From assembly GCF_024746835.1 (NCBI RefSeq), contig NZ_CP080531.1, positions 3,740,001 through 3,804,000 of the forward strand: DNA of 64,000 nucleotides. The letters run 5' to 3'. Positions 1 through 64,000 of this stretch are shown one piece after another (positions within the stretch are counted from its first letter, which is position 1; the number at the start of each line of letters is the position of its first letter). The stretch comes from Mesorhizobium sp. AR02 (GTDB lineage: Bacteria; Pseudomonadota; Alphaproteobacteria; Rhizobiales; Rhizobiaceae). Both the position numbers and the translations under genes were made by a program. The notes under the pieces were generated by a model. That model was not told the DNA's origin. It did not search any database and was given only the letters and a program-made list of their open reading frames with translations.

Positions 1-1665
<1,665 letters not shown>

Positions 1666-1944
1666 TTCTCATTCCTTATGCCCATCTGACAAAGTCAGAT
1701 GGTCTGTTCTCACTCACGCTTGTTCCGCCCTGCGGGCGACGCTACGTGGGTGCGGCGCATCAGCGCCGACGGTCGGTCGACCTTGCGAAGCTTCGCTTCG
1801 AAAGGCGCCAAGACTAGAAGAGCTGTAAAGGCACAACAAGACCAGCGAACAGCTCCGAGAGAGCACCACAATAGGGGCCTCCCTATTCGCTACTCCCTCA
1901 TCGCTATTCGCTCAAAAAGCTTCTCGAACAACGTGCGTTTTGCC
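1666..1944 (+). other. 23S-5S internal transcribed spacer
   Basis: Non-coding spacer of about 280 bases. It contains small self-complementary stretches (for example GCGAAGCTTCGC near 1787) of the kind that form processing stems in rRNA precursors. No tRNA gene is visible in it. Confidence 0.7.
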
Positions 1945-2062
1945 GACCTGGTGGTTATGGCGGAGCGGCTGCACCCGATCCCATTCCGAACTCGGCCGTG
2001 AAACGCTCCAGCGCTGATGGTACTTCGTCTCAAGACGCGGGAGAGTAGGTCGCTGCCAGGTC
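1945..2062 (+). rRNA. 5S ribosomal RNA
   Basis: The 5' strand GACCTGGTGGTTATGGCGG pairs with the 3' end CGCTGCCAGGTC. The conserved block CCCGATCCCATTCCGAACTC lies at the expected place. Length is about 118 nt, as usual. It follows 23S directly in the expected alphaproteobacterial order. Ends are estimated from the terminal stem. Confidence 0.95.
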
Positions 2063-2143
2063 TGCTAAACGCACGTTGAACTCCCATCCAATCGGATGGA
2101 GTGAAATCTTCTCTCTACGAACAAGGCCCGCCAACGGGACCAC

Positions 2144-2168
2144 GGGCCGCGTAAGCGGCCCTTTCATT
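2144..2168 (+). terminator. GC hairpin with T-rich tail after 5S
   Basis: Stem GGGCCGC, loop GTAA, stem GCGGCCC, followed by TTTCATTT. It sits between 5S and tRNA-fMet, so it may only partly terminate, or the tRNA may have its own promoter downstream. Confidence 0.6.
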
Positions 2169-2230
2169 TGGTGAGCCATCTACCTATTTGTAGGCCATCC
2201 TATTCGTAGGCATGCGCTTACGTCCAAAGC

Positions 2231-2269
2231 AAGCAAACGCTTGCTTAGATCAGCAAGCAAGCGCTTGCT
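2231..2269. repeat. Pair of related palindromes just upstream of tRNA-fMet
   Basis: AAGCAAACGCTTGCTT (2231-2246) and the perfect 14-base palindrome AGCAAGCGCTTGCT (2256-2269) lie side by side, ending about 10 bases before the tRNA. They could be part of the tRNA promoter region or a protein-binding site. No function is known to me. Confidence 0.6.
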
Positions 2270-2278
2270 GAGAGGTGA

Positions 2279-3970
<1,692 letters not shown>

Positions 3971-3982
3971 GAAGCGACCTCC

Positions 3983-4177
3983 TTATTCCGGGAGGCGGTC
4001 TCGCGTCCGGTTGCCTGTTTCGGCTTGAACGAAGTCCCGTGCGGCCTGCCGCGCCAGCAGCCGGACCAGATTGACGAGGCGTGGATCGGGCTTCGACGAC
4101 AAAGGCACAGCCGGTTCGCGGGCCGCGTCGGCGACCACACGAAGCTTGTCGGCTGTTGTACGTCTCGGTCGCGCCAC
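3983..4177 (-). CDS. Small conserved-type protein upstream of the recombinase
   Basis: 64 residues, GTG start, ending 12 bases before the recombinase start, so probably co-transcribed. It is basic at the N-terminus (MARPRRTTADKLRVV) and contains a helical segment LVNLVRLLARQAARDF. Small proteins of this look often precede serine recombinases in alphaproteobacterial elements. A role as accessory or directionality factor is possible but not shown by the sequence. Confidence 0.5.
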   Translation of the reverse strand: MARPRRTTADKLRVVADAAREPAVPLSSKPDPRLVNLVRLLARQAARDFVQAETGNRTRDRLPE

Positions 4178-4493
4178 GATCGCGTCCTCATCCTCGCGCG
4201 GAACACCCCGCTTCGCGACAATGATGCCAAATGAAGACGTCTTGGCAAGACGAAAATATATTGTAAATCAATAGCTTGTGCCGCATTTGAGCGGGTGCTG
4301 GCGGGTAGCAGCGTAGAGGCGGCGCACGGATCGACCACCGTCGTAGCAATAATATTTTTGTGATCGCCATCCTTGGAAGCGGGGCGTCTCGTCACAATGA
4401 CAATTCCCGCCACCCTACATGCCTTGGGGAGGTCAGCTTCACTCGCCGGGATGGACAACAATTTCACCAGCCTTGCACCTCAAAGAAAAGACG

Positions 4494-4513
4494 GCTATAT
4501 ATCTGGATATAGC
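4494..4513. promoter_or_regulatory. Palindromic operator-like site upstream of the toxin-antitoxin operon
   Basis: Arms GCTATAT and ATATAGC flank ATCTGG, ending 13 bases before the antitoxin start and next to its ribosome site CGGAGG. TA operons of the VapBC class are usually autoregulated through palindromes overlapping the promoter. Assignment is by position and symmetry only. Confidence 0.5.
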
Positions 4514-4526
4514 ACGGAGGCAGGCC

Positions 4527-4829
4527 ATGAGCAACAGTGCGCAGAAAAGAGCCCTCGAGAATTATCGGTCCCGGCTGACTGAGCGTGGCATCGCGCGGTT
4601 CGAGATCCAGGCGCTCGACGCCGACCGCGATCTGCTTCGATCCCTTGCTCGGAAATTGACGGAGGACGGTCCGGAAGCCGGGAAGCTTCGCCGGACCATG
4701 CAGCAGGCAGTGGCGGGTGAGCCTCCGAAAGCGGGCGGTATTCTGGCCGCGCTGCGTCGCTCGCCTCTGGTTGGCGTAGATCTCGACCTCAGCCGTCCAC
4801 GAGAAGAGGGGCGTAAGGTCGATCTGTGA
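4527..4829 (+). CDS. Antitoxin of a VapBC-type toxin-antitoxin pair
   Basis: 100 residues, start chosen at the ATG preceded by CGGAGG. The protein is charged and helical (MSNSAQKRALENYRSRLTER) and lacks a clear ribbon-helix-helix or AbrB motif that I can name. Its identity rests mainly on context: it lies immediately upstream of a PIN-domain toxin with a 4-base GTGA overlap. Such antitoxins bind and block the toxin active site and repress their own promoter. The palindrome at 4494-4513 would be the operator. Confidence 0.75.
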   Translation: MSNSAQKRALENYRSRLTERGIARFEIQALDADRDLLRSLARKLTEDGPEAGKLRRTMQQAVAGEPPKAGGILAALRRSPLVGVDLDLSRPREEGRKVDL

Positions 4830-5257
4830 CGCGCTACCTCCTCGATACCAATATTATCAGCAACGTCATAAAGCCGGAACCGTCGGGCTCACTGCTGGCT
4901 TGGATGGGCGCGCAGAAGGACGATGACCTCTTCATTGCGTCGCTCACTGTCGCCGAAATCTGTCGAGGTATCTTGGAGAAACCGAAAGGCAAGAAGCGCA
5001 GCAGCCTTGAAGCTTGGTTCGCCGGCCCCGAAGGCCCGCAAGCGCTGTTCGCTGGCCGCGTTCTATCATTTGACGAGAAAGCTGGCCTCGTCTGGGCCAG
5101 CCTTATGGCTGCCGGTAGGGCGAAGGGACGCCCCCGAAGCGCGCTCGACACCATCATCGCTGCGATTGCTGAGGCCAACGACTGCGTGGTCGTGACGGAT
5201 AACGAAAAAGACTTTGCCGGACTCCAGGTCGTCAATCCGATACGCGGAGCAGTCTGA
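4826..5257 (+). CDS. vapC: PIN-domain ribonuclease toxin, VapC family
   Basis: 143 residues, GTG start overlapping the antitoxin stop. PIN-domain acidic residues are in place: LLDTNIIS (Asp7), TVAEICRGI (Glu), SALDTIIAA (Asp) and VVTDNEKDF (Asp). VapC toxins are Mg-dependent ribonucleases that cleave tRNA or rRNA when the labile antitoxin is lost. On a mobile element the pair would stabilise inheritance or contribute to phage defence. Confidence 0.9.
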   Translation: MTRYLLDTNIISNVIKPEPSGSLLAWMGAQKDDDLFIASLTVAEICRGILEKPKGKKRSSLEAWFAGPEGPQALFAGRVLSFDEKAGLVWASLMAAGRAKGRPRSALDTIIAAIAEANDCVVVTDNEKDFAGLQVVNPIRGAV

Positions 5258-5293
5258 TGCGGTGGCGGGTCAAGGGATGTTCGGGAGGACAAG

Positions 5294-6082
5294 ATGGCTG
5301 AAACTCAGATTGAATGGACTGACTCCACTTGGAATCCCGTCGCAGGGTGTTCGATTATCACTGCGGGCTGCACCAATTGTTACGCGATGGAAATGGCCAA
5401 ACGCCTTGAGACCATGGGCATCACAAAATATGCGGGACTTACCCGAAAGACAGGAAAGCGCACGGTGTGGAACGGCGTGGTGCGGGAGGACCGTGAGGCG
5501 TTGGCCATTCCCTATGGATGGAAGAAACCACGGAAAATCTTCGTAAACTCGATGAGCGACCTCTTTCACGAGGGTGTCAGCGACGAATTCATCGTCAAGG
5601 TCTGGAAGGTCATGCGCGAGACCCCGCGCCACAATTATCAAATCCTAACCAAGCGGCCCGAACGAATGGCGGCACTCGTCGCTTCCCGGATGGGCGACGT
5701 CCTTCCCAACGTCTGGCTCGGCACCAGCATTGAAAACTCGGATGTCGTGAGCCGTATCGACTATCTCCGCCAAGCGCCTGCGGCCATCAGGTTCATCTCC
5801 TTCGAGCCCCTGATCGGATCGGTTGGCATCGTCGACCTCCGCGGCATTCATTGGGCGATCGTCGGCGGCGAAAGCGGCAAATCGGCTCGGCCGATCAAAG
5901 AAGAATGGATTGACGAGATCCACGGCCAGTGCCTGACGGCGGGCACCGCCTTCTTCTTCAAACAGTGGGGGACATGGGGCAAGGACAACAAAAAGCGCTC
6001 CAAGAAAGCCAACGGACGTGAGTATCGCGGCCGCACTTGGGACGAGATGCCAGTCACCCCAACGGATGCGACTGTAATGTAA
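5294..6082 (+). CDS. DUF5131 / phage Gp37-Gp68 family protein with three-Cys motif
   Basis: 262 residues; ribosome site GGGAGGA precedes the ATG. The N-terminus reads ETQIEWTDSTWNPVAGC and then AGCTNCYAMEMAKRL, giving the C-x7-C-x2-C-Y pattern of this family, which has been likened to an iron-sulphur (radical-SAM-like) centre. Further family marks are PRKIFVNSMSDLFHEGV, YQILTKRPERM and GGESGKSARP. The biochemical role is unknown. The next gene is the three-Cys-motif partner protein that habitually accompanies this family. Confidence 0.85.
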   Translation: MAETQIEWTDSTWNPVAGCSIITAGCTNCYAMEMAKRLETMGITKYAGLTRKTGKRTVWNGVVREDREALAIPYGWKKPRKIFVNSMSDLFHEGVSDEFIVKVWKVMRETPRHNYQILTKRPERMAALVASRMGDVLPNVWLGTSIENSDVVSRIDYLRQAPAAIRFISFEPLIGSVGIVDLRGIHWAIVGGESGKSARPIKEEWIDEIHGQCLTAGTAFFFKQWGTWGKDNKKRSKKANGREYRGRTWDEMPVTPTDATVM

Positions 6083-6107
6083 AAACAATACTTGTTGGGG
6101 GCGCAAG

Positions 6108-7373
6108 GTGGTCGAGAAAAGATACGAATGGGTCGACGGCGCAAAGCTTGAGGAGCATTCACGCCGCAAACACAAAATTCTACGTGAATATGTCTTCGAC
6201 TATCTCACCGTCCGCTGCAGGCTCCCTCAGCAGGAGCGGTTTCGCCTCGCAATCATCGACGGCTTCGCCGGTGGGGGGCGATATCAATGTGGCTCGCCCG
6301 GATCGCCCCTGATTTTCATTGAAGAATTGAACCGAGCCGTCGATGCGGTGAACACACAACGCGCCGCACAAGGACTAGGCGCTGTCGAAGTCGAATGCCT
6401 CCTCATATTCAACGATGCCAGTCGCGATGCGATCGAACTTCTAAAGACGCATGTCGCACCGATGCAAGCAGAGGCCAGCCAGAGCTGCCCCAAGCTGCAT
6501 CTGCGGGTCGAATATCTGAACGAGTTCTTCGAAGCCGCTTATCCCGATATCAAGCGCCTGTTGGGGCAAGGCCGCTATCGGAGTGTCATCTTCAACCTCG
6601 ATCAATGCGGTCATAGCCATGTCGAGCGGAACACCATCCTCGACATTATGCACTCTTATCCCGCGGCTGAGATTTTCTACACCTTCGTCATCAGTTCGCT
6701 GCTCGCATTCCTTCAAAAGGACCAGCCGGAGCGGCTTCGCGCCCAGCTCGATCATCTCGGACTGACGAGCAACGATATCCAGGCGCTCGATGCGCTAATG
6801 AGCCAAAAGGACTGGCTCGGCACAGCCGAGAAAATCGTCTTCGACGCTTTCCGATTGTGCGCCCCCTATGTCAGCCCGTTCTCGATTAATAATCCCGGCG
6901 GGTGGCGGTACTGGCTGATCCACTTTGCGAATGCCTATCGGGCAAGGCAGGTCTACAACAACATTCTGCACGACAACGCCAGCTTACAGGCACACTTCGG
7001 TCGATCCGGCCTCAACATGCTCTCCTACGATCCAAAGCATGATGAAGGCATGCTCTACCTCTTCGATATCAGCGGTCGAGCGTCGGCGAAGAACCAGCTT
7101 CTCGGGGACATTCCGCGCCTGATCATGGAATCCGGAGACGCCATGCCTGTCATGGACTTCTACGAAAGCATATACAACATTACCCCGGCGCACGCCGACG
7201 ATGTCCATGCAGCGATCATCGAAAACCCAGACCTTGAGGTGATAACCCCCGCCGGCGGGGAGCGACGGAAGGCCAATACGATTGGCGTTGATGACGTCAT
7301 CAAAATGAAGAAGCAGATTAGCTTCTTCCCAATGTTCCTGAATGCCGGGACAAGAGGCGGTCCAAAGGAATGA
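6108..7373 (+). CDS. tcmP: Three-Cys-motif partner protein TcmP
   Basis: 421 residues, GTG start 25 bases after the DUF5131 gene. It begins with WVDGAKLEEHSRRKHKILREY and the block IIDGFAGGGRY, both characteristic of TcmP. The DGFAGGG loop resembles a nucleotide or SAM-binding glycine loop, and VIFNLDQCGHSHV could be its acidic partner strand. TcmP proteins are found beside DUF5131 proteins; the joint function is not established. Here the pair overlaps a nuclease-like gene, which suggests a defence or DNA-modification role. Confidence 0.85.
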   Translation: MVEKRYEWVDGAKLEEHSRRKHKILREYVFDYLTVRCRLPQQERFRLAIIDGFAGGGRYQCGSPGSPLIFIEELNRAVDAVNTQRAAQGLGAVEVECLLIFNDASRDAIELLKTHVAPMQAEASQSCPKLHLRVEYLNEFFEAAYPDIKRLLGQGRYRSVIFNLDQCGHSHVERNTILDIMHSYPAAEIFYTFVISSLLAFLQKDQPERLRAQLDHLGLTSNDIQALDALMSQKDWLGTAEKIVFDAFRLCAPYVSPFSINNPGGWRYWLIHFANAYRARQVYNNILHDNASLQAHFGRSGLNMLSYDPKHDEGMLYLFDISGRASAKNQLLGDIPRLIMESGDAMPVMDFYESIYNITPAHADDVHAAIIENPDLEVITPAGGERRKANTIGVDDVIKMKKQISFFPMFLNAGTRGGPKE

Positions 7374-8314
7374 CCGCGCACCGACGTCGGGATCCCGAAT
7401 GGCGCGAATTCGAACGCCTGATCGCGCGGATCGAGGCCGACGCGGGCCCCCGAGGGCTGCTCGTTAAGTCACCAGATCGTCTGCGCTGCAAGCTCACAGG
7501 TCGGCTGAGGGAAGTGGATGCCAGCATTCGCGCCAAAGCCGGCACGACCGAACTGCTTGTCACGATCGAATGTCGACGCAGATCAAAGCTTCAGGATGTC
7601 ACCTGGATCGAGCAGCTAACCACGAAGAAGTCGTCGATTGGAGCAGATCGCACCATTGCCGTCAGTGCGTCCGGCTTCTCCGCCGAGGCTCAGATTGCAG
7701 CATCTCACGCGGGAATTTCGCTTCGCAAAATCTCCGATCTAACGGTCGCGGACATTAATCCAATCCTTAGCCTCGACCTGATTATGTTCTGGCATAAGGC
7801 ATGTGCCATCACCGGAGCCGGCGTTCGCGCGTATCGGGCCGGGGACGATACAGTTCCCGAGCCCGATGACGTGGAGTACATACTTCCGCCTGATACAGAC
7901 TTGTTTGCCCCGATCTTTCACAACACCGAAGACGGCTCGAGTTGGTCGCTGAATGACGTCTGGCGAAAGGTCCAGGAGACCTTAAACCCCTACGCCGAAA
8001 TTGCGAAGGGCGAGCCTCCCATCACGCGGACTGCCCGTATTCCCTACCCCGGAACGGTCTCCATCGACACTCCGCACGGGCCGTGGAAGCTGGGCCATGT
8101 CTTCTTGAGCATGGCGATGTGGATCGAGCCAGAGATGGTCCCGATCGAGGAGGCGCTTAAGGTGTCGTACTCGGATCCTGGTGGTAGCTCTGTTCACCGG
8201 GTAGAGTTTTCCTCTCAGCGGACGCAAGACTGGCGCATATCTTTGCAAGCACAGTCCGACGCCCAAGACGTTAATGAGATTCGGGTTGACGGGAATTTGC
8301 CTAGCAATAAATAA
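7370..8314 (+). CDS. Restriction-endonuclease-like protein
   Basis: 314 residues; its ATG overlaps the tcmP stop by 4 bases, so it is translationally coupled. The N-terminal 120 residues show an Mrr-like nuclease pattern: GRLREVDASIRAK (acidic residue after a strand) followed by ELLVTIECRRRS, where the usual E-x-K reads E-C-R. It continues with a helix and a strand (TIAVSASGFS) typical of PD-(D/E)XK folds. The C-terminal 180 residues are not recognised. The altered E-x-K lysine could mean a variant or inactive site. Confidence 0.65.
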   Translation: MTAHRRRDPEWREFERLIARIEADAGPRGLLVKSPDRLRCKLTGRLREVDASIRAKAGTTELLVTIECRRRSKLQDVTWIEQLTTKKSSIGADRTIAVSASGFSAEAQIAASHAGISLRKISDLTVADINPILSLDLIMFWHKACAITGAGVRAYRAGDDTVPEPDDVEYILPPDTDLFAPIFHNTEDGSSWSLNDVWRKVQETLNPYAEIAKGEPPITRTARIPYPGTVSIDTPHGPWKLGHVFLSMAMWIEPEMVPIEEALKVSYSDPGGSSVHRVEFSSQRTQDWRISLQAQSDAQDVNEIRVDGNLPSNK

Positions 8315-9020
8315 TAATAAGAATTACTGTGACACGCCAAAAAGGAATGCTGAACTCTTGTTTGGAAGACTGATTGCCGTGGTTTGCTTTAGTCACTTTA
8401 GAACGCTCGATCCGGAGACAGCGGATCTTGCGCGCGAACTCATTGACGCCTCCGACGCCCAACGATCAGCCTTCTCCTCTTTCGTAAATCTATGGATGGG
8501 CTTCAACGGGTGGATGGAATGTGTGACGGATGCCGCGACCGACGCGGAGATGATCACAGCACTGGCCAACCACCAGCGTCTCACGGAGGCCTATAACGAG
8601 CTGATGAGGAATTCCCCTGACTTTCGCGAGAGGGTCGAGGTTTTCACGACGATGTGGCCGGTTCTCAATGTTCGCGATGTGCGCCGAAAACTCGGGCGCG
8701 ACGCGTTCTGGCGATTTTCTCGTGAAGAGCTTATGGCCGAAGTCTTACGTCAGGGTGTCAAGCTTCAGCCAGTCGGTTGGGCAGCCGGCGACACTCCGAC
8801 ATGGCCTCGGCTCCTTCGAACCATTTATACCATCCGATGCAATCTCTTTCACGGTTCCAAATCGCCGGAGAATTTCCGCGACCATGAACTTGTCGTAGCC
8901 AGCGATCACATCCTTCGGATGTTTATTGCGCGCAGCGCCTGCTTCGAGTGGACTGATTGTTGTGTTGAGATGGACGGGCCTCAATCACCAGTGGAAGCCT
9001 TCACGTCGTCCGAAGGCTGA
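8274..9020 (+). CDS. HEPN-like helical protein
   Basis: Up to 248 residues; overlaps the previous gene by 41 bases if the first start is used. A later TTG at 8358 is an alternative start. The protein is mostly helical and carries RCNLFHG near residue 195, matching the R-x4-6-H signature of HEPN ribonuclease or nucleotidyl-binding domains. As last gene of the DUF5131-tcmP-nuclease run it could be the toxic RNase or a structural partner. Its 3' end overlaps the convergent gene ending at 8981 by 40 bases. Confidence 0.55.
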   Translation: MRFGLTGICLAINNNKNYCDTPKRNAELLFGRLIAVVCFSHFRTLDPETADLARELIDASDAQRSAFSSFVNLWMGFNGWMECVTDAATDAEMITALANHQRLTEAYNELMRNSPDFRERVEVFTTMWPVLNVRDVRRKLGRDAFWRFSREELMAEVLRQGVKLQPVGWAAGDTPTWPRLLRTIYTIRCNLFHGSKSPENFRDHELVVASDHILRMFIARSACFEWTDCCVEMDGPQSPVEAFTSSEG

Positions 9021-10051
9021 ATGCGGCCGAGAAAAAGTGGTAGCTTGCTGTTCTTGAAGTCCCAGCTCGCAAGAGGGGCAAACCAATCCGGTGCCGGTTC
9101 GCCATCGAGCTGGATAACCTGGTCGCCGTCGATCGTCTGGTCGGCGTAGAAGCTGCTGAAAATCCGGCTAGCCGTGCCGATACCCTCCCAACCCTGGTTT
9201 GTCGGCTCGACAGGCTTTGCGACGAATTCGACACCGGCGATCTGATCGCCGTCTATGAGCGCAAAGGGCCCCTCCACGGCCCACTCGCCGTGGAATAGAA
9301 ACACCTGGGCGAGTTTTCGGTCCTTCGGGTCGGTCAGCTCGACGTCGCGGCTGTAGAGCTTCGCCGATCCGATCATAAAATTGGCAAGCCCCTCGTCGCT
9401 GAGCGACCGCGGCATGTCCGTCGCGGCGGCGAGCACAAGGCGCAACGGTGGCTTCGTCATGATCAGAACCTCGCCCAGACGCTCAAATTCGCTGGCGAGC
9501 ATTGCCTCCTGCATCGAAACGCGGAGCGAGCCGTTGCGGCTTCGAAAGCGCTCAGGCGAGATCACCGACCAGAACCTCCAGAGCGACCAATAGATCGCCA
9601 GCTTCAGCGGCGTGCCGACGGCGTCCGCATAGGATTGGAGTGTGGAGAGATACGCCCGGGACATGCGCAGCTCCTGCTTGAAGGGCTCCTTGCTCCGGAC
9701 GTTCTTGACCTCCACCAGCCATTGATCGCCATCATTGAGGACGACGCGGAAGTCCGGCGCACGGAAGGTCTCCGCCGCGTGGACGCGTCCGACATCTTCC
9801 GCCTTCAGGAGCCTGAAGTGCCCGAGGCTCAGCACTGTCGCCTCGAACAGGCGCTCGATCCGGGAACCGTGGATCAACGCCGGATCAGACAATGCTTCCC
9901 GCAAACGCGGCTCGGCGTCCCCCATGAAACGCTCGACCAGAGCCGGATCGTTGAGCGCGATGCCATTCTTGCGCGCAAAGACCGCCACCGACGCCAAAAG
10001 CTCGAAGGCCTTCTGTCTCTTGGGCTGTTCGGACCCGTCCTCTTCGCTCAT
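8981..10051 (-). CDS. PD-(D/E)XK nuclease-like protein of unknown role
   Basis: 356 residues from the ATG at 10051; a TTG two codons upstream is possible. The middle region has APDFRVVLNDGDQWLVEVKNV (about 95-115), with Asp and E-V-K spaced as in PD-(D/E)XK nucleases. The N-terminus is helical. It is the last gene of a - strand run starting with gajA and follows its neighbour without a gap. The remainder is not recognised. A nuclease role in phage defence is inferred from motif and neighbours. Confidence 0.55.
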   Translation of the reverse strand: MSEEDGSEQPKRQKAFELLASVAVFARKNGIALNDPALVERFMGDAEPRLREALSDPALIHGSRIERLFEATVLSLGHFRLLKAEDVGRVHAAETFRAPDFRVVLNDGDQWLVEVKNVRSKEPFKQELRMSRAYLSTLQSYADAVGTPLKLAIYWSLWRFWSVISPERFRSRNGSLRVSMQEAMLASEFERLGEVLIMTKPPLRLVLAAATDMPRSLSDEGLANFMIGSAKLYSRDVELTDPKDRKLAQVFLFHGEWAVEGPFALIDGDQIAGVEFVAKPVEPTNQGWEGIGTASRIFSSFYADQTIDGDQVIQLDGEPAPDWFAPLASWDFKNSKLPLFLGRIQPSDDVKASTGD

Positions 10052-10053
10052 GG

Positions 10054-10833
10054 TCAACCCTTTGCAAATGGATCGATGTCGGGCGGATTCATGTAGGCCC
10101 GGAATCCAGCCAGGTCCTCATCTCTCGGATTCTCGGCTTGCGGAATGAACCTGATCGTCTCGGCGATGTCGCGGCGCGTGACAGTCCCTATGATCGCGCC
10201 GCCGTTGCTCATCTCATACTCCATCGAGCCGCAATGCCGGTTCGGGCGCGCCATGCCCGGAGCGAAAGCGATCGGCTTCTTGCTACCCTTCTTGCTTACC
10301 TCATGCTTGGCCAGTGCGACCCGGATGAATTCCAGAGTGGTGTAGCCCATTTCCGTCCGCCGCAGATCGATGCGCATCTGCACGACCAGTTCCGACCTCT
10401 GCTGCGCGTTCCGAAGCTGCTCAGCCCGCAGTTCGCGGTCGTAATGCCGATAGCCAATATCACGCTCAAGATGGACCGCCTTGAAATCCAGTCCGCCACT
10501 CTCGGCGAGCTTGATCACCTCTTCACAGCGCTGGCGCCAAGTCCGCTGAAGCTCATAGGCCGCGTAGATCCACATCGGAGACAGCGCACCGAGCAAGGCC
10601 ACCTTGTCATGCGGCGGATCGTCATCGGCCTGCCGCCGCATGACCTCGTCTTCCAGCGTGTTCAGCAGATTGTCGATCATGCAAAGCTGGCCGGCCTGCA
10701 TCACCAGGAACGGGTTCTCGGCAAACCCTGCCAGGCTCTTCAGCGCTTCGACCAGATCGCTCGGGCCGATCTCCGCGACAGAGCGATAGCGGGGCTGATC
10801 ATAATAGTCTTCATCGATATGGTCGTCGTCCAA
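10054..10833 (-). CDS. Hypothetical protein in Gabija-adjacent operon
   Basis: 259 residues, TTG start 18 bases after the preceding gene. N-terminus acidic (MDDDHIDEDYYDQ). A long central helical region (LRAEQLRNAQQRSELVVQM) could be a coiled coil, and the C-terminus is basic then Pro-rich. I recognise no family. Its place between two unknown genes in a close-packed - strand operon argues that it is real. Confidence 0.55.
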   Translation of the reverse strand: MDDDHIDEDYYDQPRYRSVAEIGPSDLVEALKSLAGFAENPFLVMQAGQLCMIDNLLNTLEDEVMRRQADDDPPHDKVALLGALSPMWIYAAYELQRTWRQRCEEVIKLAESGGLDFKAVHLERDIGYRHYDRELRAEQLRNAQQRSELVVQMRIDLRRTEMGYTTLEFIRVALAKHEVSKKGSKKPIAFAPGMARPNRHCGSMEYEMSNGGAIIGTVTRRDIAETIRFIPQAENPRDEDLAGFRAYMNPPDIDPFAKG

Positions 10834-10851
10834 GCATTCGCCCCCGCTCGT

Positions 10852-11478
10852 TCAAGACAGCCAGTATGGCGGATCGGTCACCGCCATCGGCAAAGGGTCC
10901 ACCCGGCCCCAGAATCGCGTCGTTGCCCTGATGTAGCGGACGAGGTCGTTCCTTCCGATCCTGAGTGTCTCGCTCGGCCTCCGGGGGCCGGGCACCAGGT
11001 CGATATAGTCCGCGGCAGTGTCGGACCATAGCGCCGGCGCCATCGCGCGAAGCCGCTCGCAGGACGGTCCTTCGCCATGGCGCACGACATTGGCGACCGT
11101 GAACATCTCGTTGAGCTCGGCGCCGAGATCGTCGATCGCCAGATCGATGCTCGCGTGCTGCGCACCGGCAAGCAACTGCTCCTGAAAGCCGCGCAGCTTC
11201 GCCAGGTCTGTCGGCCCCGTCGCAGTTGTCCATATGCTGAGCTGCCGTTCGAAGACGCCGGCCAGCGTCAGCACGAAGGATTTGGCAGCCTCGTTTGCGG
11301 TGTAATTGTCGACCTGGGCCGCGGCGCGGTCCAGAAACTCGTTCATCGACGCCGCCTCGCCCTGTTCTAGGACGGGATGGAGCACCAGCGCGTCCATCGT
11401 GGGCTGGATGACGCGCACGAACAGCCGGTCGAGGTTCGCCTGAAATATCCGAGGGAATTGCCCACCCATGACCGTCAT
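10852..11478 (-). CDS. Hypothetical protein, mostly helical
   Basis: 208 residues from the ATG at 11478, chosen because GGAGGTG lies 9 bases upstream; an earlier GTG at 11490 is possible. The protein is helical, with VANVVRHGEGPSCERL near the middle, a weak HEPN-like R-x-x-x resemblance I do not trust. Part of the - strand operon following gajAB. Function unknown. Confidence 0.5.
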   Translation of the reverse strand: MTVMGGQFPRIFQANLDRLFVRVIQPTMDALVLHPVLEQGEAASMNEFLDRAAAQVDNYTANEAAKSFVLTLAGVFERQLSIWTTATGPTDLAKLRGFQEQLLAGAQHASIDLAIDDLGAELNEMFTVANVVRHGEGPSCERLRAMAPALWSDTAADYIDLVPGPRRPSETLRIGRNDLVRYIRATTRFWGRVDPLPMAVTDPPYWLS

Positions 11479-11609
11479 GGCGTTCACCACCTCCAGAGCC
11501 CGAGCTGATCATCCGCGCCGTCTCCTTCGGCGTCGCCGGCAAGGCGTAGCCCTTCACCGTGCTCCATATATCTCTGCCGCAGGTGGCATAGCGGTCCGAA
11601 AATGTACCG

Positions 11610-12956
11610 TCATCTCTCATTTTCCCAGCGATACCCGCCTTCCGGTGACCAAAGCACCATATCGCGTGGGCGACCGCGAAACGGGTCGCCCAACAACGCT
11701 AGACCGTCGCGAAACTGCGCGTAGTCGTAAGAGCGATCACCTTCATCTCGGATGTCTGGCACGGCTCGGTCGCCGTCCACGAATCCGAATCCGACAGGAT
11801 CGAAGGTCGGCAACAGAAACGAGGGAGGCATTTGCCGCCGACCGCCGCGGATAACAGCGCTTAGCCCGTTCAAGAATTCGGCGCCTCCCTTCTCTTCGAT
11901 CGCGAACCATGCGAGCCCGGAAGCCAGTCGCTGCGATGCTGGCAGTTGCGCGTGTCGAGCCATTCGCCGCCAATAGGGATGATCGAAAAATTCCTCGATC
12001 CACCATGGCTGCAAACCGGAGCGCTGAACCCAAGGCACCGAAGTAAGGTAAGTCCGGCCGGCATATTGGAGACGCAGGAGCGGGACTGGCTCCTGCTCCG
12101 GCACCGCTCCATCGACCGCACGGAGCCAGTCGATCCAGTCGACGACTTCCGGCACGCCCATCAGCATGAAGTTGGATCGGTGCGTCGCTAGGACGATTGG
12201 CGCAGGCGTTCCTGCTGGCCGCCCCTCTTCCGGTAGCGACGGAGGCGCAGTGCCGGATTTCTTCCTAGGTTTCGAGATCCGCGTTTCTGACACGCTCAAG
12301 AAGCTGCCCGCCGCCGTGGGCTTAGAGCCAAAGGCGATGGAATAGCCGTGGATGACCTCGCCGAAGGGTGACGTCGCTGTGATGTAGGGCTTGACCTGTT
12401 TCTTATACTTCCGCTTGGCCGCGCTGGTTATCTTCCCAGCAGTTACATCCTTGGCGAACGAACCGTGCGCCTCGGCCAAGACCACGCCATGACCTGCGGC
12501 ATTTCCCCCGTCGTAGATAAAATCCGCATGAGGATCGAGCGACGACGAGAGGCACACGGCGTTGGCTCGCCATTCGTAGCCAAGGGCCTCCATATAGAGA
12601 TGCGTCATGCCGGTACCGACCTTCGCTGCGAACTGCGATCCGGCCGTATCCGCGAGAAACTCAAAGTACGACCTCAGAGCAAACGTGCTTCCATCCTCGA
12701 GAAGCGTCTCCAGTTCGACCAAGGCGCTTTGTTGCAAGCCATCCAGGAGTTCCTTCGGGGCGTCGTCCCAGGTGGTCGCGGTGCGAGCAACGGCAGCTGC
12801 CAGCGCCATCGGCTGAAATGAGAGGTTGGTGCAGACGGGAGGCGCGATAAAATTCGGAACGATTGGACTGGGGACGTGCAGATGCTTCGTGTGTTTGGTC
12901 AAGCCGACCAGCTTGCTCAACACTCCCACGCCTGACGTTGAAATAATCCCGCTCAT
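11610..12956 (-). CDS. Hypothetical protein with a nuclease-like segment
   Basis: 448 residues from the ATG at 12956, which has GGGGGA just upstream; a longer form from 12983 is possible. Around residues 140-165 it reads PHADFIYDGG then VVLAEAHGSFA. This resembles the Asp and E-x-K strands of PD-(D/E)XK nucleases, with His in place of Lys. The rest is unrecognised. It lies 96 bases after gajB on the same strand, so it may belong to the same transcript or to a second system behind Gabija. Confidence 0.5.
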   Translation of the reverse strand: MSGIISTSGVGVLSKLVGLTKHTKHLHVPSPIVPNFIAPPVCTNLSFQPMALAAAVARTATTWDDAPKELLDGLQQSALVELETLLEDGSTFALRSYFEFLADTAGSQFAAKVGTGMTHLYMEALGYEWRANAVCLSSSLDPHADFIYDGGNAAGHGVVLAEAHGSFAKDVTAGKITSAAKRKYKKQVKPYITATSPFGEVIHGYSIAFGSKPTAAGSFLSVSETRISKPRKKSGTAPPSLPEEGRPAGTPAPIVLATHRSNFMLMGVPEVVDWIDWLRAVDGAVPEQEPVPLLRLQYAGRTYLTSVPWVQRSGLQPWWIEEFFDHPYWRRMARHAQLPASQRLASGLAWFAIEEKGGAEFLNGLSAVIRGGRRQMPPSFLLPTFDPVGFGFVDGDRAVPDIRDEGDRSYDYAQFRDGLALLGDPFRGRPRDMVLWSPEGGYRWENER

Positions 12957-13052
12957 AACATCCCCCGCGCGTTCTCCCCTCAATTTTATATCTTATCAAT
13001 CAATACTTTCTCCAACCTGTTGCTTCCGATTCCCTCATGAGCCGATTCGGAT

Positions 13053-14321
13053 CTAAACGAACGGCGCCGCAGCGAGGATGTTTTGACCCTGGACGATGAC
13101 GTTGCACCATTGCTTGGCCCGCGTCACGGCGTTGTAGAGCAGCCGTCGCTTGTGCTCGACATCGCCGCCTACCTGATACGGCCATACAATTACGACGCCG
13201 TCGAACTCGCGATTCTTGGCTTGCTGTACCGTCAATGCAGTGAACAGGTGCGCGAAATTACCGCCATGCTGTCGGCGAAGCGCCACGTTTCGAGCGATCA
13301 CAGCCTCGATGTCCGCTCGGGCGAATTCTACCCTCCCTAGCGCATGGATTTGGTTCTCAACCCACATGATCGACGCACGCACCGGCCCGGAGGGCGGCAG
13401 CGCACGAAGCGCGGCGAGCGCAACCATGGCGGGCGAGGTTGCACCGAGTTGGAGGTCGTCGATGATGACCTGCGTCTCCTCGCGATCCGTGCCCTCCCAA
13501 TGAATCGAATACGGGCCGCTACCCTGCTGCCCGCACGGACCTTGGCCGACACGAGCCACAACATTCTGAGTAAATCCGCCTTGTAAGGCGGGTGTGATCA
13601 CCGCGACATTGCCGCCCTGGCGCCAAGCGACGGCGTTGGCGAGCAACGTCGCGGCAAGCGGGACGCTCACGCCTGGCTGTAAAATTCGGAATCCTTGGCC
13701 ATTGATCGGTGCCTGTCCACCTCGGATAGCCGCCGCAGCCGCGAGAAGGCCGCCCATGTTGGTCCGGCGAACTTGAACCAGCGTTTCAGGCTCCGCTGCG
13801 CCTTGCATCCACGCCACGAGCGGGTTTGGCCGAAGCGATTGGTCGAGACATTGAAACTCGTCGGCAGCGATCAGCGTGCGCGTCGCGGTCGAGAGCGCGA
13901 CCAACATGCGCATTCGCTGAGGCCTGAGATCTTGGCCTTCATCGACCAACACAATCGGAAAGCTCGCAGCTGTCCAATTTCGGACCTGCACCTGCTCAAG
14001 AAGCATCCCTGCGGCGTCACAGACTGCGTCGAATTCACCCTCGGTCCTTGCGGGTACCCCGAGCGCGGCTGCTAGTCCACGCCAGCGCCGGGAGATCCGC
14101 CAGGCAAAGCTATCGACCGTGCAGCATTCTACCCGCCCAACGAGTCCAGGCACGGTGCGAAGCCGATCGGCTAACCGACGACGAGCCCCATGCATGAAGG
14201 TCAATGCGAGAACGCGTTGCCCCTTCGTCAACGGATGCGCGGCCAGCGTCTCGGCCAGCATTTCCATCAACCGAAACGTCTTGCCACACCCCGCCGCACC
14301 TTCCACCGCACGTACTGTCAC
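13053..14321 (-). CDS. gajB: Gabija protein GajB (UvrD-like helicase/ATPase)
   Basis: 422 residues. The start is a GTG overlapping the gajA stop (GTGA), giving a protein beginning VTVRAVEGAAGCGKT. Superfamily 1 helicase motifs are visible: Walker A GAAGCGKT (about 9-16), motif Ia LTFMHGARRRLADRL, motif II LVDEGQDL, arginine-containing VRRTNMGG, and motif VI LLYNAVTRAKQW near the C-terminus. GajB joins GajA to degrade phage DNA when nucleotide pools fall. The gene order gajA-gajB and the coupling are canonical. The size is slightly below the usual 490 residues. Confidence 0.82.
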   Translation of the reverse strand: MTVRAVEGAAGCGKTFRLMEMLAETLAAHPLTKGQRVLALTFMHGARRRLADRLRTVPGLVGRVECCTVDSFAWRISRRWRGLAAALGVPARTEGEFDAVCDAAGMLLEQVQVRNWTAASFPIVLVDEGQDLRPQRMRMLVALSTATRTLIAADEFQCLDQSLRPNPLVAWMQGAAEPETLVQVRRTNMGGLLAAAAAIRGGQAPINGQGFRILQPGVSVPLAATLLANAVAWRQGGNVAVITPALQGGFTQNVVARVGQGPCGQQGSGPYSIHWEGTDREETQVIIDDLQLGATSPAMVALAALRALPPSGPVRASIMWVENQIHALGRVEFARADIEAVIARNVALRRQHGGNFAHLFTALTVQQAKNREFDGVVIVWPYQVGGDVEHKRRLLYNAVTRAKQWCNVIVQGQNILAAAPFV

Positions 14322-16132
14322 GGCTGGAACACCTTTATGGCCGGGTTCGCTACATCGGCGGAAAACAGTGGGTTGGCGACACCCTTCGCGACATCGGTGA
14401 TGGCATTGAGCAGCGAGCGCGCGCGCGCGCAGCAGGCGTCGTTCGCTCCGATCGCGCCTGCGATAATCTCGTAGGAGGATGTGTCCTTCTTCAGACCTTG
14501 AGCCGCTCGAACGTCGCTTTTCAGCCGTGTCACTAGCTCGACGACGGTGGCTGCAGGTTGATCGAGATGGATCGCTGAGAGACAAGCATTCGCATCCGCC
14601 TCGACAATCCAGCCGACGATGTCTTCGAGCATTTGCCCATTCGCCCACCGGAAGATAATGCCCGAATTCGGCGCGCCGGCACCGACGAGTTCGGCAGCAT
14701 ACCCCACGCCCTCCGCATCCCCGTCGACCATCGCGAGCACACGAGGGTGTAGTGCCGCGATGGCGTCGACCGTTCTGACCACCGCACCATCGTGCGTCGG
14801 GATGACACCGATGAAGGAGTCGAACCGGCACTCATCCGCCGCCGCCCAGGTTTGATGAAGATCGACCGCGCGGACCAGGAGGCCCAGCCACTCGAAATCA
14901 GTACGCCCTTCGGGAACCAAGACGAACTCATGCATCACAGCCGCGATGGTCTCGACGCGGTTGACCTGAAACAGCTTCCGCACGCTGTTCGGCGTCGCAG
15001 CGGGCAAAGTTGACGAAAGCAACGGGACCGACGTCAGCGCTCCATTATCGTTGCGCAGCACCGCTACACCCTTGGGATCAGCGAGAGTCGCGACCATGGG
15101 CGAATGCGTCGAGACGAATGTCTGTCGCGAAAGAGCTTGGATGCGGTGAACGAGGCGGCGCTGCAATGGCGGCGGTACATGCAATTCCGGCTCCTCAAGC
15201 GCCATCCAGAAACCTTCGTTGGTCTCGGCTCGCATACGTCCGAACTGCAGGAGCAAAAGAAGGTGTTGGAGCGAAAGGAGGCCACTCCCGTGTCGCCTCG
15301 CAGGCAGAGGAAGATTGCCACCTTCGTGGGCGTAGTGCGAGACGACCGACTCCAGAAGCCCGTCGCTGTCTGTTGCGGTCACCCGAAGATGAAGGGTCGG
15401 AGCGGTCCGGAAGAAACCGCGCAATTCCTGATTCAGCCGATTGACAATGGGCGCGAGACGTTCGTCCTGCTCAAGGCTCGCCTGTGGTGCTCGCAGCCTA
15501 TCCCGCTCGGCGAGAACCGATTCCGAGGGCTGCCCTTCGCCAGCGGCGATAACCCTACGGAAAAGCTCCGATCCGAAGGACACCGTTCGGTCCCACGTTC
15601 TTGCGGCTGGCACGAGGAAGAATCCGATGTCGCGTATCAGCCGCGCCGAGAAGGTTGTAGCGCTCTCCTCCGCGAAAACGTCGCCCACGGCGTCGTCGTC
15701 ATGGAAATAGCGAAGCGTCTCGACTTCGAGCGACGGTCGGTGAAATCGAGCCGCGAAGGCGATCTGGCATGCAAGTCGCCACGCCGCGTCGTTGCGCGCC
15801 GGCATCACTGTGCCATCCGCTGGATTCCACCATTTGACGATCCCGCGGTCCTCGCGAAACCAGTCCATATGCTGCGCCGGATCGTCGCCCTCGAAGCCGA
15901 TTACCGTCGCGACTAGCCGTATGCGATCAGCAGGCTGGGGATTGCTGCCGTAGAAATCATGCTCGGTAAGCTGGCGGATCATCCGATCCCGATCGAACAA
16001 CAACGCCAGCGCTTCGATAACCGTAGTCTTACCGCAATTGTTTGGGCCAACGAGAACTGTATGGGGTGAGAAACGAACTACACCTTCGCGGATACCGCGA
16101 AAATTCTCGATTTCTAGTTTCGCAATCTGCAC
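14318..16132 (-). CDS. gajA: Gabija protein GajA (OLD-family ATPase-TOPRIM nuclease)
   Basis: 604 residues. The N-terminal ABC-type ATPase starts LEIENFRGIREG and has Walker A VGPNNCGKTTVIEAL (about 32-46). The signature and Walker B region are RRHGSGLLSLQHLL and WMALEEPELH, with an H-loop at FVSTHSPM. The C-terminal TOPRIM domain has LVPEGRTDFEWL and AMVDGDAEG, the E and D-x-D metal ligands. GajA is a sequence-specific DNA endonuclease held back by nucleotides. It overlaps gajB by 4 bases. A (GC)n run lies inside the gene near 14415-14430. A plain OLD nuclease is the alternative, but the coupled helicase makes Gabija the best call. Confidence 0.85.
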   Translation of the reverse strand: MQIAKLEIENFRGIREGVVRFSPHTVLVGPNNCGKTTVIEALALLFDRDRMIRQLTEHDFYGSNPQPADRIRLVATVIGFEGDDPAQHMDWFREDRGIVKWWNPADGTVMPARNDAAWRLACQIAFAARFHRPSLEVETLRYFHDDDAVGDVFAEESATTFSARLIRDIGFFLVPAARTWDRTVSFGSELFRRVIAAGEGQPSESVLAERDRLRAPQASLEQDERLAPIVNRLNQELRGFFRTAPTLHLRVTATDSDGLLESVVSHYAHEGGNLPLPARRHGSGLLSLQHLLLLLQFGRMRAETNEGFWMALEEPELHVPPPLQRRLVHRIQALSRQTFVSTHSPMVATLADPKGVAVLRNDNGALTSVPLLSSTLPAATPNSVRKLFQVNRVETIAAVMHEFVLVPEGRTDFEWLGLLVRAVDLHQTWAAADECRFDSFIGVIPTHDGAVVRTVDAIAALHPRVLAMVDGDAEGVGYAAELVGAGAPNSGIIFRWANGQMLEDIVGWIVEADANACLSAIHLDQPAATVVELVTRLKSDVRAAQGLKKDTSSYEIIAGAIGANDACCARARSLLNAITDVAKGVANPLFSADVANPAIKVFQP

Positions 16133-16470
16133 GATACCACCCGGACAAACTATTTATGAATTAATCTCATCTCGTCGGACAGGTATGGACTTGTGCCATC
16201 CGATCTTGAGCCAAGCGCTCGCCCGCCAACATTAGGAGTAACACATGGCGGTCAATCGGCGCTGATATTCGTCCGCCAATTATTCGACTTAGCGGCCCGT
16301 CGTGCGCGAAGCGCGCCCTCCTCTCTGGCGGCCAGCTCATCATCCAGCTCGACAAGATGTTCGGCCAACTCTATCGCTTCCGATAGTTCAAATAGCGTAT
16401 TTAGAGAAAGAAGCAAAACACGCCTCTGAACCACAGCAAGGCGGGGCCGATATTGTCACAGAGTATAAAA
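16133..16470. other. Intergenic region between gajA and the DUF3800 remnant
   Basis: This stretch should hold the promoter for the gajA-led operon. A possible 60-codon - strand frame (16252-16434, GTG start) encodes a charged helix (LAEHLVELDDELAAREEGA). It has no recognisable family or strong ribosome site, so I do not call it a gene. Confidence 0.4.
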
Positions 16471-17530
16471 ATGGAGTGCTTTCGCATCGACGAGAGCGGC
16501 TATACGGGGTTCGACCTTCTAAGTCCCGATCAGCATTTCCAAGGCGCTTCAGCGATCGCGATCAGCGATAAGGATGCCGCACGTCTCATCAAGGAACATT
16601 TCCCGAGGCTACAAGGACCGGAACTCAAGTACCGCTCGCTGTCGCGCCGGGAGGCAATCACCAGCGACTGCTATCGCTGCAGCGCGATCTTCTCACTCAA
16701 TACAAGAGCGTGACCTAGATCTGCGATAAGCGTTTTCTGCTGGTGCTGATGTTCGTCGACTACGCCGTCGAACCTTTCTACTACGAGAGGGGCATGGATT
16801 TTTATGCAAACGGTCAGAACTACGCGATGGCATCGCTGCTTACCCTCGTAGGCCTACTCTCCTCGGACAGCCAGCCTTCGACAATTTGCTCATGGCCTTC
16901 CAGAATGCCGTCAAGGAAAAGACCCCGGCGGCGATGAAGACGCTAGTCGCCGCCGCCGCCGCAACGCGATGGCGGCAGCTTCCGGAGGCCTTGGACCCGT
17001 TGGCTCAGTTCGCGGCCCCCGAATGCCTCAATGCAATAGCAAACCCCTGCGTGGACACGGACGCCGCCTTGGTCGTGCTCCAGTCACTGATCAGCCGAAT
17101 GGAAGTGATGGCCGATGGGGCCTACCGAGTCGAACATGACCAGTCCAAGAACCTCCTGCGGTATTACCAGCTGCTGCAGCGCTTCATCAATCACGATCAG
17201 GATGTCGAGTTTCACCAAACCCAGATTGCCTCCATCAAATTTCCGCTCAAGCTCACCGAAGTGACCCAGGTCGACTCGAAGGCCAGTCCCGCTGTGCAAT
17301 TGGCAGACGTCATGATTGGCGCCGCGACCGAGGCGGCAAACAACATGACAGGGCTGCGATCGGGTGGATTAGATCCCGAGGCGGTGATCTCCCTCTATGC
17401 CGAGAACCAATTTATCCACCTAACGCCCTTTATCGACTTCGAAGAGCAGCGATGGTTCGGGGAAGGAACTCAGGCAGCCGAAGTTATCGACTACTTCGCC
17501 GCCAACTTCTTTGGGCCGGCCGAAGTCTGA
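16471..17530 (+). pseudogene. Broken DUF3800 family gene
   Basis: The N-terminal family mark is intact (MECFRIDESGYTGFDLL from the ATG at 16471). The C-terminal mark VDSKASPAVQLADVMIGAA is also intact, but they lie in different frames. The protein starts in frame 1. It shifts around 16660-16690 to a frame reading QRDLLTQYKSVT, then a TAG at 16716, then ICDKRFLLVLMFVDY. It shifts again near 16870 into the frame encoding AFQNAVKEKTPAAMK through to 17530. Two frameshifts and one nonsense codon indicate decay rather than sequencing error. DUF3800 proteins are RNase-H-like and often sit in mobile or defence regions. Confidence 0.75.
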
Positions 17531-17865
17531 CTCGCAACGAAAAGCGGCCTGGCCACCCCCGGAGGGGGAGAGCCTTCCCTCCTGCGTCCGAGCCTGTTGT
17601 CTCGGCCGACCCCTTCTGTGGGGACACCCCCCGTAACGCCCTGACCGTGGCGGAGATCAGGGACACTCGACCGGCCCCCAAGGCGCACATCCCTGATCGC
17701 ACTATTGCCCGGCTCCCGCTGGCGCTCACGCCGGCCGATTTCGCTCAGGGCTCCGCCCTCGCGCGGGCAAGGGTAAAGCGCCGGCGGGCCGGCGCCGTCC
17801 GGGGCGGTCTCCCCGACCTTCCGCGCAGATGCGTCTTTCAGCACTTCCGTAATCCCAGAAATCCG
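17531..17865 (+). other. Intergenic region upstream of the parB-like gene
   Basis: GC-rich non-coding stretch. The segment at 17803-17825 (GGGGCGGTCTCCCCGACC) has a near-identical counterpart before the DUF932 gene (about 29778), so the shared leader extends further upstream than the core repeat. A frame running through here is open only by chance; the parB start is at 17989. Confidence 0.5.
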
Positions 17866-17973
17866 CTTGTGCAGGCCGGGAGATACCCCTCCGCCCCGGC
17901 CGCCCTTGCCCTTGCTACCCCGGTCTCGCCGACGGGCAGGGTTGCAGCGCAGCGCTGCGCTTCAACCCAAGCC
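17866..17973 (+). repeat. Shared structured leader, copy 1 (before parB-like gene)
   Basis: About 108 bases nearly identical to 29804-29912, each ending about 15 bases before a start codon. Inside, 17939-17968 forms a long hairpin: GGGTTG and CAACCC flank the perfect palindrome AGCGCAGCGCTGCGCT, with one mismatch. Placement in the 5' leader of two different backbone genes suggests a common operator or RNA control element. Confidence 0.8.
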
Positions 17974-17988
17974 CATAGGAGAAAGACG

Positions 17989-20058
17989 ATGACCACAAAT
18001 GCGAAGACCGAGACGACCACGCAAAGCGGCACCGAGATTTTTGTGCCACTGAACAAGCTCAAGAAGTCACCCCGCAACGCCCGGAAGACCCCGCACAGCG
18101 AGGCCCACATCGAGGCGTTGGCAGGCAGTATCGGTGCCAAGGGGATGCTGCAAAATCTTGTGATTGAGCCGGAGGCGAACGCGGACGGTGAAGCAACCGG
18201 CTTCTACCTCGTCACCATCGGCGAGGGCCGGCGGCTGGCGCAATTGCTGCGCGTGAAGCGCAAGGAGATCAGGAAGACGGAAAACATCCGCTGCGTCCTG
18301 GATACCGAGAACGACCCGCAGGAAATCAGTCTGGACGAAAACGTCACGCGCGAGGCTATGTCGGTTCCCGATCAGGTCGAGCGATTCCGGGAGCTTTCAG
18401 AACGCAAGGGCTGGGGAGCCGAAGAGATCGCCGCCCGGTTCGGCGTGAGCGCCCATGTCGTTCGCCAGCGGCTTCGCTTGGGTGCGGTCAGCCCGAAGCT
18501 GATGCAGGTGTATCGCGATGGCGATTTGACCTTGGACCAGCTGATGGCTTTCGCCATCACCGAGGACCATGCCCGACAGGAACAGGTTTACGAAAGCCTG
18601 TCGTATAACCGCGAGCCGTGGATCATCCGCCGCGACCTGACCAAGACCAACATAGAGGCGACGGATCGACGCGCGATCTTCGTCGGGCCGGAAGCTTATG
18701 CGGAAGCGGGCGGCACCATCATACGTGATCTGTTCACCGAGGATCAAGGCGGTTTCTATGAAGACCCGGCATTGCTGGACCGGCTTGTCATCGAGAGACT
18801 GGAAGGCATCGCCGACGAGGTTCGGCAAACGGAAGGCTGGAAGTGGACGAGCGTCCATATCGACTTCCCGCACGCGCACGGCATGCGCCGCGCTTATCCG
18901 CATGCTGTGGAGCTTTCGGAGGAAGACACCGCCGCCGCCGAGGCCGCGCAGGCGCAATATGACGCGCTGACCGAGCAATATGACAGCGCCGAGGAACTGC
19001 CCGACGATGTGGATCAGCGGTTCGGGGAGTTGGAAGCCGAGATCGAGCGCATCGACGCCCTGCACCATGCCTATGATGCGGACGAGATCGCGCGCGGCGG
19101 CGTGTTCGTGGTGCTGAACCATGACGGGACGGCCCGGATCGATCGGGGGTTCATCCGGGCGGAGGACCAGAAGCCGGAACCGGAGGACGCCGAAGACGGT
19201 TGCACCGAGGTCGAAGGCCACCGCGTCAGCGCCGATGGCGAGATCATCGAGGACGGCGAAAGCGGCGAGGAAGGAAATCATGTTTCCGCACTCGACGCCG
19301 AGGATGATGATGCAGGCGACGACGGCAAGCCGCTGTCGGACCTTCTCATCCGCGACCTGACGGCGCGCCGGACGCTTGGCCTTCGCTTGGTATTGGGCGA
19401 GCAGCCGGACATGGCGCTGATCGCCGTCACCCATGCGCTCGCTGTGCAGACCTTCTATCGTGGCGTGGATGCGTCCTGCCTCGGAATCCGGTCGACGAGC
19501 AGCACCCTCGCCAGCCACGCGGACGGCATCGAGGATACGGCAGCAGCAAAGGCGCTAACGGATCGTCATGAAGGATGGGCGGCGGACATGACACGGGATG
19601 TGGCGGACCTGTGGGGCTTCATCGCTGGCCTCGACCATGCTAGCGTCATGGCCTTGCTCGCGCATTGCGCCTCGCTCACCGTCAATGCGGTGAAACAGCC
19701 TGCGGAGCGCAAGCCTTACGCCCAGCAAACCGCTGACAGTCTGGCGACGGCGGTTACTCTCGATATGACGGCGCACTGGTTGCCCACGGTGCGGACCTAT
19801 CTCGGTCGCGTCACCAAGGCCCACATCCTCGCTGCCGTGCGCGAGGCTGTCGGCGATGAGGCGGCGGATCGAATGGCGGGGATGAAGAAGGAGGCAATGG
19901 CGCAAGCCGCCGAGCAGCTTCTGGCCGGAACCGGCTGGCTTCCCAGCCTCTTGCGCACGACGCAGCCCGCATGGCTGCGGAAGCAGCCGGAGACCGCGCC
20001 GATACCGGACGGCATGCCCGGAACGGAAGAGGAAAGCTTCCCCGTCGCCGCCGAGTAA
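17989..20058 (+). CDS. parB: ParB/RepB/Spo0J family protein of the ICE backbone
   Basis: 689 residues from the ATG at 17989, preceded by AGGAGAAAG. The ParB N-domain (about 15-130) has VPLNKLKKSPRNARKT, IEALAGSIGAKGMLQNLVI and IGEGRRLAQLLR. A helix-turn-helix (about 150-170) reads EEIAARFGVSAHVVRQRLR. An acidic middle segment and a long C-terminal region (EDDDAGDDGKPLSDLLIRD onward) follow. Such large ParB-like proteins are common in plasmids and ICEs of Hyphomicrobiales and sphingomonads. They may act in partition or as a nuclease or regulator. It carries the shared leader and ends in a strong terminator. Confidence 0.85.
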   Translation: MTTNAKTETTTQSGTEIFVPLNKLKKSPRNARKTPHSEAHIEALAGSIGAKGMLQNLVIEPEANADGEATGFYLVTIGEGRRLAQLLRVKRKEIRKTENIRCVLDTENDPQEISLDENVTREAMSVPDQVERFRELSERKGWGAEEIAARFGVSAHVVRQRLRLGAVSPKLMQVYRDGDLTLDQLMAFAITEDHARQEQVYESLSYNREPWIIRRDLTKTNIEATDRRAIFVGPEAYAEAGGTIIRDLFTEDQGGFYEDPALLDRLVIERLEGIADEVRQTEGWKWTSVHIDFPHAHGMRRAYPHAVELSEEDTAAAEAAQAQYDALTEQYDSAEELPDDVDQRFGELEAEIERIDALHHAYDADEIARGGVFVVLNHDGTARIDRGFIRAEDQKPEPEDAEDGCTEVEGHRVSADGEIIEDGESGEEGNHVSALDAEDDDAGDDGKPLSDLLIRDLTARRTLGLRLVLGEQPDMALIAVTHALAVQTFYRGVDASCLGIRSTSSTLASHADGIEDTAAAKALTDRHEGWAADMTRDVADLWGFIAGLDHASVMALLAHCASLTVNAVKQPAERKPYAQQTADSLATAVTLDMTAHWLPTVRTYLGRVTKAHILAAVREAVGDEAADRMAGMKKEAMAQAAEQLLAGTGWLPSLLRTTQPAWLRKQPETAPIPDGMPGTEEESFPVAAE

Positions 20059-20064
20059 GAGCCG

Positions 20065-20100
20065 GGCCGGGGCGGCGTTGGGCCGCCCCGGCCTTCTCTT
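20065..20100 (+). terminator. Strong terminator after the parB-like gene
   Basis: Perfect 12-base stem GGCCGGGGCGGC / GCCGCCCCGGCC with a 5-base loop, followed by TTCTCTT, starting 6 bases after the stop codon. Confidence 0.85.
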
Positions 20101-20116
20101 CGCTACAGAGGAATTT

Positions 20117-20147
20117 TTCCGGCCGCGCGTTACCCGCGCGGCCGGAA
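20117..20147. other. Second perfect hairpin between parB-like gene and membrane gene
   Basis: 13-base perfect arms TTCCGGCCGCGCG / CGCGCGGCCGGAA around TTACC, with T5 before it. On the - strand it would read as a stem followed by T-rich sequence, so it may stop antisense transcription. It could also be a protein-binding palindrome. It lies in a 378-base gap whose remaining part shows nothing I recognise. Confidence 0.6.
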
Positions 20148-20436
20148 ACCTCGACAGCCTGACTATCGGAACAACGATCATGAGGGATCACGTCGATCGC
20201 AGGTGCGCGCCATCGCGGAGCATCATCTTGCCATCCTGGAAACACAGATCGTTGCGAGCGCCGCGTTGAACTCGATCCGAGTCCTCCAGCTCGATGCCGA
20301 TCAACCGCGAGGATCAAACCATGGCGCGATGGAAAGGGTCGACAGAGCCGCGCGACTTGCGGACAATAGGCAGGCCAATTCAGGAGAGCCCCCATCCGAG
20401 CGAGAGGACGGTCGGCAGACGTCAAGGAGACAGATC

Positions 20437-20871
20437 ATGATCATCGCGATCATCGCATGCGTCGTGCTGATCGGCATGCTGTGCATGCTTGCCTTCACGC
20501 TCGCGACCTATGCGCTGCCCTTGCTGCTGGGGCTAGAGGTTGCCCGCTTCGCATTTCATTCCGGCGCAGGTTTCCTCGGCGCCGTCCTCGTCGGCATCGT
20601 TGTCGGAATGCTGGTCTTCGGATTGGCATTCTCGCTGCTGGGCATTGTGCGCTCGCCCATACTTCAGATCGCCGTGGCGCTCGTCTACACCGCGCCCGCC
20701 GTGATCGCAGGATATGCGCTCGTCTACGGCGTCACGCGCGAATACGTGCCCCCGGACATCTGGCGGCAATTGTTCTGTATCGTGGGCGGCCTGTTCGTCG
20801 GGTTCTCGGCTTTGTTGCGGTTGATGGCAGCCGCTGGACCCGATCCAGCCCGAAGGCCGGTTCAGCCGTAA
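20437..20871 (+). CDS. Small integral membrane protein
   Basis: 144 residues from the ATG at 20437, chosen because AAGGAGA lies 7 bases upstream and because the protein then begins directly with a hydrophobic helix (MIIAIIACVVLIGML). About four membrane helices are visible, including GAVLVGIVVGMLVFGLAF and IAVALVYTAPAVIAGYAL. No family recognised. Genes of this kind often follow the large ParB-like gene in related elements. Confidence 0.7.
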   Translation: MIIAIIACVVLIGMLCMLAFTLATYALPLLLGLEVARFAFHSGAGFLGAVLVGIVVGMLVFGLAFSLLGIVRSPILQIAVALVYTAPAVIAGYALVYGVTREYVPPDIWRQLFCIVGGLFVGFSALLRLMAAAGPDPARRPVQP

Positions 20872-20896
20872 GAGAGCGGAGCCCGGTCGGGTCCGA

Positions 20897-21298
20897 TCAG
20901 GAATCGCGGTGTTTCATTTCCCCGACCGCTTGCGCCAGAATCCGCCGATAGCCGCGCTTCGTCATCCAGTGCGCTCGCGCCAGATGACTTTCCCAGCATC
21001 GCCGGGTTCGTTTCTCGTCGGTGGCGGGATCGCGATGCAGGACGATGCGGGCAACCTCGGCCCGATCCGCGCCGTCCTTCTCCGCGTCGAGTAGCCGGAG
21101 ATAGGTCACGTAATGCACTTCGTCATAGGGCGTGATGAGGTTAAAACCCGTCGGAGCTTCGTCATCGACATCAGGATCAAGCTCGGGTTTCACACGCATG
21201 AGAAGCGCTCCTTTCTCGATTTCCGCTCTAAGAACATCCAGCAAACGTTCGTAGATTTTGATTTTGGCCTGATAGGATTGCGTCTTCAAGAGCGACAT
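20897..21298 (-). CDS. DUF2285 protein, QseM-like with N-terminal extension
   Basis: 133 residues. The C-terminal 75 residues align by eye with the QseM-like protein at 31395: both share YDE-H-x-x-TY-RLL near the start and SHLARAHWMT-x-x-GYR near the end. The extra N-terminus (MSLLKTQSYQAKIKIYERL) is not in QseM. QseM proteins are antiactivators that bind FseA and TraR to keep ICE excision and transfer off. A second, longer copy could act as an additional brake or have another target. Confidence 0.75.
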   Translation of the reverse strand: MSLLKTQSYQAKIKIYERLLDVLRAEIEKGALLMRVKPELDPDVDDEAPTGFNLITPYDEVHYVTYLRLLDAEKDGADRAEVARIVLHRDPATDEKRTRRCWESHLARAHWMTKRGYRRILAQAVGEMKHRDS

Positions 21299-22010
21299 GG
21301 CGTTGCCCTTCGGGCCGCCCTCTCGGCTGCGCCGGAACCACGCCTGCGGCCCGTTTCCGCCATTCGGCGTCGATCGCTAACGCAAGGGCGGCGCTCACGG
21401 CCCTCTCGCATGAAGCGCCGAACAAGGATAGCCCCCGGTCCAGGCCTCGCGCGCCAGCGGCAGGACCATGGGCTGCGCACGCTGTCACCTTCGGCACGAC
21501 GACCGCGTGGTGTGGGACGGAACCGATCATCCATTGTGACGCCGAAAATCGCTGAGCGTCGCGCGGGGACCTGCCTCGGCCTCACCGTCACGACACCGCG
21601 AAGAGGATGAAGGGTTCAGGAGCCGTGTGGCTATCCGTGGCTGCGTGCCAGCCTGGCCGATGAAAGTCAGGCGGAGTAGGACCGGCCGGAGCATCACCGT
21701 CATTTTCACCCCTGGCGACGGGGAGCCAATCACCATCATGTTTCTCCCAACAGTTCTGCCAGCCACGCCCACGGCGTCCTCGAATGGATTGGGTCTGACC
21801 GAAGATCGGCTTTGCCTCGATCGTCATCCCGCAACGTCCGCCGCCAACTTTTTTCCGCCGCCTGCGGCTTTGCATCGCGAAGCAAAAAAGCTGGCGGCGG
21901 CCGCCTTCCACTGCGTTCCAGCCCTGCGGGTGCGGGTCGATCGTCTCCGGTCCCACGACCCCCATCGAGGTCGCGATAGGCGCGGCCCGAGGAACAGAAG
22001 GAAGAGCACA
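21299..22010. other. Long intergenic region upstream of DUF736 gene
   Basis: About 710 bases between divergent genes without a convincing reading frame. The only structure I see is the long hairpin at 21838-21900. The rest may hold promoters for both flanking genes. Confidence 0.5.
21838..21900. repeat. Long inverted repeat in the DUF736 leader
   Basis: Arms of 17 bases, CCGCCGCCAACTTTTTT and AAAAAAGCTGGCGGCGG, pair with one mismatch around a 29-base centre. The centre itself contains GCCGCCTGCGGC-like symmetry. It ends 110 bases before the DUF736 start. In the + direction it resembles neither a standard terminator nor a known riboswitch. Confidence 0.6.
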
Positions 22011-22331
22011 ATGGCGACTATCGGAAGCTTCACCAAGGGCGAGAATAACTCGGGCTTCACTGGCTCGGTCAAAACCCTGACCCTCAACGTCAAGGCCAAG
22101 TTCGTCCCCACCGAGGGCGAAAGCGAACGCGGCCCTGACTACCGGATCATCGCTGGCCCCTCGGTCGAGTTCGGCGCGGCCTGGAAGAAAACCGCCCGCG
22201 AGACCGGCCGCGAGTATCTCTCTGTCAAGCTGGACGATCCGAGCTTCCCCGCCCCGATCTACGCCAGCCTGGTCGAGGCCGAGGACGGCGGCGAGCACAA
22301 TCTCATCTGGTCCCGCCGCAACGGCGACTGA
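22011..22331 (+). CDS. DUF736 family protein
   Basis: 106 residues from the ATG preceded by GAAGGAAGAG. Family marks are [33 protein letters not shown] and [22 protein letters not shown]736 proteins are small, widespread in alphaproteobacterial ICEs and plasmids, and of unknown function. A second copy lies at 36283-36630. An attenuator-like hairpin follows it. Confidence 0.85.
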
Positions 22332-22347
22332 GACCGGGACACAAAGG

Positions 22348-22371
22348 AGCCCCACCTTCGCGGGTGGGGCT
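22348..22371 (+). terminator. Hairpin terminator after DUF736
   Basis: Perfect 9-base stem AGCCCCACC / GGTGGGGCT with loop TTCGCG, 16 bases after the stop codon. The T tail is weak (TTCG). Confidence 0.65.
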
Positions 22372-22917
22372 TCGTCATGCTCATGGCCGCCACCGCCGTT
22401 CAGGGCATACGGAGATCAGGGAGATCTGAAATCTGGGTTTCCGATTTTGCACGTCCTGATCGGTTTCCCCTGGTGGTCGCTGAACCTCCGGTTGGGCTTT
22501 CGGAATCGCAAAACCACCGCCGACCGCTGCTGGTTCGGATGGAAAGGTGAATTTTCGCCAAGGACCCGACTCAGGGCCACTTCGTGCCCTGACAGGCGCG
22601 TCGCTAAAGACTGACATCTGACCAAGCGACCGCGTTCTCGACGCGGATGGATCGCACCAAGCTGATGACGAGCGCCGTGCTTGCGGGCGAGATCGGGGTG
22701 GACCAGTAAAAGTTCGTGAACGCGACTGATCGCTTTATCTATTTGGGTCAGCCGATAGCAGCTCCCTTCGCGCGCGAGCCCGGGCAGGCGACGGCCAATA
22801 GCCAAGCCATGAGCGAAGGACAGAGCATCGGCTCCACGAGGTATGGATCGGGCCAGTGTGCGTCCAATAGTCAACGCGCCTTTGCTATAGTATAAGAACA
22901 TATCTGCGGGGGATCAT
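22372..22917. other. Junction between ICE backbone and CHAT-QueC cargo
   Basis: About 545 bases with no supported gene. Short conserved-looking peptides appear in several frames (for example RMDRTKLMTSAVLAGEIG near 22650, ending at a stop), which suggests gene debris. Near the end, TTGCTATAGTATAAG (about 22880-22894) looks like a promoter -10 region for the operon starting at 22918. Confidence 0.45.
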
Positions 22918-23238
22918 ATGGACATTTTGTGGGCAGCACTGCTGGGTGCCCTTGGGGGCGTTCTCCCAGATTTCATCAAGGTAATTCGCAAGCGATTCGA
23001 GAAAATGCCGACTTATCTCGGCCGCCGGTTTTATTGGTTGAACGTGGCGTCCCTGGCGGTCATGGGTGCGATCGCTTCGGCGATAGGTCATCCCAGCAGC
23101 ATTCACGAAGCCCTAGCCTATGGCGCTGGCGCGCTCGCGCTGCTCACCCAGGCCTTCGGCCAGAACGACGAACAGCATCTCGGCGACGCGGAGCAGGTGA
23201 ACCCGATTCGGCAGATTCGGGCCTGGTGGGGTTCTTGA
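22918..23238 (+). CDS. Small two-helix membrane protein opening the CHAT operon
   Basis: 106 residues; ribosome site GGGGGA lies 6 bases before the ATG. An N-terminal hydrophobic stretch (ILWAALLGALGGVLPDFI) is followed by a basic segment (VIRKRFEKM), then helices LNVASLAVMGAIASAIG and ALAYGAGALALLTQAF. The C-terminus is soluble. The CHAT gene overlaps its end. As a membrane partner of a protease-like protein it could be a target or anchor in an abortive response. No family recognised. Confidence 0.7.
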   Translation: MDILWAALLGALGGVLPDFIKVIRKRFEKMPTYLGRRFYWLNVASLAVMGAIASAIGHPSSIHEALAYGAGALALLTQAFGQNDEQHLGDAEQVNPIRQIRAWWGS

Positions 23239-26200
23239 AAGTTGCCGAGGTTTCCTGTTCATCCCGTTGGCTTCGTCCCGTCGTTCAGCTGAAGGGCGCG
23301 GGACAGGATCGGGAGATCGCGCTTGGCGGATTGCGGCTTCCATTTTTCGATCGCCCGTTCGACCTGTGGTCCCGCGATTCGAGAACGTCATTCCGATCCG
23401 CGTTCAGAACGGATGCTATCGCTGCCGCGCTCGACGAACGAATGTTTGAGGATCGCGAACCTCTGGTGCTGCGGATCGGATCAGGCGACGAGGCCAGGGT
23501 GCCATGGGAGGCCTTTCAGGCCGAGATCAATCCGCTTAACCGCCACAAGCTGGCACCTCTGCGCACCGTCGATCAGGACCGGAATTTCAGTTTCAGTGCA
23601 GTACCCTCTCGGATGCGGGTTCTGGCACTTGTCGGACATCCTGGGGCCGAACGCGCCTTTGATCCTCAGGCAGCTCAGGATTTTCTTGCCGGGACACTGA
23701 GTGCCGCGCGAGCGGCGAGCGGTCGGATCGAGCGCTTCGAATTGGCGCAGCTTCGCGGTGACAGTCTCGACGTCGTCGTTGCCCGCGCCGAAGCACTGCA
23801 ACCCAACGTCGTGATCTATTTCGGACATGGACGCCGCGTGGCCGGGCCCGAGGTGCGGACAGCGGCGGCTGAGAATGGCTGGCTGGCCGTTTCCGCGCTT
23901 GCGCAGACGTTGTTCGCAGTTCCGGAAACCGCGCCGCCGTTCTGGATTTTCTGGGCGTGCTCGCTTGGCGAGGATGAAAACCAGCCGTCGCAGCAGGTTG
24001 ATGGAAGTGCCGCGCTAAGCACGCTGAGCCAAAGTGGCGGCATTGCCGTCCTCGCGATGCGATCGCGAATCCGAGTGCGCGCAGCTCGCCCGATGCTCGA
24101 GGCACTTCTCGGCTCCTTCGCGTCAGGAGAGCCGCTGGAAGTCGCTGCAGCGGTTTGTCGCGCGGCCGCGCTCAATACCGATGTAATCAGCGATGGCCGA
24201 ATGGACTACGCAGCGCCGGCCGTCTGGTCGTTGAGCGAACCCGTTGACGCCATCAGCTGGGGCGACGAGCCAGCATTTCCGGCATCCTGGGTGGCTGTCC
24301 GTCTGTTGTCCGATGGCAATGAACTTCCCGCACTGGGGAACGGGCTGGCTCCGGTCGATGAAGCTTCATCCGCGCTTGCACAGACGTGGAACCGTCCTGG
24401 CCGATATTTTGCAACGACCGGCAGCATTGGAATTGACGCGGGGTCCCGCTCTCGGTTGCTCTCGGTCGGCGCGGCTATCCGTCGCGACACGGGCCGGCCG
24501 GTCGTCCCGATCCTCCCGCGCGCCGGGGCAACCTTCGATCAACGGCTACGACTGTGGGCTGAGGATGCCGTCCGGCAGCTTGATCCACGGCACCATGATT
24601 GCGAAATCGCGTATGCCATCGGTGCTGTGCGCGACACGGGCTTGAATGGGCTTGTCCGGCTTCTCGCAATTCCGGATATTGTCCTGCTGCTGGGAGACGT
24701 TCCCGACACGCCGATCGCCTGGGACGTGCTTGTGGGCGCAGCGCCGGGCAGCTCGATCGTCGTTGCCGGATCGGCTCCACCCGACGCGGCCAGGGGATGG
24801 GCGATGGATCAGCTGATGTCGAACTCGGCGCGTGACCAAGTCGAAGCCATTGCCCGCGCTGAACCGCTGGGGTCCGCGATCCTGAGCGTATCCGAGCGTG
24901 CGCTGGCGATGCACAAAGTGGCGCAAGTGGCCGGTGTCGACGCAGGTCGCATCGATCAGCTCGATCCGTTCTGCGTCCGTGTCGCTGGCCAACGCGTGCT
25001 GACCGAAACGGCGCGACGCCGCATGCTTGAGTGCCTGCCGCCCGAGACGATCGCGGCAGGCCGCCGATCCTGCATCACGCTGCTGCTGGACCAGCCGGTC
25101 GCGCACGATTTCGGTGCGCTGATAGAAGTGGTTCGCCATTATGTCGCGCTCGATGAGGGGATCGCAGGCGCCGAAGCGGTAAACGCCGCATGGCTCGTCG
25201 CTGGTGCCGGCTGGACCGTCTCAGATCGCTCAAGGCTGTTCGACGCTGCGGCGCGAAGCCGGATACTGCTGGACAGCCTGCATGATGCACCCCTCCTCGC
25301 TATCGTCGAGGCGGCCATCCTCCTGCAGAACCTCGGGCTCGCGCGTACGATCCTCGATCGCCGCCATTTTCGCGAGCCCGGAGATCGGGCGCGCAAACAT
25401 GCGATGCTGTCGGAATGCTTCAAGGCAGATGTGGCCCGCCCCGGAGCGCAGGCGGAGATGCGGCGCCAGGCCGAGGCAGCGGTGACCAATGCGCAGGCGG
25501 CCGTCGATGGGGGTGTTCCCGGCGCGGTGGTTGAGTTGCTGCAATACCGGCTCAACCTTGCGCGCATTTCCCAGTATTTCGACCATAACTACGAAGGCGC
25601 ACTGGCGAACTACGAGGCGATCCGCGACGAAATCCGGCCCTCGGCTTATGAGGACCCGGTGCGCGCTCATCTCTTCGCCGCCGCCTGCCGAAATGCCGCC
25701 GAATGCATTCTCGATCCCGCACCGCGCCCCATCGATGGTGCCACGCGTGACCGCGCCGAGGCGCTTGTTCAAGAGGGGCTTGAAGCAGCCAGAGCTCGCG
25801 GCCTGACCGAGGTCGAGATGGAGCTCAGCTACACCCGCACCCGCATCGCGGAAGCTGCCGGCGACGATCAAACGGCTGCGGGCTTACTCACCGACCTCTC
25901 GAACGGTCGGGCCGTCCGCCGCTATCCGCTGCTAGCGGCCATCGCTGCCGAAAGGCTTGCTTGGAATGCCGTGCGCACCGGTCGCCGCAACTTCACCTGG
26001 GAAGATCAGCGCGCGCGTCTGCGGTCGCTCAGCCTGTTCGACCACGCATGGGCGCAGCGTGTTGTGATGAACGGTCGTATCCGCGGCGCTCGATGCCTTG
26101 CGGCAAGAAGCGCTGCGGATCGAAAAGTCGCTTTGGCTCTACTCGAAGAGAATTGGGCCGACATTCAACGATTGCCGGGGCTGACGGGCTACGACGATGC

Positions 26201-26354
26201 ATGCCGCGTGGCGGAAACCGCCGCAGGCCTCGATGTCCTGGCCGGAGCGGATGAGAAGACATGGGCCGCCTTCCTGGCGTCCCCGCAGGCCGCAAGGGTG
26301 CCCGATCCATGGAAACGGCAAGGCGCGGCGGAGATATGGGAGGGAAGAGGTTAA
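23226..26354 (+). CDS. CHAT-domain (caspase-like) protein with long helical repeat region
   Basis: 1042 residues from a GTG at 23226; a TTG at 23235 overlapping the upstream stop is an alternative. The CHAT domain (about 120-330) contains PNVVIYFGHGRR with the catalytic His near 201, and PFWIFWACSLGEDE with the catalytic Cys near 245, followed by GGIAVLAMRSRI. The middle (about 400-600) is unrecognised. The last 450 residues are helix after helix (for example EAVLARALGLTEVEME-like pairs) and resemble TPR or related repeats that sense a partner. CHAT proteases act in several phage-defence and gasdermin or CRISPR-linked systems by cleaving a protein on activation. Confidence 0.8.
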   Translation: MGFLKVAEVSCSSRWLRPVVQLKGAGQDREIALGGLRLPFFDRPFDLWSRDSRTSFRSAFRTDAIAAALDERMFEDREPLVLRIGSGDEARVPWEAFQAEINPLNRHKLAPLRTVDQDRNFSFSAVPSRMRVLALVGHPGAERAFDPQAAQDFLAGTLSAARAASGRIERFELAQLRGDSLDVVVARAEALQPNVVIYFGHGRRVAGPEVRTAAAENGWLAVSALAQTLFAVPETAPPFWIFWACSLGEDENQPSQQVDGSAALSTLSQSGGIAVLAMRSRIRVRAARPMLEALLGSFASGEPLEVAAAVCRAAALNTDVISDGRMDYAAPAVWSLSEPVDAISWGDEPAFPASWVAVRLLSDGNELPALGNGLAPVDEASSALAQTWNRPGRYFATTGSIGIDAGSRSRLLSVGAAIRRDTGRPVVPILPRAGATFDQRLRLWAEDAVRQLDPRHHDCEIAYAIGAVRDTGLNGLVRLLAIPDIVLLLGDVPDTPIAWDVLVGAAPGSSIVVAGSAPPDAARGWAMDQLMSNSARDQVEAIARAEPLGSAILSVSERALAMHKVAQVAGVDAGRIDQLDPFCVRVAGQRVLTETARRRMLECLPPETIAAGRRSCITLLLDQPVAHDFGALIEVVRHYVALDEGIAGAEAVNAAWLVAGAGWTVSDRSRLFDAAARSRILLDSLHDAPLLAIVEAAILLQNLGLARTILDRRHFREPGDRARKHAMLSECFKADVARPGAQAEMRRQAEAAVTNAQAAVDGGVPGAVVELLQYRLNLARISQYFDHNYEGALANYEAIRDEIRPSAYEDPVRAHLFAAACRNAAECILDPAPRPIDGATRDRAEALVQEGLEAARARGLTEVEMELSYTRTRIAEAAGDDQTAAGLLTDLSNGRAVRRYPLLAAIAAERLAWNAVRTGRRNFTWEDQRARLRSLSLFDHAWAQRVVMNGRIRGARCLAARSAADRKVALALLEENWADIQRLPGLTGYDDACRVAETAAGLDVLAGADEKTWAAFLASPQAARVPDPWKRQGAAEIWEGRG

Positions 26355-27160
26355 ATGGGAACCGGGGGTTTGGCGGAGGGAGCGGTTCGCTCGGCGGGGG
26401 GAGCGCGGGATCGTCCGGTTCGGGCCCTTCGCGAGGCACGGGAGGCGAAGGATCGTCCGGTTCGGGCGGATCTCTGCTGCGGGCGATCACGCATCTGCGC
26501 GACATCGCGCGGATGCTGACCGCGGATGGTGACCAGGCTCGACTGACGCGCGAAATCAATGCGCTGCTGCGCGAGAGAGGGCGCGCCAGCTTCATGGCGG
26601 GGCTACTCGCCGACCCCTTTGCGACCACGCTGCTCGACCGCCTGCTTCAACTCAGCGGCAGGGTTCAAACGGAAAGCTGGTCGGATATTCTCGACAGTGC
26701 CGACGTCGCGAAGGGTCCGGGATCGATTACGGCCTATTGCGACATGGTGATCGAGGAAGCGCTACAGGAGCACGGCGACGCCGTTGATGAAAGGCACATC
26801 GACCGCGCGGGGCTGGCGCTGCGCTCCTTTCTGGCAACGTCCCTGGCGGGTGATGACCTAGTCGTCGCCGAGCAAGGAGATGCTGCGGCCGTCGACGCAG
26901 CCATGGATCGGACCCGCCTCGCAAACGAGGGCGCCATTCGCCGCGGTTTCCTCGGACAAGTCATCGCCAAGAGCATCGCCGGCGAGTCCTGCATCGATCT
27001 CGGAGCATCGGCACCTTCGGTCGAGCGCGCCGCCGATACGATCGCTGCCGCCATCCAACAGCGCTTTGATGAGAAATTCGTCCGCAAAGGCAAGGCCGAT
27101 GTCTCCGACTTCCTTCGGACGGTTGGCGCCAACTACGCAAAACTGGTGACCGGCCAATGA
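26336..27160 (+). CDS. QatB-like partner protein with glycine/serine-rich N-terminus
   Basis: 274 residues from the ATG at 26336, overlapping the CHAT gene by 19 bases. Residues 1-45 are almost only Gly and Ser with few basic residues (GGGSGSLGGGSAGSSGSG). From about 47 the protein is helical (LLRAITHLRDIARML). The gene overlaps the QueC-like gene by 4 bases. In Qat systems the gene just before qatC encodes QatB, of similar size and with a flexible Gly/Ser-rich N-terminus. I assign QatB-like by position, size and N-terminal character, not by a recognised domain. Confidence 0.5.
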   Translation: MGGKRLNGNRGFGGGSGSLGGGSAGSSGSGPSRGTGGEGSSGSGGSLLRAITHLRDIARMLTADGDQARLTREINALLRERGRASFMAGLLADPFATTLLDRLLQLSGRVQTESWSDILDSADVAKGPGSITAYCDMVIEEALQEHGDAVDERHIDRAGLALRSFLATSLAGDDLVVAEQGDAAAVDAAMDRTRLANEGAIRRGFLGQVIAKSIAGESCIDLGASAPSVERAADTIAAAIQQRFDEKFVRKGKADVSDFLRTVGANYAKLVTGQ

Positions 27161-28449
27161 GCGCGCCCGCAGCCATTCCCGCTCGCGTCGAGATCACGAA
27201 GGCGCCGCGGCCGGAGACACATGTGCTCGACCTGGATTTGGCCGACATCGAATGGCACGACGCGGCAGGTCTCGGACCAAACGGCCTTGACCGCCGCGCG
27301 CTCGACCTCCTCGAGATCGCGCGCCTCGTCGGGGAGGTCGAACGCTACATTCCCAAGCGCATCTCCAGCCAGCGCGTGCGATCCGTCAAAGTGCAGATGT
27401 CGGTGCGCGAGCCCTCTGCATGGACGCCGAAAAGCCTCGCCGCGCTCAAGGCAATCTTGCGGCTGCTGGGCAACGCGGAGTGGACGTTCGGATTCTCGGA
27501 GCGAAAAAGGGACAGCGCGCTCGACCGTCTTTCCATGGATGGGGCGCAGCCGGACCACGTTTCGAACGTCGCCTTGTTCTCGGCCGGCCTGGACAGCACC
27601 AGCGGCCTCGATTGGCTGGTCCGCAACGGGACCGACGCGGCGCTTGCGTCCTTCTACGGGTCGAAGGCGAAGCAGACCCAATTGGCGGGCCAGTTCGAAT
27701 TCAAGCGCCATGTCCAGATGGGGTGCACCTGGGCCAACGGACGGCGCCGAATCGGCGGGCAGTTTCAATATCGCTCTTTCCTGTTCCTCGCGCTTGGCGC
27801 GATGGTCGCGCGATCCTACAGAGCCTCGACTCTGCTGCAATTTGAAAATGGCCCGCTGGCGATCGCGATGCCGCCGGCAGCGACCTACCGGATGACCCGG
27901 CATGCCCATCCAATGCTGCAAACGCTGGCGAGCGAGTTGTTCTCGAACCTGTTCGGCGAGCCTTTGTCAGTTCAAAATCCGTTTCTCTCGCTGACCAAGC
28001 GCGAAGCCGCTAATGCCATGAAGTCACATCTCGGCGCCGAACGGTTCGAGAAAACAATTCTGGGTACGGAGACCTGCTGGAACCTCGCATCGCGTCAGGT
28101 GCTTGGTGCAATCACCAAGCGCATCGGTCAACCCTGTGGACTTTGCATTCCTTGCGTCGTTCGCCGGACCGCGTTGCCGGGGTCTGACGTCGCCCATGCG
28201 GTCGACCTCACATCGAGAAAGGACCCGCACTTTGCCGATGCTGATGCGCGCATCCATGTCGACGCCTATCTGGCATGGGCACGCAAGCTCACGGCATCCT
28301 CCTATGGACCCGAGCGCTTCGCATTCGAGGCGCCGCAGATCGTGCGCGAAGCGGTTGCGCATTCGGATGGTAAGCTGACGATGAGCGCGATTTTTGAGAT
28401 CGAGCGGCGATTTGCCCATGAGCTGATCCAGACGTTCCCGGTGCCGTGA
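27157..28449 (+). CDS. QueC-like PP-loop ATPase, QatC-like
   Basis: 430 residues, ATG overlapping the preceding stop. The PP-loop reads NVALFSAGLDSTSGL (about 138-152), corresponding to the S-G-x-D-S motif. A QueC-type zinc site is complete: ETCWN (Cys near 307) and CGLCIPC (about 327-333). QueC makes 7-cyano-7-deazaguanine, but QueC-like proteins in defence loci (QatC, type IV CBASS) are longer, lack the rest of the queuosine pathway nearby, and are thought to modify a partner protein. No queD or queE is present here. The length matches QatC. Confidence 0.8.
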   Translation: MSAPAAIPARVEITKAPRPETHVLDLDLADIEWHDAAGLGPNGLDRRALDLLEIARLVGEVERYIPKRISSQRVRSVKVQMSVREPSAWTPKSLAALKAILRLLGNAEWTFGFSERKRDSALDRLSMDGAQPDHVSNVALFSAGLDSTSGLDWLVRNGTDAALASFYGSKAKQTQLAGQFEFKRHVQMGCTWANGRRRIGGQFQYRSFLFLALGAMVARSYRASTLLQFENGPLAIAMPPAATYRMTRHAHPMLQTLASELFSNLFGEPLSVQNPFLSLTKREAANAMKSHLGAERFEKTILGTETCWNLASRQVLGAITKRIGQPCGLCIPCVVRRTALPGSDVAHAVDLTSRKDPHFADADARIHVDAYLAWARKLTASSYGPERFAFEAPQIVREAVAHSDGKLTMSAIFEIERRFAHELIQTFPVP

Positions 28450-28874
28450 TGACGAACACCATTCTTCCGCACTCGCTTGTCGCTCTCAGCATCAAACAGC
28501 CCTGGGCGGAACTGATCCTCCTCGGGCGCAAGACGATTGAAGTGCGAAGTTGGTCGACCGACTTCCGCGGGTTGCTTGCCTTGCATACCGGCAAGAAACC
28601 CGCACCGGAGGCGTCGGCCCGCTTCCCTGACATCGACGCGAGTTACCTGGGAGGGTTCGTCGGCGTGGCCGAACTCGTGAACGTTGAACCCTTCACACAG
28701 GTGAGCTGGAGCCGCCTCCGAACGGCGCATCTGGTCCCAGGCCCGATGCCCGGCGAGGCGTTTGGCTGGCATTTCCGGAACGCCCGTCGGTTGACAAGGT
28801 CGATCAGCGCGAGTGGAAGTCTTGGGCTATTTCCTGTTCCAGCGGGAATAAAGCAATCCATGGAAATTTCGTAA
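28449..28874 (+). CDS. ASCH-domain protein
   Basis: 141 residues; the start overlaps the QueC-like stop (TGATG), and a GTG one codon earlier is possible. The N-terminal ASCH signature reads ALSIKQPWAELILLGRKT then IEVRSWSTDFRG. It continues with LALHTGKKP and GGFVGVAELV. ASCH folds resemble PUA RNA-binding domains and some are RNA or nucleoside hydrolases. Tight coupling to the QueC-like gene makes it a likely component of the same system. Confidence 0.8.
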   Translation: MTNTILPHSLVALSIKQPWAELILLGRKTIEVRSWSTDFRGLLALHTGKKPAPEASARFPDIDASYLGGFVGVAELVNVEPFTQVSWSRLRTAHLVPGPMPGEAFGWHFRNARRLTRSISASGSLGLFPVPAGIKQSMEIS

Positions 28875-29005
28875 CCGGCTATTTCTTGGACGGGGAGCCT
28901 GCGACACAATGAAGGCCTGAGTAGCGAGACATTTGCCGAATGTCTTCGACGAGATGGGCGCTGCTTCTCCATATGCATGCGTGGCAACATTCCTTCCCGA
29001 ATCGT

Positions 29006-29662
29006 CTACGGCATCAGAATGCTCTTGATCTTGTCCAGACCCCAGTATGGATCGATGAATGGGCACTTGTAATTCGGGCCAAGATTCTCCCGTTCGGCAT
29101 CGTCGAAGAAGCTCCGGGCTGCTCCATGCAAATTTTCAGGGATGATTAGAAAGGCTGGATCGGCCGCCTTGAAATCGAGATCGCCGACATGCCGCCATTC
29201 TCGCTCCCACTCGAAGAAGTAAGACGATTTCCCATACACGCCGGGCTGATCTACAAACGGTGCAATTTGCCAGATGGGATCGTCTGGCTTTCCAGCTGCG
29301 CCGTCAGCCAGATTGCGCAGGACTGTGGCATGCGTCGTGCCCTGATAGGCGTACATGATGGGCCCGCCATTCTGCTCGACGATGAACTCCTTCTTGAAAA
29401 CTATCCCATACGGGCCACGCTTGTCGGCGAGACGCCTTATCTGGTGAAGCGGGATCTCACTGAAACACACGCATCTAGGCGCTGCGAGGTACTTCTTGCC
29501 GATGCCAAAGGGATTCCGTGCTTCCAGTCTGCGGCTGGAGAGAATCGACATTGAGTTTTGGTATTCAGACTTTCCGTTTGCAGCCTTTGTGAAGTGGACC
29601 ACGAACGGCGACATGTCGTCCCAGGCGGGCTGCGTTTCTCCAACCAGTTTTTGCGCCACCAT
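29006..29662 (-). CDS. AbiGi-like abortive-infection protein
   Basis: 218 residues; GGGGGGAAA precedes the ATG. Family-like blocks are FVVHFTKAANGKSEY, RCVCFSEIPLHQI, YGIVFKKEFI and GGPIMYAYQGTT, then FEWEREWRHVGDLDF. These match my memory of the AbiGi family of putative antitoxin or Abi components. It is convergent with the ASCH gene and stands alone, without an obvious AbiGii toxin beside it. The function here is therefore open. Confidence 0.65.
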   Translation of the reverse strand: MVAQKLVGETQPAWDDMSPFVVHFTKAANGKSEYQNSMSILSSRRLEARNPFGIGKKYLAAPRCVCFSEIPLHQIRRLADKRGPYGIVFKKEFIVEQNGGPIMYAYQGTTHATVLRNLADGAAGKPDDPIWQIAPFVDQPGVYGKSSYFFEWEREWRHVGDLDFKAADPAFLIIPENLHGAARSFFDDAERENLGPNYKCPFIDPYWGLDKIKSILMP

Positions 29663-29803
29663 TTTCCCCCCGGCTTAGGCGACCGTAACGTCGCAAGTTT
29701 CAGCAATCTATCGATCACGGCATCTAAGGGCTCTGCCCCCGCGCGGCGCAAGGGTTCGCTGACGCTCGCCCGGGGCGGTTTCCCCAACCTTCCGCGGCTT
29801 CGC

Positions 29804-29912
29804 CTTGTGCAGGCCGGGAGATACCCCTCCGCCCCGATCGCCCTTGCCCCTTGCTACCCCGGTCTCGCCGACGGGCAGGGTTGCAGCGCAGCGCTGCGCT
29901 CCAACCCAAGCC
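29804..29912 (+). repeat. Shared structured leader, copy 2 (before DUF932 gene)
   Basis: Near-identical to 17866-17973, with one extra C and a few substitutions. The hairpin GGGTTG...AGCGCAGCGCTGCGCT...CAACCC lies at 29878-29907, with the mismatch kept. Homology to copy 1 continues upstream around 29778-29795. Confidence 0.8.
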
Positions 29913-29927
29913 AAAAGGATCAGGACC

Positions 29928-30770
29928 ATGCATTACACTCTCGCCACTCGGTTCGGCCGCAATTCTCACCAGATCGGTGGGCGCGAAGCCCTCGACAACG
30001 AAGCCCTTTGCCGTCACGTCCCGTCGATCTTCGCCCGCGAGGCGCATGGCAGCCGTTCCGAGCGCTACGTCTATGTCCCCACCATCGAGATCGTGGAGGG
30101 ATTACGCCGGGAGGGATGGTTCCCATTCTTTGCCGTGCAGGCGGTCCCGCGCGACGGCAGCCGCCACGGCCACGCCAAGCACATGCTGCGCCTGCGTCGG
30201 GACGATGGTATTGGCAAGCCGGAGGCGGCGGAAGTCATCATCGTGAACAGCCATGACGGAAGCTCGGCTTACCAGATGTTTGCCGGCGTCCTGCGTTTCG
30301 TCTGCACCAACAGCATGATTGCGGGCGAGCGGTTCGAGGAAGTCCGCGTTCCCCACAAGGGCGGCATTCAGGATCAGATCATCGAGGGGGTCTATACGGT
30401 CGCGGAGGATTTTCCACGCCTGATCGAAGCCACCGAGACGATGAAGGACACCCGGCTTTCGGAAGGCGAACAGCGCGTCTTGGCCGAGGCGAGCCTTGTC
30501 GCCCGCTATGGCGAGGAGGAAAGCCCGGTTCGCCCGGACCAGATCATCGCGCCGCGCCGCCGCGAGGATGTCGGGCAAAGCCTCTGGCAGACCTTCAACG
30601 TCATTCAGGAAAATCTCATTCGCGGCGGTCTTTCCGGACGGCGCCAGACCGCCGATGGCCGTATCCGCCGCAGCCAGACCCGCGCCATCAACGGCATCGA
30701 CCAGAATGTCGGTCTCAATCGCGCCCTGTGGACGCTGGCAGAGGGCATGCAGCGCCTGAAAGCGGCCTGA
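29928..30770 (+). CDS. DUF932 family protein
   Basis: 280 residues from the ATG at 29928. Family marks are CRHVPSIFAREAH, RYVYVPTIEIVEGLR, HMLRLRR and IVNSHDGSSAYQM, then FAGVLRFVCTNSM. DUF932 proteins are common on plasmids, ICEs and phages; function is unknown, with a possible anti-defence or DNA-binding role. It carries the same structured leader as the parB-like gene, suggesting shared control, and ends in a terminator. Confidence 0.85.
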   Translation: MHYTLATRFGRNSHQIGGREALDNEALCRHVPSIFAREAHGSRSERYVYVPTIEIVEGLRREGWFPFFAVQAVPRDGSRHGHAKHMLRLRRDDGIGKPEAAEVIIVNSHDGSSAYQMFAGVLRFVCTNSMIAGERFEEVRVPHKGGIQDQIIEGVYTVAEDFPRLIEATETMKDTRLSEGEQRVLAEASLVARYGEEESPVRPDQIIAPRRREDVGQSLWQTFNVIQENLIRGGLSGRRQTADGRIRRSQTRAINGIDQNVGLNRALWTLAEGMQRLKAA

Positions 30771-30777
30771 TCCTCGC

Positions 30778-30813
30778 AAAGCCGTGGAGCCGACAATCCG
30801 GCTCTACGGCTTT
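30778..30813 (+). terminator. Terminator after DUF932
   Basis: 15-base arms AAAGCCGTGGAGCCG / CGGCTCTACGGCTTT pair with one mismatch around a 6-base loop, ending GCGCTTTT, 8 bases after the stop codon. Confidence 0.75.
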
Positions 30814-30847
30814 GCGCTTTTCAGCAGGGCCACATTTCAGATTTCGC

Positions 30848-30871
30848 GCCGATCCGCATTTGCGGATCGGC
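30848..30871. terminator. Second hairpin between convergent DUF932 and qseC-like genes
   Basis: GCCGATCCGCA / TGCGGATCGGC, 11-base perfect arms with a TT centre. Being symmetrical and between convergent genes it may stop transcription from the qseC side. No T tail, so not certain. Confidence 0.5.
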
Positions 30872-30948
30872 GGGCTTCTGCCGTACAGAAATACGGCCGC
30901 TCGCCGGGCGCCGCCCGGCTCGCGAAAGCACGTCATTCACAATTGGAT

Positions 30949-31185
30949 TTACGACGATTCGGACGGTGCCCTCGGTGCCGACTGCTGGATCAGATCAGCC
31001 GCATCAACATGGAGCGCCTCCGCGATCCGTCCTAGCACCGACACGCTCGCCGACACATCGGCACGTTCGATCGCGCCGACATAACGGGCGCTCAATCCTG
31101 CGCTCTCGGCCAACTCTTCCTGCGTCAGTTTTTTTGCATGACGGACCCGACGCAGGTTGATCGCCATGACATCCTTGAGATCCAT
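30949..31185 (-). CDS. qseC: QseC-like Xre-family repressor
   Basis: 78 residues. A full Xre helix-turn-helix spans about 8-62: AINLRRVRHAKKLTQEELA, SAGLSARYVGAIER, SVLGRIAEALHVDAADL. It is divergent from the DUF2285 gene at 31395, with a perfect palindrome between them. In Mesorhizobium loti R7A the same arrangement is qseC-qseM: QseC represses and tunes qseM and its own gene. I call it qseC by this arrangement and by the type of both proteins. Confidence 0.78.
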   Translation of the reverse strand: MDLKDVMAINLRRVRHAKKLTQEELAESAGLSARYVGAIERADVSASVSVLGRIAEALHVDAADLIQQSAPRAPSESS

Positions 31186-31204
31186 GGCGGCAGAGGAGCC
31201 CCCA

Positions 31205-31237
31205 TCGGAACCATCGTTCCAGGAACGATGGTTCCGA
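31205..31237. promoter_or_regulatory. Perfect palindromic operator in the qseC-qseM intergenic region
   Basis: Arms TCGGAACCATCGTTCC and its exact complement flank a single A, giving 33 bases of perfect symmetry. It starts 20 bases before the qseC-like start. Each arm also contains the shorter inner match GGAAC...GTTCC, so two overlapping half-operators are possible. Binding by the QseC-like repressor is the natural reading. Confidence 0.8.
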
Positions 31238-31394
31238 TTCGTACAAGCCCATGATATAGGTGGACCTCGCCAGTCTCCGTCTTATTCCTGCCGGCAGCAT
31301 GCGCGATGCGCCCGGCGCATCAGCGGATCGCGTGAAATCGGTCCAAATATTGCGGTGGACTAAACGCATTCGTTAGACTTGGTCGGGGCCAAAG

Positions 31395-31658
31395 ATGACC
31401 ATGCCCGCCTTCCAGGACCGCCCGCCGCTGACCGAGCGGGTGAACGCCTATGACGAGCGTCACCTGCCGACCTATGTTCGGCTGCTGATGGCCGAGGAGG
31501 AGGGCGCGGACTGGCGCGAAGTGGTTTTGGTCCTCTTCGGGCTCGACCCGACGCGCGAGCCCGACCGCGCCAAAATCGTCCATGACAGCCATCTGGCCCG
31601 TGCCCACTGGATGACCGAGACCGGTTATCGCCATTTGCTCGAACCGCGGATGCATTAG
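31395..31658 (+). CDS. qseM: QseM-like antiactivator (DUF2285)
   Basis: 87 residues. Single DUF2285 domain: YDERHLPTYVRLLMAEEEG, VVLVLFGLDPTREPDRA and SHLARAHWMTETGYRHLL. In R7A, QseM binds and blocks both TraR and FseA and so keeps ICE transfer off in most cells. Here it is divergent from a QseC-like repressor and directly upstream of an FseA-like gene, which strengthens the call. Another homologue is at 20897-21298. Confidence 0.8.
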   Translation: MTMPAFQDRPPLTERVNAYDERHLPTYVRLLMAEEEGADWREVVLVLFGLDPTREPDRAKIVHDSHLARAHWMTETGYRHLLEPRMH

Positions 31659-31812
31659 CGGTCCGGCGCCGGCCTAGCATATCAAATCGATCCAGCCTGT
31701 CGCACGGGTAGCTGTCGCGCGTGATGCAACCTGAAGGTCTAGGCACAACCGGAGATTTCAGGATCGTGGGCGCTTTCCCCTGCCGAACGAGGGGAACAGC
31801 CCAGGAGGCACA

Positions 31813-32599
31813 ATGCCTATATCAGACTGGCAGTCGCTGGACACGATCGAACAACTGAAGCGTCTCGACCGTCCTGGCTTCGCTGCCGAGCTTCTTCGCC
31901 GGAACGCCGCCTATCGCCGCGACTATGCCCACACGCTGCGCAAGATTGCCCAAGGCGGAATCGATCCGGATGAAGCCCGGTCGAACCTCGCCCACCGCTG
32001 GGGGTTGCGATTTTTTCTACGATCCTGACACCCCGGCCGCCCACGAACCCGTCTTCTGGCTTCCCGAGCATTCGCCGGGCACGCTGATCTTGACGTCGGC
32101 CCCGGCCGGGTTCGATCTCGGCGTCGCATTCGATCCCGCGGCCCTCGGTCCGGTCCTGGCCGAACGCGCGGACGCCAACGGCCGTGAGCTGGTGATCCGC
32201 GACACCTCAGGCGAAGTGCACATCTGGCTGTTGGATGAAGGTGCTGCCCGTCATCCGTCCGTGATCCTGCCGCGCGATGGCGCCTTCAGGCTGCGCCTTG
32301 ATCTCGCCTCGCGATTCGTCCGCCGCCTTCTTGGCCAGCGGGTCGGCCTGTTGCCGCCCAAGCTGCGGCTCACCGATTTCCAGAGACATCGCTATATCCA
32401 GCTCTTGCGGGCCGCCGATCTTGCCGAGGAAGGCGGCGGGCCTCGCGACGTTGCCGCCCAAATATTCAGGTCCCAACAGGCCGAGCTGCCGGCGATAGAA
32501 TTCAAGGACTCGGCCGCTCGCAAACAGGCTGAGCGCCTGATCAAGCAGGCGCTCGTACTGGTAGACCGTGGATATTTGAAGCTCCTGCGCGGCGGTTGA
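31813..32599 (+). CDS. fseA: FseA-like excision activator, made by +1 ribosomal frameshift
   Basis: Two overlapping frames encode one protein. Frame 1 (31813-32028, ATG after CCCAGGAGG) gives a DUF6499-type N-domain (DWQSLDTIEQLKRLDRPGF, ending HRWGLRFFLRS). The +1 frame continues with FYDPDTPAAHEPVFWLPEH and a DUF2285-containing C-domain to 32599. A shift at T6 (32011-32016) gives a fused 261-residue protein reading ...HRWGLRF-FYDPDT. In M. loti R7A, FseA is produced from msi172-msi171 by a programmed +1 frameshift and activates rdfS; here rdfS is next downstream. A plain frameshift mutation is the alternative. Confidence 0.8.
32008..32019 (+). other. Candidate programmed +1 frameshift site
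   Basis: Codons CGA TTT TTT CTA. After decoding the first TTT, tRNA-Phe can slip one base forward on the T6 run, and the next codon becomes TTC, then TAC GAT. Frame 1 stops at TGA 32026-32028, so a non-shifted product ends five codons later. Confidence 0.65.
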
Positions 32600-32812
32600 C
32601 ACGCCCTCCATCCCCAACTGACGCGCCCCCTTACTGCGTCTCGCCTTGCTATCCCCCTCCAGCACCCGCCCGCCCACGCCCGCCCACGCCAACGGGTGGA
32701 CACGCATTCGCGAAAATCTTTGTCCACCCCCTGCGCCTGGTTTCTCCGCCACGGTGATCTCGACACGCCGCGCTTTCCCCAGCGGCGCCCTCAACGGACA
32801 CGGAGGACTACC

Positions 32813-33097
32813 ATGCGCGACAGACTGGCGGAGCTTGCCGCTCGCTATCTCAGAACCCACGAGGCGGCTCGTCTTCTCGGCATCTCGCCGCGCACGCTCG
32901 AAAAATATCGCTGCCATGGCACCGGCCCGACTTTCCGCAAGCTCGGCGGTCGCGTCGTCTATGCAATTGACGATCTCGAGGCCTGGGCCGATCAGGCGGC
33001 CTGCCGTTCGACCTCCGATCCGCACTACAACGAGGCCCGCGCTGCCGGGCGTACTGAGGCCGGTGGCCGTGTCGCCACCGCCCACCTGCATCGCTGA
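32813..33097 (+). CDS. rdfS: RdfS-like excisionase (MerR/helix-turn-helix)
   Basis: 94 residues from the ATG with GGAGGA upstream. A winged-helix MerR/HTH_17 domain occupies 13-62: YLRTHEAARLLGISPRTLE, KYRCHGTGPTFRKLGGRV, VYAIDDLEAWA. In R7A, RdfS is the recombination directionality factor that drives ICE excision and lies upstream of conjugation genes, as here. Identity as an excisionase acting with this serine recombinase is inference: R7A RdfS works with a tyrosine integrase. Confidence 0.72.
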   Translation: MRDRLAELAARYLRTHEAARLLGISPRTLEKYRCHGTGPTFRKLGGRVVYAIDDLEAWADQAACRSTSDPHYNEARAAGRTEAGGRVATAHLHR

Positions 33098-33106
33098 GGC
33101 AGCGCC

Positions 33107-34279
33107 ATGTCGCGTCGTCGCCTCATCACGCCCAGCGAGCGCAGCAAGCTCGATCCGTTCGTCGTTGCGACTGGCGACGCATCCCCGCGCGATCAACGCG
33201 ATCTCATGGAACGGCCGTTCTTCTCGCTGGCCAAGGCCAAGCGCACCACGCCGATCCTTTACGAAGCCGGCGGCACGCGCGTCGAGGTCTTCGCTGTTGC
33301 CGAGCATGGCATGGCGACCATCTGGGACGCCGACGTGCTGATCTGGGCCGCGAGCCAGATCGTCGAAGCCGAGAATCTCGGCCTTCGAACATCCCGTTTC
33401 CTGCGCTTCACGCCATATCAGCTCCTGATGGCTGTCGGACGCCAGACTGGCGCCCGCGACTACAAGCTCTTGAAGGGTGCGCTGACGCGCCTGCAATCGA
33501 CCGCCATCCGCACCACCATCCGCAACGGCGAGCATTGGCGCCGCCAACAGTTCTCCTGGATCAACGAATGGGAGGAATGCACGACGCTCGACGGCCGCGT
33601 CGAGGGCATGGAATTCGTGCTGCCCGACTGGTTCTATCGCGGCGTCATTGATCGCTCGCTGGTTCTGACCATCGACCCCGCCTATTTCCGGCTGACGGGC
33701 GGGATCGAGCGCTGGCTCTACCGCGTCGCTCGCAAGCATGCCGGTCGCCAGAAGCGGGGCTGGCTCTTCGACATCCCGCATCTGCACGAGAAGTCCGGCA
33801 GCCTGGTCCGCGTTTCGGATTTCGCGCTCCAGATCAGGCGCATTGCCGCCCGCCAGCCGCTGCCGGGCTATCGCCTCCAGATCGAGTACGAGGGGCGCCG
33901 CGAGTTCCTGCGCATCCTGCCCGCAAACTTTTCCACAGCCCCTGTGGATCGTGCTGTGGAAACACTCGGGATTTCGCACGCAAACCATATCGGGATTTCG
34001 CACGCAGCCCTATCGGGACTTCGCACGCACGGATCGCAACTAACCCTTTGGCCGGAGACGGTAATTCCGGCTCTTAACTTAGAGTCTAATAGAGAATCTA
34101 ACTTTTGTAGTGGCGCGCGCGATGTGGAAAATCTTGCCGAAATGCGTCAACGCGAGGCCGCAGCCAACAAAGAGGACGGTACACCCGATACGTCTTTCCG
34201 TAAATCCGGGTTTACGGCTGACAATACTGCCCGAGCACCGCACCTGCCCTTCGGCAAAAAGCCAGGAGGGGCGAAGTGA
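33107..34279 (+). CDS. repA: Replication initiator RepA
   Basis: 390 residues, 9 bases after rdfS. It belongs to the replication initiator A family of alphaproteobacterial plasmids and ICEs: DLMERPFFSLAKAKR, TPYQLLMAVGRQTG, KGALTRLQSTAIRTTI, FVLPDWFYRGVID, GIERWLYRVARKHAG. Replication functions let an excised ICE circle persist. Three iteron-like repeats lie inside the coding region (33966-34028), encoding a repetitive peptide (GISHANHIGISHA). The C-terminal 90 residues look unstructured. parA starts in the stop codon. Confidence 0.88.
   Translation: MSRRRLITPSERSKLDPFVVATGDASPRDQRDLMERPFFSLAKAKRTTPILYEAGGTRVEVFAVAEHGMATIWDADVLIWAASQIVEAENLGLRTSRFLRFTPYQLLMAVGRQTGARDYKLLKGALTRLQSTAIRTTIRNGEHWRRQQFSWINEWEECTTLDGRVEGMEFVLPDWFYRGVIDRSLVLTIDPAYFRLTGGIERWLYRVARKHAGRQKRGWLFDIPHLHEKSGSLVRVSDFALQIRRIAARQPLPGYRLQIEYEGRREFLRILPANFSTAPVDRAVETLGISHANHIGISHAALSGLRTHGSQLTLWPETVIPALNLESNRESNFCSGARDVENLAEMRQREAAANKEDGTPDTSFRKSGFTADNTARAPHLPFGKKPGGAK
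33966..34028 (+). repeat. Three iteron-like direct repeats within repA
   Basis: TCGGGATTTCGCACGC occurs at 33966 and 33990, and TCGGGACTTCGCACGC at 34013, spaced 24 and 23 bases, about two helical turns. Such spacing is typical of initiator-binding iterons, making this a candidate replication origin or self-regulation site. Confidence 0.75.
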
Positions 34280-34914
34280 TCGTCGCGCTCCTCAATCAAA
34301 AAGGTGGTGTCGGCAAGACGACGCTCGCCTTGCATCTCGCCGGTGAATGGGCGGTGCAGGGATGCCGCGTCTCCCTGATCGACGCGGATCCGCAAGGTTC
34401 TGCGCTCGATTGGTCGCAGCAGCGCGCGCGGGAGGGGCTGCCAAGGCGCTTCGGTGTCATCGGCCTGGCGCGAGACACGCTCCACCGCGAGGCCCCGGAG
34501 CTGGCCCGCGATCGCGATCATGTCGTCATCGACGGGCCGCCGCGCGTCGCCGGCCTGATGCGCTCGGCTCTGCTCGCCGCCGACCTTGTGCTGATCCCGG
34601 TGCAGCCATCGCCGTTCGACGGCTGGGCCTCGGCCGAGATCCTGTCGCTCCTTCAGGAGGCGCGCATCTATCGCCCGCAACTTGTCGCTCGCTTCGTGTT
34701 GAACCGCTGTGCCGCGCGCACCGTCATCGCCCGCGCGACGGCCGAGACGCTTGCCGATCACGATCCGCCGGTGCTCAGCGCCACCATCGGCCAGCGCGTC
34801 GCTTTCGCGGACGCCGCGCAATCCGGCCGCCTGGTTTCCGAACTCGACGATGGCAGTCCCGCCGCCAGGGAGATCACCGCACTCTGCACCGAGGTCGGGA
34901 GGATCGCGCCATGA
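34276..34914 (+). CDS. parA: ParA-family partition ATPase
   Basis: 212 residues, GTG start overlapping the repA stop. Deviant Walker A LLNQKGGVGKTTLALHLA (about 5-22), A' motif LIDADPQGSALDW, B motif VVIDGPPRVAGLM. It lacks an N-terminal helix-turn-helix, so it is the short type that uses a separate DNA-binding partner, probably the next gene. It moves the replicon copies apart. Confidence 0.9.
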   Translation: MIVALLNQKGGVGKTTLALHLAGEWAVQGCRVSLIDADPQGSALDWSQQRAREGLPRRFGVIGLARDTLHREAPELARDRDHVVIDGPPRVAGLMRSALLAADLVLIPVQPSPFDGWASAEILSLLQEARIYRPQLVARFVLNRCAARTVIARATAETLADHDPPVLSATIGQRVAFADAAQSGRLVSELDDGSPAAREITALCTEVGRIAP

Positions 34915-35153
34915 ACAAGCGCGGTTTCGCCTCGCGTCCCGTCGACCCCGAACGCTGGATCAAGGCGCCCGACAGGCGGTCCACAGGCGCCGACGATACC
35001 GCTGCCTTCACCGCCCGACTGACCATCGACATCACGCCGGAGCTGCGCAGCCGCATCAAGATCGTGGCGTTCCGGCGCGGTGTCACCGTCGCCGACATGC
35101 TGCGCGACCTGTTCGCCCGCGAATTCCCCACCGATCCCGGAGACCCGTCATGA
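34911..35153 (+). CDS. Small partner of ParA (ribbon-helix-helix-like)
   Basis: 80 residues, ATG overlapping the parA stop. The C-terminal half reads ARLTIDITPELRSRIKIVAF then GVTVADMLRDLFAREF, a beta-strand plus two helices as in ribbon-helix-helix proteins. The N-terminus is basic and flexible. It is likely the centromere-binding partner or a repressor of the operon. It overlaps the next gene by 4 bases. Confidence 0.75.
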   Translation: MNKRGFASRPVDPERWIKAPDRRSTGADDTAAFTARLTIDITPELRSRIKIVAFRRGVTVADMLRDLFAREFPTDPGDPS

Positions 35154-35671
35154 ACAACAGCGAGCCGCAAACCCCGTTGCCCGTCGTGCCGCCCACCCAT
35201 CGGGGCACCATGACCCTGACCCATGTCGAGCTGACCTGGATCGAGAAGAAGATCGAGTTCTGGTTGCGTTTCGGCCGCCGCGCCGAGGAGACGATTCTCG
35301 ATCGTCGGCGCAGCATCGCCAGTTTTGTGCCGAACAGCATCTTCGCCTTCGTGCGCTGGGCGTCGAACGATTTCGGCACCGTGATTTCGCGCATGGACAT
35401 CGTGCGCGCCGTCACCCCAGGCGAACGCCATCAAACGCTGCCCTTCGTGCGCCCCGGCGGCGAGATCCTGCTGCGGGTCGATGGCTGGCCCAAGGTCGAG
35501 CGGGTGTTGCAGTTCATCGACGCGATCGAGGCCCTCGGCGTCGATCCCGCCGACGCCGCGCCGGAATATTGGCGTCACCTCCACAACCGTCTCGCCGCCG
35601 GCCATGAACCCCGCACCTATACGCGCGAACAGCATGACGCCTGGCTGAAGCGCCGGAGGGTCGCGCCATGA
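35150..35671 (+). CDS. DUF2840 family protein
   Basis: 173 residues, coupled to both neighbours by 4-base overlaps. Marks: LTHVELTWIEKKIEFWLRF, PNSIFAFVRWASNDFGT, VTPGERHQTLPFVRPGGE, DAIEALGVDPADAAPEYW. The family is regularly found between parA and traF in alphaproteobacterial conjugation loci. Function unknown. Confidence 0.82.
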   Translation: MNNSEPQTPLPVVPPTHRGTMTLTHVELTWIEKKIEFWLRFGRRAEETILDRRRSIASFVPNSIFAFVRWASNDFGTVISRMDIVRAVTPGERHQTLPFVRPGGEILLRVDGWPKVERVLQFIDAIEALGVDPADAAPEYWRHLHNRLAAGHEPRTYTREQHDAWLKRRRVAP

Positions 35672-36213
35672 GCCGCTTCGGCTACATCATGACGACGTAC
35701 TTCGTCTTGCTCACGATAGGCGGCCTGGCCTTCGTCCATCCCGCACCACGGCTGATCTGGAACGCCACGGCCAGCACGCCGACCGGCCTCTATGCGCTGC
35801 GTCCGGTCGACCGGCTCCAGGCGATGGAGCTGGTCGCGTTCAAGCCGCCCGAGCCGGTCGCGAGTTTTCTGGCTGACGGCGGATTCCTGCCCAGGGACGT
35901 GCCGCTGTTGAAGCACGTCATGGCGCTGCCCGGACAGACCGTTTGCCGGACCGGCGACGCTGTCATGGTCGACGGTATCGCGGTGGGCGAGGCGCGCGAC
36001 CGCGATCATCTCGGCCGCCCGCTGCCAAGCTGGAGCGGCTGCCGGACGCTTCGCCCAAGCGAAATCTTCCTGATGAACCCGAGCGTGCCGGACAGCCTCG
36101 ATGGCCGCTATTTCGGCCCGCTTCCGACCAGCTCGATCCTCGCCCGCGCTATCCCGCTGCTCACCGATGAGGACGGCGACGGGCGCTTCACCTGGCGCGC
36201 CCGAACGCGATGA
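35668..36213 (+). CDS. traF: TraF, S26-type conjugal transfer peptidase
   Basis: 181 residues. An N-terminal membrane helix (YIMTTYFVLLTIGGLAFV) is followed by the S26 peptidase core: STPTGLYALRP with the catalytic Ser, and PLLKHVMALPGQTV with the catalytic Lys. The late GRYFGPLP block is typical of TraF. In IncP-type systems TraF processes and cyclises the TrbC pilin. Its substrate would be the TrbC encoded at 45969. Confidence 0.9.
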   Translation: MSRFGYIMTTYFVLLTIGGLAFVHPAPRLIWNATASTPTGLYALRPVDRLQAMELVAFKPPEPVASFLADGGFLPRDVPLLKHVMALPGQTVCRTGDAVMVDGIAVGEARDRDHLGRPLPSWSGCRTLRPSEIFLMNPSVPDSLDGRYFGPLPTSSILARAIPLLTDEDGDGRFTWRARTR

Positions 36214-36282
36214 CGGACGCGGCCTGCGTCGTGCGGAACGCACGTCGTCCCCATCCATCGCATCACATGAGGAGTTTTTGTC

Positions 36283-36630
36283 ATGACACAAATCGGTCAA
36301 TTCACACGCGGCAAGTCCGGCTATTCCGGCCGCATCCAGACGCTCTCGTTCGACGCCGAGTTGATGCTTATTCCTGCGGAGCACAGCGACGCCGAAAACG
36401 CGCCGGACTATCGCGTCCATCTCGGTGGCGGGGACGGACCGGCGATTGGCCCAGAGATCGGAGCTGCGTGGAAGCGCACAGGCGAGAAGGCCGGCGACTA
36501 TGTCTCCCTCCAGCTTGACGATCCGGCGCTGACGCAGCCGATCCGTGCCAACCTGTTCCAGTCCAGCGACGACGAATTCGCCTGGGTGCTGAACTGGAAC
36601 CGGCCGCCCAAGCGCAGCGAGCGGGACTGA
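36283..36630 (+). CDS. DUF736 family protein, second copy
   Basis: 115 residues; GAGG precedes the ATG. It shares IG-FT-G-SG-SG, DYRVHLGG, GAAWKRTGEKAGDYVSLQL and DDPALTQPIRANLF with the copy at 22011. It lies between traF and the transglycosylase, a usual place for this family. Function unknown. Confidence 0.85.
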   Translation: MTQIGQFTRGKSGYSGRIQTLSFDAELMLIPAEHSDAENAPDYRVHLGGGDGPAIGPEIGAAWKRTGEKAGDYVSLQLDDPALTQPIRANLFQSSDDEFAWVLNWNRPPKRSERD

Positions 36631-36634
36631 TGCG

Positions 36635-37564
36635 ATGCAGGGTCCCGTCACGCGCGCTGGCGACAAGGCGTACAAAAGCTCCCCTTTGTTCGCGGGAAAG
36701 CCGTCTCATCCCTCCGTCCCGCTCGATGTTCCATCGGCCGTCGCGCGCAGCGGCGGTCAAGGGCGGCCGCAGGGCGGCGCACCGCGCGCACCCTTGACGG
36801 ACGCGAGCACGATGGCTCGCTCGCGTCCTGGCGGAGACACAGCGAGCCCCCGTTTCGCCACTCTTCTGCTTGCGAGCCTGCTTGCGGTCGGCGCGCCATC
36901 GCCGGCGATGCCCGCCCAGGCCGGGCCTGCGCAACGCCAGCCGGCGAGCGATCCCTATGCGCCCCATGTGGCGGAAGCCGCGCGGCGCTTCGGCATCCCG
37001 TCCGCCTGGATTCGCGCTGTCATGCGCGCCGAGAGCCGCGGCGACCGGCGCGCGGTCTCGCGCAAAGGCGCGATGGGGCTGATGCAGATCATGCCCGAGA
37101 CCTGGGCGGAGCTACGCACTCGCTATGGCCTCGCCCGCGATCCCTTCGATGCGCACGACAACATCCTGGCGGGTGCCGCATATCTGCGCGACATGCACGA
37201 CCGCTACGGCTTTCCTGGCTGCCTTGCGGCCTACAATGCCGGTCCTGGCCGCTACGAGGAGTATCGCGACCGGCATCGACCGCTGCCGGCGGAAACCATT
37301 GCCTATGTGGCGGCAATTGCCCCTTTTGTTGGTGGCGGGCCGGCCATTGGACCTGTCCTCGTGGCAACGTCCAATCGCTCATCCTGGACGCAGGCGCCGC
37401 TCTTCGCCGCGCGCGCTGACGGCCCGCCGACTGTCGATCATGCGCGGTTCGATCGTGCGCCGCGCGACGCGTCGACGGCAGCTTCGGTGCGCGACCTGTC
37501 CGCCATCGCGCCGCAATCCGACGGCCTGTTCGTCGCCCGCTGGGCATCGGGACGGTCGCAATGA
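36635..37564 (+). CDS. Lytic transglycosylase of the transfer system (VirB1-like)
   Basis: 309 residues from the first ATG; a start at 36812 (MARSRPGGDTA) would place the signal peptide (LLLASLLAVGAPSPAMPAQA) nearer the N-terminus and is plausible. The SLT domain has the catalytic Glu in AVMRAESRGDRRA, then GAMGLMQIMPETWAEL and AAYNAGPGRYEEY. It cuts peptidoglycan locally so the Trb channel can cross the wall. The C-terminal 80 residues look disordered. Confidence 0.85.
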   Translation: MQGPVTRAGDKAYKSSPLFAGKPSHPSVPLDVPSAVARSGGQGRPQGGAPRAPLTDASTMARSRPGGDTASPRFATLLLASLLAVGAPSPAMPAQAGPAQRQPASDPYAPHVAEAARRFGIPSAWIRAVMRAESRGDRRAVSRKGAMGLMQIMPETWAELRTRYGLARDPFDAHDNILAGAAYLRDMHDRYGFPGCLAAYNAGPGRYEEYRDRHRPLPAETIAYVAAIAPFVGGGPAIGPVLVATSNRSSWTQAPLFAARADGPPTVDHARFDRAPRDASTAASVRDLSAIAPQSDGLFVARWASGRSQ

Positions 37565-37935
37565 GCGCGCGCCGTCTCCTTCAGTGTGAAGCCGATTGCC
37601 GTGCTGCTGTCGGCATCAATGCGCCCGAAATCTCGACCTTCGTCGCGCAATGGCTGCTCGCCAACGCATTCCGGCGGGAATTCGTGCTCAGGCGTGCATT
37701 GGCGCAGATCAGCGAAGCAGAGACTGCGGACAGGGGAGACGAGCAGGCACCGACCGAAGGAGGGCCAGATAAAAGGCCGCAATGTGCGGCTCGGGCGGTC
37801 GGTTGTTTTTGCTTCTGTTTTTCACTGATCCGGCAATGTGCGGCATCGGCGCGCAATGTGCGCCTCCCCATCATCCTATTGCCCAGACTTCTCTTTTCCA
37901 ACATTTCCGAGGCCGGTGATGGCCGAGGAGAATGA
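37561..37935 (+). CDS. Doubtful small protein after the transglycosylase
   Basis: 124 codons, ATG overlapping the preceding stop by 4 bases. The first 55 residues look protein-like (APEISTFVAQWLLANAFRRE), but the later part runs through palindromic repeats and into the relaxase start. It may be a short real protein with a non-conserved tail, or no gene at all. Confidence 0.3.
   Translation: MSARRLLQCEADCRAAVGINAPEISTFVAQWLLANAFRREFVLRRALAQISEAETADRGDEQAPTEGGPDKRPQCAARAVGCFCFCFSLIRQCAASARNVRLPIILLPRLLFSNISEAGDGRGE
37776..37863. repeat. Three palindromic repeats upstream of the relaxase (candidate oriT or operator)
   Basis: GCCGCAATGTGCGGC (37776-37790), CCGGCAATGTGCGGC (37830-37844) and GCGCAATGTGCGC (37851-37863) all share GCA-ATG-TGC with inverted arms. 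They end 55 bases before the relaxase start. Their place and symmetry fit relaxosome binding or autoregulation. The nick site is not identified. Confidence 0.6.
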
Positions 37936-39658
37936 CTTTCAGCCTCGCCCGGGCCGCATCCGCTCCGCCCGCGCCCAGCGCGCAAAACCCTTCATCGCCC
38001 AGGCGCTCGCAGCCGCCCAGCGGGCCGGCGGCGGCATCTCGCGACAGGGCATGCTCAGAAGCGGGAAGCGCTCGACGTTCGGGCGCGGCCGCGTCGCCAG
38101 CGTGCGGGCCAACCGCCTGCTGACTGGCCGCTCGCGTCTGGTCACGATCAAGACGCGCGTCGTCCGGCACACAGCACGCTTGGCGCCGCTTGCCGCCCAT
38201 CTCGGTTATCTCCGCCGCGAGGGCGTCACGAGGGATGGGGAGAAGGCGCGCCTGTTCGGCCCCGAGACCGAGGACGCAGATCCCAAGGCGTTAGCGGAGC
38301 GATGCCAGGGCGACCGGCATCATTTCCGCTTCATCGTCTCACCCGAGGATGCCGCCGAGCTGTCCGACATCAAGGGCTACGCCCGCGAACTGGTCGGGCA
38401 AATGGAGAAGGACCTCGGGACGAAACTCGACTGGGTCGCCGTCGACCATTGGAATACCCAGCATCCGCACGTCCACATCATCGTCCGCGGCATCGCCGGG
38501 GACGGTCAGGACCTCGTCATCGCGCGCGACTATATCAAGGAGGGGATGCGCGCCCGCGCTCAGGAGCTGGTTACGCAGGAGTTGGGGCCACGCACCGATC
38601 TCCAAATCCGCCAAGCCCTTGAACGCCAGGTCGAGCAGGAACGTTGGACCCAGCTCGATCGTCAGCTTTCCCGCGATGCTGATAGGCACGGCATCATCGA
38701 CATGGCGCCGCATGCAGATCGCCAACCCGACGAATTCCACACCCTGAAGGTCGGGCGGCTGCGCCGGTTGGAGGCGCTCGGCCTCGCGCATCAGCTTGGG
38801 CCTGGCCAATGGATAATGGACGACGCGGCCGAGACCACGCTGCGCGAGCTCGGCGAGCGCGGCGACATCATCAAGCGCATCCACCGGGGCTTGAAGGAGC
38901 GGGGGATCGAGCGCGGCACTGCGTCCTATGTGCTCGCCAGCGAGAGCCTCGACGATCCCGTCATCGGCCGCCTGGTCGATCGCGGCCTCGATGACGAGCT
39001 CAAGGGCACGGCCTATGCCGTGGTCGACGGCGTCGACGGCCGCACGCATCACATCAAGCTGCCTGACATTGATGCCGCAGGCGACAGCACGCCGGGCTCG
39101 ATCGTCGAGCTGCGCAAGTTCGATGATGCACGGGGTCAGCGGCGCGTGGCGATGGCGGTGCGTTCCGATCTCGACATCTCCGCCCAGGTCACCGCGACGG
39201 GCGCCACCTGGCTCGACCGGCAAGCGATCGCGCGGGAACCGGCGGCGATCGGCCAAGGCGGCTTCGGCGCGGAGGTACGCGATGCGATGGACCGTCGCGC
39301 CGAGGAACTGATCCGGCAGGGCCTCGCCGCACGGCAGGCGCGTGGCATCACCTTCGCGCGCAACCTCATCACCACGCTCCGCGACCGCGAAGTGGCGGCA
39401 CTCGGCGAGCGGCTGGCGGCCGAGACGGGGCGTTCCTTCAACCGATCCGCCCCCGGCGAATATGTCGCCGGCACCTATCAGCGACGCGTGACGCTCGCCT
39501 CCGGCCGCTTCGCCATGCTCGACGACGGCCTCGGCTTCCAGCTCGTGCCCTGGTCGCCCTCGCTGGAAAAACAACTCGGCCGCCATGTCTCCGGCATCGC
39601 CCGCGATGACGGCGGTATCGACTGGAGCTTTGGCCGCAAGCGGGGCCTCGGCCTGTGA
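37919..39658 (+). CDS. rlxS: Relaxase (RlxS/VirD2-like, DUF3363-type)
   Basis: 579 residues from the ATG at 37919. The relaxase core (about 60-200) includes RHHFRFIVSPEDAAEL and the metal-binding His triad region DHWNTQHPHVHIIVRG. A basic N-terminus (RPGRIRSARAQRAK) precedes it. The C-terminal half contains the DUF3363 domain (ERGTASYVLASESLDDP, GQRRVAMAVRSD, TWLDRQAIAREPA). It nicks oriT and leads the transferred strand. The conserved active Tyr cannot be chosen with certainty by eye. Confidence 0.88.
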   Translation: MAEENDFQPRPGRIRSARAQRAKPFIAQALAAAQRAGGGISRQGMLRSGKRSTFGRGRVASVRANRLLTGRSRLVTIKTRVVRHTARLAPLAAHLGYLRREGVTRDGEKARLFGPETEDADPKALAERCQGDRHHFRFIVSPEDAAELSDIKGYARELVGQMEKDLGTKLDWVAVDHWNTQHPHVHIIVRGIAGDGQDLVIARDYIKEGMRARAQELVTQELGPRTDLQIRQALERQVEQERWTQLDRQLSRDADRHGIIDMAPHADRQPDEFHTLKVGRLRRLEALGLAHQLGPGQWIMDDAAETTLRELGERGDIIKRIHRGLKERGIERGTASYVLASESLDDPVIGRLVDRGLDDELKGTAYAVVDGVDGRTHHIKLPDIDAAGDSTPGSIVELRKFDDARGQRRVAMAVRSDLDISAQVTATGATWLDRQAIAREPAAIGQGGFGAEVRDAMDRRAEELIRQGLAARQARGITFARNLITTLRDREVAALGERLAAETGRSFNRSAPGEYVAGTYQRRVTLASGRFAMLDDGLGFQLVPWSPSLEKQLGRHVSGIARDDGGIDWSFGRKRGLGL

Positions 39659-39698
39659 ACCAATCCGATCCCTCACATCTATCCAGAAAGGACCTGTT

Positions 39699-41684
39699 AT
39701 GTCCGCCACCAAAATCCTCTGGGGCCAGCTCATCACCGTCTTGCTGGTCGTGCTCATGACGATGTGGACGGCAACCGAATGGACGGCCTGGCGCCTCGGC
39801 TTCCAGCCCGAGCTTGGGCGTCCCTGGTTCGAGATCTTCCATTTCCCGATCTATCTGCCGCCGGCTTTCTTTGCCTGGTGGTACGGCTACGACGCCTACG
39901 CCCCACACATCTTCGTCGAAGGCGGCTATATCGCCGCCTCCGGCGGCCTGATCTCCGTCGCCGTCGCGATCGGCATGTCGGTCTGGCGGGCGCGTGAGGC
40001 CAAGAACGTCGAGACCTATGGCTCTGCCCGCTGGGCGCAGCCCCGGGAGGTCAGGGCGGCCGGTCTGCTCGGACCCGATGGCGTCGTGCTTGGCCGACTC
40101 GACCGCGAGTATCTGCGCCATGACGGACCGGAACATGTGCTGTGCTTCGCCCCGACGCGGAGCGGCAAGGGCGTCGGATTGGTCGTGCCGTCACTGCTGA
40201 CCTGGCCGGGTTCGGCGATCGTGCATGACATCAAGGGGGAGAACTGGCAGCTCACCGCTGGCTTGCGCGCAACGCATGGCCGGGTGCTGCTGTTTGATCC
40301 GACCAATGCGAAATCATCCGCCTACAATCCGCTGCTCGAGGTCCGCCGCGGCGAATGGGAAGTCCGCGACGTCCAGAACATCGCCGACATCCTTGTCGAT
40401 CCTGAAGGAAGCTTGGACAAGCGAAACCATTGGGAGAAGACCAGCCACGCGCTGCTGGTCGGCGCCATCCTGCACGTCCTCTATGCGGAGGCGGACAAAA
40501 CGCTGGCCGGTGTCGCCGCCTTCCTCTCCGATCCAAAACGGCCAATCGAGTCGACTCTCGCTGCCATGATGAAGACGGCGCATTTGGGCGAAGCCGGCGT
40601 TCATCCTGTCGTCGCCTCAGCTGCGCGCGAACTGCTCAACAAATCCGACAATGAGCGATCCGGCGTGCTCTCCACCGCCATGTCGTTTCTCGGGCTCTAT
40701 CGCGATCCGGTCGTGGCGGAAGTCACGCGGCGCTGCGACTGGCGGATCGCCGATATTGTTGGCGGCAAGCAGCCGGCGACGCTCTACCTCGTAGTGCCGC
40801 CCTCCGACATCAACCGGACAAAACCGCTCATCCGGCTGATCCTCAACCAGATCGGCCGACGCCTGACGGAGGACCTGCAGGCGAGGGGAGGGCGCCATCG
40901 GCTGCTCCTGATGCTCGACGAGTTTCCCGCGCTCGGCCGCCTCGACTTCTTCGAGAGCGCGCTCGCCTTCATGGCCGGCTATGGGCTCAAGAGCTTCCTG
41001 ATCGCACAGAGCCTCAATCAGATCGAGAAGGCCTACGGCCCGAACAACTCGATCCTCGACAACTGCCATGTGCGCGTCAGCTTTGCGACCAACGATGAGC
41101 GCACCGCCAAACGTGTCTCCGATGCGCTCGGCACTGCGACCGAGATGAAGGCAATGAAGAACTATGCCGGGCACCGGCTCTCGCCCTGGCTTGGTCATCT
41201 GATGGTTTCGCGTTCGGAGACGGCGCGGCCGCTGCTCACCCCCGGCGAGATCATGCAGCTCCCGCCCACGGATGAGATCGTCATGGTCGCGGGCACCCCG
41301 CCGATCCGGGCGAAGAAGGCGCGCTATTACGAGGACGTGCGGTTTCAGGAGCGTGTGTTGCAGCCGCCGGCGCTGACCAGACCCGAGACCTCGCAGCCAG
41401 ACGACTGGAGCGCCCGGCCACTGCCAGCGCGTCAACCGATCGCCGAGACGCCGCCGGCCGAACAGGCGCAAGACGACGATCCGACCGAGTCCGAGCGACG
41501 ACGGCAGCCGGAACTCAGCAGGGCGAAGCCGATCGAGAAGAAGGAGCCGATCGACAACGAGTTCGCGCCCGATGCCGGCGACGACGCGGAGGACGATGCG
41601 GCCAGCATAGGTCGGATGAACCGCCTCGTACAAGGCGTCGCGCGGCAAGTCTCGCTCGACCCCGACGACGGCATGGAGCTGTGA
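39699..41684 (+). CDS. traG: TraG/VirD4 coupling protein
   Basis: 661 residues; AGAAAGGA precedes the ATG. Two N-terminal membrane helices (about 8-28 and 75-100). Walker A FAPTRSGKGVGLVVPSLL and Walker B LLMLDEFPALGRL, with the conserved KGENWQLTAGLR and AQSLNQIEKAYG blocks. It docks the relaxosome to the Trb channel and pumps DNA. The acidic C-terminal 90 residues are variable. A ribbon-helix-helix gene follows 4 bases later. Confidence 0.93.
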   Translation: MSATKILWGQLITVLLVVLMTMWTATEWTAWRLGFQPELGRPWFEIFHFPIYLPPAFFAWWYGYDAYAPHIFVEGGYIAASGGLISVAVAIGMSVWRAREAKNVETYGSARWAQPREVRAAGLLGPDGVVLGRLDREYLRHDGPEHVLCFAPTRSGKGVGLVVPSLLTWPGSAIVHDIKGENWQLTAGLRATHGRVLLFDPTNAKSSAYNPLLEVRRGEWEVRDVQNIADILVDPEGSLDKRNHWEKTSHALLVGAILHVLYAEADKTLAGVAAFLSDPKRPIESTLAAMMKTAHLGEAGVHPVVASAARELLNKSDNERSGVLSTAMSFLGLYRDPVVAEVTRRCDWRIADIVGGKQPATLYLVVPPSDINRTKPLIRLILNQIGRRLTEDLQARGGRHRLLLMLDEFPALGRLDFFESALAFMAGYGLKSFLIAQSLNQIEKAYGPNNSILDNCHVRVSFATNDERTAKRVSDALGTATEMKAMKNYAGHRLSPWLGHLMVSRSETARPLLTPGEIMQLPPTDEIVMVAGTPPIRAKKARYYEDVRFQERVLQPPALTRPETSQPDDWSARPLPARQPIAETPPAEQAQDDDPTESERRRQPELSRAKPIEKKEPIDNEFAPDAGDDAEDDAASIGRMNRLVQGVARQVSLDPDDGMEL

Positions 41685-41688
41685 GGCG

Positions 41689-42138
41689 ATGATGACCACA
41701 TCGAAGAAAAAATCGGCCGTCTCCGTCTATCTCGATCCCGATGTCATGAGGCGGTTGTCAGCCTATGCCGCCCGGCGCGAGCAACCGATGTCCCTGATCG
41801 CGGAAGCGGCCATCGCGTCCTTCCTGTCGCCCGATGCCGACGAGCGGCGCGAGGCCGCCATCGCCAAGCGCCTCGACCAGCAGGATCGGCGCCTGGCGCG
41901 TCTCGAGCGCGATGTCGGCATCGCCGTCGAGACGCTGGCGCTGTTCATCCGCTTCTGGCTCACCACAACGCCGCCGTTGCCCGAGCCCGCCGCCCAAGCG
42001 GCGCGGGCGAAGGCCGGCGCGCGGTATGACAATTTCATCGCGGCGCTCGGCCGCCGACTCAGTGAGGGGCCGAAGCTTCGGCAGGAGATTCCTGAGGACG
42101 TGCAGGGGTCGTCAACAGCGGACGATGAACCAAGGTGA
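41689..42138 (+). CDS. CopG-type ribbon-helix-helix protein
   Basis: 149 residues. The N-terminal ribbon-helix-helix reads SAVSVYLDPDVMRRLSAY, AARREQPMSLIAEAAIASF. A helical stretch with a hydrophobic segment (VETLALFIRFWLTTTPPL) follows. Such genes regularly lie between traG and trbB and may be relaxosome accessories or repressors. Next to it the transfer cluster is interrupted by unrelated cargo. Confidence 0.82.
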   Translation: MMTTSKKKSAVSVYLDPDVMRRLSAYAARREQPMSLIAEAAIASFLSPDADERREAAIAKRLDQQDRRLARLERDVGIAVETLALFIRFWLTTTPPLPEPAAQAARAKAGARYDNFIAALGRRLSEGPKLRQEIPEDVQGSSTADDEPR

Positions 42139-42334
42139 ACCACGTCGTAAGCCGCATCCGATTCAATTCCAATTTCGACGGGTGCGATAGTGCCCGTATC
42201 GAGGATTGTCATCACCTCGTCATTGTATCCCTCGACGATCGACGTCGACGGCCACATTCGTCGCTTCAAACGCTTGCCGGTCCGCCTGATTGCAAACACC
42301 AGGAATCGTATCCAATAAGTATGAGGGGTATGTC

Positions 42335-43981
42335 GTGCTCAAAGCCATTCGACCTTGTTTGCTAATCTGTGCCGCATGCTTTTCCCTGGCCGGCTGCAAT
42401 GACGCGGCGCTCTTTCAAGCACCGCCACGCGGCGGAGATCCGGCGCCGCCACCTGCTGTATCGGACAGCGTCATCACGCTCGTCGCATCGCTCCCGTATG
42501 CTGCGCTTGCCCAGATTGCGGAAGCCAAAATTCCCCAGAACGTTCCTTTGGAAGGCGATGGCCATGTCGCCTGTATGGACGTGCCATACCTCAATGCCGG
42601 CCACGTCGGCTCGCATCAGGAGTGCGTTAATAAGCCCTACGTCGATTTTCGGGGTGTCGGAACAGAGAGAGTCTGTGTGAACGTTCCCGACATTACTGGC
42701 CCAAGCGTCGGCATGAAAAATCAATGTGCCGACTACCATTGGAATGCCGACGTCAGCAAAGACGGCCCCGTTCGGATCGGGAAGTCGGGAGCGGATATCC
42801 AGGTCGCGCAAAATATCCATATTACAGGCAAGGCCGGACTGGGTGGTGATCTCGCTGGAGCTCTGTCTCTGTCTGGCAAGAACTTCGACGCGCGGGTCGC
42901 GTCGGCCATGAACCTCAATGTCGGGCTCGACAATCGCTGGTGTCCGCTTGTCAAGGTCGCTCCCGTCGGACGATGGGTCGACAGTGCTTCCGTCGAAGTG
43001 GTCGGTCGAAACTGCGTCGGGATCGACCTTGGCCCACTTGGCCATCCGCAGATTTGCGCCGGCCCCGTCAATCTGGGCTTGGCCGATGTCCTGAACAGCG
43101 AGTTTGACAAGCATCGGGACGATATCCAACGCGCCGCGCAAGGCGCTCTATCCTGCGACATGGTCCGTGCGAAGGTCGGAGAGCAGTGGCACCCGTTCTC
43201 GATCAAGATCGACCGATCGGGACAGGCCCCCCTCTTTTTGAATATCGAACCGAAGACGGCCGGTTTCTCTGGACTCGTTGCCGGAGACAGCGCGAGCAAG
43301 ATCGTCGTGCGTGTCGGCGTGAAGACAGTTCTGTCGCCGTCCGAAATGGCGAGCACGGCCGGGACCCTCCCCGAGCTCGACCCGGCCGCCGCCAATCAGG
43401 GCGGTCTCGACATCAATCTTCAGGCCGTCGCTCCTTATGATTTCCTGAAGAACGAGCTGGCGACCGCCATGAAAGGAAAGACCTTCAAGAAGGATACCGC
43501 GGCCGGCGTAATTGTAGTCCGCATCGACGATGTCGACCTCTATCCGAGCCAGGGTTCTCTCGCCGTTGGCCTGAAAATCGATGCGAAGCTGCCGGGACGA
43601 TGGTTCGACACGACCGGATGGGTCTACTTGTCCGGAAAGCCGACGCCAGTTCAAAATGGCAAGGCGATTGCGATCGAAGACATCGGCTTCGCGACGGTCC
43701 TCGACAACGCATTCTGGTCGGCCGTCCAGAGTCTTTTCGAGACGGAAATTCTTTCGACTTTGAAAGGACACGCTCAGTTCGATCTCACCAACGAGATCGA
43801 TCAAGCGGCTGCTCAAATCACGTCGGCCATTGCCAAAGCCGATGTGCCGGGACTCAAGATCACCGCTGGGCCGCCAGCGATCCAACTGAGGGGCGTCAAT
43901 ATCGCTAGCGACACATTGATCGTGACCACGAAGCTGAGCATGACTCTCGATACGGAGCTGACCGCTGCATTGGTCAAGTGA
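42335..43981 (+). CDS. DUF4403 family lipoprotein
   Basis: 548 residues from the GTG at 42335, chosen because GAGGGG lies upstream and a lipoprotein signal follows at once (LLICAACFSLAGC, lipobox LAGC). The body matches the DUF4403 type, with paired beta-rich tubular-lipid-binding-like halves: ITLVASLPYAALAQIAEAK near the start and the repeated pattern GLKIDAKLPGRWFDTTGWV later. Cys pairs (VACMDVPY, QECVNKP, ERVCVNVP) are notable. It is not a conjugation component known to me and looks inserted between traG and trbB. Confidence 0.75.
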   Translation: MLKAIRPCLLICAACFSLAGCNDAALFQAPPRGGDPAPPPAVSDSVITLVASLPYAALAQIAEAKIPQNVPLEGDGHVACMDVPYLNAGHVGSHQECVNKPYVDFRGVGTERVCVNVPDITGPSVGMKNQCADYHWNADVSKDGPVRIGKSGADIQVAQNIHITGKAGLGGDLAGALSLSGKNFDARVASAMNLNVGLDNRWCPLVKVAPVGRWVDSASVEVVGRNCVGIDLGPLGHPQICAGPVNLGLADVLNSEFDKHRDDIQRAAQGALSCDMVRAKVGEQWHPFSIKIDRSGQAPLFLNIEPKTAGFSGLVAGDSASKIVVRVGVKTVLSPSEMASTAGTLPELDPAAANQGGLDINLQAVAPYDFLKNELATAMKGKTFKKDTAAGVIVVRIDDVDLYPSQGSLAVGLKIDAKLPGRWFDTTGWVYLSGKPTPVQNGKAIAIEDIGFATVLDNAFWSAVQSLFETEILSTLKGHAQFDLTNEIDQAAAQITSAIAKADVPGLKITAGPPAIQLRGVNIASDTLIVTTKLSMTLDTELTAALVK

Positions 43982-44001
43982 CCGACACGGCAGGCGTCTA
44001 G

Positions 44002-44674
44002 CTACGTCGTCTCATTCGATGCGGTCGACGGTTTAGGCTTGCGCGATGAAAAAATGAAGAAGACCGCCCACGTCGCCATCCCGGTCGCTGCGAGCGGCAA
44101 GCAATAGAAGGCCAGTGGCGTCAAGGATCTCGGAAACAGTTCGACGCCGGACGTACAGGGAGCCTCACCGGCACCGGTCTTGCGAAGGCGCATTTGTTTG
44201 CCCTCCTTGGCGGTGGGTGCCCACAAAAGGGTCGTTTCTGAACCCTTGTAGAAATTCTGGGTATTCTGTTCGCAGATGTCGCCGGACTCTGCCTCGGCCA
44301 TGCAGCGGACGATGCCTGCAAACGGCATGGCGACGAAGATCAACAGAACGCAGACCTGAAAGATTTTCGCTTCCCACGCAGCAGTGTCCAGCCCTTCGAG
44401 CCAGATGACCGGGATGCGCGAGTGCCATTGATTGCCATAGCGCCTCGCGTGCAAAAGCAGGGCAATCGTCGCCACGAGGAGCAATCCGCTCCCGACGATC
44501 GTCCCGAAATAACCGATGGCCGGATTGTTGTCGGCAGCGTTGCCACCCTTGTCGCCGAAGACGCGGCCCAGGAACTCCGAGCCACCCTGAAGCGCGATAA
44601 TGCTCGTCGCCAGAAAGAGAACGCAGGCGACCGACAGCCACTTGCCACAGTTGGGTAAAATGCGTTTTGTTCAT
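44002..44674 (-). pseudogene. Membrane protein gene with a one-base frameshift at its start
   Basis: The long frame (stop at 44002) has helices SVACVLFLATSIIAL, IVGSGLLLVATIALLLH and IFQVCVLLIFVAMPFAGIV plus FYCLPLAATGMATWAVFFIF. It extends upstream without an ATG to a stop. The only good start (ATG at 44674 with a GGAGG-like site) is one base out of frame. Removing one A from the A4 run (TTTT on +, 44665-44668) would join them as MNKRILPNCGKWLSV. Either a recent mutation, a slippage switch or a sequencing error. No family recognised. Convergent with the DUF4403 gene. Confidence 0.6.
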
Positions 44675-44973
44675 CCTTCACCTCCGATCGTTGCAATACA
44701 CACGGCGTAAGACGCCCGTGTGATCGCTGCTTGGGCATTGCGAATCGCGATCTTTACGTGCTTGGAGCCTCATGGCTCGAGCGGCAAAATGTATCGACAG
44801 AACGCCCAGGCGAAACGTAAAGCCCGCCACCATTCCGCACCCAGCAAGTCTTTTTTCTCCGCGCTACGCCGGCCCCCTACGACGCCTAAAACCTTGTTGA
44901 TCTGCCCCATTTATTGCCCTTTCTAATCATCCCTGTCGCCAATCGCATCGATTGGCCTTCGACGGGGACGATC

Positions 44974-45972
44974 GTGGCGGTTGCTCTTGCTTCTTCTGAA
45001 GCCTTTTCCCGCGGAGCGCGTATGTTGCGCACCGCGCTCGGACCGGCGATCGCGACCTTCCTCGAAGACCCTTCCATCGTCGAGGTGATGCTCAACCCCG
45101 ACGGCCGACTTTGGATCGATCGGCTGTCGGGTGGCCTGGAGGATAGCGGCCGCGCCATGTCCGCTGCCGACGGCGAGCGGATCGTGCGCCTGGTCGCCCA
45201 CCATGTCGGCGCTGAGGTGCATGCCGGTGCGCCGCGCGTCTCGGCCGAACTGCCCGAGACCGGAGAGCGGTTCGAAGGGCTTCTGCCGCCGGTGGTCGCG
45301 GCTCCGACTTTCGCGATCCGCAAGCCTGCCGTCGCGGTGTTCACGCTTGACGACTATGTCGCCGCCGGCGTCATGACCGCGGGCCAAGCGGCTGTGCTGC
45401 GCAATGCCGTCACCTCGCGCAAAAACATCCTGGTCGCCGGCGGCACCTCTACCGGCAAAACGACGCTGACCAACGCGCTGCTCGCCGAAATCGCCGAAAG
45501 CACCGACCGCGTGGTACTGATCGAGGATACGCGCGAGCTGCAATGCCGGGCGCCGAACCTGGTGGCGCTGCGCACCAAGGACGGCGTCGCCTCGCTGTCC
45601 GATCTCGTCCGCTCGTCGCTACGCCTGCGGCCCGATCGCATCCCGATTGGCGAGGTTCGAGGCGCAGAGGCTCTTGATCTGCTGAAGGCCTGGGGCACCG
45701 GCCATCCCGGCGGCATCGGCACCATCCATGCCGGCACCGCGCTCGGGGCCATCCGTCGCCTTGAGCAGCTCATCCAGGAAGCGGTCATCACCGTCCCGCG
45801 CGCGCTGATCGCCGAGACCATCGATTGCGTCGCCGTGCTCTCCGGCCGTGGGTCGGAGCGCCGCCTCGCTGAACTCGCCCTTGTCGCCGGGCTCGATCCC
45901 GCCACGGGCGACTACCGCGTTATCCCAGCCGCGGCGAGCGGCGAAACCATTCCCCAAGGAGACAGAGCATGA
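44974..45972 (+). CDS. trbB: TrbB, VirB11-like transfer ATPase
   Basis: 332 residues from a GTG at 44974; the family core starts [18 protein letters not shown], and a longer frame from 44914 is possible. Walker [18 protein letters not shown], Asp box [12 protein letters not shown], Walker [16 protein letters not shown], His box [13 protein letters not shown] hexameric cytoplasmic ATPase that powers assembly and DNA passage. First gene of the trb operon. The 300 bases upstream show no further gene and should hold its promoter. Confidence 0.92.
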
Positions 45973-46301
45973 TCCGATTCGCGCTGCGCATCCGTCGCCA
46001 TATCGCGACGTTTTCCACCATCACCTTCGTCAGCATGACGCTGGCCTCGGCGGCTTACGCCTCGGGCTCCTCGATGCCCTGGGAGACGCCGCTCAACCAG
46101 ATCCTGGAATCGGTGCAGGGCCCGGTCGCCAAGATTATTTCGGTCATCATCATCACCGTGACCGGCCTGACGCTCGCCTTCGGCGATACGTCAGGCGGCT
46201 TCCGCCGGCTGATCCAGATCGTCTTCGGCCTCTCGATCGCCTTCGCCGCATCGAGCTTCTTCCTGTCCTTCTTCAGCTTCTCGGGCGGGGCGTTGGTCTG
46301 A
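45969..46301 (+). CDS. trbC: TrbC, VirB2-like pilin
   Basis: 110 residues, ATG overlapping the trbB stop. Long signal peptide ending near ASAAYASG, then two hydrophobic helices (VAKIISVIIITVTGLTLAF and LIQIVFGLSIAFAASSFFL). The pilin is processed, probably by TraF, and forms the mating pilus. Confidence 0.9.
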   Translation: MIRFALRIRRHIATFSTITFVSMTLASAAYASGSSMPWETPLNQILESVQGPVAKIISVIIITVTGLTLAFGDTSGGFRRLIQIVFGLSIAFAASSFFLSFFSFSGGALV

Positions 46302-46576
46302 TGGCGGGGATCATCGATCCGGATGTCCCGGGCTTCTTCGCCCCGGTCCATCGTGCACTGACGGACCCGATCCTGATGGGTGGGGCGCCACGCGCGGTCG
46401 CGATCGCGAATGGCACGCTCGCCGCCGCCATCGCCCTGGGGCTCCGGCTCTGGATACCCGGCGCGCTGATCTGGGCCGTCGGCCACGCCGCCGCCGTCTG
46501 GGCCGCAAAACGCGACCCGCAGTTCGTCGACGTGGTGCGCCGGCATCTGCGCTACCCGCCCTATCTCGGCGTGTGA
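46301..46576 (+). CDS. trbD: TrbD, VirB3-like protein
   Basis: 91 residues, start overlapping the trbC stop by one base. Typical opening PGFFAPVHRALTDPILMGG, then one or two membrane helices (AIANGTLAAAIALGL, LIWAVGHAAAVWA). Inner-membrane component that works with TrbE. Confidence 0.9.
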   Translation: MAGIIDPDVPGFFAPVHRALTDPILMGGAPRAVAIANGTLAAAIALGLRLWIPGALIWAVGHAAAVWAAKRDPQFVDVVRRHLRYPPYLGV

Positions 46577-46583
46577 GGCTCCC

Positions 46584-49040
46584 ATGCTGAACCTCGCCGA
46601 ATATCGCAACCGTCCCGCCGGCCTGGCCGATTTCCTGCCCTGGGCGGCACTGGTCGGGCAGGGTGTCGTGCTCAACAAGGACGGCTCGTTCCAGCGCACG
46701 GCGCGTTTTCGCGGCCCGGATCTAGACAGCGCTACGCCGGCCGAGCTGGTCGGCGTGACCGCTCGCCTCAACAACGCGCTGCGCCGCCTCGGCTCGGGAT
46801 GGGCGATCTTCGTCGAGGCACAACGGGTTGCCGCGCAGGCCTATCCGCACGGCACCTTCCCGGATGCGGCGTCAGCGCTCGTCGATCTGGAACGGCAGTA
46901 TGCGTTCGAAGAGGCCGGCGCGCATTTCGAAAGCCGCTATTTCCTGACCTTCGTCTGGCTGCCGCCGGCCGAAGACGCCTCGCGCATCGAGGGCTGGCTC
47001 TACGAGGGCCGCGCCCAGACCGGCGTCGATCCGTGGGAGCTGCTGCGCGGCTTCGTCGACCGCACCGACCGCGTGCTGCAGCTGGTCGAGGGCTTCATGC
47101 CCGAGGTCGGCTGGCTCGATGACGGCGAGACGCTGACCTATCTTCATTCTACCGTCTCGACCCGCCAGCAGCGCGTCCGCGTGCCCGAGACGCCCATGTA
47201 TCTTGACGCGATGCTTGCCGATGAGCCGCTCAGCGGAGGCTTGGAGCCACGGCTTGGTCTTCACCATCTGCGCACGCTCACCGTCGTCGGATTTCCGACC
47301 ACCACCCACCCCGGCATTCTCGACGAGCTGAACCGCCTCGCTTTCCCGTACCGCTGGTCGACCCGCGCCATCCTGCTCGACAAGACCGAAGCCGTAAAAC
47401 TCCTGACCAAGATCCGGCGGCAGTGGTTCGCCAAGCGCAAGTCGATCGCCGCCATCGTCAAGGAGGTGATGACCAACGAGGCCTCGACGCTGGTTGACTC
47501 CGACGCCGCCAACAAAGCGGTCGACGCGGACATGGCGCTGCAGGAGCTGGGCTCTGACGATGTCGGCCAGGCCTATGTCACCGCCACCATCACGGTTTGG
47601 GACGAAGACCCCAACATTGCGGCCGAGAAGTTGCGCCTTGTGGAGAAGGTGGTCCAGGGCCGCGACTTCACCTGCATGCCCGAGGGGGTGAATGCCCTTG
47701 AAGCGTGGCTGGGTTCATTGCCGGGGCACGCCTACGCCAACGTCCGTCAGCCGCCGGTCTCGACGCTGAACCTGGCCCACATGATCCCGCTCTCTGCAGT
47801 CTGGGCAGGCCCAGCGCGGGACGAGCATTTCGAGGCGCCGCCGCTCTTCATGGGCAAGACCGAAGGATCGACGCCGTTTCGCTTTTCGCTCCATGTTGGC
47901 GATGTCGGTCACACGCTGATCGTCGGGCCGACCGGTGCCGGCAAATCCGTCCTGTTGTCGCTGATGGCTATGCAATTCCGGCGGTATCCAAACCGCCAGA
48001 TCTTCGCCTTCGATTTCGGCGGCTCGATCAGGACGTCGGCGCTTGCGATGGGCGGCGACTGGCATGATCTCGGCGGCAGCCTGTCGACCGGATCGGAGGA
48101 TAGCGTTTCGCTCCAGCCGCTGGCTGGTATCGATGACGCGGCCGAGCGCGCCTGGGCGGCCGAATGGGTGGCGGCGATCCTTGCCAAGGAAGGCGTCACG
48201 ATCGATCCGACCGTCAAGGAGCATGTCTGGTCGGCGCTGACCTCGCTTGCCTCATCGCCGGTGCAGGAGCGCACAATCACTGGCCTGGCGGTCCTGCTGC
48301 AATCGACGGCGCTAAAGCAGGCGTTGCAACCATATTGCGTTGGCGGCACGTTTGGGCGGCTGCTCGACGCCGAGACCGAGCATCTGGGATCGGCATCGGT
48401 GCAGGCCTTCGAGACCGAGGGCCTGATCGGTGCCGGCGCCGCGCCTGCTGTGCTGACCTACCTGTTCCATCGCATCGAGGGCCGGCTCGACGGCCGCCCA
48501 ACGCTTCTCATCATCGACGAAGGGTGGCTTGTCCTCGACGATCCGGCCTTCGCGCAGCAGCTCCGCGAATGGCTAAAGACTTTGAGGAAGAAAAACGCCT
48601 CCGTCGTCTTTGCCACGCAATCGTTGTCTGACATCGACGGCAGCTCGATCGCGCCAGCGATCGTCGAGAGCTGTCCGACCCGCGTGTTCCTGCCGAACGA
48701 GCGCGCGATCGAACCACAGATCACCGCCATCTATCGCCGTTTCGGATTGAACGACCGGCAGATCGATATCCTCGCCCGGGCCACGCCCAAGCGCGATTAT
48801 TACTGCCAATCGCGGCGCGGCAATCGCCTGTTCGAGCTGGGCCTCGGCCCGGTCGCGCTCGCCTTCTGCGCTGCCTCCTCCAAAGCCGATCACGCCGCGA
48901 TCGAGCGCGTGCTCGCCGAACACGGCCGCGACGCCTTCACGCCCGCATGGCTCGCCGACCGCAAGCTGCTCTGGGCCGCCGACCTCATTCCCGACCTCAC
49001 CAACCTCTTCCCGCATGAAGCCCAGGAGATACGTCCATGA
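46584..49040 (+). CDS. trbE: TrbE, VirB4-like transfer ATPase
   Basis: 818 residues. N-terminal CagE/VirB4 region (LAEYRNRPAGLADFLPWAA). The ATPase core has Walker A LIVGPTGAGKSVLLSLMA (about 450) and Walker B TLLIIDEGWLVLDD (about 640), with the FATQSLSDID motif following. Full length for the family. Energises pilin assembly and channel function. Confidence 0.94.
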   Translation: MLNLAEYRNRPAGLADFLPWAALVGQGVVLNKDGSFQRTARFRGPDLDSATPAELVGVTARLNNALRRLGSGWAIFVEAQRVAAQAYPHGTFPDAASALVDLERQYAFEEAGAHFESRYFLTFVWLPPAEDASRIEGWLYEGRAQTGVDPWELLRGFVDRTDRVLQLVEGFMPEVGWLDDGETLTYLHSTVSTRQQRVRVPETPMYLDAMLADEPLSGGLEPRLGLHHLRTLTVVGFPTTTHPGILDELNRLAFPYRWSTRAILLDKTEAVKLLTKIRRQWFAKRKSIAAIVKEVMTNEASTLVDSDAANKAVDADMALQELGSDDVGQAYVTATITVWDEDPNIAAEKLRLVEKVVQGRDFTCMPEGVNALEAWLGSLPGHAYANVRQPPVSTLNLAHMIPLSAVWAGPARDEHFEAPPLFMGKTEGSTPFRFSLHVGDVGHTLIVGPTGAGKSVLLSLMAMQFRRYPNRQIFAFDFGGSIRTSALAMGGDWHDLGGSLSTGSEDSVSLQPLAGIDDAAERAWAAEWVAAILAKEGVTIDPTVKEHVWSALTSLASSPVQERTITGLAVLLQSTALKQALQPYCVGGTFGRLLDAETEHLGSASVQAFETEGLIGAGAAPAVLTYLFHRIEGRLDGRPTLLIIDEGWLVLDDPAFAQQLREWLKTLRKKNASVVFATQSLSDIDGSSIAPAIVESCPTRVFLPNERAIEPQITAIYRRFGLNDRQIDILARATPKRDYYCQSRRGNRLFELGLGPVALAFCAASSKADHAAIERVLAEHGRDAFTPAWLADRKLLWAADLIPDLTNLFPHEAQEIRP

Positions 49041-49795
49041 CCTATACCCTTTTCCCTCTGCGCGCTGGCCTGCTGGCAAGCGCCATGCTGGCCGCGCCTG
49101 TCGTCATGTCGGCCTTCCTTGCCACGCCTGCCCGGGCGCTCATTGTCTTCGATCCCAGCAACTATGCTGAGAACGTGCTCCAGGCGGCCCGAGCGCTGCA
49201 GCAGATCAACAATCAGATCCAGAGCCTGACCAACCAGGCGCAGATGCTGGTCAACCAGGCACGCAATCTCGCCAGCCTGCCGATGTCGACGCTGGCCCAG
49301 CTCCAGTCCTCGGTTCAGCAGACCCAGCAGCTTCTCGGCCAGGCCCAGAATATCGCTTTCAACGTCCAGCAGATCCAGACGGCTTTTGCTTCGACCTATG
49401 GCAAAGCGCCGACCTCGTCATCGAATGCGTCGTTGATCGCCGATGCGCAGACGCGCTGGCAGAACTCTGTTGGCGCCTTCCAGGATTCCCTGAAGGTGCA
49501 GGCGGGCGTCGTCGGCAATATCCCGAGCAACTCGAGCGCCATGACCTCGTTGGTCTCGGCCAGCCAGTCGGCGACCGGCGCGCTGCAGGCCGCCCAGGCC
49601 GGCAACCAGCTCCTCGCTCTGCAGTCCCAGCAGCTTTCCGATCTGGTCGCAGTCCTGGCAGCCAAAGGACGCGCGGATGCGCTGGAGCAGGCACGCGTGA
49701 CCGCGACTGAGGCGCAGGGCCAGCAGCAGTACAAGATCTTCTCGACGCGCAGCGGCTACCAGCCCGTCAACGTCACCATGTTCAGCGGCAATTGA
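49037..49795 (+). CDS. trbJ: TrbJ, VirB5-like protein
   Basis: 252 residues, ATG overlapping the trbE stop. Signal peptide (LLASAMLAAPVVMSAFLATPARA), then FDPSNYAENVLQAARALQQ and a long Gln/Asn-rich coiled coil (QIQSLTNQAQMLVNQARN). Minor pilus or adhesion component in the periplasm. Confidence 0.92.
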   Translation: MTYTLFPLRAGLLASAMLAAPVVMSAFLATPARALIVFDPSNYAENVLQAARALQQINNQIQSLTNQAQMLVNQARNLASLPMSTLAQLQSSVQQTQQLLGQAQNIAFNVQQIQTAFASTYGKAPTSSSNASLIADAQTRWQNSVGAFQDSLKVQAGVVGNIPSNSSAMTSLVSASQSATGALQAAQAGNQLLALQSQQLSDLVAVLAAKGRADALEQARVTATEAQGQQQYKIFSTRSGYQPVNVTMFSGN

Positions 49796-49803
49796 GGCGG
49801 ACG

Positions 49804-50139
49804 ATGGGGCGATCGGACATCTTCCGTGCACTGGCGATCGTTGTGCTGATCGGCGTGTTCATCGCGACTGTGGCGGCGATCAACCGACGGCCTGTCACGC
49901 CGGCCGTGCCCGATGTCGCGGCCACTTCCGCGCCCGACGACCTTTCGGCCGAACTGCGCCGGTGCAGCGCGCTCGGTCCCCAAGATGCCGAAGATCCGCG
50001 CTGCCAGGTGGTTTGGGAGGAGAACCGCAATCGCTTCTTCGGCAGGCCGGCGCGGTCGCTGCCGCCCCCACCAATGCCAGACAGCGCCACTCCGGCCAAC
50101 GCCGTGCCGAGGCATCAGACGCCGGGAGATGCGCGATGA
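49804..50139 (+). CDS. trbK: TrbK-alt, putative entry-exclusion protein
   Basis: 111 residues. A membrane anchor (ALAIVVLIGVFIATVAAI) is followed by a periplasmic part with the family-like LSAELRRCSALGPQDAEDPRC and VWEENRNRFF. Entry-exclusion proteins stop a cell that already holds the element from acting as recipient. Overlaps trbL by 4 bases. Confidence 0.82.
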   Translation: MGRSDIFRALAIVVLIGVFIATVAAINRRPVTPAVPDVAATSAPDDLSAELRRCSALGPQDAEDPRCQVVWEENRNRFFGRPARSLPPPPMPDSATPANAVPRHQTPGDAR

Positions 50140-51446
50140 ACAATGTCGGCGTCATCGATACCTTCCTCAACACCTTCACGACCTACATCGATTCCGGCTT
50201 CGGGCTGATCAAGGGCGACGTCACCTATCTGTCCTCGACGCTGATCGTGATCGACATCACGCTCGCCGGCCTGTTCTGGGCCTGGGGCGTCGACGAGGAC
50301 GTGCTGCAGCGGGTGGTGAAGAAGACGCTCTATATCGGCTTCTTCGCCTTCATCATCACCAACTTCAACAATCTCTCGGCCATCGTGTTCAACAGCTTCG
50401 CCGGGCTTGGATTGAAGGCGGGCGGTTCGTCGATCGGCACTGCCGATTTCCTGCGGCCCGGCCGCCTTGCCCAGGTCGGTCTCGACGCCGGTCAGCCGCT
50501 GCTCGACGCGGCGAGCCAGATGATGGGCTTCACCTCATTCTTCGCCAATTTCGTCCAGATCGCCGTGCTGATGGTGTCGTGGCTGCTGGTGCTGATCGCC
50601 TTCTTCATTCTGGCGGTGCAGCTCTTCGTCACGCTGATCGAGTTCAAGCTGACGACACTCGCGGGCTTCATCCTCATTCCCTTTGCGCTGTTCAACAAGA
50701 CTGCCTTCCTTGCCGAGAAGGTGCTCGGCAACATCGTGGCGTCCGGCGTCAAGGTGATGGTGCTGGCAGTCATCGTCGGCATCGGCACAGGGCTCTTCTC
50801 GCAGTTCACCACCACCTATGTCGACGGCCAGCCAACGATCGAGCAGGCCCTCTCTGTCGTCCTCGCGGCTCTCGCCATGCTCGGGCTTGGCATCTTCGGC
50901 CCCGGTATTGCGACGGGCCTCGTCTCCGGAGCGCCGCAGCTCGGTGCGGGCGCTGCCGTCGGCACGAGCTTGGCCGTGGGTGGAGCGGCCCTCGCGGGAG
51001 GCGCTGGAATCGGTCTGGCAGCCAGGGGAGGTGCGGCAACGCTCTCCGGCGCCGCGGCGGCAGCGCGGGGTGCATCCTATGGCGCTGGCGCCGCATCCGC
51101 GGCCTACAGTCTCGGCTCGGCTGGACAGACCGGCGCCTCCGGTGTCGCATCCGGCCTGGGCGGCGTCGGTCGAACTGCCGGCAGCGCGGCGATCGCCTCG
51201 TTCGGACGTGCAACCTCCCGCGCCGTCAGCGGTCTGAAGGAGAGCTACCAGTCCGGCGGGCAGGCGGTTGCAGGCATGACAGACAACGTCGCCGCGACCG
51301 ATGCAGGCACATCTGGCGCCGCCAATTCATCATCACCCGCCTGGGCGCAACGCATGAAGCGTGGCGCCTCAACCACCGCCGACGCTGTGAAGTCGGGCGA
51401 CAGCCGTGGCGGCGGCCATTCCGTCAATCTGTCCGAGAGGGAGTAG
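50136..51446 (+). CDS. trbL: TrbL, VirB6-like channel protein
   Basis: 436 residues. Starts VIDTFLNTFTTYIDSGFGL; at least five membrane helices (LIVIDITLAGLFWAWG, IAVLMVSWLLVLIAFFILA, VVLAALAMLGLGIFGPG). The C-terminal 150 residues are Gly/Ala/Ser-rich (SGAAAAARGASYGAGA), as in other TrbL tails. Inner-membrane pore component. Confidence 0.92.
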   Translation: MNNVGVIDTFLNTFTTYIDSGFGLIKGDVTYLSSTLIVIDITLAGLFWAWGVDEDVLQRVVKKTLYIGFFAFIITNFNNLSAIVFNSFAGLGLKAGGSSIGTADFLRPGRLAQVGLDAGQPLLDAASQMMGFTSFFANFVQIAVLMVSWLLVLIAFFILAVQLFVTLIEFKLTTLAGFILIPFALFNKTAFLAEKVLGNIVASGVKVMVLAVIVGIGTGLFSQFTTTYVDGQPTIEQALSVVLAALAMLGLGIFGPGIATGLVSGAPQLGAGAAVGTSLAVGGAALAGGAGIGLAARGGAATLSGAAAAARGASYGAGAASAAYSLGSAGQTGASGVASGLGGVGRTAGSAAIASFGRATSRAVSGLKESYQSGGQAVAGMTDNVAATDAGTSGAANSSSPAWAQRMKRGASTTADAVKSGDSRGGGHSVNLSERE

Positions 51447-51449
51447 CCC

Positions 51450-52133
51450 ATGTTCCGCCGATCCTCGGTGCGCTATGGGCGCACCCCCGAACCCGAGACG
51501 CCCTATCAAAAGGCCGCGCAGGTCTGGGATGAGCGCATCGGCTCGGCCCGCGTCCAGGCCAGGAACTGGCGCCTGATGGCCTTCGGCTCGCTCATCCTAT
51601 CCTGTGGCCTGGCCGGCGGCCTCGTCTGGCAGTCGACGCACGGCACGGCGGTTCCGTGGGTGGTGCAAGTCGACAAACTCGGACAGGCGCAGGCCGTCGC
51701 GCCGGCAACGGCGGATTATACGCCGTCCGATCCGCAGATCGCCTGGTATCTCGCCCACTTCATTGAGATGGTCCGTTCGCTGCCGGCCGATCCCATCATC
51801 GTTCGGCAGAACTGGCTCTCGGCCTACGACTTCACCACCACGGCCGGCGCCATGGCGCTCAACGACTATGCCCGCGCCAACGATCCGTTCGGCAAGCTGG
51901 GCAAGCAGCAGGTCGCGCTCGACGTCTCCAGCGTCATCCGCGCTTCCCCGGATTCGTTTCGCGTCGCCTGGGTCGAGCGCCGCTACCAGGATGGCGCGCT
52001 CGCCGACACCACCCGCTGGACTGCCATCCTCACCATCGCGATCCAGCCGCCCACCGATGCCGACCGGCTGCGCATGAACCCGCTCGGCATCTTCGTCAAC
52101 GCCATCAACTGGTCAAAGGAGCTGGGACAATGA
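51450..52133 (+). CDS. trbF: TrbF, VirB8-like protein
   Basis: 227 residues. PETPYQKAAQVWDERIGSAR then one membrane helix (LMAFGSLILSCGLAGGLVW) and a periplasmic VirB8-type domain (WYLAHFIEMVRSLP, NDYARANDPF, RWTAILTIAIQPP, NPLGIFVNAINWSKEL). Assembly hub of the channel. Confidence 0.93.
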   Translation: MFRRSSVRYGRTPEPETPYQKAAQVWDERIGSARVQARNWRLMAFGSLILSCGLAGGLVWQSTHGTAVPWVVQVDKLGQAQAVAPATADYTPSDPQIAWYLAHFIEMVRSLPADPIIVRQNWLSAYDFTTTAGAMALNDYARANDPFGKLGKQQVALDVSSVIRASPDSFRVAWVERRYQDGALADTTRWTAILTIAIQPPTDADRLRMNPLGIFVNAINWSKELGQ

Positions 52134-53203
52134 CCCCACCGATTTCTCTGGACGCCGGCGGTCCGGCTTTACGGATCACCGCAAATCGGCAGAGCCACAA
52201 AGGAGGTCTTGCGGTTTTCCGTAAAGCCGGATTGGCGGCTTTGTTGTTTTCCGTTTCCGCGCTCGGCGGCTGCGCATCAAAATTCATTCCGCCGGACATC
52301 GACTATGACAACGCAGCACCAGCGAAGCTCACCGCTGATCCGCCAGCGCCGGTCAAGGTCGTCGAGTTGCCCAGGCCCTTGCCGCTGCCCGGGCAGTTGA
52401 AGTCGCTGGCGGGTGGCAAACCCACCCCTGAAGCCGCCAATCCAACCGTGCGTGTCAACCGGGCCAATGCCGCGGCCCGCATCCAGCCGGTGCGCGCCGG
52501 CTTCATCAACGCCGTGCAAATCTATCCCTATTCGAGCGGTGCGCTCTATCAGGTCTATACCGCGCCTGGCCAGATCACCGACGTCGCACTACAGGAGGGC
52601 GAACAGCTTGTTGGCTCCGGACCGGTCGCCGCCGGCGACACGGTGCGCTGGATCATCGGCGATACCGAGAGCGGCGCGGGCGCGACGAAAAAGATCCATA
52701 TTCTGGTCAAGCCGACCCGGCCGGAGCTGGTGACAAACCTCGTCATCAACACGGACAAGCGCACCTACCTCCTCGAACTCCGCTCGACCGAGAAGACCTA
52801 CATGGCCTCGGTATCCTGGCAATATCCGGAGGACCAGCTCATCGCGCTGCGCCGGCAGAACGTGGTTGCGGAAGCAGCCGCACCGATCGCCACCGGCGTC
52901 GATCTTGCCTCTACTAATTTCCGCTATGCGATCCAGGGCGACAACCCGGCCTGGCGGCCGCTGCGCGCCTTCGACGATGGCGAGAAGGTCTATATCGAGT
53001 TTCCGACCGGCATCCGCCAGGGTGAGATGCCGCCACTCTTCGTCATCGGCCCCGCCGGTGCCTCCGAACTGGTCAACTACCGGGTCCGCCGCAACTATTA
53101 CATCGTCGACCGCCTGTTTGGCGCTGCCGAGCTGCGCCTTGGTGACAAGGACAGTGAACGCCGTGTCCGCATCGTGCGCACCGATGGAAGACCTCGGTCA
53201 TGA
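52130..53203 (+). CDS. trbG: TrbG, VirB9-like outer-membrane channel protein
   Basis: 357 residues with a start overlapping the trbF stop. The lipoprotein signal (AALLFSVSALGGC) begins only at about residue 33, so the N-terminus is longer than usual. The first 90 bases contain an inverted repeat (52163-52230) with AAAGGAGG in its loop. The VirB9 body is clear: INAVQIYPYSSGALYQVYTA, GDTVRWIIGDTESGAG, RRQNVVAEAAAP, FDDGEKVYIEFP, YIVDRLFGAAELRLGD. Confidence 0.92.
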   Translation: MTPPISLDAGGPALRITANRQSHKGGLAVFRKAGLAALLFSVSALGGCASKFIPPDIDYDNAAPAKLTADPPAPVKVVELPRPLPLPGQLKSLAGGKPTPEAANPTVRVNRANAAARIQPVRAGFINAVQIYPYSSGALYQVYTAPGQITDVALQEGEQLVGSGPVAAGDTVRWIIGDTESGAGATKKIHILVKPTRPELVTNLVINTDKRTYLLELRSTEKTYMASVSWQYPEDQLIALRRQNVVAEAAAPIATGVDLASTNFRYAIQGDNPAWRPLRAFDDGEKVYIEFPTGIRQGEMPPLFVIGPAGASELVNYRVRRNYYIVDRLFGAAELRLGDKDSERRVRIVRTDGRPRS

Positions 53204-54408
53204 CGGACGCGCCGAACGAAGAAGGAAGCGCCGCGCCTGCGTCCCCTGTGCCGCCGAATCTGCGATTGCGGGCGGGGCGACCGCGCGTCACGCGCCTTTC
53301 GCGCAAGGTGCTGATCGGCATGGGCTGCGTTTCGGCGCTCGCTGTCGCTGGCGCGCTCGGCTATGCGCTCCAGACCCGCAACAAGGCCGAAACGGGGCAA
53401 GAGTTATTGAATACGCAGAACCGGCCATCCGCAGATGGTCTCGCCGGTCTGCCGAAAGACTATACCGGTCTGCCACGCCAAGCCCCACCACTTGGGCCGC
53501 CACTGCCCGGCGATCTCGGCCGCCCGATCCTCAATGCCGGCGTAGCGCCCAACACGGTCATTTCCGGGGCAGGTTCTGATCCCGAGGCGCAGAGGCTGGC
53601 ACAGGAGACGGAGGCTGCGCGCATTAGCCGGCTCTTTGCCCAGACCACCCAGCAGCCACAAAGCATCGCTCCCCCGGCGCCGACAATCATGGCTGGGACC
53701 GACACCGGCGCCAATGCGACGCCACCGGTCGATGCTGGCTCGGCTCAGAACATGCAGGACCGCAAGACCGCCTTCCTGACTGCCTCGACCGACACGCGCA
53801 CCATCAGCCCCGATCGCCTCCAGGCCAAGGCCTCGCCTTATGTCGTGCAGGCGGGCTCCGTCATTCCGGCCGCCCTCCTCACCGGCATACGATCCGATCT
53901 CCCTGGTCAGATTACCGCCCAAGTGACCGAGGCGGTCTATGATAGCCCAACGGGGAGGTTCCTTCTGATCCCGCAAGGCGCCAAGCTGATTGGCCAGTAC
54001 GACAGCTCCGTCGCCTTCGGGCAATCGCGCATCCTGTTGGTCTGGAGCCGCCTCATCATGCCGGACGGCACGTCGATCGTGCTGGAACGCGAGCCCGGTG
54101 CCGATACCGGCGGCTATGCCGGACTGGAGGACGAGGTCGATAACCATTGGGGCATGCTGTTCAAGGCAGCTGTCCTTTCGACGCTGCTCAGCGTCGGGGC
54201 TGAAGCCGGCACCAGCCAGGACGAGAACAATCTGGTGCAAGCGATCCGCTCTGGCGCCTCCAACTCGATCAGCCAGACAGGCCAACAAATCATCCAGCGT
54301 CAGCTCAACATCCAGCCGACTCTGACGGTTCGGCCGGGTTTCCCGGTGCGCGTCATCGTCACGCGTGACCTCGTGCTGGCGCCCTACGGTCAGGGAGGAA
54401 CACCGTGA
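53200..54408 (+). CDS. trbI: TrbI, VirB10-like channel protein
   Basis: 402 residues. A cytoplasmic Pro-rich start, one membrane helix (VLIGMGCVSALAVAGALGYAL), a disordered periplasmic linker, and the TrbI/VirB10 domain from about 200: SPYVVQAGSVIPAALLTGI, GRFLLIPQGAKLIGQYDSS, WSRLIMPDGTSIVL and VRPGFPVRVIVTRDLVL. It spans both membranes and gates the channel. Confidence 0.94.
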   Translation: MTDAPNEEGSAAPASPVPPNLRLRAGRPRVTRLSRKVLIGMGCVSALAVAGALGYALQTRNKAETGQELLNTQNRPSADGLAGLPKDYTGLPRQAPPLGPPLPGDLGRPILNAGVAPNTVISGAGSDPEAQRLAQETEAARISRLFAQTTQQPQSIAPPAPTIMAGTDTGANATPPVDAGSAQNMQDRKTAFLTASTDTRTISPDRLQAKASPYVVQAGSVIPAALLTGIRSDLPGQITAQVTEAVYDSPTGRFLLIPQGAKLIGQYDSSVAFGQSRILLVWSRLIMPDGTSIVLEREPGADTGGYAGLEDEVDNHWGMLFKAAVLSTLLSVGAEAGTSQDENNLVQAIRSGASNSISQTGQQIIQRQLNIQPTLTVRPGFPVRVIVTRDLVLAPYGQGGTP

Positions 54409-54662
54409 CGAAACTGAAACTTGGACCGCTCGCCGACGACAAGCCGGTTAAGCTGGCCATCGAGATTCCGGCGGCATTGTTTCGAGATCTAAAAAGCTAC
54501 GCTGAGATACTGACGCATACCGGTGGCGCGACAATGCCGATTGAGCCTGCCAAGTTGATCGTGCCGATGATCGAGCGCTTCATGGCGACCGACCGAGCCT
54601 TTGCGAAAGCACGCCGAAATGCTGCTCAGTCCGCACCCGGGTCAGTTAAGAGGTCCGGATAG
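54405..54662 (+). CDS. DUF2274 family protein
   Basis: 85 residues, overlapping the trbI stop by 4 bases. KLGPLADDKPVKLAIEIPA and ALFRDLKSYAEILT are family marks; MIERFMATDRAFAKARR ends it. A small protein that regularly follows trbI. Function unknown. Its last 37 bases overlap the convergent LysR gene. Confidence 0.85.
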   Translation: MTKLKLGPLADDKPVKLAIEIPAALFRDLKSYAEILTHTGGATMPIEPAKLIVPMIERFMATDRAFAKARRNAAQSAPGSVKRSG

Positions 54663-55555
54663 CGCTCACGAAGCAGGTCGAGGAACGGACGCAGCGACGG
54701 ATTGCAGTTGGCCTCCCGCCAATAGGCGCGGAAGCTCAGCCGCGTCGGACCTTCGGCATCATGCACCTCGCGGAAGGTGACACCCGGATAGGCAGCGCCA
54801 GTCGCACTTTCCAATACCAGTAGGACACCCCAGCCCGCGCCGACCAGGCTAAGGAGCCGGTCGAGCCCCACATCATGGCGGAGCAGCTGACAAGGATCGG
54901 AACATCCCATCTTGCTGATGAGGAGCTTGAGGAGTTCCGGTCCCGGTCCACGCTGTGACGACAAAAGCGGTTCGTGCCTCAGTTCGCCCCAGTGAACCAC
55001 ATCGCGGCCGGTCAGCGGATGGTTCTCGGGGAGAGCGGCGACGACACGTTCGTTCCAGATCAATAGTGACCTGTCTCTCCACCTCGAATTGGGCTCAGCC
55101 ACGAAGGCGACGTCAATGGCGGAACTGTCGAGGTCGGAGATCAGATAGTCGCTCGATCCGTCGACCAGATGCGTCTCGACATCGGGAAAGTGGCGCCGGT
55201 GATCGAGGAGAGTGGCCCGGAGATTGCCGGCTGAGAGTGAGGAATGGACGCCGATGGTCAATCGACCGCTCTCGCCACGCGAGCGGGTCTTGAGGCGCGC
55301 AGCAATTGCTTCCGTTTCGTCCACGATGCGCCGGGCGGCATCGAGGAATTCTAAGCCTGCTTCGGTCGGCCGGGTGCCACCATTGGTACGATCGAAGAGT
55401 ATGGCACCAAATTGATGTTCAAGATCACGCAAGCTGCGGCTGAGTGTGGATTGGCGAGTGTTCAGGATTTCCGCAGCCTGCCGTAGACTGCGGTGCTGCG
55501 CGGCCACGATCGCCCATCTCAGATTCCGAAGCTCGATAGTCACCGCCTGGTCCAT
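54626..55555 (-). CDS. LysR-family transcription regulator
   Basis: 309 residues from the ATG at 55555; the open frame further upstream belongs to a decayed DUF3422 gene. Winged helix-turn-helix at 5-65: LRNLRWAIVAAQHRSLRQA, AEILNTRQSTLSRSLRDLE, GAILFDRTNGGTRPTEAG. The effector domain follows (GRLTIGVHSSLSAGNLRA). A LysR gene in this position, convergent with trbI-DUF2274, is common in related clusters. Its ligand and targets are unknown. Confidence 0.88.
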   Translation of the reverse strand: MDQAVTIELRNLRWAIVAAQHRSLRQAAEILNTRQSTLSRSLRDLEHQFGAILFDRTNGGTRPTEAGLEFLDAARRIVDETEAIAARLKTRSRGESGRLTIGVHSSLSAGNLRATLLDHRRHFPDVETHLVDGSSDYLISDLDSSAIDVAFVAEPNSRWRDRSLLIWNERVVAALPENHPLTGRDVVHWGELRHEPLLSSQRGPGPELLKLLISKMGCSDPCQLLRHDVGLDRLLSLVGAGWGVLLVLESATGAAYPGVTFREVHDAEGPTRLSFRAYWREANCNPSLRPFLDLLRERYPDLLTDPGAD

Positions 55556-55689
55556 TCTGCTCGATGTCCGCGCCAAAACTGGGGCAACCTTGATGTTCCG
55601 ACGAGTGACACCGCTCGGTTTCCCACAGAACTCAGCCATTCTACTCTGAGCGGACTGGGCCGCCGGACGTCGCCTGGAAGGGACGACAC

Positions 55690-56230
55690 GGAGTCTGGCG
55701 CCTGCCGAAGGCGGCTGTGCACGAAGATGGCCACCAAGCTGGACGACGATGGGTACTGCCGAAGCCATCGCCCGGTCAGCGTCGATCGAGACGCCGACCT
55801 GGGGGACAGCGGCATAAGCGTGTCCGAACAGGCCGACGACGTAGTAGCTAATCGCTGCGATCGGCCCTCGACGGTTTGCTGAAGTCGCAGCTGCATCTGG
55901 GCGCGTTCGCTCAGCGCAGATAGCATTTCCCGATTTTGCGCCTCCATCTCAATATCGACCTTGGCACGCAGCGGCTGCATGGTGCAGGCCAGCTTTCGGG
56001 AAAGATTTATCTGACGCTCCTCGAGTGAAGCGCAGGTCGGAAGGGTTGGCGCCATTCGTCGGAAAGCGGGGAATGTTTCGCGCTCCGCGATCGGCTGGAA
56101 CCGGATCGAGGTGAGCCGTACTTGCCCGATGTTCTGATACGCGCGGCTGGCGCCGCACGGACGGGGCGAGGCGATAAGTATCTGGCAACCGGCACCCCCG
56201 ACAAACATGTCCAGCAGGAGTAGAGAAACA
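55690..56230 (-). pseudogene. DUF3422 gene remnant
   Basis: On the - strand, one frame gives QNIGQVRLTSIRFQPIAERE, TFPAFRRMAPTLPTCASLEE, AQNREMLSALSERAQMQLRL and LQQTVEG. After that a shift near 55870 moves the expected continuation AISYYVVGLFGHAYAAVP to the next frame. These are C-terminal marks of DUF3422 membrane proteins. The N-terminal half is missing. The debris marks a junction beyond the transfer operon. Confidence 0.7.
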
Positions 56231-57063
56231 GTTGGTTGGCTTCAAAGCCTACCCTAGAAGTCTCCAATCATTTGAAAATCCAAGTAGTAAAAGCTTGCAT
56301 TGCAGAGTCCCGGAAAAATTTCAACACTGCGCATATCTCCTCCCAACACGATAGGGCCTGTGAGAAGTCTATCGCCCTCGTGAGGATGACGCCTGGGAAG
56401 GAGAGGTTGGCGCCAAAATGCGTCAGCTGCTGAAACGCCGACTGCACAAAGCGATGTGGTTTGAAATGTCGTCGGCCTCTGCGAGCCCAGCGGACCTACT
56501 TGGACAGGTCTGGAAATCGGGCGGAATTTCATCACCTGCGGCCCTGGAGTGCTTTGTTTGTTTCAATTACCAGGGCGAATTGCAATTAAAGTTGCGTCGA
56601 CGCGTACGATGCTGAAAACCGCTTGTCAAGCGAAGTGAGGATTTGACCCCCCTATTGCCTCGAGGAATGTTACCGAGCGCGATTAGCCGACATGGCCGCT
56701 ATCTCGCTCTATCCCCGATGATCCGCAATGTACGTCAGGGCCAACGAACGCCAAGCGGCCAGGCATCAGCGCGCAAAAAGGAACATCATTGCCTGCGCGA
56801 AAATGGCCCCTTGAACGTCGCACCCACCGTCATCATGCGCCCCAGTCGTCAAACAGTGTAACAGATCCTACAAGTAACTTCACAGAATCTTTGCACACGC
56901 TAATCGTGACAAATGGTACGTTCACCCCAATGTCCGAGGTCGGGCACCTGGCGCCCTAGGTACCTGAAAGTATCCAAACTGAAACCCGAGCCCTGTTGCG
57001 ATGATCCAGGTCTCGTCCTGTAGCTGCAAATCACACTTCAATCTACCTGACAGGGGAAGTGAT
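56231..57063. other. Gene-poor junction before the metabolic cassette
   Basis: About 830 bases without a supported gene. The segment GTCAAGCGAAGTGAGGATTT near 56624 resembles insertion-sequence ends but is unproven. Close to the end, TTGCAC (about 56892) and a TGGTAC-like element 17 bases on could be the promoter of the kinase gene. Confidence 0.4.
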
Positions 57064-58119
57064 ATGGCGATCCAAAATTCTACGCATCCTATCGGCCCCC
57101 CAGGCGGCGGGGCGAGCATGTTGACTAGAGAACTTCTCGACGCGGTCGCCGATGAAGTTTGGAGGCCATATATGTGTCACCAGACGTTCGAGGGCGCGGA
57201 TGCGGCCCAAATTATCGCCGAGGACGGCCAGCAGCCAAGGGTTCATTCTGGCGACGCTCTTTGTTGCGGCACATTCGGCGAGTTGCTGCAAGGCCAGTTG
57301 CCGGTCGGCTCCATTCCCCGTGACCCCCACTTCTTGGTCACGATGCCCATCGCGCTCTTTGCGCGAGCCCACTTCATGCCGATTGCAGGCACACGAACCG
57401 TAAGCGTTTATCCGTCACATAAAGTTAAAGCAAAACGACTGGCTGAGAATCTCGTGATTGCGCTCGGCGCCTCGGGAGGAATCCTCCTTTTGCAATCTGA
57501 GCTCCCGGAAGGCAAAGGGCTGGCGAGTTCGTCCGCGGATCTTGTTGCGACGGCACGGTCAATCGCCTGCTGCTTCAAGAGTAGAGTCCGGACATCATTG
57601 ATCGAGAAGCTAATGGCAGAGATCGAGCCATCCGACGGGGTGATGTACCCAGGCGTGGTCGCATATCAACAGCGAACATGCGGCCTTCTCTCCTTCCTTG
57701 GGCAAATGCCGCCGCTTGCAATCGTCGGTATCGATGAAGGAGGGATCGTCGAAACCGTCGACTATGATCAACGGCGAGGGGAAATCTCCACCAGCCACAG
57801 AGCAGAATATCACCAATTACTCGACCGCGCACGGATAGCAATTCCGCGCGGTGACACGGCGACGATAGGCAGAATAGCTACGGCCAGCGCGCTCCTGCAT
57901 CAGGAGCGGGCGCCAAAGCAGCATCTGAACTCGATGCTAGCAGCATCCAAGGCCACTGGCGCTCTCGGGGTCATCGTCGCGCACAGCGGCACAATGATAG
58001 GAATTCTGCTTGATCGAATGGCGGCTGACTTTCCACGGAAGCTTCGGTCCGTGCTTGCCCATGTATCGCCGCTCGACAACTCGCCAAAAATATATCTAAC
58101 CCTGACTGGCTGCCGGTGA
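57064..58119 (+). CDS. GHMP-family kinase, PduX-like (L-threonine/L-serine kinase type)
   Basis: 351 residues from the ATG at 57064 with GGGGAAG upstream. The GHMP ATP loop reads LPEGKGLASSSADLVATARS (about 145-164), very close to the PduX type. N-terminal DALCCGTFGELLQGQLP matches the family opening (pathGTfGElvQG-like). PduX makes O-phospho-L-threonine. Here the product would be O-phospho-Thr or -Ser as substrate for the next enzyme. First gene of a three-gene run, 10 bases before the PLP enzyme. No cobalamin genes are near, so a cobinamide-linker role is unlikely. Confidence 0.8.
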   Translation: MAIQNSTHPIGPPGGGASMLTRELLDAVADEVWRPYMCHQTFEGADAAQIIAEDGQQPRVHSGDALCCGTFGELLQGQLPVGSIPRDPHFLVTMPIALFARAHFMPIAGTRTVSVYPSHKVKAKRLAENLVIALGASGGILLLQSELPEGKGLASSSADLVATARSIACCFKSRVRTSLIEKLMAEIEPSDGVMYPGVVAYQQRTCGLLSFLGQMPPLAIVGIDEGGIVETVDYDQRRGEISTSHRAEYHQLLDRARIAIPRGDTATIGRIATASALLHQERAPKQHLNSMLAASKATGALGVIVAHSGTMIGILLDRMAADFPRKLRSVLAHVSPLDNSPKIYLTLTGCR

Positions 58120-58129
58120 GGTAAGCAAT

Positions 58130-59188
58130 ATGGACGCTGTTCGCAAAGGCCTGCCATTCTCCGGCTATTCCGATGCCTATGCTCTCCCCAGCATTATTAG
58201 GTGTGAGACAAACCTCTATCTAGCGCAGTTCGCGTTCATGAAGCTTCTGCCTGCGAAGTACATCATTGAGCAAGCGCTGGCTCGAGGGGCTTTGACGCAC
58301 GGCATGAAAGTTCTCGAGACCTCGAGCGGAACCTTCGCGCTCGGTTTGGCCGTAGTTTGCCGGGAACGTGGATTCCAGCTCGAAATCTTTACAGACCCAG
58401 TGATGGACAAAGGCCTCGAAAACAGGTTGACCTCCTTGGGGGCCAAAGTCTTCATAATAACTGAAAAGGCGAAGCATGGTGGCTATCAAAGAAGCCGCCT
58501 CGACGCATTACATGCCAGGATGAGACAGTTGGGCCACTCCTGTTTCTGGCCCCGGCAATACGAAACACCGGACAACCCCGCAGCCTATAAGCGCTTCGCC
58601 GATCAGATATCGGGGATATTGGACGCCGACGTAACTTTGGTCGGTTCTGTGGGGTCAGGCGGCTCTACCTGCGGAACGATAGAGCGCCTCCGCCAAAAAG
58701 CCCCTGGCGCGCGCCTGATTGGAGTGGACACGTTTAACAGCGTCATTTTTGGCCAACAGGATGGCGAACGGAAACTGCGGGGGCTGGGAAACAGTCTTGT
58801 CCCCAAGAACGTGAAGCATGAACTGTATGACGAGGTGCATCTCATCTCGGCTCCGCTCGCATTTGCTGCAACGCGATCCCTCCACGAACGGCACGCCGTT
58901 TTCGCCGGTCCGACATCCGGAGCGAGCTACATCGTTGGGCGTTGGCGCGCTCGGCAATATCCAAGAGAAAGCGTAGTCGTCATATGTCCTGATGAAGGCC
59001 ACCGCTACGTCGAAGCTGTTTACGACAACGAGTGGCTCAAGCAGAACGGATGTCTAAACGAAGGTGTTCTGCTGGAGGCGCCGACAACCGAAAATCACCC
59101 TTCGACTGCCCTCCCACCGTGGAACCGATATCTCTGGAATCGGAGAAGCAGGGAAGCTGTCCTAAACGTTTCGGAGGACCCGTCATGA
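58130..59188 (+). CDS. Cysteine-synthase-like PLP enzyme (beta-replacement type)
   Basis: 352 residues. Fold-type II marks are present: [18 protein letters not shown] with the probable PLP Lys, phosphate loop [12 protein letters not shown], glycine loop [12 protein letters not shown], and [14 protein letters not shown] near the end. The usual S-x-K-D-R around the Lys reads P-A-K-Y-I, so it is a divergent branch, not housekeeping CysK. By family logic it replaces the phosphate of O-phospho-Ser/Thr with a nucleophile, probably an amino group. It overlaps the next gene by 4 bases. Confidence 0.8.
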
Positions 59189-61887
59189 TGAACCGAGGTA
59201 GCTTCCTTTTCGTGGAAAGCAACACAACGGGCACTGGCGAACTGTTGATGAAGCGGGCCCGAGCCTTGGGTTTTGAGCCCTATCTTGTTACGCGCAATCC
59301 TGCGCGCTATCCGTTCCTCAAAGACTCGGTCGCTCAAGTGATTGAAGCTGAAACGCGCAGTCCGGACGAACTCGTCGGGGTCGCTGCCAAATTAGGAGGC
59401 CTGGCAGGTATATACTCGTCGTCGGATTATTTTGTGGAAGCAGCGTCAAGTGTCGCGATGGCGATGGGGCTACCGGCAGCGAATTCGGAGGCTATAGCCA
59501 CATGCCGGCACAAATGGAAGCAAGCTGCCGAGTTACAGAGACAATCAATCACGATCCCTGAAACACGGCTGGCCAATTCCGTCAGAGACGTCGAGAATAT
59601 TCTTGCCCAAGCCACTCTGCCGGTGGTCGTCAAGCCGGTGTCCGGAAGTGGTAGTAGCGGCGTGAGGTTGTGCGATAGTGCCGCCGCCGCCATCAAGGCG
59701 TTTGAGAGTGCAAGGGGCGCACTGCTCGATCAAGTGGATCTGCCCAGTCCCGACATCCTCATCCAGCAATATGTCGAGGGCAAGGAATATTCTGCAGAGA
59801 TAATTGCGTACGATGGGACGCTGCACTGCCTAGGAATTCTTGCCAAGCACAAAGGGCCGGCTCCCTGCTTCGTCGAGGTGGGACACGACTTCCCGGCCCC
59901 GCTACCGGAGCCATCTCTACGGGAACTGACCTCTTTTGCCGCGGGCGCGGTGTCGGCTCTGGGCCTGAATTTCGGACCGGCTCATGTAGAGTTCGTGATA
60001 GCGGAGTCGGGCCCCGTCATCATCGAGGTCAACCCCAGGCTGGCTGGAGGGATGATTCCAGTCATGCTCTCCCACGCCTTGGGAACGTCAATCCTTGACA
60101 TGGTGATTAAACTTTACGCGGGAGAAGGGTTCACGCCCCCACGCGCGAGTGCAAAGGCGGGAGCTATCCGTTTCCAACTCGCTCACAAATCCGGCAAGCT
60201 CAAACGCCTGGAATTCTCTCGAAAACCAGACCCGACAGTGCCCGAGGCGGGGCTACTGAAATCTGAGGGGGAGGAAGTTAAAATAAATGGCGACTTCAGA
60301 GACCGAGTAGCCTACTCCGTAGGCGTTGCTGATGAACTGAATGTCGCCGTCGCGGCAGCGCAACGGGTGATCGATTCCATTGTAATCGAAATCGAGACGG
60401 CTGCTGACAAAACGGCCAACACGCAAGTCGCTGGGTCAAGTGAGGGCGGGTGGAACCTACATCCCGAAGCGATGAAATTGCTCGCCCCGCCTATAGAACT
60501 TTCGCGCGATGGCCGCCTTCTGCAGCACCAAGCGGCCATAGACGAAGCACATCTGGTGATGCTTGCGGACCAGGGCTTGGTCAGCAAGGCGGTCGCTGCC
60601 GATCTCCTCAAGCACATCTGGGATCTCCAGGACGAGGGCTTTCAGTCTTTGGAGGGCCGCGATGCCCCGCGTGGCGTCTATCTTGCTTATGAGGCCGAAC
60701 TTGCCGCCAGAGCTGGCACGGAAAAGGCCGGCTGGCTGCACCTCGCTAGGTCCCGCAACGACTTGAACGCGACCATTTCTCTCCTGACTCTCCGGGAGGC
60801 CGCGTGTTCCATCTCCCAACAGATTGGAATTGCACAAGATGCCCTGCTTCAGCGAGCGGAAGAGGCATCGAGCCTTGTGGCTCCGTTGTACAGTCAGTAC
60901 CAGATCGCACTCCCTGGGTCGCCAGGGCACTACTTGCTTGGCGTCTTCTTCGCTCTGGGACGCGAGCGCCAGCGCCTCCATAGTCTGCTGGAAGACATCA
61001 GGAACTGCCCTATGGGAGCTGGTGCCGGCGGAGGCACCAGTATGCAGATTGATCCTTTGAAAACCGCAAGTCTTCTAGGATTTGAAGAGCCGTCGTTCAA
61101 CTCACTTGATGCGGTCGCGAGCCGAGACCATCACCTGCACGGGCTTTCTATCTTTGCTAGCACCTCAACCTTGCTCAGTCGTGTGGCCCAGGATCTGCAG
61201 GTCTGGACGACTCGTGAACTCGCTCTTATCGACATTCCTCGAAATCTTGCCGGGGGCTCGTCCATGCTGCCGCAAAAGAAGAACCCGTTCCTACTTGAAC
61301 ACATCAAGGGGTCGGCTAGCACCGTAATTGGCGCATACGTTTCTGCGGCAACGGCTACCTCCAAAGCACCCTTCAGCAACTCGATTGAAGCAAGCAACTA
61401 CGGCTGCTCTCCTCTCAGGCTTTCAGAGGAGGCCCTGACGAGGGCCATCATCCTTACATCGCTTATCGTGAAGTACATGTCGTTCAACATCAGGTCGATG
61501 CGCGAACATCTGGAAGACGGGTCATCAATGACGGCCATCGCCGCCGAACGGATGGCGTCGCGAGGCATCCCTTTCAGGGAGGCCCACACTCAAATTGGGG
61601 AGATCGCGCAGCGACTGTCTCAGGTTAGCTGCGCCACACAACGCCGAAGCGAGCTTGCCAGCCAACTCGCTGGCGTGTTCCCGGCGAGTCTTGAAGAGTG
61701 CAGGGATGCTCTGCAGTTCGGAGGAGGACCCGGAAAACGATCAACCGACGACCAGCTTTCCGTTGCAAAGACGCTTTTTCGGGACATGCAGCTGAAATGC
61801 GCCGAGATATCGGAACGCCGGGCGCACGCTGAGGTGCACCGCAAAGGGAGGGTGAAAGAACTCATCGATAAACACGCATCCACTTGA
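59185..61887 (+). CDS. ATP-grasp ligase fused to argininosuccinate-lyase-like domain
   Basis: 900 residues from the ATG at 59185 (GGAGGA 6 bases upstream); an earlier GTG lies inside the previous gene. Residues 1-420 are ATP-grasp: pre-domain ([19 protein letters not shown]), glycine loop [13 protein letters not shown] (about 149), EGKEYSAEI, and Mg ligands [12 protein letters not shown] (about 280). Residues about 430-880 are a fumarase/ASL-superfamily lyase: [11 protein letters not shown] (about 520), [10 protein letters not shown] (about 635) and the signature [13 protein letters not shown] (about 690). The T-H of the usual G-Y-T-H-L-Q block is replaced by S-Q (LYSQYQ, Gln near 571). It would release fumarate from an N-succinyl-type amine and ligate the product. 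Confidence 0.82.
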
Positions 61888-62099
61888 AGGAGTGGAGTCT
61901 GTGGACAAAGTCTGGCGGGTGTCTGGGACCGGACAGGGATTGCGGTCCGGAGCGCGAACCGACCTGTTCGTATCGGGATTGAACGACGCCTGCTGACTTG
62001 GCGTGAAGAGTGGGTCGCGTATCCGTTGTCGGTTCGTAGACAGGTTTGTGGGGTTCTGGGTCCCCTCCCATGTTCCAAGTCAATGGTTCTCGGGACTGT

Positions 62100-62245
62100 C
62101 AGGAAATCTATGCGCGGGGCCGGTTTCGTCATGGCCGACGAACCTTTCGCCGAAAACCACGGCGAACTGGGTCCTGGCCTCGAACCATTCGCGCGGTGGT
62201 CGTTTCCACTCTTCGGCCGAGTGGTTCAGAACCAGAGATAGCAGC
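62100..62245 (-). pseudogene. Remnant of an IS256/mutator-like transposase C-terminus
   Basis: The - strand reads LNHSAEEWKRPPREWFEAR then TQFAVVFGERF, resembling the final W-x-x-P-x-x-W...Q-F-A-x-x-F-x-x-R-F block of mutator-type transposases. Only this short piece is left. It lies in the 475-base gap between the lyase gene and the Lrp regulator, the rest of which shows nothing I recognise. Confidence 0.45.
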
Positions 62246-62362
62246 CTCATGTCGTTAGAGACTCCAAATTCGTGCGCTCCTTACCCTTCAGACGTTCCGA
62301 CGCGACTACTATCATGGCGCAGAATTTGCAGTGAGAGCCACGTACATCAGGAGAATGCCTAT

Positions 62363-62827
62363 ATGATGCGGGCTGGTAAAACGCGACTCGACGATTTCGA
62401 CATTAAAATCGTGCAACTAAACCTCATGCCGCGGCGCGAAATTTCGGACCGCGTTGGCCTCTCGGCAGCGGCGGTAGCGAGACGTCTAAAACGGCTTCGT
62501 TCCACCGGAATAATCAGAAAGGACATTTCCATCCTAAACGAGAGAGCGGTAGGGCGTCCTCAGACGGTCTTCGTCGAGGTGACCGCTAAAAACGGAAAAC
62601 TGGAACTTCTCGACGGGATGAAAAGACGGTTCCTGAACTGCCCTCAGGTGCAGCAATGCTACCACGTTACCGGAGAGGCAGACTTCCTCCTTATCATTAC
62701 TACCATAGACATGGACGAGTATACGTCTCTTACACGGCAATTGTTTTTCAAGAAAGGAAACGTGAAGAGCTTCCGAACTTGCGTCATGATGGAAGAGGTT
62801 AAGTCCGTGGGTCCAATCCCGCTTTAG
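62363..62827 (+). CDS. Lrp/AsnC-family regulator
   Basis: 154 residues from the ATG at 62363 (CAGGAGA upstream; a second ATG follows at once). Helix-turn-helix: FDIKIVQLNLMPRREISDRV and GLSAAAVARRLKRLRSTGII. The RAM ligand-binding domain follows: VGRPQTVFVEVTAKNGKLEL, VQQCYHVTGEADFLLIITT and VKSFRTCVMMEEVK. Such proteins sense amino acids. As last gene of the cassette it probably responds to its amino-acid-like product or substrate. Confidence 0.88.
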   Translation: MMRAGKTRLDDFDIKIVQLNLMPRREISDRVGLSAAAVARRLKRLRSTGIIRKDISILNERAVGRPQTVFVEVTAKNGKLELLDGMKRRFLNCPQVQQCYHVTGEADFLLIITTIDMDEYTSLTRQLFFKKGNVKSFRTCVMMEEVKSVGPIPL

Positions 62828-63078
62828 CCATCGCTATTCCGCGGCCTCGACTTCAGCTTCGCTGCTTCACGCTCGGGGGTACTGGTCAGTTGGAGAGTGT
62901 GAACGGGTATAGTCGTCCGTGAAGAACTCGGAACGCTTTGATTCATTTTGCTTTTTCGTTCCATAACGGGGCTGGATTTTGCCGAATTTCGTGGCTTTGA
63001 GCGGCGATTTCCGGCAATTTGAAAGCGTGCCTGTACGCGTGATTCGACTGTTGTGGCGAAGCTGCGAGGGAGCGAGCG

Positions 63079-64000
63079 ATGCGGCCGAAGGAACGGCGCG
63101 AGAGCGGCCAGACCGACCTGTTGCGATCCCGGCTCGACCAGATCCTCAATATGGATCATGCGCTTGTGCAACTGGCCAAGGCGATCGACTGGCGCTTTTT
63201 GGAAGAACGGCTTGGCGCGGTCTATGACGACGATCCCGGCCGGCCGCCGCTGCCGACACGGCTGATGGCGGGCCTGGCCATCCTCAAGTCGATGCACAAC
63301 CTGTCCGACGAGGCGCTGTGCGAGCGCTGGCTGGAGAACCCCTATTACCAGCAGTTCTGCGGGGAAGAGTTCTTCCAGCACCGCCTGCCCTTCGACCGCA
63401 CCTCGCTGACGCGCTGGCGTCTGCGCATGGGCGAGGAGCGGCTGATGGCCTTGCTCCAGGAGAGCCTTGCGGCAGCGACCCGGTTGGGCGCGGCCAAACC
63501 GGCGGACTTCCGTGCGGTGATCGTCGACACCACCGTGCAGGAGAAGGCCATCACTTTCCCGACCGACGCCAAGCTGATGCATCGCGCCCGCGAGCGGCTG
63601 GTGAAGCTGGCCAGGAAACATGGCATCGGCCTGCGCCAGTCCTATGCGCGGGTCGGCAAGTTCGCGCTGATCAAGCATCAGCGTTATGCCCACGCCAAGC
63701 AGTTCAAGCGGGCCAACCGGGCGCTCAAGCGACTGCGCACCATGCTCGGTGCGGTGATCCGCGACATCACCCGCAAGCTCGCCGGGCGGCCGGAACTGTC
63801 GCAGCCCTTCGCCCTGCCGCTGTCGCTGGCCCGACGTGTCAGGGACCAGCGCCAGCGCGAGCGGGGCAAGAAGCTCTACTCCCTGCATGCTCCCGAGGTG
63901 GAGTGCATCGGCAAGGGCAAGGCCCACAAGCCCTATGAGTTCGGCGTCAAGGTCTCGGTCGCCACCACGCTGCAGCGCAGCCGCGGCGGCCAGTTCGTCG
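63079..64000 (+). mobile_element. IS5-type transposase gene, cut off by window end
   Basis: 307 codons are visible from the ATG at 63079, open to the last base. Opening MRPKERRESGQTDLLRSRLD, then WRFLEERLGAVYDDDPGRPP, PTRLMAGLAILKSMHNLSDE, CERWLENPYYQQFCGEEFFQ and FDRTSLTRWRLRMGEER, which are marks of IS5-family (IS1182/ISL-like subgroup) transposases. DFRAVIVDTTVQEKAITFPT carries the first catalytic Asp of the DDE triad. Left terminal repeat not determined; a small hairpin (TTGCCG...CGGCAA) lies near 62980-63017. Confidence 0.82.

Follow-up and report, generated by a model that had tools for sequence, protein, structure and literature searches.

A QatB-QatC pair joined to a CHAT protein in Mesorhizobium sp. 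AR02: a candidate anti-phage operon that looks like an undescribed branch of the QatB-QatC system

Do five tightly packed genes in Mesorhizobium sp. AR02 form an anti-phage defence operon, and if so, how is it related to qatABCD and other known systems? The genes lie in a stretch of 64,000 nucleotides (contig NZ_CP080531.1, positions 3,740,001 to 3,804,000; hereafter the window), for which a first-pass annotation had proposed a new defence operon encoding a small membrane protein, a CHAT protease-like protein, a QatB-like and a QatC-like protein, and an ASCH protein. The best explanation, which we judge to have slightly better than an even chance of being right, is that of an anti-phage defence operon with QatB-QatC as its core and the CHAT protein as its most likely effector. 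The observations behind it are of homology, fold, gene order and residue changes. The same set of genes is also present in distantly related bacteria and so looks like a real, so far undescribed branch of the known QatB-QatC system.

All five open reading frames of the proposed array were found between 22918 and 28874, on one strand and overlapping or touching (Table 1). The QatC-like gene overlaps the Gly-rich gene by 4 bases and the ASCH gene by 1 base. The start of the large protein equivalent to TTG 23235 is the one used in the gene calls of two close relatives. Three related loci were fetched, from Mesorhizobium B2-7-2 (L001), a Bradyrhizobium plasmid (L002) and a plasmid of Mesorhizobium AR10 (L003). 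The same five-gene neighbourhood is complete in L001, with identities of 71% for CHAT, 72% for QatB, 82% for QatC, 76% for ASCH and 56% for the small protein. In L002 and L003 four genes follow in the same order, those for CHAT, a Gly-rich protein, QatC and ASCH; apart from the Gly-rich one, their products are 25-41% identical to those of the window. Neither locus has a match to the small protein. The co-occurrence of CHAT and QueC-like genes anticipated by the first-pass annotation is therefore repeated in all three.

Table 1. Genes of the operon, with positions in the window.
Feature	Coordinates	Strand	Basis and remarks
Small protein, 106 aa, hydrophobic segment; optional member	22918..23238	+	ORF, hydropathy, 56% identical copy in L001
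CHAT (caspase/separase-like) - STAND-like - TPR protein	23226..26354	+	1042 aa from GTG; 1039 aa from TTG 23235
QatB-like protein, disordered Gly/Ser tail	26336..27160	+	Start uncertain; in-frame ATG 26336
QatC-like protein (QueC family), 430 aa, T247-x-H249 replacing T-x-T	27157..28449	+	Pfam, PADLOC, NCBIfam, 9zee match
ASCH-domain protein, 141 aa	28449..28874 (alternative start GTG 28446)	+	Pfam ASCH E 6.4e-7

The QatC-like protein gives the firmest link to a known system. Its QueC-like assignment is supported by Pfam QueC (E 5.3e-5), by PADLOC QatC (E 7.9e-28) and by a match of residues 46-340 to the solved QatC structure 9zee (E 4.4e-16). The NCBIfam QatC model matches at E 9.9e-33 with 113.6 bits, under its 280-bit cut-off, and the canonical QueC model TIGR00364 is not passed (12.4 bits, the cut-off being 150.3). 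Motifs and key residues, defined after the descriptions given in PMC13279940 and PMC13329287, were followed through an alignment of the window protein with 28 of 105 QatC homologues (29 rows; alignment A1). All 29 rows have the PP-loop residues S/G/D/S, R206, P-x4-TK and the four zinc cysteines; F210, the adenosine partner, is Phe in 27 rows and Tyr in 2, the second PP-loop position is Gly in 24 rows and Ala in 5 (including the window), and the first two cysteines are spaced by 19 residues in 16 rows (again including the window) and by 18-24 in the rest. The protein is thus a QueC-family homologue that retains the ATP and zinc residues.

Its substrate pocket is distinctive. The numbering of 9zee agrees with the residues named in PMC13279940, so that T278 and T280 of QatC correspond to T247 and H249 here. 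Both threonines are described in that paper as invariant in QatC, and changing both abolishes defence. His249 is present in all 29 rows of A1 as well as in L001, L002 and L003, with T247 kept, and T-x-T is found in 22 of 22 canonical loci; a further branch with long QatC frames has Thr or Ser at both positions (8/8 loci). The T-x-H pocket suggests a substrate that differs from those of QatC (T-x-T) and Cap9/QueC (Y-x-D).

The QatB-like protein shares a common fold with QatB, as seen with VIA-align in a second look. A Foldseek search with it gave no match at E < 0.001. A sequence link to canonical QatB, at an hhalign probability of 18.5% with alignments made here, was not accepted as proof; the probability against the MGH-type partners of the long branch was 54.2%. 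The window protein also had no significant tblastn match to the gene between CHAT and QatC in L002 or L003, where the Gly-rich genes are called QatB-like by position, size, Gly-rich tail and start. In the relatives this gene begins right after the CHAT stop with MG[ST] and has a long Gly/Ser tail; the N-terminus, which is MGTS in the QatB of qatABCD, is MGT in seven of nine database relatives, MGSGS in L002 and possibly MGSSGS in L003. The equivalent ATG of the window, at 26355, gives MGTGG and then falls out of the frame of the gene body, because a G-rich run at the gene start (26336-26420) and its counterpart in the Mesorhizobium copy are unequal by one base. The upstream ATG 26336 is in frame and gives MGGK, and the window copy has no in-frame MG[ST] start. 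The 274-residue Gly/Ser-rich protein of the first-pass annotation hence exists as a reading frame, with a length that depends on this upstream ATG, and the relatives start otherwise. An assembly error would explain the shift, as would a real change in which an MG start happens to be kept; the undisturbed frame is present in the relatives' copies. An odd QatB N-terminus was also noted in a metagenome relative (P0135). With QatC homology on one side and a QatB-like fold on the other, the pair goes beyond the mimicry of qatB-qatC that had been claimed for it.

Features shared with qatABCD are QatC homology, the QatB fold, the B-C order with overlapping ends, a long unstructured QatB tail and, in the operon's relatives, an N-terminal glycine. 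The operon differs in having a CHAT protein for QatA and an ASCH protein for QatD, in its T-x-H rather than T-x-T pocket, and in a QatB that cannot be aligned by sequence. The absence of qatA and qatD had been noted in the first-pass annotation, and no KAP NTPase or TatD was found among the 26 window ORFs scanned with Pfam; neither gene is annotated in L002 or L003 or occurs among seven scanned neighbours in L001. Since it misses qatA, qatD and T-x-T, the operon is not to be filed as qatABCD. By analogy, it resembles qatABCD in how its core would work, and for qatABCD defence is reported to depend on the glycine of QatB, the active site of QatC and the complex of the two proteins (PMC13279940). 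About one third of the QatC cluster adjoins qatA and qatD according to PMC13329287, which leaves room for other partners. Type IV CBASS likewise has a QueC-family enzyme adjoining a protein with an N-terminal MG start, and N-terminal modification is reported there (PMC11996544); it differs in that Cap9, as described in PMC13279940, is short and carries Y-x-D, and the genes of the operon match no CD-NTase or other nucleotidyltransferase in Pfam, PADLOC or NCBIfam. The literature searched, which included no bioRxiv preprints and few subscription papers, yielded nothing that connects QatC with CHAT or ASCH; the words "CHAT" and "ASCH" are absent from the main text of PMC13279940 and PMC13329287, and the review PMC10952713, in the part concerned, gives QueC and CHAT under separate systems. 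Within that literature, the pairing of CHAT and QueC-like proteins is a new combination, as first proposed.

The large protein has a caspase-like (CHAT/separase) fold with a His/Cys dyad, His201 and Cys245, at the positions given by the first-pass annotation. Profile matches are sparse: Pfam CHAT was matched by two of 17 scanned family members (best E 1.1e-11), and the window protein itself has a sub-threshold Pfam match to Peptidase_C25 (E 0.017). Its best Foldseek match is 6mfv, a STAND NTPase-TPR protein, with which it shares the order of middle domain and TPRs, and from which its family differs in lacking the Walker A motif. The proposed picture of a CHAT protease-like protein with helical repeats thus stood for CHAT and was amended to CHAT, STAND-like and TPR parts. 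A caspase-like fold with His and Cys is also found in Csx29 (the TPR-CHAT protein of type III-E CRISPR, which likewise has TPRs) and in SAVED-CHAT proteins; in the operon, by contrast, CHAT is N-terminal, the middle domain is STAND-like, and there is no CRISPR or cyclic-nucleotide partner. The protein is a putative protease. Two homologues, at 4108-7239 of L001 (P0114) and P0126, have Ile or Asn in place of His201 and retain the cysteine.

How such an operon might work can be sketched from these parts. QatC would modify the QatB N-terminus, as PMC13279940 leads one to expect; the TPR and STAND-like part, to go by its architecture, would respond to the state of QatB-QatC, or by way of that pair to a phage trigger, and set the caspase-like protease free. 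The protease would cleave cellular proteins, perhaps also the small membrane protein, and phage growth would be halted, most likely through cell death or arrest. A more specific version is possible, though we give it well under an even chance: the T-x-H QatC would attach a compound different from carboxy-deazaguanine to the glycine of QatB, and the CHAT protein would sense the tagged tail and kill the infected cell.

The CHAT protein need not be the effector, since QatB-QatC alone can defend in qatABCD, where the pair is reported to suffice against some phages such as lambda-vir (PMC13279940). QatB-QatC could then be the whole defence here, with the CHAT protein as a regulator, either a scaffold or a protease trimming QatB or a silencer, that keeps the core quiet until infection. 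A scaffold role would fit the missing Walker A pattern (17/17 family rows, so that the protein does not qualify as a STAND NTPase) and the replacement of His201, which is conserved in 17 of 20 aligned CHAT rows and lost in three, the Mesorhizobium family included, so that proteolysis may not be universal. Cys245, retained in 20 of 20 rows together with the protease fold, speaks against the regulator reading, as does the action of CHAT proteins as effectors in other defence systems, for example CRISPR type III-E (PMC10952713). We regard regulation as a doubtful yet serious alternative, and an effector role for the CHAT protein is favoured.

Two accessory genes complete the operon. The ASCH gene of the first-pass annotation was recovered, and its protein occupies the same place in L001, L002 and L003. 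An adduct-removing amidase was considered, but among solved structures the protein matched the ASCH domains of ASC-1 best, which leaves that role a guess. Recognising the adduct, removing it or binding RNA are conceivable functions. The small protein has one hydrophobic segment (residues 38-56), barely above threshold and more distinct in the Mesorhizobium relative, which fits the proposed membrane protein; its conservation extends to L001 only. It has no match in L002 or L003. Its place in L002 is taken by an unrelated ORF with hydrophobic segments, and no membrane-protein counterpart was recognised in L003. This non-conservation weakens its candidacy as a fixed protease target.

In gene content, the setting fits a defence island borne on a conjugative element. 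The window encodes a relaxase, a TraG-type coupling protein, TrbE-like and CagX proteins and a replication initiator, and the proposed position in the cargo of an integrative conjugative element beside defence genes is compatible with this. The AbiGi-like neighbour is present (E 1.5e-9) and falls outside the conserved unit, having no match in L001-L003. Elsewhere in the window are a GajA/GajB-like (Gabija-type) pair (13053-16132, minus strand) and two genes (5294-7373) matching PADLOC PDC-M41B/M30B (E 7e-101) and PDC-M30A (E 1e-20), after which comes an Mrr-type endonuclease (7370-8314). It is improbable that the operon is instead a stress-response or competition module that uses QueC-like chemistry for another purpose: QueC-fold relatives do serve metabolism as well (PMC13329287), but the homology to a defence pair and the mobile, defence-rich surroundings point away from this. 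The AR02 genome also holds two canonical QueC genes above the TIGR00364 cut-off (C1:676567-677166 and C1:756493-757089), so that 7-deazaguanine precursors are probably available in the host.

The CHAT protein matched two of 72,556 plasmid records (L002 and L003), both with this QatC family, and QatC matched 98 of the same records; among 372 genomes of the class, the CHAT family occurs in one, AR02 itself. For six of 19 CHAT homologues there is a QatC homologue whose longest contig has the same length, in four of these six cases under the same organism name, and P0114 belongs to the L001 family, the comparison with QatC covering seven of the 19. That CHAT-STAND-TPR and QatBC-ASCH are two independent, adjoining units, as mutually unrelated domain families and QatBC with other partners elsewhere would allow, is very unlikely given touching genes in the same order in all three fetched relatives, down to 25-29% CHAT identity, and no CHAT family member apart from this QatC family in those plasmid records and genomes.

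A QatC tree of 57 rows has three groups: the clade of the window (28 rows, 100/100), the canonical group (21, 100/99) and the long group (8, 99/91). With the window clade rooted on the other two, L003 lies in the first-branching subgroup of eight (100/100), and L002 and the window lie in the other subgroup of 20 (84/61, weak), so that the clade probably has its CHAT link from its common ancestor; long branches, L003 included, were flagged by the program. An A1 profile at E 1e-30 found 9 of 385 class genomes and 16 of 297 family genomes, 23 of them besides AR02, which were assigned by partner start, length or tree to the canonical (16) and long (7) kinds. At E 1e-45 it found one of 397 genomes in the order of the Mesorhizobium relative, that genome itself, and two of 145 in its genus, the second of which coincides in position with L003. 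Ten fetched plasmid loci comprise six with a P-loop NTPase before and TatD after qatBC, two of the CHAT kind, one of the long kind and one fitting none. Viral contigs yielded four loci (QatC identity 24-27%), each with an MGTS partner. On a Halolamina plasmid (L034, 5719-7161), a QatC-like gene has no recognised long partner frame upstream and no annotated qatA or CHAT.

The long branch is an observation in its own right (L005, L006, L017, L018, L020, L021, L023 and L033; also L049-L053). Its QatC frames are 575-662 residues long, with a T/S-x-T/S pocket, and a partner of 259-264 aa starting MGH[IVQE]RLG precedes the QatC frame in seven of eight loci. The C-terminal part matches a DpnII-MboI-type endonuclease domain in Pfam in the L033 protein (E 1.2e-9) and P0104 (E 9.6e-7); Pfam found none in P0085 and P0092. 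Across six long-branch loci compared, only the partner and the QatC-like gene are common to all.

The reaction of QatC, and how modified QatB stops phages, are given as open questions in PMC13279940. In the present operon the same core is tied to a putative protease and has another substrate pocket, which provides an output that can be read as cleavage and a further chemistry for comparison. That the branches differ in their sets of partners speaks for QatB-QatC as a core that can be reused, like the signal enzymes of CBASS. Should the tagged-tail version hold, a protease would be controlled through a chemical modification of its partner's first residue, and T-x-H would be a third kind of QatC pocket. 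In that case QatB-QatC would serve as a general sensor linked to varied outputs: an NTPase with TatD, a caspase-like protease or a fused nuclease.
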